64,000 bases of DNA from a virus, in the IMG/VR virus record IMGVR_UViG_3300028610_001353, positions 1 through 64,000 of that record, one strand, 5' to 3'. Position numbers and translations under genes: made by a program. How positions within the stretch are numbered: position 1 is the first letter of the stretch; every line of letters begins with the position of its first letter. The notes below the pieces were generated by a model, which saw only the letters and a program-made list of their open reading frames with translations, did not search any database and was not told where the DNA came from. Shown piece by piece: positions 1 through 64,000 of this stretch.

Positions 1-62
1 GTGGGGGAAATAGCAAGCCTCAGTAAGCCTGGAAAGGACCCACAAGGGGGGTGCGGTGCCGC

Positions 63-122
63 TTAGCCTGGCTCATCTCGTCCGCCGTCCATCCACGCTA
101 CGACTTCACGGCACATCGCCAT
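63..122 (-). CDS. possible 19-residue peptide
   Basis: A short open frame (MAMCREVVAWMDGGRDEPG) follows the stop of the 142-411 gene by 19 bases. Upstream is GGAG, but only three bases from the ATG; the second in-frame ATG six bases later gives better spacing. No family is recognised. It may be the last gene of this minus-strand run or just chance. Bases 1-62 show nothing I can name. Confidence 0.22.
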   Translation of the reverse strand: MAMCREVVAWMDGGRDEPG

Positions 123-141
123 GAACTCCGATCCCTACTTC

Positions 142-411
142 CTATTCTCTCGCTCTGGTATCGGGATGCGATGGGCTGTATGTAGTCTCCAACACTCCCT
201 CGCTGACATCATCCAAGGTTGTCCCCAGCGTAGCCGAGAGATCATACGTGCCGTCAAACTCCCGCTCGCATTCATCCGATTTACCCAGACACGCAATCGC
301 GCGAATCCCCAGGTGTACCGTACACCGCATCCCGACACCCGTTATAACCCCCCTCTCGCCACTGGCCTTGTGGCGTACTACGTCGCCCGGTTCAAAACGT
401 GGTTTCGTCAT
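142..411 (-). CDS. small hypothetical protein, SH3-like N-terminus
   Basis: An 89-residue protein whose first 30 residues (KPRFEPGDVVRHKASGERGVITGV) have the look of the short SH3-like beta-barrel found in many small prokaryotic proteins (pattern PGDVVR.K.SGE.G.VTG). The rest is charged with no recognisable domain. Its start lies 20 bases inside the 3' end of the upstream Tat-signal gene, so the two are probably translationally coupled. Function unknown; the fold suggestion is inference from the pattern alone. Confidence 0.6.
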   Translation of the reverse strand: MTKPRFEPGDVVRHKASGERGVITGVGMRCTVHLGIRAIACLGKSDECEREFDGTYDLSATLGTTLDDVSEGVLETTYSPSHPDTRARE

Positions 412-955
412 GCTTCCCTTCCAACGCTTTCAGTATCTCCGTCTCGAAGTCCACTAGCCGAGGCGAACTGGGGTATGGCGTTTGAGCCATCGCGGCGGTA
501 AATGCACAGATAACACGGCACAATCCGTTTTTCGGCAACGATACACCGACATCGGTAAGCATCACCGTTCGTGCCAACTCCACATAGGTCCAATAGCCAT
601 CGACTCTGTCTTCGCGCCAGTGCCAATCCGATCTATTGACAGTGCCGAGGAAGGGGGTGATCCGGCCCAGTACTTCGCCGCCGGTGATTGCCAAGTTGTC
701 CCGCAAGGGCACGTTCTCGAACCGCAACGAGAGATGGGCAGACCGAGGCTTGCTGAAGCCCTGGTTCTCTATCTCCTCCGGCCCGTGTACCGTTATGCCG
801 CTGGCGCCGCCGTCGATGTAGCCCACGCCACCTTCACCGGTAGCCGGAAAGGGTGCCGCCGAACAGGTACGGTCACGACTCTTCGCTAGCCGTCCTACAA
901 TCGGCACTCCTGCAAGCACTCCCGCAAGTCCTGCTATGAAGCTACGCCGGTTCAT
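392..955 (-). CDS. Tat-signal exported protein A, function unknown
   Basis: About 187 residues starting at the ATG at 955, chosen because MNRRSFIAGLAGVLAGVPIVG is a clean twin-arginine signal (RRSF followed by a hydrophobic run). This predicts export of a folded protein by the host Tat system. The mature part is not recognised; it has a beta-rich pattern (LSLRFENVPLRDN, VLGRITPFLG). The upstream neighbour (942-1214) begins with almost the same signal, so the two look like products of duplication of at least the leader. Fourteen bases overlap with that gene support an operon. Confidence 0.65.
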   Translation of the reverse strand: MNRRSFIAGLAGVLAGVPIVGRLAKSRDRTCSAAPFPATGEGGVGYIDGGASGITVHGPEEIENQGFSKPRSAHLSLRFENVPLRDNLAITGGEVLGRITPFLGTVNRSDWHWREDRVDGYWTYVELARTVMLTDVGVSLPKNGLCRVICAFTAAMAQTPYPSSPRLVDFETEILKALEGKHDETTF

Positions 956-1214
956 TGTATTCCTCCACAAAGAGTAGCGTCCCCGACGGAATCTCCCGCC
1001 CCGTCGTATTGGTAATCATCACACTGCCGTCTTGAAACCAACAAGGCAGGGTGTATTTGATTCCGTCGAGGGTGACGGATACACGGTGAGGGTACGCCTT
1101 GGCTTCTTCCGTTATGCCGCTCTTCGCTGTCGGCTTCGGTAGGCCGAACATCCCGGCTGCCCATCCAACAATCGGCAACCCCGCAAGGGCCGTGATGAAG
1201 CTACGTCGGTTCAC
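942..1214 (-). CDS. Tat-signal exported protein B, function unknown
   Basis: A 90-residue protein beginning at GTG 1214, with GGAG six bases upstream. Residues 1-22 (MNRRSFITALAGLPIVGWAAG) are a Tat signal nearly matching that of the next gene. The mature part (VSVTLDGIKYTLPCWFQDGSVMITNTTGREIPSG) reads as a small beta protein. Two consecutive genes sharing a Tat leader but not a mature domain point to leader duplication. Export is predicted; the role in infection or lysogeny is unknown. Confidence 0.65.
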   Translation of the reverse strand: MNRRSFITALAGLPIVGWAAGMFGLPKPTAKSGITEEAKAYPHRVSVTLDGIKYTLPCWFQDGSVMITNTTGREIPSGTLLFVEEYNEPA

Positions 1215-1226
1215 TGGATTCTCCTA

Positions 1227-1331
1227 TCAGCTCAAGCCCCACCAAATTAGCCAAGCGATACCGAGCCCAATCGACGTACCGAGAACTCCCCCTAGGAACA
1301 TCCTAGCAACCAGGGCGATGCTTTGTCTCAT
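1227..1331 (-). CDS. 34-residue single-pass membrane protein
   Basis: A short frame reading MRQSIALVARMFLGGVLG then TSIGLGIAWLIWWGLS. Residues 4-32 form one hydrophobic segment. The ATG lies three bases after the stop of the 1335-1703 gene, with AAAGGG upstream, a coupled arrangement. Small single-span proteins of this kind are common beside phage lysis and exported genes, but no specific role can be assigned. Confidence 0.6.
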   Translation of the reverse strand: MRQSIALVARMFLGGVLGTSIGLGIAWLIWWGLS

Positions 1332-1334
1332 GGG

Positions 1335-1703
1335 TCAACCCTTTCGCCTCCGTTGACCCTCGCTTTGAACGCCTGGAGGCCGTTGAAGGAGGTTCGCTGG
1401 GATGTATCGCAATGAGGGTAGCGTCCCGCCATCTCCGCCTTTGGTAGGCGGGGATCGTTGTTGCTCCCATTCTGCAAGAGCGTCTCGTTCTTTTGCGGAA
1501 CACCATGTCCGGCCTAGCTTTCGATGACCGTTCTCGATTAAAAATCGCAACATGATGTAATCTATATGATTCCCACACGGCAATTCATCACCACGTAGGC
1601 GGTCCAACGTGGAAATAGCGAGACGCTCAGTCATCGGCGTATCCTGCGGAACGCTAATCGGTCTCTTTCGACGTTGCCACCATGCTCGAATTACCCGAAA
1701 CAT
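1335..1703 (-). CDS. hypothetical basic protein
   Basis: A 122-residue Arg-rich protein with AGGAG nine bases before the ATG. The N-terminus (FRVIRAWWQRRKR) is strongly basic. Near residue 90 it holds KGGDGGT, also present in the DUF551-like protein encoded at 1970-2386; the underlying DNA is similar, so the two genes may share a duplicated patch. The C-terminal tail is low complexity. No family recognised. Confidence 0.5.
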   Translation of the reverse strand: MFRVIRAWWQRRKRPISVPQDTPMTERLAISTLDRLRGDELPCGNHIDYIMLRFLIENGHRKLGRTWCSAKERDALAEWEQQRSPPTKGGDGGTLPSLRYIPANLLQRPPGVQSEGQRRRKG

Positions 1704-1718
1704 ACAAGTTCTCCTGTG

Positions 1719-1973
1719 TCAATAGTCCTCATCAACCCAGCCCTGGATGGCCTCACGAAGAGACGCATCGAACTGGTCTTTATCGTGGACGCGGCGGCAT
1801 TCGCGAGCTATGTCTTCAAACTTCAAGTCCGTCCAAGACGCTAGAATCCGGGTAGCATCTTGTAGGTTTTCGATGGTTGCTTCGTCAAAGATTACCTCAG
1901 TAATGTCGTTACGCTGCTGTCGTCGTACTGTGATCCTATTGTCCGAGACGATGATGATCCCACGTTCAGTCAT
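1719..1973 (-). CDS. hypothetical acidic protein ending WVDEDY
   Basis: An 84-residue protein (MTERGIIIVSDNRITVRRQQ) that looks like a beta hairpin followed by helices. GGAG precedes the start. Its last six residues WVDEDY are identical to those of the structural protein ending at 2389, and the DNA around both stops matches over about 19 bases. Its start overlaps the stop of the upstream gene by four bases (ATGA). Function unknown. Confidence 0.55.
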   Translation of the reverse strand: MTERGIIIVSDNRITVRRQQRNDITEVIFDEATIENLQDATRILASWTDLKFEDIARECRRVHDKDQFDASLREAIQGWVDEDY

Positions 1974-2386
1974 TCCGGGTCTCCGTTGATTTTCCTCTTG
2001 AGTGCCTCCATGGCGTCCAGCGGTGCCACCAACGTAACGTTGACGTCTCCGCCTCTCTCGCCTGGTCGCGTCCCACCGTCTCCGCCTTTAATGACGAACC
2101 GGGTTTGATCCTCCCTGATGACCTCGATCCGGGACGGGCTGGGCTTCGGGGGAGACTGGCCAATCGGAACGGTCGGCAACCGACACCAGTACTTGATGCT
2201 GCAAAAGGCATCACTGGCGCAACTCTCGGCCGACCTGAATATGGGACGTGACGGCCACTCGTTTTTCGTCATTCCTACCAAGGTTGCGATCATTACCGAA
2301 GATGGAGTCGCAATCAGAACACGCTCACCTTCCTCGGGAAGTGACTCGGCTACGGAATGCCAATCTATGACGTTAATGGTTTTCAT
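1970..2386 (-). CDS. DUF551-like protein
   Basis: 138 residues. Residues 6-75 fit the DUF551 pattern known from phage and prophage genes: a W-H-S-V..SLPEEGERVLI start, a middle tryptophan, and KYWCRLPTVP at the end. The remaining part (FVIKGGDGGTRPG...LKRKINGDPE) is outside that domain. DUF551 has no established biochemical role. The gene sits in the tail-accessory run, two bases upstream-coupled to 2389-3225. Confidence 0.55.
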   Translation of the reverse strand: MKTINVIDWHSVAESLPEEGERVLIATPSSVMIATLVGMTKNEWPSRPIFRSAESCASDAFCSIKYWCRLPTVPIGQSPPKPSPSRIEVIREDQTRFVIKGGDGGTRPGERGGDVNVTLVAPLDAMEALKRKINGDPE

Positions 2387-2388
2387 CC

Positions 2389-3225
2389 TTAATAGTCCTC
2401 ATCCACCCAATACGCCACCCGGACAAGCCCGGTATCCTGCCGCTTGTCGTCCAGGTCGGCAGCATCCCACAGCACGCCCAGCCCATCCCTGATGTCGGGA
2501 TCGGCCCGTTTGTCTGTCGGTTCGATGTACTCGGCTATCGCGTCGTCCGGCAACGTCAGATCGCTATTCGCCGGAGCCGCCAAGTAGTTATCAACCTGCT
2601 CCCACAGATAGACTCGGGTGTCCGTCGTGGTGCGATCGTCCGACACATCGTTGGTCAAGTGACTCCTTACTAGTATGTCGATCACCACGTACCGCCCGTA
2701 AGTTCCGTTTGAATTCCGGGCTCGTTTCGTCATTAGAGGAGCAACGAGGGTGTACGGCGAATCGCCTACCTCGGATAGGTCGCTGAGCGTCGTGTAGACT
2801 CGCGTTGCCCCGACGACCTCGTTGAATGCGGTTGCAAGGTCTGCGGCATCCAGCAGGGCAACCAGGGCTTCACAGATTTGCTGTACTCGCCCCGCGGCTG
2901 CGGTCACGCTCGAATAATCCGGCACTACGAGCGTACCTGTGAACTCGGTTCCGTCTTCGCCGTAGCCTACGCCGAACCTCACGTCGGATTCAGCAGGCAC
3001 GACAAACGTTCCCGCCTCGCCCCCCACATAGTTGTCTTGACCTACGATCACGTATTGCGGGTCGACGATGTCACCTACGTCGATAGCACCGCCGCCGTAG
3101 GTGCCGACTGTTCCGTCACCTCGATCGATGTCGAGCTTGACGTTGGACGGGATAAGCAACACGTCCATCGTGTTCGCTGCTAGGCGGACGGTAGCACCAG
3201 ATCGAGCTACGAAGCGAACGACCAT
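2389..3225 (-). CDS. phage structural protein, tail-completion-like
   Basis: Start set at ATG 3225 (MVVRFVARSGATVRL, 278 residues) because the preceding gene stops at 3227 and the frame before it is that gene's shadow. Residues about 60-100 include SDVRFGVGYGEDGTEFTGTLVVP, a motif I associate with virion and tail-accessory proteins of phages from environmental bacteria. The C-terminal half (QQICEALVALLDAADLATAFNEV...RYVVIDILVR..LTND) resembles tail-terminator/completion proteins. It likely acts at the tail. The last residues WVDEDY repeat those of the 1719-1973 product. Confidence 0.5.
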   Translation of the reverse strand: MVVRFVARSGATVRLAANTMDVLLIPSNVKLDIDRGDGTVGTYGGGAIDVGDIVDPQYVIVGQDNYVGGEAGTFVVPAESDVRFGVGYGEDGTEFTGTLVVPDYSSVTAAAGRVQQICEALVALLDAADLATAFNEVVGATRVYTTLSDLSEVGDSPYTLVAPLMTKRARNSNGTYGRYVVIDILVRSHLTNDVSDDRTTTDTRVYLWEQVDNYLAAPANSDLTLPDDAIAEYIEPTDKRADPDIRDGLGVLWDAADLDDKRQDTGLVRVAYWVDEDY

Positions 3226-3226
3226 G

Positions 3227-3595
3227 TTACACCTTCTCGAATGCTGCGGGCACGTCCACTGCGACCACACGGAACGCGTGACTGATTCCGCCTGCATCGC
3301 TGTCCACGGTGGCATCAATGTAAACGGTGTAAGTCTTGTGAACCTCGAAGCCGTTGGCGACCGTGCAAGCAACCGTTTTCTGGTACGCCGCAGTGAGGTT
3401 GCCTTCGTCGAATGCACTATCGGCTCCACTTCCATCGTCCAGATCGCCGGACAGGATGGCCGTCTCGTTCCCATCTTCATAGATGCGGTAGGTGGGAACC
3501 GCACCGGCAGCCGTCAGCGCACCCGTGTCGGGGTCGTGCGTGCGAATCGCAAAGGTCAGATTCTTTTCGATTACTACTTCCGATGGGCAACCCAT
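3227..3595 (-). CDS. phage baseplate/tail-accessory-like beta protein
   Basis: 122 residues, AAGGAG before the ATG. The sequence is beta-rich (LTFAIRTHDPDTGALTAAGAVPTYRIYEDG) and is similar in style to small Ig-like or BppU-like phage tail proteins, with a polar substrate-type N-terminus. It is one base from the following gene, indicating co-translation. Assignment to the tail is inference from style and neighbours. Confidence 0.5.
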   Translation of the reverse strand: MGCPSEVVIEKNLTFAIRTHDPDTGALTAAGAVPTYRIYEDGNETAILSGDLDDGSGADSAFDEGNLTAAYQKTVACTVANGFEVHKTYTVYIDATVDSDAGGISHAFRVVAVDVPAAFEKV

Positions 3596-3619
3596 ATCAC
3601 TCTTCTCCTTTTGCGTCCC

Positions 3620-3772
3620 CTAGCCCTGGGGCTGCAACTTGTTGAGTTCCTCACGCAATCTAGTGTTTTCCTCTTCGCACAGCCTCACACGCTCTTCCAG
3701 TTTTTGCACCAAGTCCTGGCGACTCTGCCATCGTTCTCTTTCCACTCTGTCATGATATAGGTCTGCACCCAC
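3620..3772 (-). CDS. 50-residue coiled-coil protein
   Basis: A frame starting GTG 3772 with GGAGG eight bases upstream. After MGADLYHDRVERERW it is one heptad-rich helix (QKLEERVRLCEEENTRLREELNKL), ending LQPQG. This is a short leucine-zipper-type coiled coil, typical of phage trimerisation or accessory peptides. It fills the gap between the 3821-4036 and 3227-3595 genes. Function unknown. Confidence 0.6.
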   Translation of the reverse strand: MGADLYHDRVERERWQSRQDLVQKLEERVRLCEEENTRLREELNKLQPQG

Positions 3773-3820
3773 GGCAATGTCCTCCAGTTACAATGATATT
3801 TGTTCATTCCCCCTGAACAC

Positions 3821-4036
3821 TCAACCACCGCCCTTGTCTTCCTTGTACTCGCCGCAGAACTCCTCGGCATCCATAACAGGCTGAACGCCGATGTAGTACG
3901 CTGCCACGCGATATGCGCCGGGTTTGTGCTTTCGACAGAAACCAGGTTCGGTGATTCCCGGGATTTCCGGCACGTCCTTTAGGCGAGGGTGCACCACGTC
4001 AAACCAGAGGCACTTTTTGCAGCGGTGACCGATCAT
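3821..4036 (-). CDS. small cysteine-rich (zinc-type) protein
   Basis: 71 residues with C-x2-C near the N-terminus (CKKC), FCRKH in the middle and FCGEY near the end, a spacing that could bind a metal. The start overlaps by four bases with the stop of the methyltransferase gene (ATGA), so the two are coupled. No named family. A structural zinc knuckle is a reasonable inference. Confidence 0.6.
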   Translation of the reverse strand: MIGHRCKKCLWFDVVHPRLKDVPEIPGITEPGFCRKHKPGAYRVAAYYIGVQPVMDAEEFCGEYKEDKGGG

Positions 4037-4518
4037 CTTGCGAAAATCCCAACAGTGTCATCGTGACTAATAAATGCTTCAAGTGTTTTTAGCTGAGCCC
4101 AGTTCCCTAACGCCCGCATGCCATCCGGCAGAAACCGCCAGCAGTCTACCGGGTAACGATGCAAGCCGGCTTTTCGCGGAGCAATCACACACAGAACACC
4201 GCCTTTTTTCACAACTCGGCCCATTTCTAAAAACGCCTGCCAGAAAAACTCACAGTGTTCTAACGTCTGCCCGCTAATCACGGTCCGATATGCTTCATCT
4301 GGTATCTCATCCCAGCGATAAGGCTTGCTCACAACGATATCGACGTTGTCCCCTTCTTCCATGTCCATTCCCACATATTTGTACTCCCGGAACAAACGCC
4401 GATAGGTTCGCTGTCTCCTGTATCGCTTGGCCCCTACATCAAGCACTGAGGTTCCCGGCCAGTTGCCTAGGTAGCGGTCGCGAAATGACGTCATCAGGTT
4501 GATGCTGTTTCGGTGCAT
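4033..4518 (-). CDS. class I SAM-dependent methyltransferase
   Basis: 161 residues from ATG 4518. SAM-binding motif I reads VLDVGAKRY near residue 24; an acidic motif II region (YVGMDMEEGDNVDIV) and a motif IV region (YRTVISGQTLEHCEF) follow, matching Methyltransf_11-like enzymes. The longer frame to 4572 would overlap the upstream glycosyltransferase by 79 bases, so the shorter start is preferred. It sits directly after the GT-methyltransferase fusion, suggesting both modify the same glycan or virion component. Substrate unknown. Confidence 0.7.
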   Translation of the reverse strand: MHRNSINLMTSFRDRYLGNWPGTSVLDVGAKRYRRQRTYRRLFREYKYVGMDMEEGDNVDIVVSKPYRWDEIPDEAYRTVISGQTLEHCEFFWQAFLEMGRVVKKGGVLCVIAPRKAGLHRYPVDCWRFLPDGMRALGNWAQLKTLEAFISHDDTVGIFAR

Positions 4519-6569
4519 CGCGTTCGTTTCTCTTGTTCCCAAAACCAGGCTATCGGCTTCAAGTTGAGCCATTCCGTTGCGTGAGCGGCCAAGTCGCGAT
4601 AGCCGACACCGTCCACGTTTACCCCCAGCGGAACTTGGCTTCCAGGCCGGACGATACCAACACCGTTATTCGTATCGACGACGTATTGGAACAAGTCCGA
4701 CCGGTTGCGCAACCCGACCCACGCTCGCCACACATCGCCTGTCCACGATCCGCGTACTGGTTTGATTGTCCGCTGTTCTCGTTCGTTGCGCGGGTGACAG
4801 TCATGGACGACGACCACTCCGCTTGGGTTAAGCCGTGTGAGGCCGTTCGTTATGTCGCGTTCTGCTTGCTCCGCCTCGTGCAGACCGTCCACAAAAATAA
4901 GGTCGTACGTGCTTCCGTGTTCGCCCGCGAAAAACTCATCACTCGTCATCCGGAACGTACACGATTTGAGTGGGTCGATGCCGTGCTTCGTCTTGCACGC
5001 GATGTGCTTCCAGTTGTCTCCGCGGTCCACGCCGATTTCCAGATACGAGGTGTAGTTGTTTTGCTGGATAAGGTAATTGATAACATCAGTGCGAAGCACC
5101 CCCTTGTAGCCAGTACGCCCGCGAAAATGCTTTACGCCTCCCCAGCCGTCGATATGAGGCACGCCGCGTTTTTTGCCCGCAATATACGGCGCTTTGTTGC
5201 GCCTGTCGGCCGATAGGTTTGCACCGTGCCGGATATCCACGTTCGGTCGCTTCGATTTCCATGAATAGTGACGAACCTTCATTCGCCCAGTCCACTCGGC
5301 CAATCGTGCGACGCAATGATCCAGAAGATATTCACGATACACCGCCGCTTGGCTGAACGCCTGGCTATGCTTTCCGGCTGGTAGATAAGTGTCGCAACCG
5401 GGTGCCCAGTAGAATCTATTTTGATTGAACCAGAACGCCCTGTGGTCCCTGGGCAACTTGGCAAAATGACTCGCATGATAGAACACGTCGTGTTCGGCGA
5501 GGTACACGATCGACATCGGCGCAATAGCCTCGGCTCCCGCCACAATCTGCCGATACATGCTCTGCTCACAGCGGGGCAAATCTCCGACGCAGATATTACG
5601 ACCAAAGTCCAGAGGCTTTTGACTCACGCTCACAATCGGAATCGGTCCCGCTACTGTCGCGAGGTTCTTCCGTACTTGCCTCGCAAGAGATTCGTGCAGT
5701 TGCGAATCGGTGTAGTACAGGATCACGCGAGGCGCGTCGTAGCGGTCCACCAAGTACGTTTCCCAGCCAGGAACGGGCGCGAATTTCTCAATCAGCCAGT
5801 GAAACGGGCGGGTCTGATTCTCAAAAGCGTTATCCTTGAAGTAGTACTTATCCCATGTGTATTTATGGGCTCTGGCTACTTGGCGGCCACTCATCGGATA
5901 CGGAAACCCACCTTGCCCGACACGAAACCAATGGGCCTGCCATGCGTCGCGATTGAGAATCTGCGAGCCGCCGCACAGCCAGGTTCGTAGACTAATCTCA
6001 ATCCCCACGTTGCCCCATGATCCCACACCTTCGTCTAGCAATCCGATATAGTCGCTCCACTCGCGAGTGGTAAACCAGCATGAACCCTGCCCTGTCATCA
6101 CGTCCGGATAGGCCACCTTCGCTTCGGAACGCTTGCGGTAGTCGGACCAGTAATGGCAGTACAGATCCAATCCAGGAAACATGAAGTGCGTTTTACCGCG
6201 CCGCTTGTCTGTCCACTTACGCACGTCAAGCCTACGCATCTCCGGTAGGACCACGGCATTGTTGGGGCAGTGTGACTGGAGAACTTCGTCAAAACCTTTC
6301 GACAGCTTGGCGTGGGCATCAATCTTCATCACATACAGCCCGGACGACGTACGCACCCCGAGGTTGTATGCCGCGCGTTGGCCTATAGCCTTGTTGAGCC
6401 GTATGATCTTAACCCGCGAATCGTCGCTGTATAGTCGAGGCTCTGCTTCGTCACCGTCAACGACGGCGATGATCTCGATGTCACCAGTAGCGGCCTCCAG
6501 CACCGAATCAACCGTGTGCTGAAAGTACGTTTCGCACCGACCAGGGATAATCACGCTCACTCTAGGCAC
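4494..6569 (-). CDS. three-part glycosyltransferase-methyltransferase fusion
   Basis: 691 residues. Residues 1-250 are a GT-A family 2 glycosyltransferase ([10 protein letters not shown] start, AVVDGDE near 38, KIDAHAKL as the metal-binding region, then [17 protein letters not shown]). Residues about 275-480 form a second, unassigned domain ([23 protein letters not shown]) that looks like another nucleotide-sugar-type fold. Residues 509-650 are a Methyltransf_24-like domain ([27 protein letters not shown]). It overlaps the end of the serine-rich fibre gene by eight bases, so it is probably made with it. Modification of that fibre is an inference from context. Confidence 0.75.
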
Positions 6570-8436
6570 TGACGATCAACCCTCCCATTACGAGGCTGTG
6601 GACACCGTTGGCGGAGATAATCGGCATGGCCGTGAGACCTGCGCCGGAAGGCGAAGCCGATGCGCTGGCGGACTCGCTAGCCGATGCAGACGCGGATTCA
6701 CTTGCACTTTCAGACGCCGATTCAGATGCGCTCTCAGACGCACTTTCTGACGCGGACGGGGAGGGCGAGGCGCTTTCCGAGGCCGATTCGCTGGCACTCT
6801 CAGAGGCGCTTTCTGAAGCTGATTCCGATACGCTTTCACTAGCGGATTCCGACACAGACGGGCTAATAGACGCACTTTCCGACGCTGACTCCGACGCCGA
6901 GCCACCAGAAGGGGATGCGGATTCGCTAGCTGATTCTGAAGTCGATTCCGACGCACTTTCTGACGCTGATGGAGAAATCGAGGCGGACTCAGAAGCTGAC
7001 TCACTGGCTGATTCTGATGCTGATTCAGATATTGACGCTGACTCAGATACCGATTCGGAAGCAGATTCCGAAGCACTCTCACTGGCTGATTCTGAAGCAG
7101 ACGGCGAAATACTTGCACTCCCGCTGGCTGACTCGCTAGCGGATTCTGACGCAGATTCAGATGCTGATTCAGACGCGCTTTCGCTTGCGCTCTCGGATGC
7201 CGATTCCGACATACTGGGACTAACAGAAGCGGATTCGCTGGCACTTTCCGACGCGGATTCGCTGGCCGATTCCGAAATGCTGGCCGACGCCGATTCCGAC
7301 GCCGATTCGCTGGCCGAATCGGGCGACGGGCTGGACGAGCCCGCCTCCGTATACTCCAGATAGAGCGAGATCTTGAAATTGACGTCTTCGTCATCCTCAC
7401 TTGGATCCACCATCTGCAATGCATAGGCCGTCGGTGCTGTTCGGTAACAGAGATCGCCCCCGTCCCCGCCAGAATCGTACATGCACCCGTGGCCCGACGC
7501 CTCCCACGTGGCCGCCGCGTGGTAGTTGTTGCCGTCGCTAATGCCGATCGCGTCGCCGCTACAGTCGACGGAATTCCATTGATTGATCGGTACGGGACTG
7601 GTTAGCTCGTAGGTACCTGAGCCCGACCCTGTGAGCAGATTGCCGCCAGCCGTTCCGTCGTAGACGCCGAACTTCACCCGGCCGTCATTTGTGTTGGTGT
7701 AGATCCAAATTTTCGCTGCCGTGCCATCGCTGCCGGCCAGTGTATTTCTACCCTGGAGCCAGAATCTCGGGCCGGTCGAGTACCACGTACCACCTTCTAC
7801 GTCGTAGCCGAGGTTCACGGGGTCCTCTACCGGATAGGCGGCATTATCCAGCCACTCTGAGTCATACGCTATCTTCAGTTCACCGGAGCCAGGGTCGATA
7901 GTCAGCGTACCCCAACACCGATCGCCGTTCTTGTCGATCGCTTCCGGACGATGGACATGCAACACCTTGCCGGTGCGATAGTTCGTCTGGCCGAGGATGT
8001 GATTGACTTTTGTCCGGTGGTACACCGCGCAGGAACCCACCACGTCGTCGGGCCGCACGTGCCCGTCGGCGATTTGTTTGGGCGTCAATGCGGGCTGAGG
8101 GAGGAAGTCCAGGTCTTCATGGCCGCGGAGTTTGTAAACCCACTCGTTCACTGCCGGACGCTTCAGCAGGGTCGTGGCGATCTGAATCCGACCGTCCTGC
8201 TGATAGATTCGGAGCTGATCGTCGACGCCAGGAAAGAGTAGCTTGCCATCGTCCAGCACCGCAGTCGACTCGGGACGGCCAAGCGGTTCAATCGAAAACT
8301 CTACTTCGCCGCGGAACCGAGAACACAAGACGTGTGGCTTGACGTCGCCGAGGTTCGTGGGGTCGCCGATCACCACCGGGTCGGCGTCGGGGCCGGCGGT
8401 GAGGTGGAACGTCTTGTCGGTGGGGTGGAAGTCCAT
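6562..8436 (-). CDS. tail-fibre-like protein with serine-rich repeat stalk
   Basis: 624 residues. Residues 1-365 are a structured head (polyserine-free, several WxxxG beta segments, [21 protein letters not shown]). Residues about 368-600 consist almost entirely of S, E and A ([11 protein letters not shown]) with scattered P, V, I and G. The last 25 residues ([20 protein letters not shown]) return to normal sequence. Such a stalk is typical of surface adhesins and is a potential O-glycosylation target. The gene lies in the lysis/tail-fibre module and overlaps the glycosyltransferase fusion downstream. The tail-fibre role is inferred. Confidence 0.65.
6640..7335 (-). repeat. SESA-coding degenerate tandem repeat
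   Basis: Low-complexity DNA of about 700 bases encoding the serine/glutamate/alanine stalk of the fibre. The unit is 12 bases (four codons, S-E-S-A) with varied serine codons (TCN and AGC/AGT), so repeat identity at DNA level is kept lower than at protein level. The opposite strand stays open by the same periodicity and gives an artefactual D/A/L/S-rich frame. Confidence 0.85.
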
Positions 8437-8627
8437 TACTTTCCGTTGACGCCTCCCGTCGCGCCATCATCCTCGCTTGGATTCACCATCTGCGAACCGT
8501 ACGCGGCCGGGGCAGCGTGCGTGGTCCGAGAGCCGTAACACAACCGGTGACCCGATGTCTCCAACATCGCCGCGACGTGGAAGGGGCCAGTATTTGGACA
8601 CTCGGCGGCGCGTGCTGATATGTTCAT
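8436..8627 (-). pseudogene. fragment duplicated from the fibre gene
   Basis: 63 residues whose C-terminal two thirds align with an internal segment of the adjacent fibre: FHVAAMLETSGHRLCYGS then [16 protein letters not shown] here, against [18 protein letters not shown] and [16 protein letters not shown] there. It ends one base into the fibre start. It may be a remnant of an older fibre copy, or a small separate gene kept in phase. Ten residues at the N-terminus are unique. Confidence 0.6.
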
Positions 8628-8675
8628 AGCTCACTTTCCGTTGACGACTTTCTGAAAGATCTGCTCTTGCCTTGG

Positions 8676-8948
8676 CTATCGCGTCTTCGTGTTGCCGGCC
8701 TGCTCACAATGCGCCCGCAGATCCTGAAGGGCCGCGACCAGCTTCTCTGAATCCTTATGCCGCTGCTCCTCCGCATCCTGGAGGTACGCCAGAACCGCCG
8801 GCGCCGTCCGGGTTACGATCCAGATCACGATAAACCCCAGAACGCCGGTTGCTCCGAGCCTTGCGACCGGGTCTATCATGCCGTTCGGCACCGCTTCACC
8901 GGCGGCCAGAAGCGAGATCGACAAGCCAAGAAGGATGGTGGTTTTCAT
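8676..8948 (-). CDS. membrane protein with coiled-coil tail, holin-like
   Basis: 90 residues: a signal-like N-terminus (MKTTILLGLSISLLAAGEAVP), a second hydrophobic segment at about 30-52 (LGATGVLGFIVIWIVTRTAPAVL) and a charged helix to the end. Its start overlaps the stop of the 8945-9328 gene by four bases. Two spans plus a charged tail beside another single-span protein and a protease fits a holin or accessory lysis protein, but no family motif proves it. Confidence 0.55.
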   Translation of the reverse strand: MKTTILLGLSISLLAAGEAVPNGMIDPVARLGATGVLGFIVIWIVTRTAPAVLAYLQDAEEQRHKDSEKLVAALQDLRAHCEQAGNTKTR

Positions 8949-9328
8949 TGCTCGTCCGTGTCCCTGGCAGTTTCTTCGACGGCATTGTTGATAGCCACCG
9001 GGCCCTCGCTGGGAGGGACGTACCCGACTATGAGAGGTTGTTCCAACTTCTCCACCCGCTCGTCAATCTCACGGATATCGCGCTGATGACCGTTGAGCCG
9101 ATGGCCTTGATGGTTGTTTTGCTCATACAGCACTCGCATCTGATCCGGCAGGGTGTCGGCGGCGGGTAGGCACTCCAGCGTCTCCACCCGCGTGGCGAGC
9201 AGATCGTGATGCAAACACAGCGTGTTTAGGCGATCGGTTAGCGTCTTCACCATCGCGAACGACAGACCGAGCGCGATGCCGATCGGTACCGCCACGCTGA
9301 TGCTTACGGTCCAGTCCCATACGCTCAT
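8945..9328 (-). CDS. N-terminally anchored coiled-coil protein, lysis-type
   Basis: 127 residues. Residues 5-30 are a transmembrane helix (VSISVAVPIGIALGLSFAMV); residues 30-100 are helical coiled coil. The ribosome-binding site and first codon lie inside the left copy of the 22-bp direct repeat flanking the moron gene, which means translation of this gene was preserved when the moron entered. A holin- or spanin-like part in lysis is possible; not proven. Confidence 0.55.
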   Translation of the reverse strand: MSVWDWTVSISVAVPIGIALGLSFAMVKTLTDRLNTLCLHHDLLATRVETLECLPAADTLPDQMRVLYEQNNHQGHRLNGHQRDIREIDERVEKLEQPLIVGYVPPSEGPVAINNAVEETARDTDEQ

Positions 9329-9346
9329 TGGCTACCGCCCTTCGCT
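9325..9346. repeat. 22-bp direct repeat, left copy (moron boundary)
   Basis: Identical over 22 bases to 10271-10292. On the minus strand it reads as the end of the moron gene (SEGR stop), a GAAGGGCGG ribosome-binding region and the ATG of the 8945-9328 gene. The two copies bracket the moron exactly and the interval is 946 bases. Confidence 0.9.
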
Positions 9347-10210
9347 TTGATAAAAATCAAAAGTCCCCGCAAACTCCTCAAATCGTGCCTTCTCATCTGC
9401 TCGTTGCTGAGCTTGACTTTTACCAATAGCCGCAGCAAACCAAATATAGCTACGCATTACTAAATCAACATTGGATGGGGCAATTGCGGAATTGATTGGG
9501 GTAATTACAGACAACGGCTCTCTAAACAAATTAGGCCAAACAGTATCGTACACATCGTCGTAGTCGATCTTCCGATCCCGATTTACGTCGGCGGGATTAT
9601 CAATACCTATCACACTAGATGCAAAGAGTGATGGCCAGATGACATCAAATACATCATCGTAATCGACCCGAAAGTCGCCAGTAGTTTCACCGATGAGGTT
9701 GCCGAAGAAAAACACGTCATCTTGCGTTGGATCAAAATCAAATGTCGCCTGTAAATCAAAATCAGCGAGCAGCACTTGAATTTGAAGCCATTCATTTTGG
9801 ATAGCATTATCTTCCCACCGAATGAAAATCCTATCCTCTCCGTCCTTTCCGGCATCCTCTACAACGCCAATCGCGATTGGCTCTGGTGCAATCTCCCACT
9901 CTTGGATGAGATCTGCATTACCGACACGAAATACAAAATCAGTCGCGTCTATCACCGCCTCATCGGGCACCTCAAACACGTCGATAACAATCCCGTTGAG
10001 TCCCTTGTCGTAGCTAGTATAATTTGAGCCAGTGGCTGCTTCTCCTATTGCCAAAGGCGTTTTGTCTGTTGCGATTGCTGGATCTTCAAATGAGCTGCCG
10101 TTGTAAGCCACGTAGACGCCCGTAATGTTGTTGAGCCTGGTGATTTCTATGGTTGTATCAGCGGCAACTGATAAGAGATTGCGTTGTTCCAGGTGCTCCA
10201 ATCTGCACAT
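9332..10210 (-). CDS. planctomycete exported protein with dockerin-like repeats (moron)
   Basis: About 292 residues from ATG 10210, chosen because GGAGGTG lies eight bases upstream and the protein then opens MCRLEHLEQRNLLS, the planctomycete N-terminal export motif (LExRxLLS type). Residues roughly 190-245 carry two EF-hand/dockerin-like repeats (GDFRVDYDDVFDVIWPSLF and DVNRDRKIDYDDVYDTVWPNLF), as in planctomycete surface proteins. The gene is visibly more AT-rich than its neighbours and lies between 22-bp direct repeats. Likely a host-derived cargo gene; the repeats suggest calcium binding and secretion to the host surface. Its C-terminal four residues come from the repeat itself. Confidence 0.75.
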   Translation of the reverse strand: MCRLEHLEQRNLLSVAADTTIEITRLNNITGVYVAYNGSSFEDPAIATDKTPLAIGEAATGSNYTSYDKGLNGIVIDVFEVPDEAVIDATDFVFRVGNADLIQEWEIAPEPIAIGVVEDAGKDGEDRIFIRWEDNAIQNEWLQIQVLLADFDLQATFDFDPTQDDVFFFGNLIGETTGDFRVDYDDVFDVIWPSLFASSVIGIDNPADVNRDRKIDYDDVYDTVWPNLFREPLSVITPINSAIAPSNVDLVMRSYIWFAAAIGKSQAQQRADEKARFEEFAGTFDFYQSEGR

Positions 10211-10270
10211 TCTCACAATCACCTCCAATCGAACTTCAACCGGATGCCAACACGCAAACGGCAGTCCACA

Positions 10271-10292
10271 TCATTGGCTACCGCCCTTCGCT
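10271..10292. repeat. 22-bp direct repeat, right copy (moron boundary)
   Basis: Second copy of the repeat at 9325-9346. Here the ribosome-binding site and ATG are followed by an 11-codon dead-end frame (MMWTAVCVLASG stop) before the moron's own leader, as expected if the original start was displaced by an insertion. Confidence 0.9.
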
Positions 10293-10974
10293 ACTCTCCC
10301 TTTTGCGAATCGCCCACCGCTTCCGTCTTGCGGTTTGGGCTGTTCTCCGGTCCGCGTGGTTCATCGGTTGCGCGAACTTGAGCCACATCGACTCGGTTGG
10401 CGTCGCCACCAAAGGTCAGCAGGAAACCGAGAATCTGCTGGTAGTGTCCATAGATCCGCATCGAGTCGGTCTGTGTAATGAACCGCGTACGGTCTCGGCT
10501 GTTCAGTCGGGTCCAAGCGACGATCGCCTTGTCGATTGCTCCCAAGAGGATAAGCCCATTCTGACCTGGCAGATCGAGCATCGAGTTAAGCGGGATATTT
10601 GGGTCCGTCCCGTCAAACGCCCAGGGCAATTGATATAATCCGCCGGAGCCCATTTGGATATCGTCACCGCCGAACGGATTGTCGGCCTCTTCGAGTTCCT
10701 CATCCGCACTGATGGCCTTCTGGATCTTGTCGCCCAACGGCAGCTTGTCCGGGTTGTGGGTAATTCGTCGGCGCCACTTGTCGGCGTTAGCTAACTGTCC
10801 AATGAAATGATCGCGCGTTGGGTTATCCATTCCACCGCGATCGGTTAGGTCGTCGTTGGTGACCGCCTCTTCGCGAAAGAGCATCAAAGGGGCTAAGCCA
10901 GCCGCAACATGAAGGTTCCGCATCTCCACGATCGCGTCGCGGAACTGTTCCTTGGCAGGGCTACCGATCGGCAT
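10291..10974 (-). CDS. hypothetical phage protein
   Basis: 227 residues from ATG 10974 (MPIGSPAKEQFRDAIVEMRN), with AGGAG seven bases upstream; the stop overlaps the right moron repeat by two bases. Mixed helical sequence, with a short acidic stretch (ADEELEEADNPFGGDD) and a C-terminal helix-rich part (DSMRIYGHYQQILGFLLTF). No family recognised. Being just after the protease and before the lysis-type membrane proteins, it could be a lysis accessory or a virion protein; that is only position-based. Confidence 0.55.
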   Translation of the reverse strand: MPIGSPAKEQFRDAIVEMRNLHVAAGLAPLMLFREEAVTNDDLTDRGGMDNPTRDHFIGQLANADKWRRRITHNPDKLPLGDKIQKAISADEELEEADNPFGGDDIQMGSGGLYQLPWAFDGTDPNIPLNSMLDLPGQNGLILLGAIDKAIVAWTRLNSRDRTRFITQTDSMRIYGHYQQILGFLLTFGGDANRVDVAQVRATDEPRGPENSPNRKTEAVGDSQKGE

Positions 10975-10984
10975 TGGAAGTCTC

Positions 10985-12403
10985 CTAACTTGCTTGAGGT
11001 TCAAGGGCCAGAGGGGCCATTTCGTTAAAGCGATCCTTTAATCGCTGTCGCAAGGCCCGAGCGTAGTCCGCTTCAGGTCCGCTGGGCTTGCGGTCAATCG
11101 TGTTCTGAAGTTCGTCGTAGGCAAGGCGGCCGACAAGTGCATCATGTAGCGGTGAACGTCCTTCGGATCGCGAAAGTTGTAGAAACTGAGCGGCCTCAGT
11201 GTCGTCGCGGGGAAACGAACCGACCGCATCAGCGGCCGCTCCTTTGCCTCGCTTGGCCCGACGCCGACGAATCAACCACCAGAGGGCCAGGCCTGCAGCG
11301 CCCGCCGGTGGACAACTGAATCCCGCTACCGTAGCGGCGGCCGTTACCCATGCAGGCATCGCCGGCAAAAGGCCCGCTAGCCAGCCGGCTTCAGCGACCT
11401 TGACAGCTTTGGCGACGATCGGCACAACATCCTTTGCCACTTTAGGCAGCCCGGAAACTACCACTGCCTTTGGCTGACTGTCACTCTTTGCCTTAGTCGG
11501 CGGCGATAGGTTCCTGGGCACGAAGTCGGCCCAGTTCTCCGGCATGGGGACCAGGGAGGGCACACTAGGCGGCTGGATCGCCTTAGCCGACGGACGAACA
11601 GGCACCAGCGGTCGTCGCGCCGGCGGCTCTGTTCCTACGATTCTTTGCGCCACGCCAACGATGGGTTCTAGGATGCGATGAAGCACGGTGCAAACTGGGC
11701 CCATCGCCGAGGTGTGGTCGGTGGTCGCGATCATCCCCACCACTTCGCCGCGCCGGTTGACGATCGGGCCTCCTGAAAACCCCTGGGGCACCGGCGCCGT
11801 GATTTGCAGCCAGTCCAACGGCTGGCCGCGACGCGGCCCGACCCTCAGCCCCAGGCTGCCAGAGACCCGCCCACACGTCTCCCGGGCGGCTGTGTATCCG
11901 AAGCCAAACAGCGGCTCGCCAGGCCGTGGCCATCCACTCGCTATCACCAGCGGGCGAAACGCCGGCCGCGGGATCGACAAATAGGCCACGTCCCAGAGCG
12001 GATCAACATGCACAACGCGGGCTGGAAACGTCTTGCCCGCAAAGGTCACGGTGAGTTTGTCCACTCGGTCTCGAAACAGGTGGGCCGCCGTGGCCACCAG
12101 CGCGTAATCCCTGGCCGGATCGGAGTAGGCCAACCACCCGGTCTGGTAGCCAGTCCCCGTCGGCCCGCGGCCAATCACCCGGCCCACGGCAAGTGGCGTG
12201 TCATCTGGAGACAGCGGGCAAACACCGTCGGGGCAGCAAGCGGGGGCAGCCGACACGGCCGCCGCGTTGGGCCAGCCGCCACCTGAGCACGGTTCAGCGG
12301 CGAACGCTACGGACGCGAGAACGGAAGCCAGGTACAGGGCGAGAGTGACGCCCACGATAACGGCGACCAGCAGCTGGTTGGGGGATAGAGACTTAGTCTT
12401 CAT
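10985..12403 (-). CDS. secreted trypsin-like serine protease with C-terminal membrane anchor
   Basis: 472 residues. A signal anchor spans 10-35 (LLVAVIVGVTLALYLASVLASVAFA). The chymotrypsin-fold triad is visible: H108 in ATAAHLF, D138 in LWDVAYL, S210 in GFSGGP. Four clustered cysteines (CS, CC, C) precede the protease. Residues about 300-350 are proline/lysine rich, followed by a second hydrophobic segment (LPAMPAWVTAAATVAGF...AGLALWWLIRRRR) and a cytosolic helical tail. It is the first gene after a consensus promoter. Role may be in lysis (cell-envelope protein breakdown, as planctomycetes have protein-rich surfaces) or host modification; inference. Confidence 0.75.
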   Translation of the reverse strand: MKTKSLSPNQLLVAVIVGVTLALYLASVLASVAFAAEPCSGGGWPNAAAVSAAPACCPDGVCPLSPDDTPLAVGRVIGRGPTGTGYQTGWLAYSDPARDYALVATAAHLFRDRVDKLTVTFAGKTFPARVVHVDPLWDVAYLSIPRPAFRPLVIASGWPRPGEPLFGFGYTAARETCGRVSGSLGLRVGPRRGQPLDWLQITAPVPQGFSGGPIVNRRGEVVGMIATTDHTSAMGPVCTVLHRILEPIVGVAQRIVGTEPPARRPLVPVRPSAKAIQPPSVPSLVPMPENWADFVPRNLSPPTKAKSDSQPKAVVVSGLPKVAKDVVPIVAKAVKVAEAGWLAGLLPAMPAWVTAAATVAGFSCPPAGAAGLALWWLIRRRRAKRGKGAAADAVGSFPRDDTEAAQFLQLSRSEGRSPLHDALVGRLAYDELQNTIDRKPSGPEADYARALRQRLKDRFNEMAPLALEPQAS

Positions 12404-12650
12404 AGGTCGGCTCCCTCACGGGTGGCGGGCCGAAGTCGACGACGAAGCACCCACACCATGGCCCGTCGTTGAAATCGTAGAGACCCGGCCAGAAATCGGC
12501 CGATGAACAAGAAGGCACCCCTCACGCGGGGGGCGCATAGAAAGTTGCGTGGGGAGAGCCCAGCGGGGATACTCTGGACAGAATGAGAAGCGGGACGTTC
12601 CACGACCGAGCACCAATACTGGCGCACCTAGCGTGGCTCGTCCCACCACC
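12404..12650 (-). other. leader between promoter and protease gene, with attenuator-type hairpin
   Basis: No convincing gene. A GC hairpin at 12515-12534 (GCCCCCCGCGTGAGGGGTGC on the minus strand) is followed by CTTCTTG, a weak U-run. Similar leader hairpins in other phages are antitermination targets between a late promoter and late genes; here that is inference. Confidence 0.45.
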
Positions 12651-12679
12651 ACTATACGGGGGACCGTCGCCACTGTCAA
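12651..12679 (-). promoter_or_regulatory. sigma-70-type promoter for the leftward lysis/fibre operon
   Basis: On the minus strand: TTGACA (12674-12679), a 17-base spacer, then TATAGT (12651-12656). Both hexamers are at or next to consensus. It points leftward to the protease gene at 12403 and everything down to position 1. This is the best candidate for a late or operon-head promoter in the window. Confidence 0.75.
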
Positions 12680-12734
12680 CAGAAACCCGGCCGGGCGGCC
12701 ACACCGGTGGGACGGGCACGCCAAGTGCGTGTCG

Positions 12735-12757
12735 GCCGCCGGCCGGGCGTTTAGTCA
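12735..12757 (-). repeat. gene-end repeat, copy 1
   Basis: Minus strand TGACTAAACGCCCGGCCGGC, where TGA is the stop of the 12755-12925 gene. The same signature occurs at the ends of two further consecutive genes (13513-13527 and 13897-13920). Confidence 0.75.
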
Positions 12758-12925
12758 GTCAAACAAACCGCCCCACCAGAACAGGGCCAAGTTCACCGCG
12801 ACCATCACACACGCCGACCCAAAGTGGTACTTGTCCTTTCGGGCCTCACCATGCCTGGCCGCGTGCATCCCAAGACCAATGAAGACTAATGCCAGGATAA
12901 TTCCCTCTGGCCATCCGATCGTCAT
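12755..12925 (-). CDS. 56-residue two-span membrane protein
   Basis: Reads MTIGWPEGIILALVFIGLG, then charged HAARHGEARKDKYHFGS, then VMVAVNLALFWWGGLFD. Two hydrophobic segments (about 7-21 and 40-53) flank a basic loop, a class of topology seen in small holins. AAGGGA precedes the ATG. It lies just before the strong promoter of the lysis operon but is transcribed from further upstream. Holin function is possible but unproven. Confidence 0.65.
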   Translation of the reverse strand: MTIGWPEGIILALVFIGLGMHAARHGEARKDKYHFGSACVMVAVNLALFWWGGLFD

Positions 12926-12955
12926 GATTTCCCTTTCGTGTTAGTTTGCCATCGT

Positions 12956-12991
12956 GGCCCCCAGGCCGGAGTCGAACCGGCGCCGGGGGCT
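12956..12991 (-). other. tRNA T-arm-like hairpin without the rest of a tRNA
   Basis: Minus strand GCCGG-TTCGACT-CCGGC (12965-12981) is a perfect T-arm, closed outside by a CCCCC/GGGGG stem. No 5' acceptor, D-arm or anticodon arm fits upstream. It may be a remnant of a tRNA 3' end (an old attachment site) or a non-U terminator-like hairpin following the tiny gene that stops at 12994. Confidence 0.45.
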
Positions 12992-12993
12992 GG

Positions 12994-13059
12994 CTACATA
13001 ACCGTTGGTCTGCACGCTTCTTTTGGGCTGTGAACAAGGCCACATTTATGGCAGATCAC
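12994..13059 (-). CDS. possible 21-residue CxxC peptide
   Basis: Frame from GTG 13059: MICHKCGLVHSPKEACRPTVM. AGGAGGTGA lies nine bases before the GTG, one of the stronger ribosome-binding sites in the area. CxxC plus HS...AC could bind zinc. Ends just before the T-arm-like hairpin. Could also be chance. Confidence 0.4.
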   Translation of the reverse strand: MICHKCGLVHSPKEACRPTVM

Positions 13060-13090
13060 GGGGCATCACCTCCTTTCAAATCGGGCTGGA

Positions 13091-13441
13091 TCAGTCGATG
13101 GTGTCAATACCGTCGACCGGGTATTGCAGAGCATCCATTCGGCTAGCCTGCTCTTGCATGACCTTTATGACCGCCGGAAGGCGTTCTGTGGACATTACTA
13201 CCCGCGCCACGCATTGAGCCGTGACAGACCCTAGTTCGGCAAATTGCCTCGCTCGGTCCACTGGGTCGTCGGCCACTATGGTTGGCGAATTGATCCAGAA
13301 AAACATCAAATAGAATTCCGGGCCGTCGTTTTGTGCTACGAAGTGATTCGCAACAAGTGGCATTTGGCCTGGCGGAAATTCCCTTTCGATAGGCAATGCC
13401 GTGGACGCCACCTTCTTCCTCTTAAATAGTCTCCACTTCAT
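13091..13441 (-). CDS. DUF3467-like protein
   Basis: 116 residues from ATG 13441, nine bases after AAGGAGG; the longer in-frame extension upstream lacks a ribosome-binding site. After a basic start (MKWRLFKRKK) the sequence ANHFVAQNDGPEFYLMFFWINSP and CVARVVMSTERLPAVIKVMQEQ resembles the short DUF3467 family (a beta-sheet plus C-terminal helix). That family's function is unknown. It is preceded and followed by other small genes in the same strand. Confidence 0.5.
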   Translation of the reverse strand: MKWRLFKRKKVASTALPIEREFPPGQMPLVANHFVAQNDGPEFYLMFFWINSPTIVADDPVDRARQFAELGSVTAQCVARVVMSTERLPAVIKVMQEQASRMDALQYPVDGIDTID

Positions 13442-13512
13442 CTGAAACATCCTCCTTTCAAGGCCCGCTCCGTCCTGGGGCGACCTCGCTTCGGCGGGTC
13501 GGCCGGACGGGC

Positions 13513-13527
13513 GCGGGCGTTTAGTCA
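13513..13527 (-). repeat. gene-end repeat, copy 2
   Basis: TGACTAAACGCCCGC at the stop of the 13525-13878 gene, followed by a GC-rich partial palindrome (CGCCCGTCCGGCC). Same placement as copies at 12735 and 13897. Confidence 0.7.
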
Positions 13528-13878
13528 CCACCTCTTGGGTCCATCGTCAAATACCTCAATCCGTATGCCGGTCAGTAGCGACGGCGACAACCGAGGATCA
13601 GCAGGCACTGAGTGCTGCTTGATAGCCTCGTAGATGTGCGGACAGACCACGATGGTCTCACCGTAGCCGTCTTGGGTCACCGTAGGCTTCCGGCCGCACA
13701 CGCCACACGTGGTTTGCTCTACCAGTTCGGCCGATCGCCGCAGGTGCGCTTTTTCGATGGCGTCGAATTTTGCAGTCGCGACGCGCACGCTTTCGAGCAG
13801 TTGGTCGAACGTGATGTCGGTAGACGAACTCACCGTCGAGCAGTTACTTAGCCAGATTGGGTCAGTCTCGTGGTCCAT
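13525..13878 (-). CDS. hypothetical protein with a CxxC zinc-type motif
   Basis: 117 residues from ATG 13878 (MDHETDPIWLSNC), GAGG upstream. A helix (FDQLLESVRVATAKFDAIEKAH) precedes CGVCGRKPTVTQDGYGETIVVCPH, likely a half zinc site. The C-terminus is beta-like (IRIEVFDDGPKRW). No family recognised. It is one of many small zinc-type proteins in 12-18 kb, a region typical of early or accessory phage genes. Confidence 0.55.
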   Translation of the reverse strand: MDHETDPIWLSNCSTVSSSTDITFDQLLESVRVATAKFDAIEKAHLRRSAELVEQTTCGVCGRKPTVTQDGYGETIVVCPHIYEAIKQHSVPADPRLSPSLLTGIRIEVFDDGPKRW

Positions 13879-13896
13879 TTCACTTTCTTTCCTCAA

Positions 13897-13920
13897 GCCG
13901 CCGGGCCGGGCGTTTAGTCA
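13897..13920 (-). repeat. gene-end repeat, copy 3
   Basis: Minus strand TGACTAAACGCCCGGCCCGG, the TGA being the stop of the 13918-14244 gene. Closest to copy 1 (one extra G). Confidence 0.75.
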
Positions 13921-14244
13921 ATCACCGCCCTCGGTCATCGAGCCTGGCCGCTCGCCCGGGGGTATGTATCGCCAGTGCCCGCGGTTATAGGTGCCTGTTG
14001 TTGGCGTAGCCTCATTCTTCGACGTCACCTTCTCCAGCGCGTCTTGTGCCGCGTCGATCGCCGCTTGTTGCTCGTCGAGTTCGCCGCGGAGCATGTTGCA
14101 CTCATTCAACGCTCTGGACTCGCCCGTGCTAAACACACCTGCCGTTCGTCGCCAGTCCCGGGCATCTAGCCAGAAGAAGAGAGCCACCACCGCGAATATC
14201 GCCGTCATGACCCATGGGCCGGCTGATAGAAACAGATCAAGCAT
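13918..14244 (-). CDS. single-span membrane protein with coiled-coil domain
   Basis: 108 residues. One N-terminal hydrophobic segment (about 8-27, GPWVMTAIFAVVALFFWLD), then a helix with heptads (ALNECNMLRGELDEQQAAIDAAQDALEKV) and a polar tail. Architecture similar to the 8945-9328 protein, and to Rz-like or accessory lysis proteins. Function unknown. Confidence 0.55.
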   Translation of the reverse strand: MLDLFLSAGPWVMTAIFAVVALFFWLDARDWRRTAGVFSTGESRALNECNMLRGELDEQQAAIDAAQDALEKVTSKNEATPTTGTYNRGHWRYIPPGERPGSMTEGGD

Positions 14245-14247
14245 CGT

Positions 14248-14517
14248 TCACCTCTCCTTTGGATGATTTTTCCGCCGCAACTCCCACATCTGGCACTCCC
14301 AGCACGGCGCCGGGCTCATGCCGCCGCACCCAGAGCAGCGCACGGCGGGACCGGTGGGTGGCACCCTCGCTTCCTCCGCGACATAGCGGTGGGTGCCCCG
14401 CGAGATCGAGCCCACAGTCTCCCGGCAAACGCCGGTCCGTTTCGCGATTTGCCGTAGCGTCAGACTTTTACTGGCAAGCAGCCGCTCGATCTTGAGGACG
14501 GTCTCGCGGGAGATCAT
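14248..14517 (-). CDS. HTH regulator with C-terminal zinc-type motif
   Basis: 89 residues. Residues 5-40 form a helix-turn-helix (KIERLLASKSLTLRQIAKRTGVCRETVGSISRG), of the homeodomain-like or sigma-region-4 kind. The second half carries CSGCGG and CWECQMW (two CxxC pairs), a small zinc knuckle. It overlaps the next gene upstream by four bases. A DNA-binding regulator of early genes is plausible; target not visible. Confidence 0.65.
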   Translation of the reverse strand: MISRETVLKIERLLASKSLTLRQIAKRTGVCRETVGSISRGTHRYVAEEARVPPTGPAVRCSGCGGMSPAPCWECQMWELRRKNHPKER

Positions 14518-14942
14518 CGTTTCCTCAGTGCTTCTTTGGCTCGCTGAAAATCCGCAACGGTTACGCGGACCCCATCGTTGTTGTTCCAGATGCCCGACTC
14601 CTCGGGGTCGTTCTTCTTGCCGACCGTCATGTGACTGGCCGCCTTGGCGAACGGAGCGAGAGCGGCCTTCAGACCCTCGACGTACTCTTGGCGTTTCTCC
14701 ATGGCGGCCATCCGTCGCTCAAAGGGACTCGGCCCACGTTTCGCCGCTCGTTCTTCGGCGGCGCCCGGGCGATGGACGCCACACCATTTAGCGTCTGACC
14801 CAGAAGACTCGGTGCCGTCGTCGTTGTACTTGGGGCGCCAGCGGCATTGATGGATGTCTATCCGATCGCCATGCACCGGCGCCCGGCAGTACGATTTATT
14901 GACCTTCTCGTGACTCCAGTGGGGCTTGAATTCACGTGGCAT
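14514..14942 (-). CDS. hypothetical protein, cysteine-containing N-terminus and helical C-terminus
   Basis: 142 residues. The first half has YCRAPVHGDRIDIHQCRWRPKYNDDG and CGVHRPG, a likely metal site; the second half is a long helix (ERRMAAMEKRQEYVEGLKAALAPF) then IWNNNDGVRVTVADFQRAKEAL. Start overlaps the HTH gene by four bases on its other side (TGA/ATG), so co-translated with it. No family recognised. Confidence 0.55.
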   Translation of the reverse strand: MPREFKPHWSHEKVNKSYCRAPVHGDRIDIHQCRWRPKYNDDGTESSGSDAKWCGVHRPGAAEERAAKRGPSPFERRMAAMEKRQEYVEGLKAALAPFAKAASHMTVGKKNDPEESGIWNNNDGVRVTVADFQRAKEALRKR

Positions 14943-14945
14943 CGT

Positions 14946-15134
14946 TCAAACCTTCTCTCCTTCCGGCCTCGCGGACGCGTTATCACACGTATTGCGTTTG
15001 CCAACCACGTAGGCAGGTAGGCAGAGTCCGCTCTCGCCGCAACGATGATAGGGAGTTGGCGGCAGAGGTGCGATTACATACCTGCACAGTCGGCACGGCA
15101 CATCGCCATGCTTGGCTTTTCGGTAGTTCTTCAT
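14946..15134 (-). CDS. 62-residue cysteine-rich protein
   Basis: From ATG 15134, with AAGGAG upstream. MKNYRKAKHGDVPCRLCRYVIAPLPPTPYHRCGESGLCLPAYVVGK contains CxxC and C...C pairs consistent with one zinc site. The frame upstream of this ATG has no signal and is probably untranslated. Function unknown. Confidence 0.55.
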   Translation of the reverse strand: MKNYRKAKHGDVPCRLCRYVIAPLPPTPYHRCGESGLCLPAYVVGKRNTCDNASARPEGEKV

Positions 15135-15160
15135 TTGGTAGCTCCTTTCTCGAAGGTCCG

Positions 15161-15304
15161 TCAGTCGTTGCCGCGACGATCCACAGCCGGACAATAGTCG
15201 AATCCAAGGGCGCACCCCTGCCCGGGTCTACACACCAGGCACGGGCCTTGCTCAGGATCAGCGTCCCAATCCAACTCTTCGTGGTGGTTTGTTTTGCCGG
15301 CCAC
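15161..15304 (-). CDS. 47-residue cysteine-rich protein
   Basis: Begins at GTG 15304 with AAGGAG about nine bases upstream. MAGKTNHHEELDWDADPEQGPCLVC then PGQGCALGFDYCPAVDRRGND: four cysteines (C-x2-C...C...C) suggest zinc. Fits between neighbours with small gaps. No family recognised. Confidence 0.55.
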   Translation of the reverse strand: MAGKTNHHEELDWDADPEQGPCLVCRPGQGCALGFDYCPAVDRRGND

Positions 15305-15316
15305 TTCGATCTCCTT

Positions 15317-15391
15317 TCACCACATAATCAATTGGCCAGAGAACGGCAGGCCGCCATTCGCCTTCCGAAACCACTCAGCTCGGTCTATCAC
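15317..15391 (-). CDS. possible 24-residue peptide coupled to the deoxyribosyltransferase-like gene
   Basis: The GTG start overlaps the preceding stop by four bases (GTGA). Reads MIDRAEWFRKANGGLPFSGQ then LIMW. The exact stop-start overlap and absence of a gap to the next ribosome-binding site favour reality, but the length is small. Confidence 0.4.
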   Translation of the reverse strand: MIDRAEWFRKANGGLPFSGQLIMW

Positions 15392-15816
15392 CACGGCGTT
15401 CCCGTGGCTGCTAGCACCTCTTCGAGTGTTACACAAATGTGGTCACACATCTTGACCATCAGTTCAGGTTCGCCTACTGCCAGCAACAGGACTGTCAGCT
15501 TGCCCGCGCCGGCGGCCCAGCCGAGTTCCAGCGAGGCGCTTCGCCCGAAAGGCTGCACCGCCACTACGGCCTCGCACCACCTCAGAGCGTCCATGTCCGA
15601 CGCGAACCCAGCCTCGGCCGTCGGATGTGACAAACACTCCCGGTACCTCTCGGGCGTCCATGCCTCCCAAGCCGGATCAATCTCCGACCAGTGAAAGCCG
15701 TTGTCGCCATCACGCGGATTGCGGAAGTCGTAGACCTCGTGGCCCATGTTGCGGAGTGCCTGAACCACTTCCGGCTGATGGCCATTTCTCCAAGATGACG
15801 CAACGTAGATTTTCAT
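15388..15816 (-). CDS. nucleoside 2-deoxyribosyltransferase-like protein
   Basis: 142 residues. The N-terminus MKIYVASSWRNGHQPEVVQALR plus GHEVYDFRNP, ASDMDALRWCEAVVAVQPFGRSASLELGWAAGAGK closely follow the NDT-like fold: Rossmann-type start, acidic D-x-x-A-L helix, and SASLELGWA region equivalent to the catalytic-glutamate strand (LELG). Such enzymes cleave or transfer nucleoside bases, in phage often used in nucleotide salvage or degradation. ATG at 15816 overlaps the upstream stop as TGATG. Substrate unknown. Confidence 0.7.
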   Translation of the reverse strand: MKIYVASSWRNGHQPEVVQALRNMGHEVYDFRNPRDGDNGFHWSEIDPAWEAWTPERYRECLSHPTAEAGFASDMDALRWCEAVVAVQPFGRSASLELGWAAGAGKLTVLLLAVGEPELMVKMCDHICVTLEEVLAATGTPW

Positions 15817-16034
15817 CACTCCTCCCCTCTCGCCGCTTCAGCGGCTGCATACTGTTGCTCGAACTCCGCCATTGAGCAGTCGAGTCCGTCCTCGGAAATT
15901 GCGAAGCTGAGCTTGTCCCGCAACCGCTTGACCTCGGCCTCTAGCTCGTGACAGGCCGCGACGTATGGGTGCATTGTTCCGACAGCAAGCCGCAACTCAT
16001 CGGACCCCATATCGTTGATGTTTATTCGCGACAT
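15816..16034 (-). CDS. small coiled-coil protein
   Basis: 72 residues, mostly helix with heptad leucines (ACHELEAEVKRLRDKLSFAISE), acidic C-terminus. Overlaps 13 bases with the Gp37/Gp68 gene upstream and one codon with the next, so it is part of a tightly packed operon. No family known. Confidence 0.55.
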   Translation of the reverse strand: MSRININDMGSDELRLAVGTMHPYVAACHELEAEVKRLRDKLSFAISEDGLDCSMAEFEQQYAAAEAARGEE

Positions 16035-17047
16035 CTAGTCATCCTCCCTGACCGGTTGCCGCTTGCTGGATACTGCCGCAGCTTCGCCCACTCCGGCCAC
16101 TCGACAGGGTCTTTGGACACACGGTCGTTGATCGGAATTTGTTTCACGAACACCGGCACGCCCGCCGCGTCGCACTGGTCGATGGGTGACTTCACCCAGT
16201 CGAGTTCGCACGGGCGCCGGTTGGGGCCGGACTCGCAGCCGATGATTACCCAGTCGATTCCCAGGTCGCGGTACGATTCGCAGGCATCAAACGGCTTGCC
16301 ACGAGCGTCTTTCGCAACGCACGGGTGCCCCCATGGCAGATCGCCGGGCACCCAGGCATCGCATTCCGTGCAGTGTGCCCGCGGCAACACGATCTCTTCC
16401 AACAACGGCTCCAGCGAAAGGAACCGCACGGCCGCCGGGGTCTTCAGTAGGTGCGGAATCCGCTTGTCGGCCATCTCTTGGTTTTCGACGGTGGTGCCGA
16501 GGTGAACGTTGGAGAGCGGCCAACTCTGTGCCTCGAAATGAAAACCGCCGCCCTCGCAGATAATGTCCATCCGCCTTTCCCGCTCCACCCGGGAGAGACC
16601 ATGTGCTTTGCACCACTTTTCCACATCATCGTGGGTCGAGATAGATGGTCCCGTAAAATAGTGGAATCCGTTCCAAAGCTGGTGCCTGTCTGTGATATAC
16701 TCAGCCATCCGCTTCGGCCGCTTGGTCAATACCAGAAACGTATGCTGCGGACAAAGCGCCATCACCGCGAACGCCTTGTCAATGAACTCGTCCGGCACGT
16801 GCTCGTGAAACAGGTCGCTCATCGAATCGACGAACACCATTCGCGGCTTCTTCCAGCGAAGCGGAATCCCCAGCGCCTCCGGATGGCAGACGACCTTGCT
16901 GAACCCAGCGGCGTACTTCTTGACGCCCATCGCCTGAAGTCGTTTCGACATCCGCTCGGCGTAGCAGTGCTTGCAGCCGGGGGAAATCTTCGTGCAGCCG
17001 GTTGTGACGTTCCAGGTCTCGTCGGCCCACTGTATTCCGGTTCCCAT
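16022..17047 (-). CDS. phage Gp37/Gp68-family protein (DUF5131), radical-SAM-like
   Basis: 341 residues from ATG 17047, which overlaps the preceding stop as TGATG. The start TGIQWADETWNVTTGC and CKHCYAE are diagnostic of the Gp37/Gp68 family, whose CxxxCxxC-like cluster (C..KISPGCKHCY) resembles the [4Fe-4S] site of radical SAM enzymes. MVFVDSMSDLFHEHV, FLVLTKRPKRM, LGTTVENQ and WVIIGCESG, further family landmarks, are all present. The family's biochemical role is not established; it is widespread in phages and mobile elements. Confidence 0.8.
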   Translation of the reverse strand: MGTGIQWADETWNVTTGCTKISPGCKHCYAERMSKRLQAMGVKKYAAGFSKVVCHPEALGIPLRWKKPRMVFVDSMSDLFHEHVPDEFIDKAFAVMALCPQHTFLVLTKRPKRMAEYITDRHQLWNGFHYFTGPSISTHDDVEKWCKAHGLSRVERERRMDIICEGGGFHFEAQSWPLSNVHLGTTVENQEMADKRIPHLLKTPAAVRFLSLEPLLEEIVLPRAHCTECDAWVPGDLPWGHPCVAKDARGKPFDACESYRDLGIDWVIIGCESGPNRRPCELDWVKSPIDQCDAAGVPVFVKQIPINDRVSKDPVEWPEWAKLRQYPASGNRSGRMTRCRE

Positions 17048-17241
17048 CAGTCCGTCCCTTCCCGCCGCTTCAACGGAAGCACGCATACGGTTTCGCGCGA
17101 ACCGTCGAACCGCACGTGATGCGCGACGCCGTTTTGTTCCAGGTCCGCGACAAGGCGACCGAGACGAAAACCATCCTCGGTGTTGGTGGCGGTCAGGTTC
17201 AGGCTGATCTCTGTTTTGGACGCGTATAATCTAGTATGCAT
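17047..17241 (-). CDS. small hypothetical protein
   Basis: 64 residues from ATG 17241 with GGAGG ten bases upstream. MHTRLYASKTEISLNLTATNTEDGFRLGRLVADLEQNGVAHHVRF looks like an alpha/beta ferredoxin-like or small regulator fold. The longer frame to 17397 would pass through the terminator at 17275-17323, so it is rejected. Coupled to the Gp37/Gp68 gene by TGATG. Function unknown. Confidence 0.55.
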   Translation of the reverse strand: MHTRLYASKTEISLNLTATNTEDGFRLGRLVADLEQNGVAHHVRFDGSRETVCVLPLKRREGTD

Positions 17242-17274
17242 TAGTCCGTTACCTCCTCGGATTGGTTGGTGGTT

Positions 17275-17323
17275 AAAAACCAGCCGCGACAGTGACGCCC
17301 CGGGTAAGGCCCGCCGCGGCTGG
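17275..17323 (-). terminator. Rho-independent terminator or attenuator
   Basis: Minus strand stem CCAGCCGCG pairs with CGCGGCTGG (about 17280-17288 with 17315-17323), then TTTTTAA. It separates the small genes above 17462 from the Gp37/Gp68 operon. The stretch 17324-17461 holds a possible 21-residue peptide frame (MKAKEVESTYAKSTKLERSKL) overlapping a 5-codon frame, which I cannot support as genes. Confidence 0.75.
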
Positions 17324-17461
17324 TTGTCGAACTTTAACGATATGGTCTCATAACTTGCTCCTTTCAAGTTTTGTTGATTTAGCGTATGTGCTTTCAACCT
17401 CTTTCGCTTTCATGCTTTTTCTTTGTTTTGGTCTCAGGCCTCCAGGCGAGGCCGTAAGTCG

Positions 17462-17593
17462 CTAAGTATGCCCCGATGTGAACCGCCCAACGTGTTGCCT
17501 GGGCGCGGCGGCTCCGTGTTGCGCCCGCTTGCTAATGTGTGCCGGAACTACTCCGCCTGGCAGTAGCGCCGGTGGAATGATTTTTACGATCAT
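17462..17593 (-). CDS. possible 43-residue peptide
   Basis: The ATG overlaps the stop of the 17590-17802 gene by four bases (ATGA). Reads MIVKIIPPALLPGGVVPAHI, basic and proline-rich thereafter, ending FTSGHT. No hydrophobic span. Supported only by the coupling. Confidence 0.4.
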   Translation of the reverse strand: MIVKIIPPALLPGGVVPAHISKRAQHGAAAPRQHVGRFTSGHT

Positions 17594-17802
17594 GCCGTCG
17601 CCTTGGCCTCAAACAACTCCTCTTTACCCGGACTGCTGGGCGCTAAGTGAATCAGCCGAACCAGCGCCTCGTGCAAGACAGCCTTGGTCTCGTGGACTGT
17701 GTCAGCCTCCACGGCCGCATCGACGACGGCAGACACCAGCCCGTCCAGTTCTCGCCCGTGTACGCCGCCAATAACGACTTCCTTTTTGAATCGCAGCATC
17801 AT
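17590..17802 (-). CDS. small hypothetical protein
   Basis: 70 residues (MMLRFKKEVVIGGVHGRELDGLVSAVVDAAVEADTVHETKAVLHEALVRLI). One short strand then helices. The start overlaps the stop of the 17799-18086 gene by four bases. No family recognised. Confidence 0.5.
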   Translation of the reverse strand: MMLRFKKEVVIGGVHGRELDGLVSAVVDAAVEADTVHETKAVLHEALVRLIHLAPSSPGKEELFEAKATA

Positions 17803-18086
17803 TTCTTCTTTTCGGTAAGCTCCTCAATCACGCCCTCGACGGGTCTCCACCTTCCTGCCCTGAAGTCCTCCAATGATTTCCGGAAATCCTCCGTATCTGG
17901 TTCTGGAGGCGATGTCGCAAAAGCCTGCATGTCCTCAAAATGGGCCATCCGCCCAAACCCGACTGTCCACCACAGGAAGCGGAGGCTTATTAGCGGGGAT
18001 CGAACATCGACGTGTATCCACAACCCGATTCGCGACCAGTGATCTTGGACGAAGTCGAACTTCCACTTGACTGGTATCTCGTACAT
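17799..18086 (-). CDS. hypothetical protein with tryptophan-rich centre
   Basis: 95 residues from ATG 18086 (GAAAGGAG upstream). The sequence MYEIPVKWKFDFVQDHWSRIGLWIHVDVRSPLISLRFLWWTVGFGR has alternating hydrophobics suggesting beta strands, then a charged helix to EKKK. No named family. In the same operon as its neighbours. Confidence 0.5.
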   Translation of the reverse strand: MYEIPVKWKFDFVQDHWSRIGLWIHVDVRSPLISLRFLWWTVGFGRMAHFEDMQAFATSPPEPDTEDFRKSLEDFRAGRWRPVEGVIEELTEKKK

Positions 18087-18100
18087 CAGTTGTTCTCCTT

Positions 18101-18370
18101 TCACAACACCGCTGTCGACGATGGATAGACATGCCCGTTCTCACACGTGTCGTTGCCGTTCGGCCGCCGCTCCCTCTCTTTGCACGTCGCGCCGCAGTGA
18201 GGGCAGCAGCCACAGAAGCCACTTTGTCGCCGCTCCTCTCGGAGGAGCTTATCCCACGCTGCTTTGCCTGCCTGTTGCCACGGCATGCGTACTTTGCCAG
18301 GGTGTTTATCCGCGAACTGGCAGGCACAAATCAGTGCCGAGAGTTCGTTGGGCGTGAATGCTATAGCCAT
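18101..18370 (-). CDS. small zinc-type protein
   Basis: 89 residues. N-terminal helical half (MAIAFTPNELSALICACQFADKH), then FCGCCPHCGATCKERERRPNGNDTCENGH, five cysteines and histidines that could form a zinc knuckle. AAAGGAG before the ATG. No family recognised. Confidence 0.55.
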   Translation of the reverse strand: MAIAFTPNELSALICACQFADKHPGKVRMPWQQAGKAAWDKLLREERRQSGFCGCCPHCGATCKERERRPNGNDTCENGHVYPSSTAVL

Positions 18371-18446
18371 TCGTAAATCTCCTTTCTTCCCACCACACCA
18401 CCACGCTCGGCAGCACGACGCAGGCGGTGATGGCGAGGATGGTCAC
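18306..18446 (-). CDS. possible 46-residue membrane peptide
   Basis: GTG start overlaps the upstream stop by four bases (GTGA). Reads MTILAITACVVLPSVVVWWE then RRFTNGYSIHAQRT: one membrane span then a basic tail. It overlaps the next gene by 65 bases, including that gene's ribosome-binding site, which argues against it. Confidence 0.35.
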   Translation of the reverse strand: MTILAITACVVLPSVVVWWEERRFTNGYSIHAQRTLGTDLCLPVRG

Positions 18447-18616
18447 TTGCACGACTCCACAAACTTGTTCAGCTCGTCCACCGCTTTCGCGGCATCCGCC
18501 ACCGCCAACGAGGCGAAGGGGAGGTCATCGACAAGGGCGGCACTGCCTAAGTCCATCACGTAACCATGTAGCGTCATAGCGCGACGGAGGAGTTCAGCTT
18601 GTTGAGCGGGGGTCAT
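18443..18616 (-). CDS. 57-residue helical protein
   Basis: MTPAQQAELLRRAMTLHGYV then MDLGSAALVDDLPFASLAVADAAKAVDELNKFVESCK: two or three amphipathic helices. First gene after the non-coding block at 18617-18944. GGATAA lies before the ATG, a weak ribosome-binding site. No family recognised. Confidence 0.55.
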   Translation of the reverse strand: MTPAQQAELLRRAMTLHGYVMDLGSAALVDDLPFASLAVADAAKAVDELNKFVESCK

Positions 18617-18944
18617 GGGTTATCCTTGCGGTCGTTTTGCAAATGTGAGTTTAGTGAAAATAAGTAACACGGGTTGAATTGCCCCAGGTGGTCCAGTGTC
18701 CCAGTAGTTTCAACCTAACTTCATTAAGGAGAAGTGTTCTTGTAGAGAGAGGAAGAAAGCGCTATAGAGACAAGAATAGGAAACACTGGACATACCGGGA
18801 CACCTAGGACAGATTCGGCCAAAAAACAACACACTGGTAAATCTCGGTAAAATAATAATGGATGCAAAAATTAACATAGGATGCGTAAATTAGGTAACAA
18901 TGCCCTAGTGTCCTAGCAAAACAGACAAACTCGAAGTGTTACGC
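18617..18944. other. non-coding block rich in inverted repeats, candidate replication origin
   Basis: No gene seen. AT-rich for this genome. Perfect inverted repeats: GGTTGAA (18672-18678) with TTCAACC (18709-18715); TTCTTGT (18737-18743) with ACAAGAA (18770-18776); GTCCAGTGT (18691-18699) with ACACTGGAC (18783-18791). Further copies of GTGTCC near 18909 and GGACAC near 18799, with AT stretches to the right (AATAATAATG). It directly follows the primase-helicase gene, where phage origins often lie. It could instead be a promoter/operator region. Confidence 0.45.
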
Positions 18945-21362
18945 TCAAAATCGCAATCCTCCGATGCCTACCTCTGGAGGGTTAAACACAATTCCACGAT
19001 AGTAGTATGGACGACTGCCACCACACGACACCCGAAGCCGTTCGCATGATGGAAACACCCTACGGACTTCTTTGCCGAATCTAGCCTCACCGAGGGGGTG
19101 GTAGCCCATCGACCTGCACCACTTGGTGTACTCCTCGTACAGTTCAGTCGTGAAAGTCATCGACGCCTCAGCGCCGATCTCGCAATGCTCCAACAGAAAA
19201 GCCCTCGCCGGGTTGGTCTCGGTCTGATACTCCTCGATGGCATCGACCGACTTCTTTGATTCGGTGAAATGCCATTGCGTTCGAAGCCGATGAAGCCCCA
19301 GCACGGCCCACCAGAAGATGCCGGGCAGTTCGCCCGATTGCTCCCACCATTTCGCTTGATCCATCCCGTGAACCCGCTCATCTTCGCTGATCGTCTGGTC
19401 GAATTTGACGATCAGCATCCGGCGCCAAAGTCCCTTTGAGCCGTCGCGAAACCGTGGCCGATTATTGGCTGACATCATGAATCGAGCCGTTGGCGTGGCT
19501 GAAAATGCCTGCTTGTATTTCTCCTCGAACTGCATTGGATCGCCCGACGTAAACGCCTTTAGGATGCCTTCCGCGGCCGCATCCATTTCGCTGCATTCGG
19601 TGGCGATGTTCGCGAGCTTGCCCAGCGTGGTGGAAAGCTGGTACTTGTCGCCGAACCTCTCAAGTGAAACATTCGATACGTTTTGCTGGCCGAGCAAAGC
19701 GGTCAACGCTGCGCAAAAAACACTCTTTCCGTTCTGCCCTTCGCCCTCTAGAAACAGGAACTTTTGCATGCTGGTGTCGTGCGTGAGACAGTAGCCGGCC
19801 CACTCTTGCAGGGTCAAAACGCTCTTCTCATCGCCCTTCATCACGCGAGCCAGAAACGCATCCCACTTCGGCGATGCACAATGTTTGCAATCGGTATCAA
19901 TCGCGTACGGCAAATGGATGGGGGAAAACCAATTCGACGAGTGCGGCAGATTCCAGTCTTCGCGGACCTCTAAAAAAGCGTCCAAGTCGAGAATGCAATT
20001 CTGCATCGTTACGCAGTTCGGCCGGTCGGTACCGTCCAGCCAGGTTTGCTGTCGCGTACTGCCGGCCAGGTTGGCGTAAGATCTCACCGCCTGGAGCACA
20101 TCGCCTACGATCTTGGTTGTTACCTTGCGAGCTTTCGACGGTTCTTCCTCTGGTTCTCCCTGGCCGCCTTTCTGCCGCGTTGCAGCCTTCATCTGAGCTT
20201 CCACGTTGATTCGGTCGAACTCGGCTTTGATGGCCTTGGTGATCTCTGCGCGTAAGTCGGCTTCGATCAGCGATCGGTAGTACGTGTCCCACGACCAGTA
20301 TTCACCGCGCCAATAGACGATCTTCTCCCATGGCGAGTATTCATCCATGAAAGCTCTGGCAAGCCGATGCGGATCGTCGTCGGCCTCCTCCGCGTCCATC
20401 TGCACGGGAATGTGGGTTGGCGTATCGGCCAAGATCTTCAGAAACCGATCGCGGGTGCCACCGGCCGCGATCCATTCCACCACATCACCCTTATCCGGGA
20501 GATCCGGCAGTTTGACGATCCGCACGTCGATGCCTGGCTTGAGCCGGCGAAGTTTCGCTGCCATCAACTGGCCAAATGCCTCGCCGGCTGGATCGTTGTC
20601 CGGCACGATAGCGATGGTCTTGAACCGCAAAACCGGCGACCAGTCGGCGTGGCCATAGGCTTTCTCGCCGCCAGCGTTGGTTGCAGACGGCAACCCCATG
20701 GCAGCCGCGGCGTCAACCGCTTTCTCCCCGCCGTGGATGGTCACCAAGTCTGGCGGCGCTGCTTCCAGTTCCTGGCGGCGATACAGTGGCCGCGGTCCCG
20801 GTGGGTAGCCAGCCTGCCAGCCTTTGCCGCCTTCTAGGCCGAGCGGTACCTGGTGGACCGGTCGAAATTCCTTCTGCTGTTTCTCGCCGGCCGGGGTCGG
20901 CACGTCGAACCGCAGCACGTGGAAGGTGTCGTATTCCCACGTCTTCACTAACCGAGCCGGCCCGCCGTGCGACTTTGCCAGCCCGTCCAGAAACCAACGC
21001 ACGATGCCTTGCGTGGTGGCAAATACCCGAGGCTTGTGGGCCTTACCGTTCTTCTTGTGCGTCGGCCTGGCTCCCAGGTATTCACAGAGTGTGTTCACCA
21101 CTTCCTTGAACGGTCGGCCGGTCAGCCAGCCGAGAGCCGCGATGCCGTCGCCGTTCTTCGCGTGGAAGCACTGGTTGCAGAGTAGGGCGCCGTTGTCCAA
21201 GTCGATGGCTCGAAACCGGTCCTCGCCGCCACACCGTGGACAAGGTCCATGCCGCTTCTGACAACTTGAATCGAGTTGAACACCGGCAATCGTGGCAAAT
21301 ATCTCAATCCACCGGCCCTGCGCCATGGCCTTTAGCTCTGTAATGTTGACTTGCCGTGCCAT
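18945..21362 (-). CDS. primase-helicase, phage replication protein
   Basis: 805 residues. A zinc-finger primase start (C41-x2-C44 in CPRCGGEDRFR and C62-x2-C65), TOPRIM segment about 220-300 (TIHGGEKAVDAAAAMGLPSA, IAIVPDNDPAGEA), then a D5-type/superfamily 3 helicase with Walker A GEGQNGKS, NIATECSEMDAAA and ARFMMSANNRPRFRDGSKGLWRRM. It should synthesise primers and unwind at the fork. In the replication module, next to the repeat-rich block. Length is usual for such fusions. Confidence 0.9.
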   Translation of the reverse strand: MARQVNITELKAMAQGRWIEIFATIAGVQLDSSCQKRHGPCPRCGGEDRFRAIDLDNGALLCNQCFHAKNGDGIAALGWLTGRPFKEVVNTLCEYLGARPTHKKNGKAHKPRVFATTQGIVRWFLDGLAKSHGGPARLVKTWEYDTFHVLRFDVPTPAGEKQQKEFRPVHQVPLGLEGGKGWQAGYPPGPRPLYRRQELEAAPPDLVTIHGGEKAVDAAAAMGLPSATNAGGEKAYGHADWSPVLRFKTIAIVPDNDPAGEAFGQLMAAKLRRLKPGIDVRIVKLPDLPDKGDVVEWIAAGGTRDRFLKILADTPTHIPVQMDAEEADDDPHRLARAFMDEYSPWEKIVYWRGEYWSWDTYYRSLIEADLRAEITKAIKAEFDRINVEAQMKAATRQKGGQGEPEEEPSKARKVTTKIVGDVLQAVRSYANLAGSTRQQTWLDGTDRPNCVTMQNCILDLDAFLEVREDWNLPHSSNWFSPIHLPYAIDTDCKHCASPKWDAFLARVMKGDEKSVLTLQEWAGYCLTHDTSMQKFLFLEGEGQNGKSVFCAALTALLGQQNVSNVSLERFGDKYQLSTTLGKLANIATECSEMDAAAEGILKAFTSGDPMQFEEKYKQAFSATPTARFMMSANNRPRFRDGSKGLWRRMLIVKFDQTISEDERVHGMDQAKWWEQSGELPGIFWWAVLGLHRLRTQWHFTESKKSVDAIEEYQTETNPARAFLLEHCEIGAEASMTFTTELYEEYTKWCRSMGYHPLGEARFGKEVRRVFPSCERLRVSCGGSRPYYYRGIVFNPPEVGIGGLRF

Positions 21363-21377
21363 CTAGCATCCGTGCGT

Positions 21378-21944
21378 CTATTGTTTCTGTTGCTCTTTCC
21401 AAAACGCCATCAAAATCGCAAACGTCCTCAACTCCGCGCCCCGTCGATCGCCGCACGCCCACCAGTGAACCCGGGGATAGCGGATCGACCAGGCCGCAAT
21501 CGTGCCCTCCACGCTACGTGGGTTGGTTTGATTCACCCACCCTGGCCGATATTCCTGCGGAGCTACGATCTCCCGCCAGTCGGCCTCAATGACTACGGCC
21601 GCGAAACCGGGCAGGGAATCCAACCGCACGATTTCATGCTCGAATCGTCTGCGGCCCCAGGTGACCGAACCGTATAAGTCGTCCAGGGATTTCCGCTCGA
21701 CGGCGACCAGCGATTCCATGCCCTCGATACTGTAGTCACCGGACGGCAGGCCGACGTGCCGCTTTTTCACGGCCAACAACTCGCCTTCGTTCGTCGTCAT
21801 TCCGCTGAAGTCGTAGGGAAGTTGTTCGCGGGTATCGACCAGGACGGTGAACGGGCAGACGACAAGCGGTTTGGCGGTGACGTCGCCGGCGGCCTTGGCC
21901 CGCTTTTGCCGGGGGATTCGGAGGTTGTTCAGGTCGAAGGTCAT
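21378..21944 (-). CDS. ERCC4-domain nuclease
   Basis: 188 residues. The nuclease signature is clear: VLVDTREQ near 36 and VAVERKSLDDLYGS near 80 (the V-E-R-K catalytic strand), preceded by SGDYSIEG. ERCC4 domains cut branched DNA (XPF/Mus81 family). Likely processes recombination or replication intermediates. Immediately upstream of the primase-helicase gene. Confidence 0.85.
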   Translation of the reverse strand: MTFDLNNLRIPRQKRAKAAGDVTAKPLVVCPFTVLVDTREQLPYDFSGMTTNEGELLAVKKRHVGLPSGDYSIEGMESLVAVERKSLDDLYGSVTWGRRRFEHEIVRLDSLPGFAAVVIEADWREIVAPQEYRPGWVNQTNPRSVEGTIAAWSIRYPRVHWWACGDRRGAELRTFAILMAFWKEQQKQ

Positions 21945-21959
21945 ACCAACGCCTCTCTG

Positions 21960-22205
21960 CTAATCGTGAAACCAACGCTGGATGCCTTCCAGCATGTTCT
22001 CCAGAGCAACCAACTGTCTTTTCGTGACGTGCTCGTGCTTTTCGATATAGATACCAATATCGGTAGTCGTCTCTAACACTTGTATTCCAAAATCCTCAGC
22101 TCGTTCCGGCAACTCTTCTGCCAAGGATTGAATTTCCCTCACCAAATCAAGAGCGTTTGCTGCATCATCCTTGTCCGGCAAGCCGTCTAAACTGAACGTG
22201 TTCAT
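21960..22205 (-). CDS. small helical protein
   Basis: 81 residues, fully helical and acidic (DAANALDLVREIQSLAEELPERAEDFGIQVLETTTDIGIYIEKHEHVT). May be a partner of the adjacent metallopeptidase or nuclease. No family recognised. Confidence 0.55.
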   Translation of the reverse strand: MNTFSLDGLPDKDDAANALDLVREIQSLAEELPERAEDFGIQVLETTTDIGIYIEKHEHVTKRQLVALENMLEGIQRWFHD

Positions 22206-22207
22206 AC

Positions 22208-23083
22208 TTACGCTTCCTGGAATTCTGGCTTGGCCTTCCTTAATTTCACCATGGCGTCAACCATCGCATCGTATCCGGTCTCACCGAAGCCTTTGATATC
22301 TTTCCACCAAAAGTCCTCAGCCCCGGTCTTGTTCATCCGGTCTATCAACTTGCCCATTGTGGTGAGACCGGCTTCTTCCAGAAGCTTCAGCTTTCCGGCC
22401 GGCAGACCGTATTCCGCAAGACAATCAACCTTCCACCGCCGCCACGCTTTCGGGTTTGGCGCCGCCGGCGTTGCGTTGTCATCCGTCTCAGCTGCCTTTT
22501 CTTCCGATGCGTCGAACTGTCTTTCCATGGGCCGGTCGGCGTGGCGAATTCCATCCGATATAGTTTTATTGTGGCCGACTATCCGGTCGATGCCGAATTC
22601 TTTGATTTCCTCATAGAACGCGGCCACGGGATGCCGGCGGAGTCGCCACAATAACCGGTCTTTAGTGTCCCGCTTTTGCTTGCCTTCCGAATTCATGGCC
22701 GGTCGGAAATGACACAACTCGTGGAAGATGCGATGTTTCTTCTCGGTTTCATCCAGCGTTGACCATTGATCGCGGGGCAATTTGATGAACAAATCCACCG
22801 TTCCGTTTCCGCTCTCCTCGGATAGGTTGCGGTCCAACTCACTGGCCTTGCAGCACTGGGCTCCCGTGGCAATACCATCAACGTCGGCTTTCCAATCTTT
22901 CTGCCACCACAGCTTGATGTTTGCAACTTTCAAATGCTCAAAGCACGGCTTCTCGGCGATCATTGATTCCATGATCGCGTAGGGTTCCGTGATCTTGCCC
23001 GCGTGTTTGCGAGGGATCAGTTGAACTTTTGTGGCCGTCTTCTTTTCAGCCTTCTCGCCTGTGTTCGATCGCTTGCGTCCCAT
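22208..23083 (-). CDS. phage metallopeptidase with C-terminal HhH-like domain
   Basis: 291 residues. HELCH (H121-E122-x2-H125) is a canonical HExxH zinc-protease motif in the position and context of the putative phage metallopeptidase family (HRIFHELCHF). The C-terminus (LPAGKLKLLEEAGLTTMGKLIDR...IKGFGETGYDAM) has the helix-hairpin-helix/RNAP-alpha-CTD type of spacing, so may bind DNA or protein. Function of this phage family is not established. Located in the replication module. Confidence 0.75.
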   Translation of the reverse strand: MGRKRSNTGEKAEKKTATKVQLIPRKHAGKITEPYAIMESMIAEKPCFEHLKVANIKLWWQKDWKADVDGIATGAQCCKASELDRNLSEESGNGTVDLFIKLPRDQWSTLDETEKKHRIFHELCHFRPAMNSEGKQKRDTKDRLLWRLRRHPVAAFYEEIKEFGIDRIVGHNKTISDGIRHADRPMERQFDASEEKAAETDDNATPAAPNPKAWRRWKVDCLAEYGLPAGKLKLLEEAGLTTMGKLIDRMNKTGAEDFWWKDIKGFGETGYDAMVDAMVKLRKAKPEFQEA

Positions 23084-23119
23084 GATAGAACTCCTTTTGG
23101 TTGAAATAGTAAATTCTAA

Positions 23120-24544
23120 TTACGCCAACGCCTCCTCAAATCCACGTGCTATCGACTGTTGCTCCAGTTCCTGGATCGACTCAACCAGGAAGGTTTTGCG
23201 GTTCCAGATGTGAGACTTACTGCACATCCCGTCCAGTACATCCCGTTGGCCGATCGTGATTGCCAGTGTCGCGGCCCGGCTCAGAGCGGTGTAGAGCCAG
23301 CATCTATCGCACAGCATCCGGGCACCGGGGTAGCCGTCGGCCATGGTAATCACCACCGGCCAGTCCGAGCCTTGGCTCTTGTGGACCGACAGCGCGTAGG
23401 CTAGGTCCCACTTGCAGCCAGTCCCGGTTTCTTCGCCGTTCTCGTCCTGGTTGCCGTTGCCGCGTGGGATGCGAATGAGCCGATCGGGCAACCACATGCG
23501 AGCGATGGTGTAGGCCGGAAACACGGCCAGCACTTTCCCTTGTTCGCCGTTGGCAGCATATACCTTGCCGTCTTTTTGCTCAGCATTCCAGGGCCCGCCA
23601 TCTTTCAAACCAAGCCTCATGGGATGTGGTTGAATTGAGAACCAGCCGTTCTTGCCGTTGACGATCTTGTCGGCCACGCGAAACGGGTTGCCGGCCACTG
23701 TCTCGCCGCCGGGGTTCAGAAACCCCTGGAGGATTCGATTGAGGTTCACGCGGCCTAGCGGCGACTTTTCGTTGACCGGCACGACCACTTGGCAATCCCA
23801 TACAGGGTCAATCCGCCGCCCCGCGATCGTGGTCCCACTGAGGAACTTCTCCAGGCCAGCCTTCAGCGTGTTGATCTGTTCGTCCGGTTCCCGTCTCTCG
23901 ATGTGCAGCAGGTTCTCCGGCGATTCGGCGCCCAGGTCCAACCGGGGCGACGGCTCGAATCGGTGGCGGTCGATGATCGCGTGGCACGCTCGGACGATCC
24001 GGCCGCTGTTGCGTTGGATCTCGGTCAACTCGCCGTATGGCAGCCCGGCGGCGATCAGGTCGCGGAGCGGGGCGCCGAAGCCAACTGGAGCAAGCTGGTT
24101 GACGTCACCGATGAGCATCACCCGGCAGCCTGGTGCCCGGGCTTCCAAGAGAGACGCCGCCAACGGGGTGTCCATCATGGAAGCCTCGTCCACGAAGATC
24201 CAATCGAGTGGCAGCGGATTGTCCTCGTCGTGCTCAAAAGACCACTGGCCGCTGTCCTCATCACGATTGGGGCCTAGCAGAGAATGGATGGTCTTGGCCC
24301 GAATGCCACTCACACCGGCCTTCTGGAGCGATTCTGTGATACGTACGGCGGCTTTGCCTGTTGGACTAGCAACGGCAAGTCGACCAGGTGGAATCTGGGA
24401 GAGAATGCGAGCCAGGGTAAAAGTTTTCCCCGTTCCCGGCTTCCCACCCAACAATCCCAGACAGCCACTGGCCGCGTCGGCGTACCGGTCCCGCTGGTGG
24501 TCGGATAGGTCGGGCAGAGATTGGGGGGAGGGCCAGGTGGTCAT
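23120..24544 (-). CDS. RecD2-like helicase, motor half
   Basis: 474 residues from ATG 24544, two bases after the ParB-like gene stop. Walker A GGKPGTGKT (about 33-41), DEAS Walker B (WIFVDEASMMD), ITEIQRNSG-type Q motif region and a C-terminal YALSVHKSQGSDWP with YTALSRAA are typical superfamily 1B RecD2 motifs. It begins just before the motor, so lacks the N-terminal part normally present in RecD2; that part is encoded separately at 25427-26344. 5'-3' helicase activity is expected from the family. Confidence 0.85.
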   Translation of the reverse strand: MTTWPSPQSLPDLSDHQRDRYADAASGCLGLLGGKPGTGKTFTLARILSQIPPGRLAVASPTGKAAVRITESLQKAGVSGIRAKTIHSLLGPNRDEDSGQWSFEHDEDNPLPLDWIFVDEASMMDTPLAASLLEARAPGCRVMLIGDVNQLAPVGFGAPLRDLIAAGLPYGELTEIQRNSGRIVRACHAIIDRHRFEPSPRLDLGAESPENLLHIERREPDEQINTLKAGLEKFLSGTTIAGRRIDPVWDCQVVVPVNEKSPLGRVNLNRILQGFLNPGGETVAGNPFRVADKIVNGKNGWFSIQPHPMRLGLKDGGPWNAEQKDGKVYAANGEQGKVLAVFPAYTIARMWLPDRLIRIPRGNGNQDENGEETGTGCKWDLAYALSVHKSQGSDWPVVITMADGYPGARMLCDRCWLYTALSRAATLAITIGQRDVLDGMCSKSHIWNRKTFLVESIQELEQQSIARGFEEALA

Positions 24545-24545
24545 C

Positions 24546-25403
24546 TTAGTTATTACCGTTCGCAGATTCATTGAGTACATACGGTATACTCATGGCGGTC
24601 GGTCCAGTGGCGGCAATCTTCAATTGCTTTACTTCCTCTCCCCTTACGGTTTTGTTCCATGCTATCGTAACCATCGCGCGCTCGTGATCTTTTGTCCATC
24701 GCTTTATTGCCGATCGACCAGCAGTCAAGGCACGCTCTCGCAATTGGTAGACAGGTTCATATTTCCCCAAGCCTTCTCCGTTGGTGAGCTTGTCAACAAA
24801 CCATTGTGCCGTTTCAGATTCTTCTGGTGCATTGTCTTTCGCCCCGAGATAAACAACCGATGAGACAGTGGTCTGTCTAATAGCCATAGCTGTTCGTAAA
24901 CCATGCTGTTTTAGTTTTGCCCCAAGTCTGATTGCTTGTTGCAGTTTGTCGTAATCACATTGGCAAAAAGCAACTACTTCCTCACGCCCAATATCAGTGT
25001 TGGACGTATTGTTCCAGTCCCATCGTGCCAACTTATGGCACAAAATCAGCTTCGCGCAGGAGGCAAGACATGTACAATTCACCATTCCCATGTGCCGTAG
25101 CCAATCTGACGTCTTTCTCGCGGCGCCTTCGTCGATATGCACGCCAGTAACGTCAACGTCATAGGCGATGGCCGTTCTGATTGTCACTCCGCTCAGAATG
25201 ACAGCCTCAATCCTATGCTGACCATCAATCACCACGTCACCATTTCGCTTGAGAGTTTCTCCGTTAGTTTCCCAGCGTCCCTCAGTCATGTCGTTGGCGT
25301 ATTTCTTAACCCTTCGTTTGTCCAACCTCCGAAAATTTCCTGTATTGCATTCACGCCATTCCATTGCCTCGATTGGCCCAAAATCTTTGACTACGATTCT
25401 CAT
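24546..25403 (-). CDS. ParB-like nuclease domain protein
   Basis: 285 residues. NFRRLDKRRVKKYANDMTEGRW then GDVVIDGQHRIEAVILSG (the DGxHR core of ParB/Srx-like domains) are clear. Many phages carry such proteins; the fold includes CTPase/DNA-binding and nuclease members. It is inserted between the two RecD2 pieces, with one-base spacing to the motor half. Roles in DNA processing or packaging are possible; inference. Confidence 0.75.
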   Translation of the reverse strand: MRIVVKDFGPIEAMEWRECNTGNFRRLDKRRVKKYANDMTEGRWETNGETLKRNGDVVIDGQHRIEAVILSGVTIRTAIAYDVDVTGVHIDEGAARKTSDWLRHMGMVNCTCLASCAKLILCHKLARWDWNNTSNTDIGREEVVAFCQCDYDKLQQAIRLGAKLKQHGLRTAMAIRQTTVSSVVYLGAKDNAPEESETAQWFVDKLTNGEGLGKYEPVYQLRERALTAGRSAIKRWTKDHERAMVTIAWNKTVRGEEVKQLKIAATGPTAMSIPYVLNESANGNN

Positions 25404-25426
25404 GACCGGTCTCCTTATTTAGTGGT

Positions 25427-26344
25427 TTACTTAAGCCCCTCCACAATCGCCCTATGCACCTGATTGGCCAGCCGCCTTTCAGCCGACGCCCTTGCCTTCT
25501 CCGCAATCCATCGCCGGCCCGACTCATCCCGCCGGAACACAATCTCACCGGCCTCGACAGCCCACTCAAGACCGGCCGCCGGAGGCGTGTCCGTCCCGCC
25601 GATGTCCTTCAGGATGGTTTGCAGCCCGAACTCGACAGGCCGCCAGGTGGAGCCGTCGCGATCCTTGTGCAACCCATTCCATGCGGCCCAGCCCAGCCGC
25701 TCCGGTTCGTCCGGCCGGCCGCCCAGTTGCAGGTAGAGCTTGTCGGCCCGGCCGAACCCAACCCCCGAGAACACCATCAGACAATAGGCATTCTGGCGGA
25801 TCAGTTCAGCGGCCTTGGCCCCCCACTTTTCGATCAGCGTTTGCGGCAGTCGCCGCGGGAAGCCACCGCCGGTCAACAGTTCGGCCAGGTCCCGCTCGAC
25901 AATCTCCCGATCCTTGTGGGCCTTGAAATACGTGGCGGCCTCCATGGCTCGTTCCGTCGAGAGTCCTTTCACCTTGGCCGCCACTTCCTCCGGGCGCTCC
26001 CTGATTGCCTCCAATGCGTCTTGCCCGTATAAATCCCAGATCAGCTTGGCCCGCTTCCGCCCGATACCCGGGCCGCGCGTGAGGTAGGCAACGGTTCCAC
26101 GCTGGCCGACCGGCTGGGCCACGCCGAACGAATGAAATACGAATTGCTTGCCGTACTTGAGGTGCGTCGTCCAGTAGCCTCGAAATAGGTATGTGATTCC
26201 GGTTTCTAGCTCGCCTTCGCGAGCCCGGCCTTTGACGGTCGCGCCATCGTCAAGCTGAGCAATCACGGTCCGATCGTCATCTTGGCCGAACACGTACCGC
26301 TCGTAATCGAATTCGCCGGTCAGTTCTTCGTAGGTGCGCGGCAT
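25427..26344 (-). CDS. RecD2-like helicase, N-terminal half (standalone)
   Basis: 305 residues from ATG 26344 (MPRTYEELTGEFDYERYVF). The OB-like start (VKGRAREGELETGITYLFRG...KYGKQFVFHSF), the GTVAYLTRGPGIGRKRAKLIWDLYG helix-hairpin-helix and the TLIEKWGAKAAELIRQNAYCLM segment match the RecD2/YrrC N-terminal region, which normally is fused to the ATPase. No Walker motif is present. A longer in-frame start to 26776 crosses the SSB-like gene and a hairpin and is not favoured. Confidence 0.75.
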   Translation of the reverse strand: MPRTYEELTGEFDYERYVFGQDDDRTVIAQLDDGATVKGRAREGELETGITYLFRGYWTTHLKYGKQFVFHSFGVAQPVGQRGTVAYLTRGPGIGRKRAKLIWDLYGQDALEAIRERPEEVAAKVKGLSTERAMEAATYFKAHKDREIVERDLAELLTGGGFPRRLPQTLIEKWGAKAAELIRQNAYCLMVFSGVGFGRADKLYLQLGGRPDEPERLGWAAWNGLHKDRDGSTWRPVEFGLQTILKDIGGTDTPPAAGLEWAVEAGEIVFRRDESGRRWIAEKARASAERRLANQVHRAIVEGLK

Positions 26345-26360
26345 CTTGTGATTCCAAGGG

Positions 26361-26417
26361 AAAACAGGCGGCGGCGAGACGAAGGATGGCAAGAATCCGA
26401 GCAACCCCGCCGCCGCC
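26361..26417 (-). terminator. hairpin with short U-run between SSB-like and RecD2-N genes
   Basis: Stem GGCGGCGGCG with CGCCGCCGCC, followed on the minus strand by TGTTTTCC. A plausible Rho-independent terminator or attenuator, the only one seen inside the replication operon. Confidence 0.6.
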
Positions 26418-26433
26418 ATAAACGGCCTCGGGG

Positions 26434-27066
26434 CTAGACGAGGTCGGAAAACGCGCTGTCGTCGCTCGACTGCTGAGCCGGAGACGCCGCTTGCTGCTGC
26501 TGGCCGCTGGCCGCCGGCTGCCCGGCCTGTCCGGCCTGTTCGGCATCCACCCAACCCGGGATGCCTTTTCCTTTTGGGTTGTCCAGCGACCACACGCGGC
26601 CCTCCGCCTTCGCGGACATCTTCTGATTGCCGGAGGCATCCTGATAGCTGTCGTGCTTGATAACCATCAACACTTGCCGGCCAACCATGGTATCCAGCCA
26701 CTTCGTGTCGAATCCCTGGCGGGCCTGCTGCCGCGCCCGGATTTCCTCGGGCGCAGTCGTCTTGGCCGCGTAGCACCAGGCCAGCAATTGCTCCTTACAA
26801 ATCCTGTTGCGAATGTCGGAATACTCGCCGCTCGGCCAGGAAAGGAATTCGGTATGCGTTCGGCCCAACAGGTTTGCGTCGGCCGCGTTGACCACCTCGC
26901 ACTTTACCTCAGTCGATAACCGCTTGTTCTGCAAAATCACCTCGGTGATTGTCGCGCAAAAGCCGCCTTCCGGTAGCTTGGCTCCACTGCCGCTGCCCGG
27001 GGCATCAGGGTCGACGTCATCCATCTCGAAAGCGTCGTATTCAGTCTGTGCAAAATCGCTACTCAT
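26434..27066 (-). CDS. SSB-like protein with acidic C-terminal tail
   Basis: 210 residues. A central beta-rich part (PEGGFCATITEVILQNKRLSTEVKCEVVNAADANLLGRTHTEFLSW) is followed by a glutamine/serine/alanine linker (QPAASGQQQQAASPAQQSSDD) and an acidic end (AFSDLV). This layout is that of single-strand DNA-binding proteins. Genes around it support a replication/recombination role. I could not verify an OB-fold by eye. Confidence 0.65.
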   Translation of the reverse strand: MSSDFAQTEYDAFEMDDVDPDAPGSGSGAKLPEGGFCATITEVILQNKRLSTEVKCEVVNAADANLLGRTHTEFLSWPSGEYSDIRNRICKEQLLAWCYAAKTTAPEEIRARQQARQGFDTKWLDTMVGRQVLMVIKHDSYQDASGNQKMSAKAEGRVWSLDNPKGKGIPGWVDAEQAGQAGQPAASGQQQQAASPAQQSSDDSAFSDLV

Positions 27067-27308
27067 TTTCGGATTCCTTGTTCTTCGAGTGCTTGTTGAA
27101 TCAGTTCAAACTCGTTCGCATTGATCCACTGACGGCCAGCGGAAACGTCGATTGTCGGCGGCCAGCCAATAGTCCTCTCTCCGATTTCATAGACTTGCCG
27201 GCTGCCGTAGCGATAGACCAACGGAAGGAACCGCGGCGACCAGTGAAAAATCGGGGGCCACTGGTCGGCCGCGGTTACAAAGGGCTTCCGGCCTTCGCCC
27301 TTTCCCAC
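27063..27308 (-). CDS. small hypothetical protein
   Basis: 81 residues, stop overlaps the SSB-like start by four bases (ATGA), and its start overlaps the upstream gene by 34 bases. Tryptophan- and proline-rich centre (ADQWPPIFHWSPRFLPLVYRYG), then a helix (NANEFELIQQALEEQGI). No family recognised. Confidence 0.55.
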   Translation of the reverse strand: MGKGEGRKPFVTAADQWPPIFHWSPRFLPLVYRYGSRQVYEIGERTIGWPPTIDVSAGRQWINANEFELIQQALEEQGIRK

Positions 27309-28696
27309 TCTGCCTGTCGAGCATCGGCCGCCTTTTGCAGAACGCCAAGCAAGGCGTCTTGGTGCTGCTCAGGCAACTCGGTGAACCGACTCACGCCATG
27401 CTTGGCAATCGCGGCCTTGAGTTTTTCGGGGTCGACTCCGCTGGCCGGAAGCAACGCCTTAAATCGCTCAATCCGATTGTTCGACGGTTGCGGCTGCGGT
27501 TGCGGCTGCGGCTGCCGGTGTGCCGCCAGATTGTCCGGCGGGGCCGCTGCGTTCAGCCGTTCGCCTTCCTTTTGTTGTTCGGCCATCTTGGCGGCAAGTT
27601 CGGTATCTTCCTGGTGGACCTTCGCCGCCTCGGCTGCCTGCCCCTCTGGAGTCTTAGCCGCCTGCCGAATCGCCATCAACTCTTTCTGGCGGTCGACAAG
27701 ATTAGCCTGAGCCGTGGCAGCCTCCGCCTCCGCCTCCGCCGTGGCAAGCTTCATGGCCTGCAACTCAATCTCCGTCGGTTCGGCAATAACAACCTTCTGG
27801 CCCTTGCGCAGCTTCGCGTAGTTTGCCGGGGCCGCGATGTACTCTCGGATTGTGTCCGGCGTACACTTCTCGATTCGTGGCGGGAGAATCGGCGAATCAT
27901 CGGCCGGTGTCTGGCCGAATCGGACAAGCCTTTCTTTCTTCAAGAACCCGATCGGCTCTTTCGGCACGTTGCCACTCTGGTCGGGCTGCCGCTCAAGCCG
28001 AATGTGGAGCGTTGCCAATTTGTCCAATACGTCCAAGCCTTCGGCAATTCGCTCTTTCGTTTTGCGGTCGCCCTCCCACTTCGCCTTTAGGTGGGCGTTC
28101 AAAACCACCGTTTCAAATCGCATTCGGCAATCCACGGCCAGGATGTGTCCCAGCATGGCCTTGACGTCTGGCCAGAGGAACATCGACGACGCCTTCTCGT
28201 ACTGGTTCGACGTTCGGCCGAATGCGGCCGGGTGCTTTCGCAACCAATCCACCATGCCATCTTGGATCGGCGTGAATGTATCGAATCCAAAGACGCGGTA
28301 CTTGCCGGGCGCGATTGATAGCATTGATAAATATGCCGCTCGGAACATGCTGGCCGCCGGCGAGTCGTTGACGTCCGCAGTGGTCTTGAGCATGGTCAAC
28401 CACTTGGGATCATCCTTACTACTGGCCACAGTCTCCCGATGAACGCCATTGAACACGGCGGCCCGCGTATCGAACCACCTGAAATTGAGAGATCCTTCGT
28501 AGGTTTCGCACGATCCCTCTTGGTCGAAAACGATCGTTGTCGGTTCGGCCTGCTCTTTCGGGAGCCTGCATACCGGGTCGATCAGCAACGGGAAGATCGA
28601 CTTGCCGGAATTGACTTCACCCGATAGCACAATGATCGGGATTTTCATCCCGCCCCAAAGGGGAGCTTTCTCGGTTTGCGTTGCTTCGTCTGCCAT
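27275..28696 (-). CDS. Sak4-like/AAA_24 ATPase with helical C-terminus
   Basis: 473 residues. Walker A near residue 26 (GEVNSGKS), a DTFT-type Walker B (VFGFDTFTPIQDGM) near 160 and SMFLWPDVKAM-like segments resemble the RecA-like AAA_24 family used by phages as single-strand annealing/recombinase proteins. The last 170 residues are coiled coil with a QPQPQPQPQP run. Co-location with the SSB-like gene and exonuclease supports recombination. Assignment is moderate. Confidence 0.6.
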   Translation of the reverse strand: MADEATQTEKAPLWGGMKIPIIVLSGEVNSGKSIFPLLIDPVCRLPKEQAEPTTIVFDQEGSCETYEGSLNFRWFDTRAAVFNGVHRETVASSKDDPKWLTMLKTTADVNDSPAASMFRAAYLSMLSIAPGKYRVFGFDTFTPIQDGMVDWLRKHPAAFGRTSNQYEKASSMFLWPDVKAMLGHILAVDCRMRFETVVLNAHLKAKWEGDRKTKERIAEGLDVLDKLATLHIRLERQPDQSGNVPKEPIGFLKKERLVRFGQTPADDSPILPPRIEKCTPDTIREYIAAPANYAKLRKGQKVVIAEPTEIELQAMKLATAEAEAEAATAQANLVDRQKELMAIRQAAKTPEGQAAEAAKVHQEDTELAAKMAEQQKEGERLNAAAPPDNLAAHRQPQPQPQPQPSNNRIERFKALLPASGVDPEKLKAAIAKHGVSRFTELPEQHQDALLGVLQKAADARQAEWERAKAGSPL

Positions 28697-28721
28697 CCTT
28701 CTTTTCTCCTTGATCGGAATT

Positions 28722-28985
28722 TCAGTTTATGCGTGCTCGCCACTTGTCAGCTTCTTTAGAATTCGCCACAACCCGACAGTCATCGCGTTCGAGTAAATGC
28801 TCTCCTTCGCGGTGATAACAACTTAATACGGCTCGCGGGCGCCAGATGTATGGGGGCGGTTGCCACGTGCCGACTAACACCCGTTTGACAACTTTTGCCT
28901 TAGCGTACGACCAGCAGCCATCTCTACCGGCGTGGTTGTAGTAATCCTCGCGACAGTCTCGGCAGAGTTCTTTTGATTTTGCCAT
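28722..28985 (-). CDS. small zinc-type protein
   Basis: 87 residues from ATG 28985 (TGATG with upstream stop). CRDCREDYYNHAGRDGCW supplies C-x2-C...C; later CYHREGEHLLERDDC. Basic and small. No family recognised; such proteins often sit between phage replication enzymes. Confidence 0.55.
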   Translation of the reverse strand: MAKSKELCRDCREDYYNHAGRDGCWSYAKAKVVKRVLVGTWQPPPYIWRPRAVLSCYHREGEHLLERDDCRVVANSKEADKWRARIN

Positions 28986-29833
28986 CACACCATCCCCATC
29001 TTGGCCGCCACGGCGGCAGTCAATTGCACATCCTGCTCAGCGTATTCGAGGGCCTTCTCCCGTTGCTCCGCAGGAGTCCCGGCCCCCGTGGTTGGATTCC
29101 ATTCCATTTCCCCAAACCACCACCGGTGGAAGTCTTTCCCGTGAATCCCCTCGGTCTTCTGCCCGACGCCGAAAGCCTCACCCAGGGAATTCAGGCTAAC
29201 GTATCCTTTCGCTCCGCAGTTCCAGTATTCCATCGTGTCGCGGAAGAGCGGGTGCCAATGTCGGCCCTGGCGAATTTCGCGAGGAACGTCGACGCCCAGT
29301 AGCCACGATCGGCGAATGAGAAACGGCAGGTCGAACGAGTTGGAGTTGTGGCCGATGATTGGAAGCTTGTTTCCAAGCCACTCGTCGACTTTTGCCCAGA
29401 ACAAGCCGAGGCTATTTGCCTCATTGTCATCGCTGATTCCCACGAAGTGGCCGTCTTTAATCACCCCGATCAGCAGCACTCGCCCGGTCACTGGCGACAG
29501 AGCCGCCTTGCCCACAAACTCACCCCAGGCTTTCTCCCGATACTCCTTGTATTTGGCAGCCACAGTATCCGGCTTCCAGCGTTTGTCACAGGTCGCTGTG
29601 AACTCCTCCAGGGTTTTCTCACGGAAGAGTTGCCGCAGTTCATCCTCCGGCCGTGGCCCGGTTTCGATGTCGTAGAATACGGCGTCGAATTTCTCGCGTT
29701 GACTCACGATCTTGTCGGCCCACTGCTCAACTTCCGTGGCCGCCGGTGAGCCAGTGAAGCCCTCCGGTCGGTTATCGGATTCCACGAGGTCTCCTAAATC
29801 GAATTCAAAAGTACGTTCGCCGGTTTCGCTCAT
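28985..29833 (-). CDS. DnaQ/PolB-type 3'-5' exonuclease
   Basis: 282 residues, start at ATG 29833 with GGAG nine bases upstream; longer starts run into the next gene. ExoI (FYDIETG, D55 and E57), ExoII (GHNSNSFDLPFL, D near 168) and ExoIII (YAEQDV near 270) are present, so a DEDD-family exonuclease, similar to the RNase H-like exonucleases of phage replication modules. It likely trims DNA ends or proofreads. Confidence 0.8.
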   Translation of the reverse strand: MSETGERTFEFDLGDLVESDNRPEGFTGSPAATEVEQWADKIVSQREKFDAVFYDIETGPRPEDELRQLFREKTLEEFTATCDKRWKPDTVAAKYKEYREKAWGEFVGKAALSPVTGRVLLIGVIKDGHFVGISDDNEANSLGLFWAKVDEWLGNKLPIIGHNSNSFDLPFLIRRSWLLGVDVPREIRQGRHWHPLFRDTMEYWNCGAKGYVSLNSLGEAFGVGQKTEGIHGKDFHRWWFGEMEWNPTTGAGTPAEQREKALEYAEQDVQLTAAVAAKMGMV

Positions 29834-29883
29834 CGCGTCTTTCTCCATATCTTGCACCGCCCCGATTTCTGATTGTCCGTCGG

Positions 29884-30108
29884 TCACGATCCCACTCCCG
29901 ACAAATCCTTCGTCTGCCACCCCGCGAACATCAACACCGGCGGCTCACCGAAAAACGGCAGATTGCCGCGATACACCGCCACGTGGTCGGGTCGCGCCGG
30001 CGATGTCCGGGTCGTGTAGATAGTGCCATCTAGGAATGCCGACACGTTCAGCGCCGCGACGTCGCCGTGTTTGGGGCCCCCAATGAGGCGACAGACTTGA
30101 TAGCTCAT
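29884..30108 (-). CDS. small hypothetical protein
   Basis: 74 residues: MSYQVCRLIGGPKHGDVAALNVSAFLDGTIYTT, beta hairpins with GGPKHG at the start, a pattern seen in several small phage proteins (PKHG motif). No other domain. Function unknown. Confidence 0.55.
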   Translation of the reverse strand: MSYQVCRLIGGPKHGDVAALNVSAFLDGTIYTTRTSPARPDHVAVYRGNLPFFGEPPVLMFAGWQTKDLSGVGS

Positions 30109-30135
30109 TAGATTCGCTCCGTTAAGGGGTGATCG

Positions 30136-30336
30136 TCAGCCGTCCTGGCCGTCGCGTCCTGATAGCAGTCGGGCTGCGACGTAACAACAGGCCATTTGCA
30201 CTATTTTGTCGTCGCCGCATCGCGGGCCTTGATTGGCTATCCGCCTGATATCCGGTAGATGGGTCCGCAGCGCCGCGACCAACTGATCGTCAAGGTGCGT
30301 CAGTACCATTTCCTGGTGGGTTTGCTTGCCGCTCAT
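30136..30336 (-). CDS. small helical protein
   Basis: 66 residues: HLDDQLVAALRTHLPDIRRIANQGPRCGDDKIVQMACCYVAARLLSG. Helical, two cysteines adjacent. GGAG lies before the ATG with good spacing. No family recognised. Confidence 0.5.
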   Translation of the reverse strand: MSGKQTHQEMVLTHLDDQLVAALRTHLPDIRRIANQGPRCGDDKIVQMACCYVAARLLSGRDGQDG

Positions 30337-30338
30337 GA

Positions 30339-30581
30339 CTACTTCTCCTTTCGCGACTGGGCGTCGCGTCCTGATTGATGTTTGAGATGCAAGGGCTCGG
30401 TCTCAGCTTTGAAGAGTTTCTCCGACACCGCCTTAATTCGCTGGACCGCCCTGGTCACATTCTCTCGGCTTACCTGGTCGCGAGGGACAACCACGACGAG
30501 GCTCCAGTCCACCCAGTCGGCGATCGTCTTCACATCGTGGCCGAATCGAGAGATCTCCGAACAGGTAAATGTGATGGCCAT
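30339..30581 (-). CDS. small alpha/beta protein
   Basis: 80 residues. A short strand (WSLVVVVPRDQ) within helices (VTRAVQRIKAVSEKLFKAE). No cysteine or membrane segment. Preceded by GGAGAAG. Unassigned. Confidence 0.5.
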   Translation of the reverse strand: MAITFTCSEISRFGHDVKTIADWVDWSLVVVVPRDQVSRENVTRAVQRIKAVSEKLFKAETEPLHLKHQSGRDAQSRKEK

Positions 30582-30608
30582 AATTTACTTCTCCGTTGGC
30601 GGGGAAAC

Positions 30609-30634
30609 AAAAAGGCCCCACCTATCAGCGTGAT
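30609..30634 (-). terminator. short hairpin with TTTTTG at the gene end
   Basis: Just after the stop at 30625, minus strand sequence forms ATCA-CGC-TGAT with CCT/AGG flanks then TGGGGCCTTTTTG. The U-run is five bases but the stem is short. Weak terminator candidate. Confidence 0.4.
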
Positions 30635-31059
30635 GAGGGTTGCAAAGGAATACAAAAGTCATCGAGTTCAGCCTTGACGGCTTCCAGAAGCCCGTCTACG
30701 TCGATGCCCTCGCCCCTGTTGTCGATCGCGTGGTTGAGTTGGGCGCGGGAAATGAGCCCCAACTGGCAAGCGCGTAAGACAGCAAGTGTTTTGATGCAGG
30801 CGACGATGCTCGCCGCGAGGTCGTCGCCGTCTCCTCCGCACACGTCTTTGTAGAGCATCCAGATGCGTGCGCCGTAAATACCAAAGGAGTCGAGAGAAAT
30901 AAGCGGCCCAATCTCCCTGAAGGCGCATTGCGGATCGACAACCGGAGAGTGTTTGGCTAGCTCCGTAAGCAGCCTTAGCGCCCCCGGATTGCCCTCTGCC
31001 ATCTTTACACACGCATCAGCGAATGTGTCGGTAAGTTCAAGTCGCGATTCAACGGCCAT
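30625..31059 (-). CDS. hypothetical helical protein
   Basis: 144 residues from ATG 31059 (MAVESRLELTDTFADACVKM); AAAGGAACGG upstream. Fully helical: AEGNPGALRLLTELAKHSP, SLDSFGIYGARIWMLYKDVCGGD, LISRAQLNHAIDNRGEGIDVDGLLEAVKAEL. I have the impression of a common phage family but cannot name it. Followed downstream by a hairpin. Confidence 0.6.
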   Translation of the reverse strand: MAVESRLELTDTFADACVKMAEGNPGALRLLTELAKHSPVVDPQCAFREIGPLISLDSFGIYGARIWMLYKDVCGGDGDDLAASIVACIKTLAVLRACQLGLISRAQLNHAIDNRGEGIDVDGLLEAVKAELDDFCIPLQPSSR

Positions 31060-31086
31060 GGTTTCCGTTCCTTTGAAAGGGTGCAA

Positions 31087-31132
31087 AAGGCCCCACCGAA
31101 CTCTCCCCGGCAAGGAAGAGCCCAGCGGGGCC
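31087..31132 (-). terminator. Rho-independent terminator after the tRNA-like element
   Basis: Minus strand GGCCCCGCTGGGC... pairs GGCCCC with GGGGCC (31089-31094 with 31127-31132) and is followed by TTTTGC. The right arm lies 11 bases from the tRNA-like element, so it could end transcripts of that RNA before the gene starting at 31059. Confidence 0.65.
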
Positions 31133-31143
31133 GGAAGAAAGAA

Positions 31144-31260
31144 CGATGACTCCGGCAGGACTCGAACCTGCACGTGGCCTCGCCACCTCTCGGCGTCGTC
31201 TTGTTAGGGCTAGTGGTGACACGCCAGCCCACATAACGCCTCGTTACCACGGAGTCATCG
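31144..31260 (-). ncRNA. 117-nt tRNA-like element with class-II-type extra arm and no clear anticodon arm
   Basis: Minus strand. An 11-bp terminal stem CGATGACTCCG/CGGAGTCATCG, a perfect T-arm GCAGG-TTCGAGT-CCTGC directly joined to the 3' strand of the acceptor as in real tRNAs, and a GTGGC-GAG-GCCAC extra arm. Where D and anticodon arms should be, a long bulged hairpin (GGCGT...GGGCT...AGCCC...ACGCC) fits, with a 14-base loop. No seven-base loop with U33 is evident. It could be a tRNA with an insertion, a tRNA-like regulatory RNA, or a decayed tRNA. Confidence 0.5.
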
Positions 31261-31687
31261 CAAGAAGAAAACGCGGCGGCCCGCCCTCGTGGCCGTCTTG
31301 CGACGTCCCGGGAAGGAGGATCTGCACACAACCCGGTAACCACGATGGGGTGGGGCAGAGCCACCGCGTAGAAGAAATCGCAACGGGCGGGAGCGCAGCG
31401 AGCGTGAATCGGTTGCAGCCCAATTCTCTCACAAATACGCTCCCGCAGTCCGGAGGATCGCCATGGCCAACCAGGCGTAGTTGCCCCCGGAACTTCGACG
31501 CTGCACCCGCCGCCGTTGCGATAGAAAGTGCAAAAGAGTCGACGGCTCGGCCACCCAAGCCGCCGACAACGGTGGACATTGTTACCGATGTGCATATCCA
31601 GGCACGTCCGGGACCGGAGTTTATCCCGACATTGTCGCGGCGGCGGGGTGGACCCTGGGCCGCGAACTCGGCTGTTTTCAGAAGACC
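31261..31687 (-). other. 427-bp stretch without a convincing gene, downstream of csrA
   Basis: A 111-residue minus frame (MSTVVGGLGGRAVDSFAL...) crosses into the tRNA-like element and has no ribosome-binding site, so I do not call it. Two GGA motifs sit in the loops of small hairpins (31590-31605, GTGC-loop-GCAC; 31440-31455, CTCC-loop-GGAG), possible CsrA targets, but the total GGA count is only about what chance gives. Confidence 0.35.
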
Positions 31688-31882
31688 CTACTCGGGTCTG
31701 GTAACTGCACATTTCGCGTCCCTCCTCCGAATCGCCTCGAACACTTCGCGACGATGGACCGGTACTTCCGGCGGCGCGTCTACGCCCAGCCGCACCTTGC
31801 CGCCACGGATTTCCACGACCACGACCGTAATGTCGTCGTTGATGACGATTGCTTCGTCGCGCTCCCGTGTCAGTATCAGCAT
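31688..31882 (-). CDS. csrA: CsrA carbon storage regulator homologue
   Basis: 64 residues: MLILTRERDEAIVINDDITV then VVVEIRGGKVRLGVDAPPEVPVHRREVFEAIR. The whole CsrA signature (LxLxRxxxExIxIxDxI, IRGGKVRLGxxAPxxVPVHRxEV) is intact, including the positively charged VHR edge that binds RNA. GGAGGAG precedes the ATG. CsrA binds GGA motifs in mRNA leaders and alters translation or stability. On a phage it could redirect host mRNAs or time its own genes. C-terminal tail is short and divergent. Confidence 0.9.
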   Translation of the reverse strand: MLILTRERDEAIVINDDITVVVVEIRGGKVRLGVDAPPEVPVHRREVFEAIRRRDAKCAVTRPE

Positions 31883-31906
31883 GGTCTCCTCCGTGAGTTT
31901 CGATGG

Positions 31907-32143
31907 TTATGTCGTGCCGTCGTCGTCCGGCATCAACTCCAACGGTTCGTCGCCGGGCTCGCGCCATTGGTCCGGGAACGCCTCCGTTGAAATACTCGAC
32001 AGTGTGTATGGTTGTTCGAGGGACGTGCCCGTTCGGTGGAGCCGCTCCTCCGCGGGCGTCCAGCGGTCGCGGATCGCATTACGTCGCGCGATGAGTTCCT
32101 CCTCCGTCGGCGTGTAGCTGGGAGCGTCGTTTGTCCTGGCCAT
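31907..32143 (-). CDS. small hypothetical protein
   Basis: 78 residues from ATG 32143 (AAGGAG upstream). MARTNDAPSYTPTEEELIARRNAIRDRWTPAEERLHR is helical and charged; the end PLELMPDDDGTT is acidic. Possibly co-transcribed with csrA. No family recognised. Confidence 0.55.
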   Translation of the reverse strand: MARTNDAPSYTPTEEELIARRNAIRDRWTPAEERLHRTGTSLEQPYTLSSISTEAFPDQWREPGDEPLELMPDDDGTT

Positions 32144-32237
32144 CTTGCTCGCTCCTTGGGTCGATGGGTAAACACGCGCCCCGCCGGCTTCCTTGCCAGC
32201 GAGTGGCATCGTGCCGAACGGAGCGCGGGGAAACGAA

Positions 32238-32702
32238 TCATGGCTGGGGTTCCGCTGACACAATTACAATGCCTTCGTCCGTTCCTCGCATAGCAACCAG
32301 TTCGTCGTAGGGATGTTTTCGCTCGTGATCGTCCACGGGGATTCTCGGCACGTCATACTCAGCAAGGAGCTTAGGCTGCATCATCCGGAGTTCCGCCAGC
32401 CATATCATGACTCCCTGGTCAGGACACGTCGGCGCGATGGCAACCCATTGATCCAGGCTGGCGAGCGAGGCGGAGGCAGACGCAATGCCTAGTTTCGGGA
32501 ACCAGCGGAACAGCCACGGGCGGCATTCCTCCGCGAATCGGCCGAGCTGATGCGTATACGGCGAATCGTTTGTCATCCAGCCGAGGATCTCATAAAGGTC
32601 GCCGATGCCGTTGTCGCGGTCGCCTTTGGAGTCGGTCAACAGTCGTCCTGTTGTTACCGTCAAGAGGACTTGCAAAGGAAAGGTTTTGGTTGGTTGGTTC
32701 AT
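32238..32702 (-). CDS. hypothetical phage protein
   Basis: 154 residues from ATG 32702. Starts QPTKTFPLQVLLTVTTGRLLT, followed by GIGDLYEILGWMTNDSPYTHQLGRFAEECRPWLFRWFP, a pattern I recall from short phage proteins near early regulators (LLTVTTGRLL...GDLYEILGWMT...HQ). Function unknown. Directly preceded by a perfect terminator for the upstream genes. Confidence 0.6.
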   Translation of the reverse strand: MNQPTKTFPLQVLLTVTTGRLLTDSKGDRDNGIGDLYEILGWMTNDSPYTHQLGRFAEECRPWLFRWFPKLGIASASASLASLDQWVAIAPTCPDQGVMIWLAELRMMQPKLLAEYDVPRIPVDDHERKHPYDELVAMRGTDEGIVIVSAEPQP

Positions 32703-32718
32703 TGCTAACCTTCCATTC

Positions 32719-32764
32719 AAAAAAACAGCCGGCGGCTCGCAACGAGATGAGTCGAGCCGCCGGC
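32719..32764 (-). terminator. strong Rho-independent terminator
   Basis: Minus strand GCCGGCGGCTCG (32753-32764) pairs perfectly with CGAGCCGCCGGC (32728-32739), then TGTTTTTTTG. Twelve-bp stem and seven Ts: one of the clearest terminators in the window. It would end transcription coming from 33013. Confidence 0.85.
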
Positions 32765-32803
32765 GTTCCACGAAACAAGACAGCAGTTCGGCGGGAAAAG
32801 CCT

Positions 32804-33013
32804 TCACAAAACCGCGACCACGCCGCCCATAACCAGCGAGAACAAATCCGGATTGCTCGGCAGAACAGTCCTCCGAGGCCGCCACTCGCCAAGACCACTG
32901 AGGTACGGCGTTCCTTGTGGCCGGTCGTCACCCACTTGAGCGTCGGCCCAGCAGTCCTCACATCGACTGCCATAGGTTCCGTTGTGTCTGGCTCCGCATT
33001 GACTGCATCGCAT
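32804..33013 (-). CDS. zinc-ribbon protein
   Basis: 69 residues from ATG 33013 with GGAGGTAG upstream. MRCSQCGARHNGTYGSRCEDCWADAQVG has two CxxC pairs, a standard zinc ribbon. The C-terminus is hydrophobic (LFSLVMGGVVAVL) and might be a membrane contact. First gene after the att region, followed by the terminator. Confidence 0.65.
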   Translation of the reverse strand: MRCSQCGARHNGTYGSRCEDCWADAQVGDDRPQGTPYLSGLGEWRPRRTVLPSNPDLFSLVMGGVVAVL

Positions 33014-33040
33014 CGGGCTACCTCCGTTGCGCAAGAAGAC

Positions 33041-33088
33041 GCCGCGCCGGCCCCGAACGAGGTAGCATCGGAGAAGGGCCGGCGCGGC
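33041..33088. terminator. long GC hairpin, possibly bidirectional
   Basis: A 13-bp perfect stem GCCGCGCCGGCCC (33041-33053) with GGGCCGGCGCGGC (33076-33088). On the plus strand a T5 run follows after nine bases; on the minus strand only GTCTTCTTG. Lies between the attachment region and the zinc-ribbon gene. The rest of 33014-33514 has no convincing gene in either strand (short frames at 33117-33335 minus and 32917-33306 plus lack signals). Confidence 0.55.
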
Positions 33089-33316
33089 AAGGAAGAGTTT
33101 TTGATTGTCATGAGTGCTACCTCGTGTCGTGTGTCCTTTTGCACCATACCCGAGGTTTTGAGCGTTTTTGGGCGAAAACCCTAGATGTCCCGAAAACGTC
33201 CGAAAGTAACCGTATCACGTCCTTTGGCGTCCGCTTGTGGGGCTTGACGAGAGCAAGAAAAGAGAAGGACGTCGAGGTTTTTCGCCCCGGCGTCCTGAGT
33301 GGTTGAATTTGCGAAT

Positions 33317-33579
33317 GCGCCACCTGTGGCGCCACCCGCCCTATGCTTCTTGCCCTGCTTGGGGTTACGTCAAGAGCCTGCGTCAGTCGGCGTTTTACGG
33401 CACTTCACGTCCGCCAAATGGCGGTGGACCAAACTGGAAATGAGGTGCCCCTTGACCGGGGTTGCGAGTTCGAGTCTCGTGCCCTCCGCTCGTAAGATCT
33501 TTGACAATTCGGCTTTATTGCGATTTCCCTGATTCTTGCGGGTCGTCTGCTATTGGGGGGGCGCCACCTGATGCGCCAC
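33317..33579. promoter_or_regulatory. candidate attP: tRNA-end core flanked by paired arm repeats
   Basis: Core: 33455-33492, plus strand, with a T-arm GCGAG-TTCGAGT-CTCGT (33464-33480) and GCCCTCC acceptor end, i.e. the 3' end of a tRNA but no 5' half. Flanks: 33317-33335 and 33561-33579 are near-identical 19-bp blocks (17 of 19), each a pair of GCGCCAC spaced 12 bases. This is the geometry of integrase arm sites around a crossover core. It lies next to the integrase gene; the right arm is inside the following small gene. Confidence 0.6.
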
Positions 33580-33892
33580 TTTCTTGGTGCGTGGCGTCGG
33601 CAAACTCCATCACCAGGTGGGCCTTCCCGTGTGATTCAACGTGGGTGGGATTCAGCCGAAAGAGCCCGCCGCCTGCGTAGTGACAGCCGACACCCTCCAC
33701 CCATCGGCCCACGCAGGAAAAGGCGACGACGTTGTCGATTTCGTCCGGCGTCAGTCCAGACTTTTCAAAATCGCGGGCGCCCTGTTCGGCCCCGCATACT
33801 GGGCAGACGAATCGCCAGTCCATGGGGTCATCGCCAAAACGGCGTCGTGCTTCTGCTTTCCACTCGTTCACGGTTATGGGTTTCGTGTCCAT
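33515..33892 (-). CDS. phage protein with zinc-type motif (VVR022-like)
   Basis: 125 residues from ATG 33892. WRFVCPVCGAEQGARDFEKSG, then VVAFSCVGRWVEGVGCHYAGGGLFRLNPTHVE: this is a recurring phage protein seen next to integrases in planctomycete and actinobacterial phages as I recall, with CxxC plus FSCxGRW and GC...GGGLF. Function unknown. Its 3' end carries the right arm repeat of the attP. Confidence 0.6.
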   Translation of the reverse strand: MDTKPITVNEWKAEARRRFGDDPMDWRFVCPVCGAEQGARDFEKSGLTPDEIDNVVAFSCVGRWVEGVGCHYAGGGLFRLNPTHVESHGKAHLVMEFADATHQESGASGGAPPIADDPQESGKSQ

Positions 33893-33894
33893 CG

Positions 33895-34989
33895 TTATTC
33901 TTCTCCCCACAGGATCGCCGCCCAATACTCGGCGTCCCGTGTATCGTACCAAGTGGTGGTGGTTTCAGCCTTCGAGTGCCTCAGTTGCATCTGGGCACCC
34001 AGGATTCCGAGTCGTTCGATCATGCGAATACCGAACGCTCGGCGGATATCATGCGAGGTGGCGGTCTTGCCGGTCTCGTGGTTGGTCACGATGCCGGCGG
34101 TTCGCCCGAACTCGCTGATGCGATTGATAACCCGCTTCTCGGTCATTTGACCGGATTTGCCGGGTATGGGAAAGACGGGGCCGTGCCGTTCGCGGGTCGG
34201 CACCTCTTCACAGATGGCCCAGAACTCCTTGGTAACGGCCGCCCACTGCCGCTTCTTGTTCTTCTGTTTCGAGAAGCGAATCAGCGGCCATTTCTTCGCC
34301 GTAACCAAGGCGATCGGTGCGTCCAGGTCCCACGAGAGTTGCAGCAGTTCCCCGATCCGCAGGCCGCTCTCCCATTGGCCGTGCAGTAGACGTTTCCACG
34401 ACTCCGAGTCTTGCGGCCGGATTTTCGGCACAACTATCAACAGCTTCTCAAACTCTTCGAGGTTGATAGCTCGGGACCGGGCGCCCGGCTCCCACTCGAC
34501 CGGAACGTACGGGGCTCGTGCGATGAACCCTTCGCGTTCGGCCCAGTTCAGCGCGGCTCGAAGTCGGGCAGCGTAAGTCGCCACGGTGTTCTTTGCCGAA
34601 TCACGCTGGTAGAGAACGTCGAGAAATCGCCCTACCCATTGCCGATTGGCCGCCTGAATAGATTTGAGCGGAACCGACTCCTCGATCAGCCACTTGGTGG
34701 TCCCCCAGCTTTCGATCGACTTTGGAGACCGACGCGATAGACACCGACGTTCGTACTCGCCGCAGAACTCCAGCCACGAGGTGCCGTCGAGCGAAACGCC
34801 CGCGACAATCTGTTCGGCCAGTTCGGCGGCTTTCTGGTAGGCGTCCCGCTTGTTGAATTGGCCGAGCGTTCGTTGGCTCGGCTCGCCCGAAACTGGATCG
34901 ATCCACTTGGCGACGTACCCTGCCTTTTTTCGTCGACGCGGCAAGAAGACGCTCATGTGGACTTCTCGCATTGCGGATCGTCTCGACAT
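33895..34989 (-). CDS. int: tyrosine-recombinase integrase
   Basis: 364 residues from ATG 34989 (AAGGAGGAG upstream). SAM-like core-binding part about 70-155; catalytic residues R211 (ESGLRIGELL), K near 243-246, H313-x2-R316 (TSHDIRRAFG), H338 (LRHSKAETT) and Y348 (TWY). A complete phage integrase. The start overlaps the stop of the excisionase-like gene (TGATG). It would recombine the attP described at 33317-33579 with a host tRNA gene. Confidence 0.9.
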   Translation of the reverse strand: MSRRSAMREVHMSVFLPRRRKKAGYVAKWIDPVSGEPSQRTLGQFNKRDAYQKAAELAEQIVAGVSLDGTSWLEFCGEYERRCLSRRSPKSIESWGTTKWLIEESVPLKSIQAANRQWVGRFLDVLYQRDSAKNTVATYAARLRAALNWAEREGFIARAPYVPVEWEPGARSRAINLEEFEKLLIVVPKIRPQDSESWKRLLHGQWESGLRIGELLQLSWDLDAPIALVTAKKWPLIRFSKQKNKKRQWAAVTKEFWAICEEVPTRERHGPVFPIPGKSGQMTEKRVINRISEFGRTAGIVTNHETGKTATSHDIRRAFGIRMIERLGILGAQMQLRHSKAETTTTWYDTRDAEYWAAILWGEE

Positions 34990-35249
34990 CACTCCTCCTT
35001 CCATTGGGTGTGGTTTTTGGCAATGAAGTCCATGGCGTCCAGCACGCTCTGGACCTTCATTAGGTACCGGTGACCCAGCGGGACGTAGTCCACATCGCAT
35101 TTGCGGATGAGGCTTTCTACGACTGTTCGCCGGCTGGAATGGGTAAATGCGGCAACGTGCAGTTCCGTCGTAAAGTCTTGCGGGGAAAGAGAATAGGTGC
35201 CCTGTGAGCGGATAGACTCGATTTCCTGTTCGTATTGCTCGATAGCCAT
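34989..35249 (-). CDS. excisionase-like HTH protein
   Basis: 86 residues from ATG 35249. Residues 40-85 (FTHSSRRTVVESLIRKCDVDYVPLGHRYLMKVQSVLDAMD) match the winged HTH of excisionases/MerR-like DNA-binding domains (helix-turn-strand with a G-H-R-Y wing). Immediately upstream of the integrase and overlapping it by the TGATG start, the classical xis-int order. Specificity not visible. Confidence 0.65.
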   Translation of the reverse strand: MAIEQYEQEIESIRSQGTYSLSPQDFTTELHVAAFTHSSRRTVVESLIRKCDVDYVPLGHRYLMKVQSVLDAMDFIAKNHTQWKEE

Positions 35250-35516
35250 TTTGGTGATTCCGTACATTAAGTGCTTGACTCGCCTCCGGGTTTTTGCTAG
35301 TCTCCCACTTATGGGGACGCCCGGTAACGGTCGTTTCCTGGAAACCTGCTTCCTGGGGCCAGATTTTGCCGGTCTTATCCCCGGGTTGCAGCCCGAATCG
35401 TTCGCGTCGGGGGCCGTTACTGGGCTCCCTAGGCGTTTCTTGGCCTAGCTCAAATCATTGGCATCCTCCGGGCCCTCGGCCTGTTGAGAGTTCGCGCGGC
35501 ATCTCCGCGGCGAGGA
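35250..35516. other. upstream region of the xis-int operon
   Basis: On the plus strand TTGACT (about 35275), 17 bases and TAGTCT form a promoter-like pair facing right; GGTAACGG near 35323 and CCGTTACT near 35412 form an inverted repeat. A 45-residue plus frame (MGTPGNGRFLETCFLGP...) exists but has no ribosome-binding site. Likely regulatory; no gene called. Confidence 0.4.
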
Positions 35517-35699
35517 TCACTCGCAGTTACACGATAGCGCAACGTCGGGCGGCGCATCCATGCGAAATTCCACTTCGAGGTCAGCCTCAGCCGCTTCGGA
35601 CACCAACTGGCTGATAGCCGCGTTATTGGTCTCAGCAAGGCAAACCGTAGCCCTGGTGATTCCACACTCCTTGCATTCCGCAACAAGAAAACCGGCCAT
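35517..35699 (-). CDS. small zinc-type protein
   Basis: 60 residues from ATG 35699, AAAGGAG upstream. MAGFLVAECKECGITRATVCLAETNNAAISQLVSEAAEADLEVEFRMDAPPDVALSCNCE holds CxxC at 9-12 and CNC at the end, enough for one zinc. Preceded by a terminator. Unassigned. Confidence 0.6.
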   Translation of the reverse strand: MAGFLVAECKECGITRATVCLAETNNAAISQLVSEAAEADLEVEFRMDAPPDVALSCNCE

Positions 35700-35730
35700 G
35701 ATCGACTCCTTTGAAAGGGGTGCAAGAAAC

Positions 35731-35775
35731 AAGAAAAGCCCCGGCGCGCGGACAAATCGTCCGGAAACCGGGGCT
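35731..35775 (-). terminator. Rho-independent terminator upstream of the 35517-35699 gene
   Basis: Minus strand AGCCCCGG pairs with CCGGGGCT (35737-35744 with 35768-35775) and is followed by TTTTCTTG. An inner GGAC/GTCC stem extends it. It would stop transcription arriving from 36160-36612. Confidence 0.75.
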
Positions 35776-36159
35776 GGAAATACTGGAAATACAAGTCCGG
35801 ACGTCCATGTTCAGGCCTGGACGGTGTGGTGAGTAGCCGCAGCCTGTGTAGGAGCAGGCCCGGGCTTTTTTCCAGAGAACAAAACCACCCGAATCTGTCA
35901 AGACCCCATCGGGGGGTACGGGGTGGCGGTGAAAAATTCCCGACCGGGGGATAGCGAAAAGAAGACCGGCGGGTCAAGATAGAAACACGCATTGTGTTGG
36001 GCTGGACCTAACAAGATGCCAGGGCCCGGCCGACGTTCACGCGTTTGCCGGGCTCGTCCTTTTTCCACGCGGCAACCGGTCAGTTTACGGCAAACCGCAA
36101 TTCCATGTCTACCACCCGGGTAACGGAACCCCCCCGCGCGATAGTACCACCCAGAGGAA
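35776..36159. other. intergenic stretch, no supported gene
   Basis: About 380 bases without a convincing gene on either strand; the open frames are shadows with no ribosome-binding site. On the plus strand GCCCGGGCTTTTTT near 35858-35873 looks like the tail of a rightward terminator, but its stem is weak. Confidence 0.4.
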
Positions 36160-36612
36160 CTAGCCTAGCCGAATGACCTCGGCTTCGAGGCCCACTTCTG
36201 CTAGCCGGCCAGTGTTTATCCGATGGGCGACCTGGGTTGCACGGTGGCGATGAGGGGTGGTGATCACGGGCAAAGAATCGCCGTGCGAAGAGTGGACGAC
36301 GACCCGCCAGATCGGCGGGGTATCCAGCGGCGTGGCATCCAGCCGGATCCGCTGGCCGTCGCGGGACGTGTTCACGAGCCAGGTCCAGCCAACTCGGTCG
36401 CGATGGACGCTCACATTCGACGTGCCGAGGTAGGCCTGGTGAGCATGCCCGAGCATCGCCTGCCTCGCCGCCTGTCGCTCGTGGTGGGCCACGCCGTCGA
36501 TCAGGTCGGTGCCGATGACGTCCTCGCCAGCCCGCCAGGAGGTGCCCGCGGTGCGGTCGAGGATCCTCAGACTGTCGGGATCGACGATCAGGATCGTGGG
36601 GCGGGGCAACAC
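36160..36612 (-). CDS. PAS-like domain protein
   Basis: 150 residues. ILIVDPDSLRILDRTAG, then EDVIGTDLIDGVAHHERQAARQAML is the beginning of a PAS fold (strand, helix-loop, and the E-D-V-G...I-H-H-x-x-x line). The middle GWTWLVNTSRDGQRIRLDATPL supplies further strands. No output domain is attached. In bacteria PAS modules sense small ligands or redox. It is an unusual phage gene. Confidence 0.5.
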   Translation of the reverse strand: MLPRPTILIVDPDSLRILDRTAGTSWRAGEDVIGTDLIDGVAHHERQAARQAMLGHAHQAYLGTSNVSVHRDRVGWTWLVNTSRDGQRIRLDATPLDTPPIWRVVVHSSHGDSLPVITTPHRHRATQVAHRINTGRLAEVGLEAEVIRLG

Positions 36613-36712
36613 GGCGACCTCCGCGGCTGCCCCTGGTCAGTATCGTCCCCCTGTCTACTGGTACTATACCTTATACGGAAGCTGGCTGATTGGGGTTTGC
36701 GCGGAAATGTCG

Positions 36713-36937
36713 CTACTTCTTCTTCCGCGCCGGCCGGAACGTCACCTCCACCTCCCAGCCGATCGCGTTCATAAGATTCTCCAGCGTCTTCACAGTCGGC
36801 GAACTCTCGCCGCTCTCGACGCGCTGGAGCGTGGCCAGGCTGGTCCCGGTTTCCTTGTGGAGCGCGTACAGCGTCTTGAATCCGGCCTTCTTTCGTGCCG
36901 CCTGGATTTGTGCGGCGAGTTGGGGTTTGGTTGGCAT
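36713..36937 (-). CDS. Xre-family transcription regulator
   Basis: 74 residues. MPTKPQLAAQIQAARKKAGFKTLYALHKETGTSLATLQRVESGESSPTVKTLENLMNAIG is a full HTH_3/Xre motif (QxVESGxSSPTxxTLxxL). Short, without sensor domain. A lysogeny or operon regulator; the inverted-repeat operator at 38245-38290 is a candidate site by proximity. Confidence 0.75.
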   Translation of the reverse strand: MPTKPQLAAQIQAARKKAGFKTLYALHKETGTSLATLQRVESGESSPTVKTLENLMNAIGWEVEVTFRPARKKK

Positions 36938-36967
36938 GGGGGTCCTTTCTTGTTTCGATTCCCGCGG

Positions 36968-37189
36968 CTAGCCTTGGATCACTCGTACAATCGCATCATG
37001 CTCCGGCATTTCTTCGGCGCGGTGTAGAATGGCAGTCTCGCACAGCCGGGCCGCAGCCGCGCGTTCATCGTCGCCTAGGCCGATGCGCTGTAGTTCTACT
37101 ACGATGGCATCCGTCATGAGCGTGCCGTCAGTGTCTCGCAATTGGTCCATTTCGAGCTTGATTGCAGTCCAGTCGCCGTCGCTTACCAT
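36968..37189 (-). CDS. hypothetical protein, first of the small-gene array
   Basis: 73 residues (MVSDGDWTAIKLEMDQLRDTDGTLMTDAIVVELQRIGLGDDERAAAARLCETAILHRAEE), helical and acidic. Start preceded by the conserved spacer (minus strand CCCAAGGAGCGAAACG then ATG). No family recognised. Confidence 0.55.
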   Translation of the reverse strand: MVSDGDWTAIKLEMDQLRDTDGTLMTDAIVVELQRIGLGDDERAAAARLCETAILHRAEEMPEHDAIVRVIQG

Positions 37190-37230
37190 CGTTTCGCTCC
37201 TTGGGTTAGAGAAAGGAAATCCTGGGGCTA
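37187..37230 (-). repeat. array spacer repeat a
   Basis: About 44 bases around the start of the 36968-37189 gene, nearly identical to 37384-37427. It holds the ribosome-binding site of that gene and the 3' end of the next one. Confidence 0.75.
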
Positions 37231-37386
37231 GTCGACTTGCTCCCAGTCTTCGGGATCTCCGCCATGGTCACCGGCCGCGAGCAACCGTGCACAGCCCTCG
37301 TCGAGGCACTCGTACTCAGCCTCTGCTCCCGTCTCGATGTGTCGGACGCGGTAAATTCCCATGCCCTCGTGTGTTGGTTCAGTCAT
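37228..37386 (-). CDS. 52-residue acidic peptide with cysteine pair
   Basis: MTEPTHEGMGIYRVRHIETGAEAEYECLDEGCARLLAAGDHGG then acidic DPEDWEQVD. C27/C32 may bind metal. Flanked by the repeated spacers. No family recognised. Confidence 0.6.
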   Translation of the reverse strand: MTEPTHEGMGIYRVRHIETGAEAEYECLDEGCARLLAAGDHGGDPEDWEQVD

Positions 37387-37427
37387 CGTTTCGCTCCTTG
37401 GGTTAGTGAAAGGAACTCCTGGAGTCA
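37384..37427 (-). repeat. array spacer repeat b
   Basis: Second copy of the 37187 spacer, carrying the start of the 37228-37386 gene and its GGAGCGAAACG ribosome-binding site. Confidence 0.75.
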
Positions 37428-37679
37428 GATCCGCACCACAGTCAATTGCGCGACCGCATTGGCCCCTGGGTCGTCAATCGAGTCTTCTTCGCTGTCCCAA
37501 ATCAATAGCCGCTCCATCGGGTCGCCGTCATCATTGGTCCCGTCGGCGTCCCATTGGTCGGCCGCGACAGCCTCCTCGCCGAATCGAGCCAACGCAGCCG
37601 CCTCGGCATCCGTGTCGTTGTCGGCCACGATTTCGCTGATCCCACTGCCGTCTGCCATTTCCAATGCGTACTTACTCAT
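37425..37679 (-). CDS. small hypothetical acidic protein
   Basis: 84 residues from ATG 37679 (a longer frame upstream crosses a repeat and lacks signals). MSKYALEMADGSGISEIVADNDTDAEAAALARFGEEAVAADQWDADGT is short-helix and acidic, later beta (VAQLTVVRI). Third gene of the array. No family recognised. Confidence 0.6.
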   Translation of the reverse strand: MSKYALEMADGSGISEIVADNDTDAEAAALARFGEEAVAADQWDADGTNDDGDPMERLLIWDSEEDSIDDPGANAVAQLTVVRI

Positions 37680-37733
37680 CGTTTCGCTCCTGGTTAGAGT
37701 TGGGCCTTGCCTCATCAGCGGCGGGAGGCTAGA
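37677..37733 (-). repeat. array spacer repeat c
   Basis: A longer variant of the spacer (about 55 bases), matched by 37948-38003; both contain GGAGCGAAACGATG and a second common block (GCCTCCCGCCGCTGA). Confidence 0.75.
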
Positions 37734-37950
37734 CACGACGTATCCGCTCTTCTGCGGTGTAAACACAGATTTGGCGAGGATAAGCCAGGCCTTCTCCCTT
37801 GAACCGTACTTCACACCACGCAACGTTACCGCGCACAGCATGAATTTTCGTGATACGTGCCCTGCCTTCAAGTCGTTCTTCTGTGAGAGGGTCTTCGTAA
37901 ACGTCAACCGTCTCACCCACTGCAAGCTGCTTTCCGTTCTTGCATAACAT
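37729..37950 (-). CDS. small SH3/OB-like hypothetical protein
   Basis: 73 residues (MLCKNGKQLAVGETVDVYEDPLTEERLEGRARITKIHAVRGNVAWCEVRFKGEGLAYPRQICV). Beta-rich with V-G-E-T-V-D-V and R-A-R-I-T-K, as in small SH3-like barrels. Array member. Function unknown. Confidence 0.6.
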   Translation of the reverse strand: MLCKNGKQLAVGETVDVYEDPLTEERLEGRARITKIHAVRGNVAWCEVRFKGEGLAYPRQICVYTAEERIRRV

Positions 37951-38003
37951 CGTTTCGCTCCTGGTTAAGGTTTCGGCCTGCCTTGTCAGCGGCGGGAGGC
38001 CAG
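37948..38003 (-). repeat. array spacer repeat d
   Basis: Fourth spacer, closest to 37677-37733. Followed by a GC hairpin (38013-38029, GACGCCCC/GGGGCGT) before the next gene. Confidence 0.75.
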
Positions 38004-38040
38004 TCCCGCCGGACGCCCCGGGGGGCGTTTCGGCTTTCGG

Positions 38041-38202
38041 TTAGGTGGTCCAATATGCGGCGGACAGAGCTAAAGCAACGTCCCACACGTATCCCTCACG
38101 CTCGAACTCCTTGGCATCGTCGATCATGTCGGCGAAGTAACCGGACCGGCGACCGGCAGCCAAAAGGCGGGAGGTTGTGGTTTCGATCCAGTCGGGTTTC
38201 AT
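38041..38202 (-). CDS. 53-residue hypothetical protein, first gene of the array
   Basis: From ATG 38202: MKPDWIETTTSRLLAAGRRS then YFADMIDDAKEFEREGYVWDVALALSAAYWTT. Helical, aromatic-rich end. First gene downstream of the strong leftward promoter at 38245-38272, so it heads the operon. Unassigned. Confidence 0.6.
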   Translation of the reverse strand: MKPDWIETTTSRLLAAGRRSGYFADMIDDAKEFEREGYVWDVALALSAAYWTT

Positions 38203-38244
38203 CGTTTCGCCTTTCGTTTGTGGTTGTTTCCTTGTCATACCCTC

Positions 38245-38290
38245 ATTATATCCGTTTTCGGCAACACGTCAACCCTAATTCGGATATAAT
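38245..38290 (-). promoter_or_regulatory. leftward sigma-70 promoter with inverted-repeat operator
   Basis: Minus strand TTGACG (38267-38272), 16-base spacer, TATAAT (38245-38250). ATTATATCCG (38245-38254) and CGGATATAAT (38281-38290) are exact reverse complements, 26 bases apart, and one arm covers the -10 box, so a bound dimer would block transcription. A second TATAAT on the plus strand (38285-38290) has no good -35, but the rightward genes start at 38432. Confidence 0.75.
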
Positions 38291-38431
38291 TTGAGAGATT
38301 CCCCAAATAGGTCCGGTTTAGGGGGGTGGTTTGCCTAGTTTACCACGGGCGGGCGGGGAAATCTTGCAACGGACGGGCTTTCGGGGTAGGATGCTGGGAA
38401 CAGGGCAGGAAGAGCGAGGGGAGATTAGGCC

Positions 38432-38761
38432 ATGACTCTCGAACATCGCGTCAAGCGTCTGGAACAACAGAACCGATTCTTCATAGCGGCTCTTCTCGGC
38501 CTGCTGCTCGTCGGTCTGAGTCTCGGCTTTCTGTTTATCGCCCATACTCGCGGAGAAAGCTGCGATGAGGATGGCCTAGTATGCCCACTTGATCAGCGCG
38601 CCGTCAGGGACGCGCTGATCAAGTTTGATAGGGGCTGTACAGCAGCAGAGCGCTATCTGTACAGTGCCGGGATTGACCTGGAGTACTACGGCATACAATC
38701 CATGCGGGAGGATCTCCAAGGGCCTGGGGAGAAGGAACGAGGTGCAAGCCATGCCCGATGA
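38432..38761 (+). CDS. membrane protein, rightward operon gene 1
   Basis: 109 residues, plus strand, GAGGGGAG before the ATG. Residues 1-20 basic helix (MTLEHRVKRLEQQNRFFIA), 18-37 membrane span (ALLGLLLVGLSLGFLFIAH), then a lumenal or periplasmic domain with C44, C51 and later C73. The span and cysteines suggest an inner-membrane protein. Unlike nearly all genes here it is on the plus strand, next to the repressor-type operator, so it may be expressed in lysogeny. Function unknown. Confidence 0.65.
   Translation: MTLEHRVKRLEQQNRFFIAALLGLLLVGLSLGFLFIAHTRGESCDEDGLVCPLDQRAVRDALIKFDRGCTAAERYLYSAGIDLEYYGIQSMREDLQGPGEKERGASHAR
38587..38624 (+). repeat. 14-bp perfect inverted repeat inside the plus-strand gene
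   Basis: ACTTGATCAGCGCG (38587-38600) and CGCGCTGATCAAGT (38611-38624), loop of ten bases. No T-run follows. As RNA this would be a very stable hairpin within the coding sequence, which is unusual. Confidence 0.85.
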
Positions 38762-38960
38762 CTACGAAGAACGACTCGCCGAAAACGTCGACGCCATCAC
38801 GCTCCAGTGGCAACAGGTTCTGACTGAGATAGGTCAAAAGAGAGATGGCTATGGGATCACGATGTTGGTGGCCGGCTATGGTCTCGTGTTGTTCGGGATG
38901 CTGATCCTAGTTGGACTGGACTTGCTTGCAATCCTGTGCCAGATCCTGGCTGGCGGGTAG
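38751..38960 (+). CDS. membrane protein, rightward operon gene 2
   Basis: 69 residues from ATG 38751 (GAGGTGCAAGCC upstream), overlapping the end of the previous gene. MPDDYEERLAENVDAITLQWQQVLTEIGQKRDGYG then two hydrophobic runs (ITMLVAGYGLVLFGMLILVGLDLLAILCQILAGG). Together with its partner it looks like a two-protein membrane pair, of the size seen in superinfection exclusion or holin systems; unproven. Confidence 0.6.
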   Translation: MPDDYEERLAENVDAITLQWQQVLTEIGQKRDGYGITMLVAGYGLVLFGMLILVGLDLLAILCQILAGG

Positions 38961-38963
38961 CCG

Positions 38964-39494
38964 TTACCCAAGTCTGATCTTGGCATCACGATTGGACGCA
39001 CGATTCAGCCAGGGGAACGGCCGGTCTGGAGTCGGCGTTCCAAGGAATTCGCACAACGACTCCCACGCAAACGGCTGCGGAAATCCAAGCAACCTGTCGC
39101 CCGGAATCGCATCCCTCACGTTTTTGTGGTGACGTTCCCAAATTTCTCCGAGTCCACGGATGTCATCCGGATTGCAGCCGCCGTAGACCTTCTGTCGGTA
39201 ATATCGGTCATAGAAATATCCGGATATCCAGAATCCGGGGATTCGTTTCAGACTCCTGGCCCAGCCGTCGAACAATCGGGTATTCAAGATGAATCGCGAA
39301 CCGGGAAACATACGATCAAGCTCGCGCCAATGAGCCGTAATCATCACATCGCCGGCCGCGTTATGCTCCTCTAGCTGTTCCCAATTTCGCGGATTGTGAA
39401 TCGGGTTCCATCCCAGAATGCGAAGAGCTTCGCAGAGACTGGCCGAACCGCAACGAGGAAATCCGATAATCCAGACGTGTGGTTTAGCGTTCAT
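38964..39494 (-). CDS. sulfotransferase-family protein
   Basis: 176 residues. The P-loop-like PAPS site IIGFPRCGSASLCEALRILG near 9-28 and the C-terminal helix pattern (DRLLGFPQPFAWESLCEFLGTPTPDRPFPWLN) are characteristic of small bacterial/phage sulfotransferases (Sulfotransfer_4 or _3 type). It transfers sulfate from PAPS to a sugar or protein hydroxyl. Placement beside nucleotide-sugar enzymes suggests a sulfated glycan. Length is shorter than usual (about 250), so some elements are reduced. Confidence 0.7.
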   Translation of the reverse strand: MNAKPHVWIIGFPRCGSASLCEALRILGWNPIHNPRNWEQLEEHNAAGDVMITAHWRELDRMFPGSRFILNTRLFDGWARSLKRIPGFWISGYFYDRYYRQKVYGGCNPDDIRGLGEIWERHHKNVRDAIPGDRLLGFPQPFAWESLCEFLGTPTPDRPFPWLNRASNRDAKIRLG

Positions 39495-39706
39495 GGGCAT
39501 TCACATTCCCCATCATCGTGTTTTCCGGGCGGCACCGGTGCCGCGGCGGCCTCCCTGCCAAATGTCCGGAGCCGTTCCTGCCACGCCGGATTCGTATGAC
39601 ATTTCACACACAGCCCGTCGTGATCGGGGTGGCCAGGTACAAACACCCCTACGTCATCGGACATAAAAGGCGCATGACAACAATTGCAAGTGCATTTATT
39701 GGGCAT
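39491..39706 (-). CDS. small zinc-ribbon protein
   Basis: 71 residues from ATG 39706 (AAAGGAG upstream). CTCNCCHAPFMSDDVGVFVPG and CVKCHTNPAWQERLRTFGRE form a zinc ribbon-like pair; the end is rich in C and acidic residues. Overlaps the next gene's start by four bases. Unassigned; possibly a partner for the modification enzymes. Confidence 0.6.
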   Translation of the reverse strand: MPNKCTCNCCHAPFMSDDVGVFVPGHPDHDGLCVKCHTNPAWQERLRTFGREAAAAPVPPGKHDDGECECP

Positions 39707-39722
39707 CGCGATCTCCTTTGGT

Positions 39723-40391
39723 TTAGCGGGCATTTTGCTTCTCCGCGAACGTGTGGCGTGCCGTCTCAAAGTCAGCCGGCGTGTCGATGTCGAGCGAATC
39801 GCCGCGCGACACGTACCAAGAGGGGCGCGCGCCAACATGGTAGCCGGTGCGCTCGATGGCATCGCGGGTGAGAATCGAGAGCGTGAAAGGAAACGTGTAG
39901 AGCGTCGGCAGATCTTGGCTTGGCGTATGCCACTCTCCCCACTGCCAACCGATTGGGTGCAATTGCTCGTCGAGCAAATACGCCTTGAGCGGATAAACGA
40001 CACACAACGAATCGTACCCCACCGCTCTCGAAACGGGCCATTTGTCAATGACAGTTTTGTGTTCGGCGAAAAGTGGATCGCAGACTTGCGACCAGATTAG
40101 ATCATCATCGCCGGGCAGTTGGGCGCAAATCGTCCGTATCCACGTCGTAAGCGGCACGTCGTTCGGACATAGCGCGGGGTCACGCAGAAGCGGCGTCACA
40201 TTCCAGCATCGGGCGAGACGCTCCAGCCGTTCGGCGTCCTCGCAACTAACGTGAATGTCGGCCGCCGCGAGCCCCGCGCCAAGCAGCGCCTCGATGTTGA
40301 GGTCGACGAGTGACGATTGATTGTGAAACGGCCGCCAGTTCTTATCCGGCACCCGTGTGCTACTTGTTTTTGCGGGGATGATTGCTCGCAT
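39723..40391 (-). CDS. CMP-nonulosonate (acylneuraminate) cytidylyltransferase-like enzyme
   Basis: 222 residues. The start MRAIIPAKTSSTRVPDKNWRPF is the CTP-binding signature of the NeuA/CMP-KDO synthetase family (IPAR.GSKR.P.KN..P). Downstream: CNPDxxxT-type positions seen as LCPNDVPLTT, WSQVCDPL and SLDIDTPADFETARH (the D-I-D-T-P-x-D metal-binding end). It would activate a sialic-acid-like sugar as a CMP donor. The host must supply the sugar, since no synthase is visible here. Confidence 0.75.
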   Translation of the reverse strand: MRAIIPAKTSSTRVPDKNWRPFHNQSSLVDLNIEALLGAGLAAADIHVSCEDAERLERLARCWNVTPLLRDPALCPNDVPLTTWIRTICAQLPGDDDLIWSQVCDPLFAEHKTVIDKWPVSRAVGYDSLCVVYPLKAYLLDEQLHPIGWQWGEWHTPSQDLPTLYTFPFTLSILTRDAIERTGYHVGARPSWYVSRGDSLDIDTPADFETARHTFAEKQNAR

Positions 40392-40938
40392 GGTACCACT
40401 CGACTTTCGTTCGGTACAAGTTCCCGAGTAACGTGGCCAGCATTTTCTCAACTCGCGGATAGAGCGACATATCCGGAGGCAGCTTGGGCTTGCCCGCAAA
40501 GCCTGGGGCGTACCCCTTGCCTCCAACGCCGATTATCCGAATTCGTCTGTATCCGATCTTGGCCAACCAACTCATGGCCGCCGCGATCGTGTGGTGATGT
40601 GCAACGCCCCCGCTCATGAGTCGCTCGCGTAGCTTCCGGGGCCCGCACGAATTGCCGGCGTACCGCATTCGCTTATAAGTCGGAAAATCGGCGGGCAGTT
40701 CTTCCGGGCCGAGTAGTTTGGAGGGGGACACGAAGCAATCGACCCGCCCCCACAGTGGCCGCATCTTTTTCACAAACCCGGCGTGGCAGAAGAACGCAAA
40801 CCGGATGGGCTGATTTTTCCGCAACACAAGCCCGGCCTCGTTGATGATTGCAACATCCGAGCCGGGGCAGGCATCAATCCACTTCTGAGCGTGGACAGCC
40901 GTTGGGCCCTTGGCAACGATGGTTATGGTCCGGCTCAT
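40360..40938 (-). CDS. MptE/DUF115- or GT42-like sugar transferase candidate
   Basis: 192 residues from ATG 40938 (MSRTITIVAKGPTAVHAQKW). The GPT near the first strand, AIINEAG, RFAFFCHAGFVK and the later AAAMSWLAKIGYRRIRIIGVGGKGY follow the Rossmann-like pattern shared by MptE/DUF115 (Maf-type) and GT42 sialyltransferases (GxGPSL... N ... F). Positioned directly before the CMP-nonulosonate synthetase, with a 32-base overlap, it may be the transferase that uses its product. The family match is by motif only. Confidence 0.55.
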   Translation of the reverse strand: MSRTITIVAKGPTAVHAQKWIDACPGSDVAIINEAGLVLRKNQPIRFAFFCHAGFVKKMRPLWGRVDCFVSPSKLLGPEELPADFPTYKRMRYAGNSCGPRKLRERLMSGGVAHHHTIAAAMSWLAKIGYRRIRIIGVGGKGYAPGFAGKPKLPPDMSLYPRVEKMLATLLGNLYRTKVEWYHASNHPRKNK

Positions 40939-41054
40939 GGAACTACCCAGCACATGCTAATGAATGCTGCAATTACCGCAATGACCCCAAATATGGCAGA
41001 AAGAGTGGCAAAGAGCAGTGTCAATGTTAATAGTGTCTCGGTTTTGAAGCTCAT
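40935..41054 (-). CDS. 39-residue single-span membrane protein
   Basis: MSFKTETLLTLTLLFATLSA then IFGVIAVIAAFISMCWVVP: one long hydrophobic segment. ATGA overlap with the transferase gene, AAAGGAG upstream. It may anchor the modification enzymes at the membrane; inference from position. Confidence 0.6.
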   Translation of the reverse strand: MSFKTETLLTLTLLFATLSAIFGVIAVIAAFISMCWVVP

Positions 41055-41077
41055 ATAATTCTCCTTTGGTACATCAG

Positions 41078-42670
41078 TCATCGTTTCGCTTTTCCGAAAC
41101 AACGCTTAGCTGAAGGGCACACGACAAGGCGTCCGGTCAATTCGGCGATCCGCTCTGCTTGCTTGGGAGCACTTTCGATGTAGAACTTTGGCGCAATACG
41201 GTCGCGTTTGGAGAGAAATCGCTCAAGTGACTTTGCTTTCCATTCAGCTACATCGCTACGTCGACGATCTTGAATATCCTCCCAGGGGCCCATCACTAAT
41301 TTCTTGGCACTGATTCCCCAACGATCCATCCAGGCCATCGTCTGCGGTCGATACTTCTCCAGCCGGGCAGTCACGATTAGACTGATCGCCTTCTTTCGGA
41401 CCAGATACAACGGACGTGTTGCTTGCAAAAACTCCTCATATCTAGGTCCATCGTCATCATCCGCCGGAAGACAATCTTCGCATAGGATACCGTCGAAATC
41501 CAAAGCGAACGAATCGAGCAACACCGAATTGAAAAGATTCCATTCCAACAGATGAGGCCACGGCAGATCAACCGCCCACAAGTCCGGCTTGTTGACAGCG
41601 GCCGGATTGCAATACACGGATGCCCATATTTTCTCACCGGGCATGTCCTCTAACACTTGCTTCATGCGAAGCAGGCTGTTGCCCGTCATCGTTGTGTCGT
41701 CGATGACCAGTATTTTCCCTTGCTTCTTTGGTGCTCCTTGTTGCATCCTCCAACCATGTCCCGCCGGAACGAAATCGCCCAGACGGTTTCTGACGATTGT
41801 CATAGGAAGGTGCAGCATCATGGCAACCAACGATGCGGGAATCAATCCGGAACGAGCACTCCCGACAACCATCGTGACGTCGGGCGGCAATTTCGGAATT
41901 AGCGACAGTGTATCCGTTGTCAATTGGTCAGTGGTGATGAAGTCCGGCGTGCCGTTTGTCGGCTGAAAAGATCGAGCCCAATGCATTCCGGAAGGGAAGC
42001 CCTTGCGGTCGACAGTAACACTTCCACGCGCGCGCCTTTTACTTTTCTTCTTTCTGTGTCTCTTATTGTTAGGCGAATCTGCTTTGCGGATAGCCGCCTG
42101 GACTTTCCTTCGCACTCCTATCTTCAAGGCTATACCTTCAGTAAGAGAAGCACGGAGGAACTTACGAACCCATGGCCGATTTTCCTCCATCCACTCCTGA
42201 GCCCGTGGCAGAATTTCCTCGACAATCTCGTCCAGGTGCTCTTCGCAACCCTGTTTCCCCCAAGCATCCATCTTGGCGGCCAGTTCAAGACACTCCTCGC
42301 AATGAGGCGCACCCGCTCGCGAAAAGTCTTCCAGGAGTTTGCTTCCAGGCCCGTAGCCATTGAGCCGAGGTGTTCGCTGTGTTTGTTTTTTACCACCACC
42401 ACAGCCAGTGCAGGGTTTCTCGCCGTTACTAGAGCGCCGTTGCGGTGTTGCTCCCGACTTGTGAATCGACCGCGACTTAACGGGAATCTGCCGAGGAGGC
42501 ACCTCGTCTTCTTTCAGTGGTGGCAGTCTCCAACGTTGTCGGTACTCGTTTATCCGATCCAAAGTCAAATCTAGACGACGACCCTCGCAGATTTCACGAA
42601 GGGACGGGGTACCAGCAAATCGTTCACATCCTAACATCTCATCGTGACTTTCAGGGGATATGTTGCTCAT
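41078..42670 (-). CDS. phosphoribosyltransferase-HAD hydrolase fusion with zinc-type N-terminus
   Basis: 530 residues from ATG 42670, overlapping the upstream stop by four bases. Residues about 85-200: cysteine-rich helix part (PCTGCGGGKK, PHCEECLELAAKMDAWG.QGCEEHLDEIVEEI). Residues about 235-375: PRTase with the PRPP loop ILVIDDTTMTGNSL and VVGSARSG. Residues about 390-520: HAD-like hydrolase beginning FALDFDGILCED (DxDG) with VTARLEKYRP. Such a PRTase-HAD pair may make or dephosphorylate a ribosyl intermediate. Substrate unknown. It sits between the tail-tip Cys-rich gene and the sugar block. Confidence 0.7.
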   Translation of the reverse strand: MSNISPESHDEMLGCERFAGTPSLREICEGRRLDLTLDRINEYRQRWRLPPLKEDEVPPRQIPVKSRSIHKSGATPQRRSSNGEKPCTGCGGGKKQTQRTPRLNGYGPGSKLLEDFSRAGAPHCEECLELAAKMDAWGKQGCEEHLDEIVEEILPRAQEWMEENRPWVRKFLRASLTEGIALKIGVRRKVQAAIRKADSPNNKRHRKKKSKRRARGSVTVDRKGFPSGMHWARSFQPTNGTPDFITTDQLTTDTLSLIPKLPPDVTMVVGSARSGLIPASLVAMMLHLPMTIVRNRLGDFVPAGHGWRMQQGAPKKQGKILVIDDTTMTGNSLLRMKQVLEDMPGEKIWASVYCNPAAVNKPDLWAVDLPWPHLLEWNLFNSVLLDSFALDFDGILCEDCLPADDDDGPRYEEFLQATRPLYLVRKKAISLIVTARLEKYRPQTMAWMDRWGISAKKLVMGPWEDIQDRRRSDVAEWKAKSLERFLSKRDRIAPKFYIESAPKQAERIAELTGRLVVCPSAKRCFGKAKR

Positions 42671-44931
42671 TCTGTAATCACCACGCGATAGAGGACTGTC
42701 GCCCACTCCGGACACCCCAGGCATCTCCGTATATTTGCTCCCGACCCCTGGGGGAAGTGTGGCCAGTGTTCACTGTTAAACCACCCCTCCGGCGTTTCAG
42801 AAACCGGATCATCCTCGCTGGTGGACGCGTAGAACGGATCGCATTCCTCAACAATCATCGCGTCATCTGTCGTGGCATCCTGTCCTAGAAATTGGATAAC
42901 GATACGTCCCATTGTGTAGGTGATATGGTACACACCGCAATCAACCCCGCCAGGTAGATACCAGCCTTCATAGCCACACCCAACCTCAAAGCCGCCGCCG
43001 GGTCCAAGCGCCGTCACCTGCCGTTCGTAGTACAGCTCGACCGAAAACGAACAATACCCCGAGTTGTACGGATTGATATACGCATTACCCAGCTCTTCGG
43101 AGTAGGGCAATTCCTCGTAGAGAAGCTCGTAAAAAAATACTTCGATCGTGGCAGTGACAGATTTAGGATTTGACTTGCAACGATCGTCGCATGGAAGATT
43201 CGGACATGGTCCGACGTCACAATGCGGCACCAGCGAACCAATACTGATCGACACAGGCATCTCTTCACCGTAGACATCCCGCGTCCCCTGGAAATCAGCA
43301 TTCAAAATATACGAAGTTGATTGTATCTGTTTGCCTTCCCACGTAAACTCATCGCCGCAATCGTGAACAACAGGTGATTTAGGAGGCGTCCATTCAAAAG
43401 AAAGGACGGGGGTAATCACACAACCAAGTACCTCGTCTTTGGTGATCGCGATCTGAAGAAGATCGTATGCGTCGCCCCAACGGCGTTCTACTTCGTCCCA
43501 CGTCAGAATGAGATTAGGGTAAAAAGCCTCTCCGTCGAAGAACGCCACGCAAAGCTCCGCGGGAATACAACGACAGGTACCACAGAAATAGTCCCACCGT
43601 TGGCAAAACCCACATTTGAACTGGGCCGAAGATCCGCCGATGGCCAATGAAACGACAAGCGCGCAACTGCAACCACCGACAACCTCGATGAGTGCTGATC
43701 CGGTGTCGGACCTTACTTGACAGCGACGTTCGGGGTCCTCTTCCAGCAAAAGCGTTTCTTCTATGTCAGTACGTGGATCTATAATCCGCCAGCCGCGCAC
43801 GAGAACCAGCTCGCTACTGTAAGGATCTACGTAACTGTCGTCGAACCACCGCCATTCCATGCAGTTCCAGGGAATCTCTCGGTTGACCCGCCGTTCCTGC
43901 AACCGAGAGCAAACCTGCACGCACTGCCCGTAGGGATCGAGACTCACTTCTACAGTCTCCGCATAGGGACATTCCTCTTCGGTAGTACAATCAGGATCGT
44001 CGAAGTAGACACCATACGGTTCGCCGTCGGCATAATCAGCAGGCCCGTAGGCAACAGGCTCCGCGTACTCTTCACCTATCACCCAGCGTTCAAAATCCAT
44101 CGACCAGTACACCGATCGCGCAGTCTCACTATCGTCCCACTGGTATTGAGGCAAATCCTCCAACCAACGCTCTCCGTCAACCAGCACTGCCGGATGACCG
44201 CAAGGCGGATCGAGATCGTAGAACTCAGGATCACATTCAGGAATGTCTGCGGGCAGTCCATAAGCATCCTGGCACTCAGGATCATATTCGGGGAGAGGGC
44301 GATGACTCTCAAACGCAACAACGTCTTCCCGCTCAATGTACGGCAACTTCGCGATCGGCACGTTTTCCAATGAAAGCGTTCCCTCGCAGCCGTCCGGCCC
44401 GGTGCAAGCCACGGAAATCGCCGGAACTTCCAGGCATGTCACTGCGTCATGGTCTATCGGTACAATCGACGAATGGTCCACGTCGGGCAAAAAGGCATGG
44501 TCTTTTCGTTCCAGCGCAATCTTCCAACCGCACTCCTCCCCGTAGTCATCACCCACCTGCCCTAACTCGATATTGATCCCAATCGAGAACAGCGTGCCTC
44601 TATAAACAGAGTGGAAGTCATCGACAACATCGAGATCGCCTACACCATGCCACATAGGCACGCCGGCCGTGATGCAGCAATCGCCATCAAGATCGTCTGG
44701 CACAAATCGTGCGTAGATCAGTCGCGGAGCGCAGTTGCAACATACATTCCACTCATGCTCGTCACCCGGTTTCCAGGCTGCCATGAATGGCCGAACATTG
44801 TTGCAAGGCTCGCAACAGCAACAGTTGTAGTGCCCTCCAAGATTGCCGACTGAGGAGTCGTGAAACTCGCGACAGCGGAGGGAACCGCGACATTGATCCG
44901 GACCTTGCGATTCTTGCGGATCACTGGCCAT
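42667..44931 (-). CDS. 754-residue cysteine-rich virion protein
   Basis: 45 cysteines by count, in clusters: HYNCCCCEPCNN and VCCNCAP near the N-terminus, FKCGFCQRWDYFCGTCRCIP in the middle, PHCDVGPCPNLPCDDRC near 600. The rest is beta-rich and acidic. Location at the end of the tail-tip genes, after the tape measure, indicates a tail-tip or fibre-type protein. Many Cys pairs argue for metal clusters or an oxidised, extracellular structure. No named family. Overlaps the next gene upstream by 11 bases. Confidence 0.6.
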   Translation of the reverse strand: MASDPQESQGPDQCRGSLRCREFHDSSVGNLGGHYNCCCCEPCNNVRPFMAAWKPGDEHEWNVCCNCAPRLIYARFVPDDLDGDCCITAGVPMWHGVGDLDVVDDFHSVYRGTLFSIGINIELGQVGDDYGEECGWKIALERKDHAFLPDVDHSSIVPIDHDAVTCLEVPAISVACTGPDGCEGTLSLENVPIAKLPYIEREDVVAFESHRPLPEYDPECQDAYGLPADIPECDPEFYDLDPPCGHPAVLVDGERWLEDLPQYQWDDSETARSVYWSMDFERWVIGEEYAEPVAYGPADYADGEPYGVYFDDPDCTTEEECPYAETVEVSLDPYGQCVQVCSRLQERRVNREIPWNCMEWRWFDDSYVDPYSSELVLVRGWRIIDPRTDIEETLLLEEDPERRCQVRSDTGSALIEVVGGCSCALVVSLAIGGSSAQFKCGFCQRWDYFCGTCRCIPAELCVAFFDGEAFYPNLILTWDEVERRWGDAYDLLQIAITKDEVLGCVITPVLSFEWTPPKSPVVHDCGDEFTWEGKQIQSTSYILNADFQGTRDVYGEEMPVSISIGSLVPHCDVGPCPNLPCDDRCKSNPKSVTATIEVFFYELLYEELPYSEELGNAYINPYNSGYCSFSVELYYERQVTALGPGGGFEVGCGYEGWYLPGGVDCGVYHITYTMGRIVIQFLGQDATTDDAMIVEECDPFYASTSEDDPVSETPEGWFNSEHWPHFPQGSGANIRRCLGCPEWATVLYRVVITE

Positions 44932-45622
44932 AGATATTTTCCGTGCAACAAAGCCCGGTGACCTTCCACCAACAGGGGCCTATCAACGTTCCATAATCCA
45001 GACAATCGTTGAGGGTGGGCCAATCCCCAACCCGTGCCATCTCGACAGCAGTGCCGGAGGCGCCGTATAGTAAATCTAACGGTATCGTAAACCAGCAATT
45101 ACTAGGGTCCCAGACGATGACCTCTTCGCCAATCGCGGGTGTACTAGTCCCGCACGATATGTTTTCCACCGAAGCCAGGACCGCAGTACAGACAGGAAGC
45201 TCCTCGTCGACAAAGGGGGCGGCGGAAATCACGCTGAAATCAATTACCCGATGTCCACCTGCCACCGCCTCAGCGCATCGAGTGCCATGCAGCGTCAGTC
45301 CGGTCTGGACATAAATCCCTCCCCCGACGGACGCGGTTTCAAGATTGAAGACCTCAAGTTCTTCGTCCGTTTCCAGGATCGTCTTTTCTTCAGCAGTGGA
45401 CGTTTCGACGCACCGTGTGCAGATCGCCGAATAGATGGTTGTGCCATCCCTGGCCGGGATGCCGTCCACGTGTGTTTTGACGAGTATTTTGGATCCCCGC
45501 GATAACGGATTTTGCGGCACGGGCGGACGGCGCCGGAAGCCCTCAAGAGCATCGGCGTTGACGGCCGATTCTGCCGCATTCGGTGGGCGGAACGTGTCTC
45601 CCTTGCGGTAGCGTCGCATCAT
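44921..45622 (-). CDS. tail-tip protein, cysteine-containing
   Basis: 233 residues from ATG 45622 (stop/start ATGA with upstream gene). Basic N-terminus (MMRRYRKGDTFRPPNAAESAV), then beta-rich sequence with cysteines (ICTRCVETST, ENISCGTSTPA, DPSNCWFTIP, CWWKVTGLCC). Probably a tail-tip or baseplate component along with its neighb ours. No named family. Confidence 0.55.
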   Translation of the reverse strand: MMRRYRKGDTFRPPNAAESAVNADALEGFRRRPPVPQNPLSRGSKILVKTHVDGIPARDGTTIYSAICTRCVETSTAEEKTILETDEELEVFNLETASVGGGIYVQTGLTLHGTRCAEAVAGGHRVIDFSVISAAPFVDEELPVCTAVLASVENISCGTSTPAIGEEVIVWDPSNCWFTIPLDLLYGASGTAVEMARVGDWPTLNDCLDYGTLIGPCWWKVTGLCCTENIYGQ

Positions 45623-46482
45623 GGCCCACCCCATCCAAACACGTCCACGTAGTCTCGCCATTCGCGCCCGCGTGGACGAATGATTTCGATATAGTCGATC
45701 GGATGAATCGCCCGTTTTGTTCCTCCGGTATCCTCGTCCGTGTCCCACTTGTAGACCGGCGAGACGATGTCAAAGCCTTTCTTCTCTGCAATCGTGATGC
45801 CGCCGACTTCCAGATCGATGGCATTACGCGACACCTCAAACGCGTATTCCGCCGACGCCTCACATTCCGATTCCGTCGCGTTGCCTCCCGCGTATGCGAT
45901 TTCACCGGGGTCGTACCCGAGAAACGTATCGTTGTTTGGATGACCTACCAGTGATCCGACGGCTCGCAGATATGTGTGGTTCAAAAACATCTGCGGGTGC
46001 CGGTATGAGATCACGATTCGCGTTTGATTGAACGGGACATCAACGCCGACAACTTCCTGACCGTCGAAAATCACACCTTCGTTGTTTCCCGCGCTCTCGC
46101 CCGGGTAACCAATGTCTGCCGGATAGCCTGCGATTCTTTCTCCGGCCGTCGCTTTGGCGGTTCCGGCCGCGTGCTCGACGCGAACGAGATAGGTCCCCGT
46201 CTGCTTGTTGTAGGGCGAATAGGTCACGCTGATTTCGTACGTTTGAGCGTAGTACGACTCGTGCAACTGGATGGAATTCCAGAAGAGCGTGCCCATTGGT
46301 GTCCCGTACGTCGGATAGTTCGTTTTGATGAACCCCATCACCAGCGTCGCTACGAAGTCGAACGCATCACCGCCGCCAGCATACGGCAGCGTCCCCTCGG
46401 TCCGAAACTTACGAACAATCGTCAACGAATCGCGGTCAAGCGTCTGGTCGGAACCGGTGATGGGTGCAAATGTCAACGCCAT
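45619..46482 (-). CDS. phage tail protein, baseplate-like
   Basis: 287 residues from ATG 46482 (MALTFAPITGSDQTLDRDSL). Beta-rich; FWNSIQLHESYYAQTYEISVTYSPYNKQTGTYLVRVEH and FLNHTYLRAVGSLVGHPNNDTF resemble planctomycete/environmental phage tail proteins that follow the tape measure. It ends in YKWDTDEDTGGTKRAIHPIDYIEIIRPRGREW. Likely part of the distal tail. Name by position. Confidence 0.55.
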   Translation of the reverse strand: MALTFAPITGSDQTLDRDSLTIVRKFRTEGTLPYAGGGDAFDFVATLVMGFIKTNYPTYGTPMGTLFWNSIQLHESYYAQTYEISVTYSPYNKQTGTYLVRVEHAAGTAKATAGERIAGYPADIGYPGESAGNNEGVIFDGQEVVGVDVPFNQTRIVISYRHPQMFLNHTYLRAVGSLVGHPNNDTFLGYDPGEIAYAGGNATESECEASAEYAFEVSRNAIDLEVGGITIAEKKGFDIVSPVYKWDTDEDTGGTKRAIHPIDYIEIIRPRGREWRDYVDVFGWGGP

Positions 46483-46483
46483 A

Positions 46484-48991
46484 CTATGCCACCTTCCACC
46501 CTGCCAGGAATTGCTCGTTTGCCGCCAGCAGCTTTGCGGTGTTCTCGGCAATGCGGTCTATCCCGGCGGCCATCTTTTTCTCGGGGCCGCCGGCCTGGTA
46601 TCCTGCGATTCGCGCGGCCGCGGCTGAATAGGTCGCGGTCAGGGCCACACCGCTGGGGGCGGCCGATACCACAGAGGCACCGCCGCCAACCGCAGGAGCC
46701 CCATCGGGTGTTGTTTCGGCCCCGGGTGTTGCTGCTATTTCGGCTTCAGTTTTGCGCTCGGCTGCCTGGCTACGTAATGCCGCCAACTCTTTCGCCGCGG
46801 CTTCAACCCCTTGGCCTGATTCGAGTGACTGAACAAACCCCTCCAATGCTCCCTCGAAGTCGGTCGCCAAACCGTCCGGCAGGTTTTGTATAAAGGCATC
46901 TGCCGCCCCGGCGGCGTTGGCAAGTCCCGCCTTGGTGTCGGCTTCCCATTGTTCTGTGATTCGCTTTATATCGCTTCGAGCATCGGCAAGCACGTCGACA
47001 GGCGCACTGTCGGCCGTACCGGAACCACCAGCCTTGATATCCGCTATTTGTGCGCGAATGAGATCTAACGCTTTGACGTTCGCCGCTTGTGATTGCGTGT
47101 CACCGCCCGCTGCGATTCTCTGTTCCAGAACTTGTTCCGTCTTCTCAAACACGGGCAAACGGGCCTTACGGCCTTCGCGTTCCGCCAACTCCGCTTTCGA
47201 CTGCTCTTCGCCCATGTCCACGCCGAGCACCTTGGACATGGCCTTGCCCATCACGCCCCCCTTGGCCGATGTTTCAAGCATCCAATTCGCCATACCCGCG
47301 ACTGCCTTTTGCCATGTACCCATGACTGCGCCGGCGACCGCGACGACGGTATTAAGAACATGCTTTCCCCATGCGTTCCATTGGCCTTGGAGCAGCGTGA
47401 TCGCTTCGCCGAACATCTTTACAAGGCCGTCCAGGGCCATGCCCGTGATGCCGGCAATCGCTTTGAAGGTTCCAGGAAACGCCGATACAATTTTGGACAG
47501 ACCTTGCAGGATAGCCAGCTTCAGCCCGGCCATGGCGATCTTGCCAGCCAGCTTCCACTCGCCCGCTAAGATTGCATCCTTGATTCCGCCGAAAGCTGCC
47601 TTGAGCGTCTCGATGATGGGCATCACGGTGGTGCGAAGCGATGTCCATGCCTGCTTGCCGCTCTCGCTGAACGCGAACCATGCCGCTGCCCCCCCTGCGA
47701 TTGCGGCAACCAGAATACCGAGCGGCGACGTAACTACCGAGATAATTGTCGCCAAGACACCGAGGCCGATCGAAGCGAGGTGCGCCGTGGCACCCAATCC
47801 CATCAGCGCAACACCAAGTCCGACAACTCCGGCCACGGTAGCTGCGGCAGCAATCACCATCCCCTTGTTTGCCTTGATCCACTTGATAGCTGATTGTGCG
47901 GATGTGGCCAGGAATTCAGACATCCGCTTGAGGTTCGGAGCCAACGCTTCGCCGATCGCGAGACTGACGTTTTTAGCCTGCTCTCTCATTCGATTCCAGT
48001 AGAACAACGGCCCTTTCATTTTCTCAAACGCCACTGCTACGTTGCCTGCCCTATTCGCCATTGCGTCAAGGTCATCACCGAACCCCTCCATCTTGGCGAT
48101 CGCGGGAAAGATGCCGCGAAGAGCGCGGATGTTCGGAAAGATCTTCGCGACATCCCCTGGGTCTAGTTTGCTCAGGCGTTCCAGCACGCCCGTCATGCCG
48201 ATAGCCTTTAGCGTGGTGGTGTCCAGTTCATCGCCGAATGTTTTTGCCCACAGTGCGGCGCCCGCGGCCTCCGGTTTCAGGAACGTCGCAGAGATCGCTT
48301 GCAACGCCGTCAGGGCGGTCTCCGTCCCGCCGGTAGCCCTGGTTAAGAGCGCCGTGGAGGCACCCATATCCCGGAACGACATACCGGCAGCCTCGGTGAC
48401 CGAAAGGATCTTGCCAAGGTTCTGCCCCAACTCCGGCAAGGTTGTGCGGCCTCGCTTGATGATGGCGAAAAGAAAGTCAGACGCATCGGCAGCATCAGTG
48501 AACGAGTCGCCGTAGGTTTCCATCAGGGTATTGAGCACGGACACCGAGTCGGCGACTTCGGCATTGCCCCCGACCGCGAGCTTAGCCGCCGCCGCCAGGC
48601 GTTGCATCGCTTGCTCTGGCGGGACAGTCGCCGATAAAATGTCGTACAGGCCGGCAGCAAGATCGCCTTTCGCCTTGCCAAACTCGACCGACATATCCTT
48701 GACGCCCTGCCGAAAATTCGGCATGAACTGAGACGGGCTGTCCAGCATCGTAGAGACGTTCCGCATCGCGTTGTCGAAGTCGGCAAACGACTTTGTGGCG
48801 AAAGCGAAGGGAGCAGCCATCGCCACCCCTGCAAGCGCAACCCGCCTCCCAGTCGCCATGGCGGATTGCCCAAACTGACGTAGCTTCGCCTGTGCAGCCT
48901 TCAAGGCTCGCACAAGCTGGCGGCTCATGTCGTTCTTCAGGTACAAGCGTACAAATGCACGGCCTGCTTCCACGTCCGCTCTGCTCGGCAT
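46484..48991 (-). CDS. tape measure protein
   Basis: 835 residues. Begins with a helical region and a TP901/Mu-like domain (ADFDNAMRNVSTMLDSPSQF, LAAAAKLAVGGNAEVADSVSVLNTL, GMSFRDMGASTALLTRATGGTETALTALQA). A long hydrophobic helical core lies about 375-470 (IAAAATVAGVVGLGVALMGLGATAHLASIGLGVLATIISVV), as expected for tape measures that reach the membrane at injection. The length predicts a tail on the order of 120-130 nm if the usual 0.15 nm per residue applies; inference. Confidence 0.85.
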   Translation of the reverse strand: MPSRADVEAGRAFVRLYLKNDMSRQLVRALKAAQAKLRQFGQSAMATGRRVALAGVAMAAPFAFATKSFADFDNAMRNVSTMLDSPSQFMPNFRQGVKDMSVEFGKAKGDLAAGLYDILSATVPPEQAMQRLAAAAKLAVGGNAEVADSVSVLNTLMETYGDSFTDAADASDFLFAIIKRGRTTLPELGQNLGKILSVTEAAGMSFRDMGASTALLTRATGGTETALTALQAISATFLKPEAAGAALWAKTFGDELDTTTLKAIGMTGVLERLSKLDPGDVAKIFPNIRALRGIFPAIAKMEGFGDDLDAMANRAGNVAVAFEKMKGPLFYWNRMREQAKNVSLAIGEALAPNLKRMSEFLATSAQSAIKWIKANKGMVIAAAATVAGVVGLGVALMGLGATAHLASIGLGVLATIISVVTSPLGILVAAIAGGAAAWFAFSESGKQAWTSLRTTVMPIIETLKAAFGGIKDAILAGEWKLAGKIAMAGLKLAILQGLSKIVSAFPGTFKAIAGITGMALDGLVKMFGEAITLLQGQWNAWGKHVLNTVVAVAGAVMGTWQKAVAGMANWMLETSAKGGVMGKAMSKVLGVDMGEEQSKAELAEREGRKARLPVFEKTEQVLEQRIAAGGDTQSQAANVKALDLIRAQIADIKAGGSGTADSAPVDVLADARSDIKRITEQWEADTKAGLANAAGAADAFIQNLPDGLATDFEGALEGFVQSLESGQGVEAAAKELAALRSQAAERKTEAEIAATPGAETTPDGAPAVGGGASVVSAAPSGVALTATYSAAAARIAGYQAGGPEKKMAAGIDRIAENTAKLLAANEQFLAGWKVA

Positions 48992-48992
48992 A

Positions 48993-49202
48993 TCAGCCCC
49001 TCCCGGCTTGTCGCTCTTTTTCTCGATAGGCCGCTTCCAGCGCTTCCCGCATCTGCGGCGTGTCTGGCAACGGATATTTTTTGTACTCGGCCAGCTTCCC
49101 TGTTTTTACGAATCGCTCCGCGTCAAATTTCTTTTCCTGCCACACCATCGTCCGCACGTCGAGGGCCAGCACTCGCCGCGATTCGCGCGCGGCAATCGCC
49201 AT
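48993..49202 (-). CDS. tail assembly chaperone, second (T-like) protein
   Basis: 69 residues from the ATG at 49202, which overlaps the upstream stop (TGATG). MAIAARESRRVLALDVRTMVWQEKKFDAERFVKTGKLAEYKKYPLP matches the small second chaperone frame between the major tail protein and tape measure. In many phages it is made by -1 frameshifting from the first; here a clean heptamer slip site was not seen and coupling by re-initiation is the simpler reading. Confidence 0.65.
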   Translation of the reverse strand: MAIAARESRRVLALDVRTMVWQEKKFDAERFVKTGKLAEYKKYPLPDTPQMREALEAAYREKERQAGRG

Positions 49203-49795
49203 CAGCCAGAGGTCTCGGAGGGCAAGTCCTCGGGGGCTGACTCGACACTCTCCGGCGAGGCGTCGGCAGGCGTCGGCGGCGTGGCATCCTGGTCGGATGC
49301 AGACACGTCTCCCGGCGATAACGGCGAACTCCCAGCCTCCGCCATCTTTTGCTGAGCCTCCGCCAGACCCTCCTCCATCAACTCCCGTCGCATGTCCTCC
49401 GGAAGAGCCGCAAAGCCCGGTGCCAGCGCTATCAACTCCTCTGTCTGGCTCTTCGTCTTCTTCCGCGTCGTCAAGCTCGATTGAATCGCGGACCATTCGC
49501 TCTCCGGGAAAAAATCCGCGAGGGCCTCCATCACCGCCTCCCGTGCCCGCGTGATGGCGTCCTTACGAATATGCTTTTGGAATTCGGCGGCCGACTTACT
49601 TCGTTCCTTGAGCTGTTCACCGCACGCGACTGCCAACACGCGAATCAAGGCTTTGGCGTCCCGCTCAACAGCCAGTAGACCGCCGGCCGACAAGTCCGCC
49701 AGGTCAACGTGTGCTTCCTTCTCGACGCGGTCGAGTAGAAAGCCATCGAACTCCAGCCGCCAGTCAAGCCCCTGATCGTCGCGGAATTTGCTCAC
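49202..49795 (-). CDS. tail assembly chaperone, first (G-like) protein
   Basis: 197 residues, GTG start at 49795 with GGAG upstream. The first half holds helices (VDLADLSAGGLLAVERDAKALIRVLAVACGEQL, KHIRKDAITRAREAVMEALADFFPE); the acidic, proline-rich tail (PTPADASPESVESAPEDLPSETSG) is typical of chaperone G. Lies between tail tube and tape measure. Prevents premature tape-measure folding in the phage family. Confidence 0.65.
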   Translation of the reverse strand: MSKFRDDQGLDWRLEFDGFLLDRVEKEAHVDLADLSAGGLLAVERDAKALIRVLAVACGEQLKERSKSAAEFQKHIRKDAITRAREAVMEALADFFPESEWSAIQSSLTTRKKTKSQTEELIALAPGFAALPEDMRRELMEEGLAEAQQKMAEAGSSPLSPGDVSASDQDATPPTPADASPESVESAPEDLPSETSG

Positions 49796-49818
49796 TGTTA
49801 ATCTCCTAACCCGATAGG

Positions 49819-49853
49819 AAAAACGCTCCACCGGTTCGGGTACCGATGGAGCG
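49819..49853 (-). terminator. Rho-independent terminator between tail gene and chaperone
   Basis: Minus strand CGCTCCATCGGT (49842-49853) with ACCGGTGGAGCG (49824-49835), followed by TTTTTCC. One mismatch. It may lower downstream expression of tape-measure genes relative to tail tube, as in other phages. Confidence 0.75.
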
Positions 49854-49887
49854 CGAGGGCTGCCGGACACAGGGTCGGCAGGATGAA

Positions 49888-50535
49888 CTAGGGCGCCACG
49901 AGCCCGACGAGCACATAGACGATCCCCGCAAATTGTGAATCGTGCGAGACTTTGCCCGCCGTGATTCGGTTTCCCGTGTAGACGTTCGCATCACCGGCCG
50001 AAATGTTTGTGACCTGATTGACCCCGCCGTTGGCCGTTTCGTGGACAAGGTCCAGTTCCTCGATCGTCGCCGTTCCGGCATCGATCAGATCTACATGGGC
50101 CTTGGCTCCGGTATCGCTCGGATTGCGATACACCACCGCAACGAACCGGGCATCGTCGCCGTCAAAGTTGATTTCCCAGTCGCTTTGTTCCACGACGGCC
50201 GCGATAGCGAAATCCTCAGCCGGCAGATTGTCGCCCGCCCCGCCATCGACCGTTACCGCGTTGGCGGCGACGGTGGCGTCCATTCCGTAACGGATGCCAC
50301 CCACCCAGTAAACGTCAACTACGTCGGCAGTTTCGATGCCGTGCCCGGTGGCCAGCGTAACTATGCCGGTATCGTTATCGGTGCGTGTGCTGAGCGTGCC
50401 ATCACACTGAGCTGCTGCCAACGCCGCAATCGCTTTCGTGAACGACAACGGCGACTCGAAGCTAACGCGCGCCGATTGATCGCAAAACGAATAGCCCGGA
50501 AACACCAACGTTCGCAACGCTTGCGCGTATGGCAT
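49888..50535 (-). CDS. hypothetical virion protein, beta-rich
   Basis: 215 residues starting MPYAQALRTLVFPGYSFCDQSARVSFESP. Repeated V-D-V, G-I-V-T-L and N-A-V-T-V strands indicate a beta-sandwich or tail-decoration type. Sits between the tail tube group and chaperone genes. Function unknown; position suggests a tail or decoration component. Confidence 0.5.
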   Translation of the reverse strand: MPYAQALRTLVFPGYSFCDQSARVSFESPLSFTKAIAALAAAQCDGTLSTRTDNDTGIVTLATGHGIETADVVDVYWVGGIRYGMDATVAANAVTVDGGAGDNLPAEDFAIAAVVEQSDWEINFDGDDARFVAVVYRNPSDTGAKAHVDLIDAGTATIEELDLVHETANGGVNQVTNISAGDANVYTGNRITAGKVSHDSQFAGIVYVLVGLVAP

Positions 50536-50547
50536 AGCATCGTCCCT

Positions 50548-50937
50548 TTACGGCGTCGGGTCGGCTAGTGCCAAACAGTAGATGGTTGCCGTTGAGCCGG
50601 AGTTGTTTGAAATGAACACGCTTGTGATGTCCGTGCCGATCAGAAACGTGTGGTATGACGTCTCGTGCCAGAGGTAAGGTACGTTCGCCAACAAAGCAAT
50701 CTGGTCATCGTGTCCCGGGTCTGCTGCGTTGGTATCAAACGTCACATCCTGATCGGATACGAGGTAGAAAGCCTTGCATTCCGAGAAGTCGAGCGTGAAA
50801 GCCATCTCCACGTCATCACTGGCGGTGGCGAGAGTTTCACCATCAATCATGGAAACCCCCGTGTTTTCGTAGCTGATATCTTTAGTCAGCGACCGGCCGG
50901 ACCCTTGAACGCCCATTGTGACTTTATACGTTGCCAT
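50548..50937 (-). CDS. small virion-type protein
   Basis: 129 residues: MATYKVTMGVQGSGRSLTKDISYENTGVSMIDGETLATASDDVEMAFTLDFSECKAFYLVSDQDVTFDTNAADPGHDDQIALLANVPYLWHE. Beta-rich, a style of tail-completion proteins seen next to tail tubes. No named family. Packed against neighbours without a gap. Confidence 0.55.
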   Translation of the reverse strand: MATYKVTMGVQGSGRSLTKDISYENTGVSMIDGETLATASDDVEMAFTLDFSECKAFYLVSDQDVTFDTNAADPGHDDQIALLANVPYLWHETSYHTFLIGTDITSVFISNNSGSTATIYCLALADPTP

Positions 50938-51201
50938 CTATTCTTCCTCCGTATAACTTTCGCCGGCTGATTCGTCAGGCGAAAGGATTGGAACTTCGTC
51001 AGGCGCAAGGATTGCCTGGATTGACACTTCTTCTTCTGGCGGTTCGTCGCCGACTTCCGTGTAGTGCAACTCGCCGTGCCATAGGTGATCGTCCATGTGG
51101 AGCCGCCCGATAAACCCCGTGAATACTTTTCCCGTATCCACGTCCAGTTTGCCCACTGCGGCGTTCAATTGCCGCAAGGTGGGTTTCGTTATGCGAACCA
51201 T
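50938..51201 (-). CDS. small hypothetical protein
   Basis: 87 residues. A basic start (MVRITKPTLRQLNAAVGKL), central GKVFTGFIGRLHMDDHLWHGELHY and an acidic end (VSIQAILAPDEVPILSPDESAGESYTEEE) with a PDE-x-P-I-L-S-P-D-E near-repeat. Possibly an accessory of the tail tube. Unassigned. Confidence 0.5.
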   Translation of the reverse strand: MVRITKPTLRQLNAAVGKLDVDTGKVFTGFIGRLHMDDHLWHGELHYTEVGDEPPEEEVSIQAILAPDEVPILSPDESAGESYTEEE

Positions 51202-51213
51202 GCCCGCCTCCTA

Positions 51214-51648
51214 TTAGGTGAAGGTCCAGCTACGCCCGCCATCCTGCGTCGGATGGAGCGTAAACGTTACGTCCTGGCCACCGGTCAATTCAGCGGAGGA
51301 CTCGTAGTCGATATAACAATCCCCGTCGAATTCCACCACGCCACCGTCGCGCCGCTTTATCATGAACGAAAGGGGAGTGCCAGCTTGGGAGGCAGCGAGA
51401 ATCGCTACCATGTGGGCCTCGCCATCTTCGTACTGCATGGTGAAGGTAATCTCCGCGGCAAACTTCACCAACTGTTCCGTCTTCTTCGGAACAGCCGTCC
51501 CATCACCGCGATCAGTTGTTTCGTAGTACTCGTGGCCGTGCGTGATGCTGATATCGCCGACGTGCGTATCGATCAGCGTTGTCGCTGGGTCTGTCCCCGC
51601 CGCATCGCGGTAGATCATGCGTTCCCAGCCTGCTCGTTTTTTCGCCAT
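51214..51648 (-). CDS. major tail tube-like protein
   Basis: 144 residues. MAKKRAGWERMIYRDAAGTDPATTLIDTHVGDISITHGHEYYETTDRGDG...EQLVKFAAEITFTMQYEDGEAHMVAILAASQAGTPLSFMIKRRDGGVVEFDGDCYIDYE...GGQDVTFTLHPT is the tail-tube beta-sandwich layout (like TP901-1/lambda V family) with the C-terminal TFTL..T end. Placed correctly before chaperones and tape measure. Confidence 0.65.
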   Translation of the reverse strand: MAKKRAGWERMIYRDAAGTDPATTLIDTHVGDISITHGHEYYETTDRGDGTAVPKKTEQLVKFAAEITFTMQYEDGEAHMVAILAASQAGTPLSFMIKRRDGGVVEFDGDCYIDYESSAELTGGQDVTFTLHPTQDGGRSWTFT

Positions 51649-51659
51649 CGTTCACACTC

Positions 51660-52058
51660 CTATGAAATCGCCCATTTCCACTCGCGGTGGAATCGGGCTA
51701 GGTTTCGTCCTAATGCCGGCGCCATGGTCGGCCGCTTGGGGAATCGCACGCCGCCCCGTCTTTTTCCGTGCTCGTGTACTTCCATCGCTTGATCCATCTT
51801 GCTCGCTACGGGGCCAATCACGGCGCCTTCTTTGTCAGCCTGGTAGAGGATCGCACGCCTTGCCAAGCCACCGCCTTTGCCAGGTTTCGTGCGAATAGGA
51901 CCACCCGGCGGACCGGGCTTGCGGCGCCCACGGATGCTCTTGATGGCTGCCTTGCGAATGCTTGGAGCCGCATGAGAGAAGCTGCGATAGGCTCCTTTGC
52001 CCACAGCCTTGTCAACCCGTTTCGGCGTCGCGGTCATTCGTGTTTGCACACCAAACAT
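51660..52058 (-). CDS. HK97 gp10-like head-tail joining protein
   Basis: 132 residues from ATG 52058 (a GTG at 52067 is also possible). RKAAIKSIRGRRKPGPPGGPIRTKPGKGGGLARRAILYQADKEGAVIGPVASKMDQAMEVHEHGKRRGGVRFPKRPTMAPALGRNLARFHREW is the positively charged tail-completion/HK97 gp10 style (two glycine-rich loops, ...RP.M.PAL). It binds between head and tail. Known for many siphophages. Confidence 0.65.
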   Translation of the reverse strand: MFGVQTRMTATPKRVDKAVGKGAYRSFSHAAPSIRKAAIKSIRGRRKPGPPGGPIRTKPGKGGGLARRAILYQADKEGAVIGPVASKMDQAMEVHEHGKRRGGVRFPKRPTMAPALGRNLARFHREWKWAIS

Positions 52059-52059
52059 C

Positions 52060-52419
52060 TCACCCACTCACAATTCGTTTCGTCTTGACCACCCACGCAT
52101 AGCCGCTCGCGTGAGGCACTAACGGCGGGTCCTTTCCTCTGGGCATCAATTCCCAGACGTCGCTATTGGCATCCGTGATCCGGTCGCCGGCTTGCGGGGT
52201 CACCACAGCCGCGTCAATCACGTAATCCGCTTGTTTGATAAGCCACTCGCGGTGCCAGTAATTCGATACCGCCGTGTCGCCGCTCGCGTCATCGCCACTG
52301 TCCACCGCGATCGCCGTTATCGGGGTCGTGTCGTCCACCCGCGATAGCGTGACCGGGTCACCCGCCGCGTCGGCCAGCGTATCGACCGCCCAGGCTAACC
52401 CATTGGAAAACCAGCTCAT
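52060..52419 (-). CDS. head-tail connector-like protein
   Basis: 119 residues from ATG 52419, overlapping the upstream stop (ATGA). MSWFSNGLAWAVDTLADAAGDPVTLSRVDDTTPITAIAVDSGDDASGDTAVSNYWHREWLIKQADYV resembles the small head-closure/neck proteins (FII/gp16 type) in order. Function by position only. Confidence 0.55.
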   Translation of the reverse strand: MSWFSNGLAWAVDTLADAAGDPVTLSRVDDTTPITAIAVDSGDDASGDTAVSNYWHREWLIKQADYVIDAAVVTPQAGDRITDANSDVWELMPRGKDPPLVPHASGYAWVVKTKRIVSG

Positions 52420-52631
52420 TCGACTTCTTCCAGTGGTTCGGCAGCGTCTGCGACGGCGACCCCCGGCAGATCGCCCTCCGCCACGGTCCACCCATCTTCT
52501 GTCAAGGTCACATTGTCGAGTGACACCGTGCCGGCCTTCAGCGCACGCAATAGGGCAATGGTTTTTCGGTAGTCACAACTGAGAGTGGAAGCGTTCTGGA
52601 TCGCGTTCAACTCCTGCATCAAGTCGTCCAC
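52416..52631 (-). CDS. small acidic protein, head-tail region
   Basis: 71 residues, short helix-rich N-terminus (MDDLMQELNAIQNASTLSCDYRKTIALLRALKAG) and acidic C-terminus. Coupled to the connector gene. Unassigned. Confidence 0.5.
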   Translation of the reverse strand: MDDLMQELNAIQNASTLSCDYRKTIALLRALKAGTVSLDNVTLTEDGWTVAEGDLPGVAVADAAEPLEEVE

Positions 52632-52650
52632 GGTGTTCCCTTCGTTTGTC

Positions 52651-52684
52651 GAAAGCCGAGGCCGCCGTCGATGACGGCCCCGGC
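52651..52684 (-). terminator. hairpin between decoration and connector genes
   Basis: Minus strand GCCGGGGCCGTC pairs with GACGGCGGCCTCGGC (about 52673-52684 with 52655-52669, one bulge), followed by TTTCG. A moderate attenuator-like structure. Confidence 0.55.
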
Positions 52685-52699
52685 GTGTGGTTCGAATGA

Positions 52700-54115
52700 C
52701 TAGCCGATACGGTAGGCCACAAAGGTATTTGCGGCCCCGCGAACAAATCGGAACGTGCCGGAGGGGGTTATGTCGGCCCCTTCGTCGTCGATTTCCTCAC
52801 AGCCAACAAACGTCATGTTGGCCGCACCAGTCATGGTGATGATGTCGCCCGCGCCACCGAGGTTGATGACCGTCAAGTCGAAGTAATCGCCGGTGGCCAA
52901 CGTGCCACCAAGCGCGGCTTCGATTTGTGTACCCGTTCGCATGGTGTACGCCGCGGCTGCCGTTGGCGTGCCGACCAAGATGCCACCAAGTATCTGAGCG
53001 TCCGTCAAAGTGGCATCATCGGTTGCCGTTTCGGGAGTTCCCACGTAGCCCAGCACCTTGGCGCGAAGGTGGACATTGCCAGCAACGCCAGAACCAGACG
53101 TCCCGGTGGTCACGACAACAGCACCGCCATCGCCAGACCCGGCAGCGGCACCACCGGCGAGCCCGACCTCGCCACCGTCACCGGTACCCTTGCCAGCACC
53201 GCCCGTCGTGGTAACAGGACCGCCAGCGCCATTGGTTGTGTTGGCGTTGGCTCCACCCGTAACGGTTACGGCTCCACCCGTGCCACCTGCGCCTGCTACA
53301 GTTGCACCACCGGTTACAGCGACACCACCGCCATCGCCCGTTGCGCCACCTTCACCGCCAACGAGACTCCCTGCACCGCCGGCGAGGTTGCCCTTACCGA
53401 TGCCGCCCGTGACGCTCGCTGCTCCACCGATTGCGTTACCGGCCGCAGAACCCGCCGCTCCACCGGCAATGGTCGCGGCTCCACCAGTGCCGCTCGTCGC
53501 TCCACTGGCTCCACCGGTCACGACTGCCGCTCCACCGGCACCCGTAGCGCCACCGACGCCACCCACTACCGAGGAAGCTCCACCAGCGAGGCCAGAGGTG
53601 GCGGATACACCACCGGTTACCGAGACCAGTCCGCCTTGAGCAGCGGCCAGTCCGGCAATGTTCAACGTGGCATCGCTGCCCGTGATGTCGTCGGCCGTCA
53701 TGCTTCCGGCGATCGTGCTTGTTCGCTTGGCAGCGGTCATCATCACACGGACATAGCTGTCCGTCGCGGCCGTATCCGTGGTTCCATTCGGCTGAGTAGG
53801 TGCGGCCAGTCCCATTAGGTTGTTGCCAGAGGCCGTCCCAGTCGCACAGCCAGAAAGGGCCGTCCCGCCGTAGGGGCTCCCGTTGGCGTCCCAGTACACG
53901 GCGTCACCGGCGGCGATGATTCCAGCGACTTGCGGAACATCCCAACAGCCACCAAAGTCAAGGGTGCCAATCGGTTGTTCGCTGAAGTCCACGGCCGCCG
54001 ACACATGTGCAGGAACGGTCCCAACCTCGATTACGTCCCCCACTGCTGCGTCGGCAGAAAACGTATGGGGAAGCCTAATACCCTCACTGACTCGTTTGCT
54101 AGGCGTTTGCGCCAT
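52700..54115 (-). CDS. DUF2190-type decoration protein with glycine-rich repeat insertion
   Basis: 471 residues (AAGGAG upstream). Residues 1-160 (MAQTPSKRVSEGIRLPHTFSADAAVGDVIEVGTVPAHVSAAV...) match the DUF2190/capsid-stabilising fold. Residues about 165-355 are almost only G, A, T, V, S with GGA/GGV triplets (ATSGTGGAATIAGGAAGSAAG), reminiscent of collagen-like or polyglycine-II structures. The C-terminal part (AALGGTLATGDYFDLTVINLGGAGD... RFVRGAANTFVAYRI) returns to a beta fold. It may sit on the head surface with a long Gly stalk. Role is inferred. Confidence 0.6.
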   Translation of the reverse strand: MAQTPSKRVSEGIRLPHTFSADAAVGDVIEVGTVPAHVSAAVDFSEQPIGTLDFGGCWDVPQVAGIIAAGDAVYWDANGSPYGGTALSGCATGTASGNNLMGLAAPTQPNGTTDTAATDSYVRVMMTAAKRTSTIAGSMTADDITGSDATLNIAGLAAAQGGLVSVTGGVSATSGLAGGASSVVGGVGGATGAGGAAVVTGGASGATSGTGGAATIAGGAAGSAAGNAIGGAASVTGGIGKGNLAGGAGSLVGGEGGATGDGGGVAVTGGATVAGAGGTGGAVTVTGGANANTTNGAGGPVTTTGGAGKGTGDGGEVGLAGGAAAGSGDGGAVVVTTGTSGSGVAGNVHLRAKVLGYVGTPETATDDATLTDAQILGGILVGTPTAAAAYTMRTGTQIEAALGGTLATGDYFDLTVINLGGAGDIITMTGAANMTFVGCEEIDDEGADITPSGTFRFVRGAANTFVAYRIG

Positions 54116-54159
54116 GGCTTATCTCCTTATGCTTGCGAAAGTTTTCAGTTGGAATATCC

Positions 54160-56397
54160 TCACGCGGCGCCCTTGCTCCGAACGCCGCCTCGGAAGTCTT
54201 GGGAGTTGACGCCGAAATCGAAGTAGCCACGCATCTGCACGCCAAGGGTGTCGAAGTCGGCATCGGCCTGCTCGATAATGGGGGTCTGTTGGCCATTAAG
54301 GAAACAGACCTCGACTGTCGACAATTCCTGCGGACTGGCCAACAGATTCCACGCAGTCGCGGAGTAGCCGGTGTAGCTGCTGTTACCCATGTACCGCGAC
54401 ACGACCGGCCGGAACTTGCCCGCGTGCGGGTTGTTGACCGGATACTTCGCGGTTGCTGATGGGTTTCTGATTTCGGTGGAGTTGAACAGCGAAGCCGATA
54501 AGGCGCTGAGTGAGGTCGGAACTAATAGAATCAGGGGCATGTGCCCAATCGGCTCGCCGTCCGCGTCTTTGAGGTCCATAAACAACTGCTCCGCTTCCGT
54601 GAGCGAGTCGATGGACAGTGCCGAATCCGCGCCGTCGAAGTAGTTCAATCTCCCCGCCGTGAACAACGTTCCCTGCGCGGCAAGGTAGGTTGTCCAAAAG
54701 ATGTGATTCAGAGTTCTGCCGCCACCATTGCCGAGCCGGCGTGGAACTGTGGTAATGGCCCCAAGGTCGTCGTTGATGATGTCGGTTCGCGTAACCGCCA
54801 ACCTCAGTGCATAGGTGTCGGCCTTGTTGGTGTACGCCTCATCCCCGAGCGTTCCGTGGGGGATCTCCCCGGACGGTGGCACTAGCTTGTATGTCGACTC
54901 GCCGGTGAGTCGATAACTGGTCGTCGTCTTGAAGTCCGACACGGGACGAATCGAGGCAACTTCCCGCCAAGCCGACTCGACGAAGCTAAAACCTTCCAGG
55001 AGGAACTTGTTGGCAACATTGCTGAGAATGTCCGTGATGGCGACCGTCGAGAAACCACCGGCCTGAATGGGAGCAAACGCATGTCGCATACAGCCCGTGC
55101 TATCCTGCTTGAACGAATAGCCAGACCAGCCGTTCGCCCGTGCCGAGGCGACAATCATTTCCTGCAAGCCAATTCCATGGGGGAACTGTTTATGGGCGGC
55201 GTCAAGCAGCTCGGGCGAACAATGATCCTCGGGCTTCGCGATCAAGCCAGTGGCTAAGACGGCGGCGGCGAGAATGTCATTGGTAATTCCGTCTTGGCTA
55301 CTACTATGGATACCCGGACCCTTGGGACGTTCGGCAACCATGAGGTCGGCCTTGAACTGTGCAGCGGCCACGATGTACTCCGCCCCCAACCGAGGCGCAG
55401 CCCATTTGTCTTTCAGCGCCGTTGCCAGCGCTTCGAGGCCGCCCTTGATGGCGGCGTCATAGAGTTTGTTGAAGTCGACCTCAGGAACCCTTGTGCGGTA
55501 ATCAGCGGCCGTTGCGTTGATCGCCGTCTTGTGCTGGGCGTGCGCCAGCTCAACTGCATCAAGGTCAAACTTGGGAGCCTCGACGAGCGGCGGCTTCTCG
55601 GCCGCTTCGATCTTCTTTGGATCACCAGACTCGGCAGCTTCCACTTTCGCGGCGGCGGCTTTCGCGTTGGCAGCTTCGGTTACCGCGTCGTACGCGGCCC
55701 GATAATGCTGGAGTTGATCTTCTCGCAGTTCGGCGACGTCAACGTCAAAAGCCTCAATCCACTTGTCAAATTCCATGTCGGTCTCCTTGTATTGCGCGGC
55801 GGACGCCGCTACTTTCGCCGTCGCTTTGCGATCAGCGCCAATTGCTACGAAACTGGTTTCCCCCAGCGTCGACTTACGCGCGACGTACAAGGGGCCGGTG
55901 AACGTCTTGCCGTTGACTTTCGTCGCCACACCTTCGCCGACGAATTCGAGTTTGTCGGGACGCGCGCCTACTGAGGCTTTCCATGGGAACCCATTCCCGG
56001 CGGCAGCTTGTACTTCAGCCGCGTCGGGACCCGCCCCGGAAATGACCCCAGCGAGCTTGAGAGAAGAGTCGCCGATCGTGACCTCATCCGCGTGGCCAAT
56101 CACGCGAGAGAGGTCGTGGTCGCGAAGAATGGGTATGGGTGCTTTTGCCCTGAGGCCAGAAAGGTCGATCACGACGGGCGGCCCGTAGCTGCTGACCTGC
56201 ATGGGGCCGCCGGTGTAGGCGGTCATCGAGAACCGCTTGGGCTTCGCCTCGCCGTCATCATCGGCGGCGGTGATCCACTCGACGCCAACGGCCTCCATTA
56301 GGATGGGGCCTTGCACGGCCGCCGCTCGAATCATCGCACGCTGAGATTGATGGTATCGGTGGCGTTCCTTGCGCTGTTGTTTTCGTTTCGTGGTCAT
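54160..56397 (-). CDS. fused prohead protease and major capsid protein
   Basis: 745 residues from ATG 56397; earlier in-frame starts cross the terminator. Residues about 20-215: protease with RDHDLSRVIGHADEV (catalytic His) and GNGFPWKASVGARPDKLEFVGEGV (catalytic Ser), GETSFVAIGADRKATA. Residues about 230-330: acidic, helical linker/scaffold (KAAAAKVEAAESGDPKKIEAAEK). Then an HK97-fold major capsid part to the end, with VEVCFLNGQQTPIIEQADADFDTLGVQMRGYFDFGVN. Fusion of protease, scaffold and capsid in one chain is known in some phages and implies self-processing. Confidence 0.75.
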   Translation of the reverse strand: MTTKRKQQRKERHRYHQSQRAMIRAAAVQGPILMEAVGVEWITAADDDGEAKPKRFSMTAYTGGPMQVSSYGPPVVIDLSGLRAKAPIPILRDHDLSRVIGHADEVTIGDSSLKLAGVISGAGPDAAEVQAAAGNGFPWKASVGARPDKLEFVGEGVATKVNGKTFTGPLYVARKSTLGETSFVAIGADRKATAKVAASAAQYKETDMEFDKWIEAFDVDVAELREDQLQHYRAAYDAVTEAANAKAAAAKVEAAESGDPKKIEAAEKPPLVEAPKFDLDAVELAHAQHKTAINATAADYRTRVPEVDFNKLYDAAIKGGLEALATALKDKWAAPRLGAEYIVAAAQFKADLMVAERPKGPGIHSSSQDGITNDILAAAVLATGLIAKPEDHCSPELLDAAHKQFPHGIGLQEMIVASARANGWSGYSFKQDSTGCMRHAFAPIQAGGFSTVAITDILSNVANKFLLEGFSFVESAWREVASIRPVSDFKTTTSYRLTGESTYKLVPPSGEIPHGTLGDEAYTNKADTYALRLAVTRTDIINDDLGAITTVPRRLGNGGGRTLNHIFWTTYLAAQGTLFTAGRLNYFDGADSALSIDSLTEAEQLFMDLKDADGEPIGHMPLILLVPTSLSALSASLFNSTEIRNPSATAKYPVNNPHAGKFRPVVSRYMGNSSYTGYSATAWNLLASPQELSTVEVCFLNGQQTPIIEQADADFDTLGVQMRGYFDFGVNSQDFRGGVRSKGAA

Positions 56398-56410
56398 CGT
56401 CAAGCACCAA

Positions 56411-56443
56411 TAAAAAAACGGGGGGCGATCACTCGCTCCCCCG
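56411..56443 (-). terminator. terminator between portal and capsid genes
   Basis: Minus strand CGGGGGAGCGA-GTGA-TCGCCCCCCG, one bulge, then TTTTTTT. Strong. It would reduce read-through from portal to capsid genes or be overridden by antitermination. Confidence 0.8.
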
Positions 56444-56569
56444 CATGGGCTCGACGTATGCGGCGTCTCGAAGGGCTGGCCAGCCCTGCCGATTGCCTGG
56501 ACCGCGATTGATCGCAGCCCCCTAGTTTTTAGTTGTTTGAAAGCACCTCTCGCAAAATGGTGTGTTTGT

Positions 56570-58138
56570 TTATGTGCGGGCCAGCCTGTTCCCGTTGCGG
56601 CCGGCAGTCGGCAGCCGGTTCCTGCCTTGTGTTGGAGTCGACGTCGACGACGACGATGACGACGACGGAGGCAGTGGAGGCGGTTCGACAGTCGCAGATG
56701 CGCCGCCACCAAAGTGAGCCTTGAAGAGCGCGACCCTCATCTCGTCAACCGTGATGCCGTAGTCCTCGGCCATGCGGGGCAATTCTTCCTCGAGGTCCAA
56801 GCCACTCTGGGCGTAGACTCGACGGAGAACCGCAACGCCGGCCGATAGATTGATCTTGTTGGCGTTGGCGTGCTTGACCTCGTCGATGACCGGCTTCTCG
56901 GGCCAGTCCCAGCCGTGATTCGGTGGTGGATCAGCCGGCACGCCCCAACCAAACCGTTCGACAGCTTCGGCGAAGAACACCTCGAAAAGCGGATCAAGCC
57001 CGTCCTCGTCAATGTCATGTTGCTCAACATCGACCGAAACGAAATAGGTCAGATGATCGACTCTGCCACCGGAGAACGTGGTTCCCTGAGAGTCAGCCCT
57101 TGCGATGTTGTTCGGCATGTTGAGCGGCCGCGCCTGCTCGCCTGATTGCTCGCGAGTGAACTCTGTGTAGGTTGCTGATGGCTGCTCTGGCCTCGGCTGG
57201 AATGCGTCGTAGCCAGCCGGTAAGGCCGTCATCATCCCCTTCTCGATCGGAAGCGTGGATAGGGGCCGAACGATGTCGGGTCCATCGTCGGGCAGCAACT
57301 CCGTTTTGAGCATCACCGAAAAGTTTGCGATATTCTCGGCCCCCGCAAGAACCGCCTCACGGAACCGCCGGCCCTGCGCATAGCAATTCAGCGACGGGGC
57401 GACCTCCGTGACGCCGCGGTGTTGACCGGCTCGGTCTTCGCGAAAAAGGTGAAGCATGAATCGGGCGGGCACCCGTTCCACTTTTTGACCCAGCCCGCTC
57501 CACTGACTGCCCGGATGCTGCTTGAGCACGTCGTAGAAAAGCGGGTTGCCATATTCGTCAAACTCGATGCCGTCAATCTTGTTCGACTCGTTGGCCCCAA
57601 GGTACGGCGTCGTGACTTGTTCGCACTCGACCATTCGCAAACCGAGCTTGACGCGGTGGCGCATCTTCGGATTCTGCGTAATGATGATGAACGCTTCGCC
57701 GTCTGAAACCTTTGCCTTGATGACCGTACGAAGCTTCTTGGCCAACTTCACTTCCTTGGCCCACTTCTTCCACTCGGCCTCAACCATCGAGTTGAAACGT
57801 GGGCTGCCGGTTTGCATCCGCAGCTTGGGACCTCGGCCAACCACATAATTTGCCTGGGTGAGTTGGATGCCCTTGCCTAGGCCGTTGTTGGAAAGTTCGT
57901 ATCGGGCTCGTTGGGAGATCCGTTGGCGGACGGTCTTGCTGTTGGCGGAGTCTGCGTCAAGAGCATCGGCGGCAAGCCAGTGTTGCTTGTTCATGCCGCC
58001 GGTAGACGCGGCGTCGTAGCTGCCACGGACCGGTCGAGGCGTGTCCATGTCGACCGTCACCGGCTGGCGTGAACTGCGAGTACTGACGGCCTCCGAAACG
58101 CCGGTCGACGAGACAACGATCGTGGTACAAAGATCCAT
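56570..58138 (-). CDS. lambda-family portal protein
   Basis: 522 residues. QGRRFREAVLAGAENIANFSVMLKTELLPDDGP and RMVECEQVTTPYLGANESNKIDGIEFDEYGNPLFYDVLKQHP ...RVPARFMLHLFREDRAGQHRGVTEVAPSLN... follow lambda gpB-type portals. It overlaps the gpW-like gene's stop via TGATG. It forms the dodecameric channel at the capsid vertex. The C-terminus is serine- and proline-rich. Confidence 0.8.
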   Translation of the reverse strand: MDLCTTIVVSSTGVSEAVSTRSSRQPVTVDMDTPRPVRGSYDAASTGGMNKQHWLAADALDADSANSKTVRQRISQRARYELSNNGLGKGIQLTQANYVVGRGPKLRMQTGSPRFNSMVEAEWKKWAKEVKLAKKLRTVIKAKVSDGEAFIIITQNPKMRHRVKLGLRMVECEQVTTPYLGANESNKIDGIEFDEYGNPLFYDVLKQHPGSQWSGLGQKVERVPARFMLHLFREDRAGQHRGVTEVAPSLNCYAQGRRFREAVLAGAENIANFSVMLKTELLPDDGPDIVRPLSTLPIEKGMMTALPAGYDAFQPRPEQPSATYTEFTREQSGEQARPLNMPNNIARADSQGTTFSGGRVDHLTYFVSVDVEQHDIDEDGLDPLFEVFFAEAVERFGWGVPADPPPNHGWDWPEKPVIDEVKHANANKINLSAGVAVLRRVYAQSGLDLEEELPRMAEDYGITVDEMRVALFKAHFGGGASATVEPPPLPPSSSSSSSTSTPTQGRNRLPTAGRNGNRLART

Positions 58139-58341
58139 CAACCGGCCCCCGGGGCTTCGAGCCTCACGAGCCGAAGGCCGAAGTGGTTCTTCGACGCACC
58201 GGCCTGGGCCGATTCGTAGCGAAGGGCTTCGAGTAGGTCGCTAATGCTGTGACTCTCAACGCGCCCCTTGTCTGTGCCGGCAGACTTCGGACTGAGCGCG
58301 GCTTGCTCGAGCGCTTCGGCGATGGTTGTAGGAGTTGCCAT
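58138..58341 (-). CDS. gpW-like head completion protein
   Basis: 67 residues. MATPTTIAEALEQAALSPKSAGTDKGRVESHSISDLLEALRYESAQAGASKNHFGLRLVRLEAPGAG. The helix-loop-helix with an R-V-E-x-x-S-I-x-x-L pattern is typical of gpW-like stoppers (Q..R......Q..Y..). Directly before the portal, as usual for the family. Confidence 0.65.
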   Translation of the reverse strand: MATPTTIAEALEQAALSPKSAGTDKGRVESHSISDLLEALRYESAQAGASKNHFGLRLVRLEAPGAG

Positions 58342-58432
58342 GCCTACACGATAACACTACATGGAGGCAACTCAAGAGAAGAAGGGGCGACTTGCTACAT
58401 GTGCGACTTTTTACGCGCCCACTGCCAAATTA

Positions 58433-58645
58433 CTACTGAAATCCGATGGTCATGCCTTGCGTTTCATCGGTGCGGGTAACCTCGAATTGTTCCAGCAATT
58501 CTTCATTTCTAGTTCGGCCATTCCACCAAACACATCGGTAGGCTATGCGGCACTTATCATTGATCTCGATGCCAATGATTCGCGCTGGGATATCGTCCGA
58601 GAGCGTGACGGGTGACCCGATCTGTATGACTTCAATCTGTGGCAT
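58433..58645 (-). CDS. small beta protein
   Basis: 70 residues: MPQIEVIQIGSPVTLSDDIPARIIGIEINDKCRIAYRCVWWNGRTRNEELLEQFEVTRTDE is a small barrel, reminiscent of an OB or SH3-like phage protein seen next to small terminase/Mu-like genes. Fourteen-base overlap with the next gene. No specific function. Confidence 0.6.
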   Translation of the reverse strand: MPQIEVIQIGSPVTLSDDIPARIIGIEINDKCRIAYRCVWWNGRTRNEELLEQFEVTRTDETQGMTIGFQ

Positions 58646-58889
58646 CGTCTTCTACTTCCCTACCCAGTACGCCTCGCAGGTCGTTTCCACACCGAGGCGC
58701 TATCGGGCGAGGCAAGCCACGTATAATGGCCTCAGTGTCTTCGTCGTATTTGGCCCGCAGACTCGCGTTGTCCGCCTTTCGCTTATCATCTTGCTCTGCT
58801 GTTTCCCACTGTCGGCCTGGTCCCCAATTGGACACGTGGAGATCAAACCATACGCCGCGTAGTTCACGAAAACTATCCTCAAGTCCCAT
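58632..58889 (-). CDS. small hypothetical protein
   Basis: 85 residues with GGAGG before the ATG. MGLEDSFRELRGVWFDLHVSNWGPGRQWETAEQDDKRKADNASLRAKYDEDTEAIIRGLPRPIAPR, helical. Unassigned. Confidence 0.5.
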   Translation of the reverse strand: MGLEDSFRELRGVWFDLHVSNWGPGRQWETAEQDDKRKADNASLRAKYDEDTEAIIRGLPRPIAPRCGNDLRGVLGREVEDDATD

Positions 58890-58910
58890 GTCGTCCTCCC
58901 TTTGAAAAAG

Positions 58911-59117
58911 CTATTTCTCCCTCGGAATTTCCTCCGTCCGAAGCAACGACTGCCCACAGTGCCGACACACCCGGCGACGGCGCCGGTTCCCGCTTGCAAC
59001 GGTGTAAGAACTCTCTACCCGCCAATCGCGACAGCCGCAACGCGGGCAGGTCCACGGGTCGCCACTCGCTTCGTCCGCCATTTCCTGCAAGGATTTCGGT
59101 GGCTTCGCGTCGGTCAT
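58911..59117 (-). CDS. zinc-ribbon protein
   Basis: 68 residues from ATG 59117. MTDAKPPKSLQEMADEASGD then WTCPRCGCRDWRVESSYTVASGNRRRRRVCRHCGQSLLRTEE: two CxxC pairs 18-19 apart with a basic patch, like NrdR/TFIIS-type zinc ribbons. Could bind nucleic acid. In the terminase-proximal small gene run. Confidence 0.65.
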   Translation of the reverse strand: MTDAKPPKSLQEMADEASGDPWTCPRCGCRDWRVESSYTVASGNRRRRRVCRHCGQSLLRTEEIPREK

Positions 59118-59127
59118 CTTTTCGCAC

Positions 59128-59355
59128 TTAGTTTTTATCGGGCGGGATGATGTAAGCGAGTTGCAGCCACCGTCGAAAGTGAAAGTAAATCCCCTGGTTA
59201 TCGTCGACCTGCTCACCTCGAACGTACACCTTTCCGTCGTCGTCGAACCGTATCATTTCACGTCCGTCTGCTAGCTGGAACACAATGCTCCCCGATGGTT
59301 TGCCGTTGCCCGGGGAGAGCGTAACGTTTCCACCAGCGCCGATAGGATCTGGCAT
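59128..59355 (-). CDS. small beta-rich protein
   Basis: 75 residues. VTLSPGNGKPSGSIVFQLADGREMIRFDDDGKVYVRGEQVDDNQGIYFHFRRWLQ: FDDDGKVYVRG resembles the short phage protein seen near terminase genes (FxxDGxVyVRGe). No known function. Confidence 0.55.
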   Translation of the reverse strand: MPDPIGAGGNVTLSPGNGKPSGSIVFQLADGREMIRFDDDGKVYVRGEQVDDNQGIYFHFRRWLQLAYIIPPDKN

Positions 59356-59370
59356 CGCTTGGGTTCCTTG

Positions 59371-59583
59371 TTAGGGTCTTTGGATATGGGGAATGGTACC
59401 GGGCGGGTCTTCGGCAATCGCCACCGAGTGCATTACCACCACGGGGCAGCGGTCTTCTTTCGAGTGAATTCGTATCGCTTCCTCGCATGCGTCATCATAC
59501 GACAAGCACGGCGGGCCCATGACCATCGGCTGAGCGCCCGGGACATCCGGGTATGTTTGGACAACCAACCAGAAATCTTTCAT
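59371..59583 (-). CDS. small hypothetical protein
   Basis: 70 residues from ATG 59583 (AAAAGGAAC upstream). MKDFWLVVQTYPDVPGAQPMVMGPPCLSYDDACEEAIRIHSKEDRCPVVVMHSVAIAEDPPG is alpha/beta. Unassigned. Confidence 0.5.
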   Translation of the reverse strand: MKDFWLVVQTYPDVPGAQPMVMGPPCLSYDDACEEAIRIHSKEDRCPVVVMHSVAIAEDPPGTIPHIQRP

Positions 59584-59888
59584 GCTTGGGTTCCTTTTCG
59601 TGCTTTCCTGCTGAGACGCTGATATATCTTCCTCGCAACCATGAAAGGTAAAGCCCATCCTGGGCCAGGGCCGCCCTCTACGATTTCGTGGCCATCGCGT
59701 AACACAACTGTTGCCCACGAACTCATTCCGTAATCAAACAAACCCGATTCTACCGCTGGGTGTAGTAGCACAAGATGACTCTGCCTACTACTCCCTTGCT
59801 CTGCTCTTCCCACTTCGGCCAACCACGCTCGCAGTTCCCTTAGCTGGAACAATCGTCGTCGGTCGGTACATGTTCGTCGCTTTCGCAT
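59580..59888 (-). CDS. basic hypothetical protein
   Basis: 102 residues from ATG 59888 with GGAGGTGA upstream. Starts MRKRRTCTDRRRLFQLRELRAWLAEVGRAEQGS and ends with a basic tail RQSHLVL...RKARKGTQA. Arg-rich, possibly nucleic-acid binding. Unassigned. Confidence 0.5.
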   Translation of the reverse strand: MRKRRTCTDRRRLFQLRELRAWLAEVGRAEQGSSRQSHLVLLHPAVESGLFDYGMSSWATVVLRDGHEIVEGGPGPGWALPFMVARKIYQRLSRKARKGTQA

Positions 59889-59904
59889 AGTCACCTCCGA
59901 TCAA

Positions 59905-60156
59905 TCAGTCCCACCGATTGCATTCCATCAACCGAAGCCGGTGGGGATGCTCCGGCGTTCTAGCCATCACCGCATTACCGCGCGGCATCCGAAACCGCCT
60001 CCAGCCTGTACGGGAATCACGTCGACCTGCTGTACGGATCAGACGACGCGCCAACAGTCGCTCCCTCATTCCTTTGCCCAATAGCTCTTGTGTACACCGT
60101 GCAAGTGCCACGGAGAATGCCGCGTAATCCTTTTCGTCGTACTTGATGGCTATCAC
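59905..60156 (-). CDS. basic hypothetical protein
   Basis: 83 residues. MIAIKYDEKDYAAFSVALARCTQELLGKGMRERLLARRLIRTAGRRDSRTGWRRFRMPRG. First half helical and second half basic. Overlaps upstream gene by four bases. Unassigned. Confidence 0.5.
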   Translation of the reverse strand: MIAIKYDEKDYAAFSVALARCTQELLGKGMRERLLARRLIRTAGRRDSRTGWRRFRMPRGNAVMARTPEHPHRLRLMECNRWD

Positions 60157-60395
60157 ATGAATCCTCTATATAACCCCACCACCCAGGCCGCGACCGCAGC
60201 GCCAATAGAACCGAGACACATTGCCATTACGAGCATGTGCATCCCACGGCAGCGGCACGTCCACCTGTCATTGATGATCTGACGGCCGCACTCCGAGCAC
60301 ACATGCTCGCACTCCGGTGGCGGTGGCAGTGGTGGCTGGGCCTCAAGGAAATCCACCCCAGAACCCACAATGATCCCCCGACGGTTACCGCTCAT
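60153..60395 (-). CDS. zinc-finger membrane protein
   Basis: 80 residues. A proline run (LEAQPPLPPPPECEH), CEHVCSECGRQIINDRWTCRCRG (two CxxC), then a membrane segment (MHMLVMAMCLGSIGAAVAAWVVGL) at the C-terminus. A tail-anchored zinc protein. Immediately downstream of the terminase gene. Confidence 0.6.
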   Translation of the reverse strand: MSGNRRGIIVGSGVDFLEAQPPLPPPPECEHVCSECGRQIINDRWTCRCRGMHMLVMAMCLGSIGAAVAAWVVGLYRGFM

Positions 60396-60398
60396 TGA

Positions 60399-62564
60399 CT
60401 AGTTTCCTTTCTTCGCCATTTCCGCAAGACTCATAGGCTTCTTGGTTGCTCTTGCTTCCGATGGAATTGACGATAGCCGCGACAATGCCGCGCCAACACG
60501 TGTTAACGCCAGGGCGTCCAATTGATGGTTGGGGCCATTCGGCGGCAAGAATTTCGCTTTCGTGGGGTCCCATTGTTCGCTAATAACATGGGCCGCAAGT
60601 TCCCGCTCTTCCTCTACTGAGCTTCGCAACTGCCGGCCATCGTCACCGACCCGCGGGGCATGTAACCCCAAAGTGCCGGGCGTGCCGAAGTCGGCTTTGA
60701 AGGCTTCCTGCACGCGGGTCTTGAACACGTCGGCATTGAATTGGCACAGCGGCGTGCGGCCCCGGCGATCGACGTGGCACTCGTCAAACTGGCGGATTCC
60801 GATGTGCGGAAGCGGCCGAACGTATCGGCCAGACCCCTTACATGGCAGGCAGCGCCCGAATCCAACCTCGGACGCAAACACCGTTACCGGCTGAATCGAC
60901 CAGCCTTCATCTTTCCATCCGCTGTCGATCAGCGTCCAGTCGGGAAACCGGGCCGAAGATTCCGACTCAGGGTCTTCTCGCCATGGCTTGTGCGACTGAA
61001 TCCATTCCCACCATTCGCGGAGTCCTTCCAAGACAGCATTCTCGCAAGCAGCCGGCTTCTGGCCAGCCGTCGCGAATCGCCAGAAGTGATGCTCGACAAT
61101 CGAACCGACGCAGCGTTCATCAAACGCGACCGCCGCCCAATGCAAGCCGAGCTTTTTAACGTCGGCTCCGAGTATCAACTTTACCGTCCCCTCTGGCACA
61201 ACCCGGTAATCGCTACCGCTCCGGGAATCGCGAATCTGTTCTATCGTCAGATCGAGCAAGCCGAGTTCGTCAGGCGGGTCGTTGTCAAACTCCGTCGCCG
61301 TGTTGGCTGGACCAATCCTCGCAACCCAGCCGTAATAATGTTCCAACGCCGATACCTCGACAGTTCCACCCTCCGGCCGGATTCGGTGGTCGTAACGGTG
61401 TGGATTTGCAATCTCGCCGCCTTCGTCCATCTCTTCCCGGCGGGCCAGGTAGAACTCGTGCGCTACCCTCGGAATCGGTGACTCGCGGACGTCGGCCTGC
61501 TCGCTCACCCACCCCTGCTTGCACAAGGTGATAAATTCAGCCCACGCCGTCTGGTTGATTGGCGGCTTCAGCAGAAACCGCATCCGGCGGCCACGGAACG
61601 ACGGGTACTTGTCCCGATCGGTCAGTTGAGCAGCAGCAGAAGTCCGGCTCCCGCAAGTACAGAGCACGAGCCGCGATACGGGATTACGCTGCGAGCCAAG
61701 AGCCGCGACGTTGCGGTCAATCTTCCGTAGTAGTTTGGCAGATTGAGCAGGGTTGTGAATCGTCTCTTCCGTGTCGGGATCGTCGATAAGTACAAATCTC
61801 GGTCGACGGTTTTTGATCCGCAGTCCCCGCAGAGCCGAATCAAGGCCCTGTGCGATGACAATAGCATCAGCCGAGGGTGAGCCCGGTACGTTCGGGAATA
61901 TGAGTCGGTCGCCGGTCCAGTGGAATCGCGTCGGTGCCGCCTCAAACGGCTCGCCGTTGTCGAACCTCTTACCGTTGGCTAGTTGCGTCTTGGCCCGCTG
62001 AACCGTGTTTTCCAACTCTCGTACCGGATAGCATGCTTCCTTGTAATACCGGTACAGTTCGTCATTTTCCCCGATGGCCATCCTGATCGTCTCCAAGATG
62101 TCGGCCGCATTCTTCGCCGTCGCGCCGAGGATGACCCACAAGTCTTGCCCGCCACCTTGCAAAATCGCTTTGAGCGTCAACGCAATGGCGAGAGTTGTCT
62201 TGCCCTCTCCCCGGCTGGCCGCCGTCGCCCGGTCGCCGCCCTCCGACAGCAGGGCCGAAAAGTCAGCCACCATCTGTCGTTGCTGCGGCTCAAGCGGATA
62301 GTACGGATCTGGGCTGAAGGCCGACCAGTACGAGGCAATCCATAGCTCGTCATCGGCTTCACGGCGAAGTCGCTCGGCTCGGTCTTCCGGCGGCATTTCC
62401 GGGATTTGAATCAGCCGGCTGGCACGACGCGTTTCGCGTTTCCGAAGTGCGTCCCGGTCGCGTTCTGATATCCGGCCACTTTCCCCGCGAGCCGCGCGGA
62501 CCTTGCGCAGTTGGCTTGTCAGTTTGTTTTCGGCGGCTCGTAGTTGTTGGTCGGCAGTTGCCAC
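60399..62564 (-). CDS. terL: terminase large subunit (GpA-like)
   Basis: 721 residues from GTG 62564 with GGAG nine bases upstream (the longer start lies in a terminator). ATPase: GDRATAASRGEGKTTLAIAL (Walker A type), RPRFVLIDDPDTEETIHN (Walker B), SRLVLCTCGSRTSAAAQL. Nuclease part: YRVVPEGTVKLILGADVKKLGLHWAAVAFDE... and LPPNGPNHQLDALALT, the GpA-like layout. An unusually long N-terminal helical part and a CxxC (CLPCKGSG) insert are noted. Packages DNA into the head. Confidence 0.85.
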   Translation of the reverse strand: MATADQQLRAAENKLTSQLRKVRAARGESGRISERDRDALRKRETRRASRLIQIPEMPPEDRAERLRREADDELWIASYWSAFSPDPYYPLEPQQRQMVADFSALLSEGGDRATAASRGEGKTTLAIALTLKAILQGGGQDLWVILGATAKNAADILETIRMAIGENDELYRYYKEACYPVRELENTVQRAKTQLANGKRFDNGEPFEAAPTRFHWTGDRLIFPNVPGSPSADAIVIAQGLDSALRGLRIKNRRPRFVLIDDPDTEETIHNPAQSAKLLRKIDRNVAALGSQRNPVSRLVLCTCGSRTSAAAQLTDRDKYPSFRGRRMRFLLKPPINQTAWAEFITLCKQGWVSEQADVRESPIPRVAHEFYLARREEMDEGGEIANPHRYDHRIRPEGGTVEVSALEHYYGWVARIGPANTATEFDNDPPDELGLLDLTIEQIRDSRSGSDYRVVPEGTVKLILGADVKKLGLHWAAVAFDERCVGSIVEHHFWRFATAGQKPAACENAVLEGLREWWEWIQSHKPWREDPESESSARFPDWTLIDSGWKDEGWSIQPVTVFASEVGFGRCLPCKGSGRYVRPLPHIGIRQFDECHVDRRGRTPLCQFNADVFKTRVQEAFKADFGTPGTLGLHAPRVGDDGRQLRSSVEEERELAAHVISEQWDPTKAKFLPPNGPNHQLDALALTRVGAALSRLSSIPSEARATKKPMSLAEMAKKGN

Positions 62565-62590
62565 TCGCGGTAATCTCCAGGACGGCGCAA

Positions 62591-62631
62591 CAAAAAACGG
62601 CACGCCCAGTGGTCCGGCACCGGACGGCCGT
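62591..62631 (-). terminator. terminator between the zinc protein and terminase
   Basis: Minus strand ACGGC ... GCCGT with inner GTCCGG/CCGGAC stem, then TTTTTTG. It could separate the small upstream gene from the terminase. Confidence 0.7.
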
Positions 62632-62689
62632 TTCTGTTACGCCTCCGTATCCATCCGCTGGCCGGCGGATGGTCGGTTGGCCCGTCGTG

Positions 62690-62956
62690 TTATTCGTTCG
62701 ATAGTTCGGGTGTCACGTCCTGAAGCGACTTGGCCGACGCCTGTCTCTTATTCGCTCTGCGAAGCATGGCGGCTATTGGGCAGTGTGCCTTGTGGATATC
62801 TGGATTTAAGTCGAAGCATCGCGTTCTACAAACAGGGCAAGTAATCGGGCCCGTACCCGGTATGGGCTTCCGGGGCAATATGTTGACGTCAAGAATAAAG
62901 TCGGCAAGCGCTCGAAGTCCAATCTCCAACAAGTCATCGTCTGGGTTATCGCTCAT
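62690..62956 (-). CDS. small zinc-type protein upstream of terminase
   Basis: 88 residues. CPVCRTRCFDLNPDIHKAHC (C-x2-C...H-x3-C) gives a zinc site, with a helical rest. By position it might be a small terminase-type DNA-binding subunit, but no HTH motif is visible. Unassigned. It is the first gene of the leftward head operon. Confidence 0.55.
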   Translation of the reverse strand: MSDNPDDDLLEIGLRALADFILDVNILPRKPIPGTGPITCPVCRTRCFDLNPDIHKAHCPIAAMLRRANKRQASAKSLQDVTPELSNE

Positions 62957-63075
62957 TTTAGGTTTCCAGCCGTGGTGATAGGTCCATATCTTTCATTCGC
63001 TGAAGGATCACTCCACAAGCGGAATCAACCATTTTCTTTTTGGATTATCTACCGTTTCCTGGGTGCGTTGTGGGC

Positions 63076-63098
63076 AACTCATTAACTCGTAATGAGTT
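63076..63098. promoter_or_regulatory. 9-bp inverted repeat, operator-like
   Basis: AACTCATTA and TAATGAGTT around ACTCG. It lies between the leftward head operon and the rightward DUF932 gene and could regulate both or act as a bidirectional terminator. Confidence 0.5.
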
Positions 63099-63139
63099 AG
63101 CGGATTCCAAATAATCCCAGGATTTCACCGGTTTCCCTA

Positions 63140-63168
63140 TTTACAAACCCTATCGGTACCGATATACT
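63140..63168 (+). promoter_or_regulatory. sigma-70-type promoter for the DUF932 gene
   Basis: Plus strand TTTACA (63140-63145), 17 bases, TATACT (63163-63168); the start codon follows at 63218. Close to consensus. The only good rightward promoter at the right end. Confidence 0.75.
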
Positions 63169-63217
63169 AAAGGGGTCGAATGAATTACCACTTTTCACTT
63201 TCACGGGAGAAACGATC

Positions 63218-64000
63218 ATGGCTCACGAAATTGACACGACCACCGGAAAAGCCGCCGTCTTCGTCACTGGCGAACCCGCCTGGCACAAACTGGGGACAGT
63301 AGTCTCGGAGGCCCAGACCTCGGTCGAGGCGATCACACTGGCGGGGCTGGACTGGACGGTCGAGAAGAAGAACATCGCCGCCGCCATCGCAGACGGCCAA
63401 TGGGCGCCGATCCCCAATCAGGTCGCCAACGTCCGATCCGACACAAACGCTGTCCTGGGTGTGGTCGGAACCACCTACCGCGCTTTCCAAAACCATGAGG
63501 CGTTCGATTTCATGGACACACTGGTCGACGACAAACTGGCCATGTACGAAACCGCCGGCTCGCTCAAAGGCGGTCGAAGGGTTTGGATGATGGCCCGCAT
63601 CCCCAAGACATACCGAGTTGGCGAGGACGTCGTTGACCCCTACGTCCTTCTGACCAATGCCCACGACGGCACGCAATCGTTGCGGATGTTTCCTACCACC
63701 GTTCGGGTCGTCTGCCAAAACACCCTCACCTACGCCGAGAACCTGGCCGGATCGACCGGCATTCGCATCTCCCATTGGTCCCGACTGGAAACCCGGGTTA
63801 AGGAAGCCCGCCAGAAGCTGGGACTTATCGGGTCGCACCTCGACCAATTCGGCAAGGAAATGGTCGCTATGGCCGCCCGTAAACTGACCGGCTCCGAAGC
63901 TCGCGACTACTTCCGGGGCATGTTCCCCACCCAAACCAAAACGCAAGCCGCGGCGGCCCGGGGGATCAACACCGACAACCTGCTGGATTCGATCCTCGAC
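63218..64000 (+). CDS. DUF932/phage-plasmid-like protein, cut by the window edge
   Basis: 261 residues visible, no stop before the end. MAHEIDTTTGKAAVFVTGEPAWHKLGTVV, then LDWTVEKKNIAAAI, RAFQNHEAFDFMDTLVDDKLAMYETAGSLKGGRRVWMMARIP and LTNAHDGTQSLRMFPTTVRVVCQNTL are the recognisable blocks of the phage/plasmid DUF932 (TIGR03299) family. GGGAG nine bases before the ATG. The family is found on phages and plasmids; function unknown. Downstream content is outside the window. Confidence 0.85.
   Translation, partial: MAHEIDTTTGKAAVFVTGEPAWHKLGTVVSEAQTSVEAITLAGLDWTVEKKNIAAAIADGQWAPIPNQVANVRSDTNAVLGVVGTTYRAFQNHEAFDFMDTLVDDKLAMYETAGSLKGGRRVWMMARIPKTYRVGEDVVDPYVLLTNAHDGTQSLRMFPTTVRVVCQNTLTYAENLAGSTGIRISHWSRLETRVKEARQKLGLIGSHLDQFGKEMVAMAARKLTGSEARDYFRGMFPTQTKTQAAAARGINTDNLLDSILD

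What the first reader, a model, noticed from the sequence alone, without database searches (positions are those of the whole stretch)
38964..42670. Possible nonulosonate (sialic-acid-like) and sulfate modification module in a phage
In order along the minus strand: PRTase-HAD fusion, a small membrane peptide, an MptE/GT42-like candidate transferase, a CMP-nonulosonate synthetase-like enzyme, a zinc protein and a sulfotransferase. Motifs for the synthetase and sulfotransferase are clear in the sequence; the transferase is by pattern. Known: CMP-sugar synthetase and GT42/Maf-type proteins act as donor maker and transferase for sialic-type sugars. Inferred: the phage activates and adds such a sugar, perhaps with sulfate, to its own virion or to the host surface.
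Basis: partly seen in the sequence, partly recalled or inferred. Interest (0 to 1): 0.78.

Follow-up and report, generated by a model that had tools for sequence, protein, structure and literature searches.

The report
Phage tail-operon sugar-and-sulfate modification cassette
Right behind its tail genes this phage carries a tightly packed set of genes that look able to activate an acidic sugar of the sialic-acid/Kdo kind, attach it to something, and add sulfate; related phages carry different enzymes of the same classes in the same place, so the set looks like a real, swappable surface-decoration module rather than a chance string of genes.

Summary
The gene string is real and conserved in order in two other IMG/VR phages at 57-80% protein identity. 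It is joined to the last tail gene by ATGA stop/start overlaps.

The cytidylyltransferase is solid: it is 32% identical over 97% of its length to an E. coli cytidylyltransferase encoded near a NeuB fusion. It keeps the CTP- and Mg-binding residues of NmCSS (one Arg to Lys) but not the residues that bind sialic acid, so the sugar is unproven. The sulfotransferase is solid (Pfam Sulfotransfer_4, 5e-29).

The proposed transferase matches no family by sequence. Its predicted fold (mean pLDDT 71) falls in the MptE/TPK/GT42/GT29 group, and CstII is the only PDB Foldseek hit below 1e-3.

A distinct GT42/DUF115-like family occurs in one relative and 15 other phage records; 11 of those encode a CTP_transf_3 protein (Kdo-type in the four tested) 3-8 kb downstream on the same strand, some with sulfotransferases.

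Best reading: a tail-coupled CMP-ulosonate transfer and sulfation cassette, most likely acting on the virion, using a host-made sugar. New variant of known phage glycan modification.

The parts
42667..44931 (-). Cys-rich 754-aa protein, last of the tail genes; its stop overlaps the module's first ATG
   Evidence: 45 Cys; lies downstream of the tape measure 46484-48991; homologue in phage G013 also precedes a glycan island (BLASTP 3e-25)
41078..42670 (-). PRTase-HAD protein (530 aa): phage-specific N-terminal domain, phosphoribosyltransferase (PF00156) and HAD-like C-terminus
   Evidence: PF00156 8e-5, just below the Pfam cut-off; HAD/PNK-type phrog_415 6e-4; 57-64% identity to two relatives; N-terminal domain shared with a G013 protein that has no PRTase-HAD part
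40935..41081 (-). Small membrane peptide, ATGA overlaps at both ends
   Evidence: short hydrophobic peptides of different sequence occupy the same slot in both relatives
40360..40938 (-). Candidate CMP-sugar transferase of the MptE/GT42/GT29 fold group (192 aa)
   Evidence: 78-80% identity to two relatives; AF2 mean pLDDT 70.8, pTM 0.74; Foldseek CstII E=6.4e-4; VIA Z 11.5 MptE, 11.8 SteA, 9.3 Cst-I; no sequence family
39723..40391 (-). Cytidylyltransferase of the CTP_transf_3 / CMP-ulosonate synthetase family (222 aa)
   Evidence: Profile match to NmCSS (1eyr) over residues 3-219, E=1.1e-5; TIGR03584 PseF 5e-9, below its cut-off; 31.8% identity over 97% to an E. coli homologue, 2e-22; catalytic residues mapped
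39491..39706 (-). Small Cys-rich (putative zinc-binding) protein, not conserved in all relatives
   Evidence: absent from IMGVR_UViG_3300033144_007188
38964..39500 (-). PAPS-type sulfotransferase (178 aa)
   Evidence: PF17784 Sulfotransfer_4 5.3e-29, 102 bits against a cut-off of 22.8; 5'-PSB-like PRCG and 3'-PB-like R75/S83 invariant in three phages

Best explanation
A glycan-modification cassette translationally coupled to the phage tail operon. Step 1 (activity inferred from homology and conserved residues): the 39723-40391 enzyme couples CTP to a 2-keto-3-deoxy sugar acid (a nonulosonate, Kdo or similar) made by the host, because no NeuB is found in the phage record. Step 2 (inferred from fold and gene context): the 40360-40938 protein, perhaps held at the membrane by the coupled hydrophobic peptide, transfers that sugar from CMP to an acceptor. 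Step 3 (family solid, acceptor inferred): the 38964-39500 sulfotransferase adds sulfate from host PAPS to the glycan or to the same protein. The acceptor is most likely a tail-tip protein made from the same transcript, giving a charged, sugar-coated virion; host-surface change is the main alternative. The PRTase-HAD protein is encoded with the set but its role is unknown.
For: Conserved gene order with ATGA/overlap coupling in three phages. Full-length cytidylyltransferase homology, with CTP- and metal-binding residues kept (roles from PMC2901514). The E. coli homologue's locus also carries an Inositol_P-family gene and a 515-aa protein whose C-terminus is NeuB (1.3e-43) and whose N-terminus has a GxGPS-type motif resembling the transferase candidate. 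Homologues on plasmids lie beside a GT29 gene (Paracoccus) and MptE-like genes (Thalassovita). Fold of the transferase candidate. A separate GT42/DUF115-like family (phrog_4603 alpha-2,3-sialyltransferase 5e-6) occurs in one close relative and in 15 other phage records; 11 of the 15 carry CTP_transf_3, which from the coordinates lies downstream on the same strand 3-8 kb away. Sulfotransferases occur in some of these islands: Sulfotransfer_4 in two, Sulfotransfer_2 in the same two. G013 shares the Cys-rich tail protein and the N-terminal domain of the PRTase-HAD protein.
Against: The transferase candidate has no significant sequence similarity to any glycosyltransferase, and its best fold neighbours include kinases and SteA. 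One AF2 model of five is fair, the others are poor. The catalytic His of GT42 cannot be placed, because residues 139-159 have low confidence. NmCSS residues R165, R173, N175, Y179, F192 and F193 are not kept. The AF2 model of the cytidylyltransferase failed (pLDDT 34). No acceptor site is identified: the window's tail proteins lack the Ser-rich stretches seen in some relatives. An integrase keeps lysogenic conversion open.
Confidence: 0.55

Rival explanations
1. Lysogenic conversion: the same enzymes act on the host's capsule, LPS or S-layer glycan, changing phage receptors of the lysogen, as prophage EpaA/EpaB change pseudaminic acid in Acinetobacter capsule.
For: Integrase close downstream of the module (33895-35100). 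Prophage EpaA, which has a CTP_transf_3 domain, together with EpaB converts capsule Pse to 8-epi-Pse (PMC12053666). No NeuB in the phage record, so the sugar must come from a host pathway.
Against: The module is coupled by ATGA overlap to the last tail gene, so it should be made late with virion proteins. The minus-strand promoter-like matches in the region are no more than chance expects and none lies just upstream of the module. Related islands also follow tail genes.
Confidence: 0.27
2. The 40360-40938 protein is not a sugar transferase but a TPK/MptE-like pyrophosphokinase or a non-catalytic SteA-like protein, and the genes are an unrelated set of morons.
For: Top VIA neighbours by Z include SteA 11.8, MptE 11.5 and TPK 10.1, above Cst-I at 9.3.
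Against: The only PDB Foldseek match with E below 1e-3 is CstII bound to CMP. Pfam MptE-like is not matched. No TDxDG or GDxDS-type acidic motif is visible in the aligned sequences (that these kinases carry such a motif is general knowledge, not tested). It sits beside a CMP-sugar synthetase, as fold relatives do elsewhere.
Confidence: 0.13
3. The cytidylyltransferase makes a CMP-activated donor other than a nonulosonate, for example CMP-Kdo, so the module is a Kdo-type transfer system.
For: The CTP_transf_3 genes of four related phage islands match Kdo cytidylyltransferase models (up to 4e-59). NmCSS residues for the sialic-acid carboxylate and N-acetyl group are not kept. Maf transferases can use CMP-Kdo (PMC11339370, abstract).
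Against: The window enzyme scores better with PseF (5e-9) than with KdsB models (0.0075), and its nearest homologue lies near a NeuB fusion.
Confidence: 0.3

Closest known systems
Prophage EpaA/EpaB of Acinetobacter baumannii (PMC12053666)
   Same: Phage-borne enzymes including a CTP_transf_3 domain, acting on a host-made nonulosonate
   Different: EpaA is fused to an aldo-keto reductase and converts Pse to its 8-epimer in the capsule; no transferase or sulfotransferase in the pair, and not described as tail-coupled
CMP-N-acetylneuraminate synthetase (NmCSS, 1eyr) and PseF
   Same: Full-length profile alignment; CTP and Mg residues kept
   Different: Sialic-acid-binding residues R165, R173, N175, Y179, F192, F193 not kept; below the PseF equivalog cut-off
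GT42 sialyltransferases Cst-I/CstII and the DUF115/MptE-like phage proteins (phrog_4603)
   Same: Overall fold; genomic pairing with CMP-sugar synthetases
   Different: No significant sequence match; shorter; catalytic His not placed
E. coli KE47 locus with cytidylyltransferase and a GT42-like/NeuB fusion (L012)
   Same: Nearest homologue of the cytidylyltransferase (32%); a protein with a similar GxGPS-type N-terminal motif lies nearby
   Different: Chromosomal glycan locus that also makes the sugar (NeuB); no sulfotransferase seen in the stretch read
Maf/DUF115 flagellin O-glycosyltransferases (PMC4065374, PMC11339370)
   Same: Transfer of CMP-ulosonates directly to protein Ser/Thr; the model for a virion-acting transferase
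   Different: Maf proteins modify flagellin; no Maf-length protein here, only the fold group

Membership tests
CTP_transf_3 (PF02348) cytidylyltransferases | Match to the family profile | tested here: met
   Window protein 21.5 bits, just under the 22.6 cut-off; relative G001 27.7 bits, over it; E. coli homologue at 2e-22 is a clear member, 57.6 bits
CTP_transf_3 (PF02348) cytidylyltransferases | Nucleotide- and Mg-binding residues (NmCSS R12, K21, Q104, D209, D211) | tested here: met
   K, K, Q, D, D in all three phages, with R12 replaced by Lys (roles from PMC2901514)
CMP-nonulosonate synthetase (NeuA/PseF) | Equivalog score (TIGR03584 cut-off 205.7) | tested here: not met
   36.1 bits
CMP-nonulosonate synthetase (NeuA/PseF) | Residues binding the sialic-acid carboxylate and N-acetyl group (R165, Y179, F192, F193) | tested here: not met
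   S/G, S, Y, H at these columns; the alignment is less sure in this part
GT42 sialyltransferase | Fold | tested here: met
   CstII Foldseek 6.4e-4, Cst-I Z 9.3 over 165 residues, on a model of pLDDT 71; fold shared with MptE and TPK
GT42 sialyltransferase | Sequence profile match | tested here: not met
   No Pfam or PHROG family at E<=1 for the window protein or its relatives
GT42 sialyltransferase | Catalytic His (CstII H188) | tested here: inconclusive
   Model residues 139-159 below pLDDT 50; invariant His residues exist (H114-116, H187) but cannot be superposed with confidence
Sulfotransfer_4 (PF17784) | Profile above cut-off | tested here: met
   102 bits against 22.8
Sulfotransfer_4 (PF17784) | PAPS-binding 5'-PSB and 3'-PB motifs | tested here: met
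   PRCG and R75...S83 invariant in three phages, read by eye
Complete nonulosonate pathway | NeuB-type synthase in the same genome | tested here: not met
   No PF03102 in the phage record or in the 17 related records searched
Virion glycosylation system | Glycan on purified particles | not testable with these tools
   Needs particles and mass spectrometry

The most novel reading that the evidence does not exclude
A widespread but undescribed slot behind the tail-tip genes of uncultured phages holds exchangeable sets of a CMP-ulosonate synthetase, a sialyltransferase-fold transferase, a sulfotransferase and methyltransferases that decorate the virion tail with charged sugars; the window carries a small version whose transferase belongs to a sequence family with no described members.
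Probability: 0.35. Interest if true: 0.78.

Novelty: new variant of a known kind. Interest (0 to 1): 0.6.

Why it matters
Phage-borne enzymes that alter host nonulosonates are known (EpaA/EpaB), but a phage set with its own CMP-sugar synthetase, a sialyltransferase-fold protein and a sulfotransferase coupled to the tail operon is not described in the papers found here. If it decorates the virion, some uncultured phages would carry a sialic-acid- or Kdo-like, possibly sulfated coat, with consequences for adsorption and particle stability. The recurrence in at least 11 other phage records makes the idea testable with a few recombinant enzymes.

Tried and rejected
AF2 model of the cytidylyltransferase: pLDDT 34, discarded. 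Sequence profiles of the transferase candidate against PDB, against the GT42/DUF115-like phage family (hhalign probability 6.9) and against the E. coli NeuB-fusion N-domain with shuffles: nothing significant, so the link is by fold and context only. Genome-contig scans with the transferase candidate and with the PRTase-HAD alignment found no relatives, so the host could not be named. No relatives in cultured phages for the transferase candidate, cytidylyltransferase, sulfotransferase, the GT42/DUF115-like protein or the E. coli cytidylyltransferase. A broad cytidylyltransferase alignment was too diverse for pattern search. I considered that the PRTase-HAD protein might make or dephosphorylate the sugar; its N-terminal domain occurs in another phage without the PRTase-HAD part, so I do not assign it a step. 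Serine-rich stretches as acceptor sites: present in tail proteins of several relatives but not in the window.
Full report
What is there. The window is part of a 69.5-kb virus record of a siphophage type with terminase, portal, a fused protease-capsid protein, a tape-measure protein, a Cys-rich tail protein and an integrase. The first junctions are ATGA overlaps (42670, 41081, 40938), the transferase candidate and cytidylyltransferase overlap by 32 bp, and the sulfotransferase start overlaps the zinc gene's stop. The arrangement is kept in two other IMG/VR phages: PRTase-HAD 57-64% identity, transferase candidate 78-80%, cytidylyltransferase 75-77%, sulfotransferase 58-69%, with most of the same overlaps (in IMGVR_UViG_3300037247_001044 the membrane peptide ends shortly before the transferase start instead of overlapping it). 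The zinc protein is missing from one. This conservation rules out a chance string of frames.

The cytidylyltransferase. Pfam CTP_transf_3 is matched at 2.3e-4 for the window protein, over the cut-off for a relative, and PseF at 5e-9 over the N-terminal third. A profile of the three phage proteins aligns over its whole length with N. meningitidis CMP-Neu5Ac synthetase, E=1.1e-5. Mapping residues whose roles are given in PMC2901514: K21, Q104, K142, D209 and D211 are kept in all three phages, and R12 is Lys; R165, R173, N175, Y179, F192 and F193 are not kept. So nucleotide and metal chemistry is expected, while the sugar is open. The closest non-phage protein found is in E. coli KE47 (31.8% identity, 97% coverage, 2e-22), in 11 of 5,426 E. 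coli genomes. Its neighbours include an Inositol_P-family protein and a 515-aa protein whose C-terminal half is NeuB (1.3e-43) and whose N-terminal half has a GKGPS motif and layout like the transferase candidate. An Enterobacter plasmid has the same pair. More distant homologues sit beside a GT29 gene in Paracoccus and MptE-like genes in Thalassovita.

The transferase candidate. It matches no family by sequence. The best AF2 model has pLDDT 70.8 and pTM 0.74; the other four are poor. Foldseek finds one PDB chain below 1e-3, the sialyltransferase CstII with CMP. VIA-align gives SteA 11.8, MptE 11.5, TPK 10.1, Cst-I 9.3 and mammalian GT29 enzymes 8.0 and below. Among viral predicted structures the best-named hits are DUF115 and MptE-like phage proteins. 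Local similarity to the E. coli fusion N-domain is not significant against shuffles (p 0.03-0.25 by protein, profile score within the shuffles). The assignment as a CMP-sugar transferase is therefore inferred from fold plus neighbours.

The sulfotransferase is a clear Sulfotransfer_4 member (102 bits) with PAPS motifs kept in three phages. Homologues on plasmids are annotated as sulfotransferase family proteins.

Related islands. The relative G002 has one more gene next to the sulfotransferase, a 344-aa protein matching phrog_4603 alpha-2,3-sialyltransferase at 5e-6. An alignment of its family finds 16 IMG/VR records. Of the 15 besides G002, 11 have a CTP_transf_3 gene; comparing coordinates, it always lies downstream on the same strand within about 3-8 kb. 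Some of these records are near copies of each other, so the independent number is smaller, about nine. Four tested match Kdo cytidylyltransferase models. Ten of the records carry an FkbM methyltransferase, two carry Sulfotransfer_4 and the same two Sulfotransfer_2. In G013 the island follows a homologue of the window's Cys-rich tail protein (3e-25) and a protein that shares the N-terminal domain of the PRTase-HAD protein (9e-19, hhalign probability 98.8). So the same place behind the same tail gene is filled with different genes of the same enzyme classes. NeuB is absent from all these records, so the sugar acid must come from the host.

Mechanism. Shown: gene order, overlaps, family of the cytidylyltransferase and sulfotransferase, fold group of the transferase candidate. 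Inferred: CTP coupling to a host ulosonate, transfer by the sialyltransferase-fold protein, sulfation, and action on the virion. Coupling to the last tail gene argues for late expression and virion modification; the nearby integrase and the EpaA/EpaB precedent (PMC12053666) keep lysogenic conversion open.

Novelty. Phage-borne nonulosonate-modifying enzymes and MptE-like phage proteins are known, so I rate this a new variant of a known kind. The tail-coupled combination with a sulfotransferase, and its recurrence, are what is new here as far as the searched papers show; absence from that library is weak evidence.

Noticed in passing
L018:1842-3170, L021:3248-4981, L022:137-1069, L027:1545-3065, L054:356-1066: Tail-region proteins upstream of the glycan islands in several related phages carry long Ser/Thr-rich stretches (63-78% S/T over 60 residues), possible O-glycan acceptor sites; the window's tail proteins do not.
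   Followed up: partly
L012:9153-10700: E. coli KE47 encodes a 515-aa fusion of a GT42/MptE-like looking N-terminal domain with NeuB, beside a cytidylyltransferase present in 11 of 5,426 complete E. coli genomes.
   Followed up: partly
L033, L034, L035, L036: Kdo-type cytidylyltransferase genes (PRK05450 up to 4e-59) in uncultured phages, within glycan islands behind tail genes.
   Followed up: partly
window 54160-56712: 850-aa frame that matches head maturation protease and major head protein families together (phrog_4523 1e-62), a protease-capsid fusion.
   Followed up: no
window 41078-42670 and L053:3063-4604: A phage-specific N-terminal domain is joined to PRTase-HAD in the window and to an unrelated C-terminal part in G013: a domain swap at the tail/island junction.
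   Followed up: partly
NZ_CP141089.1: PLSDB lists this 4.9-Mb E. coli KE47 record as a plasmid; the E. coli genome collection counts the match as chromosomal.
   Followed up: no
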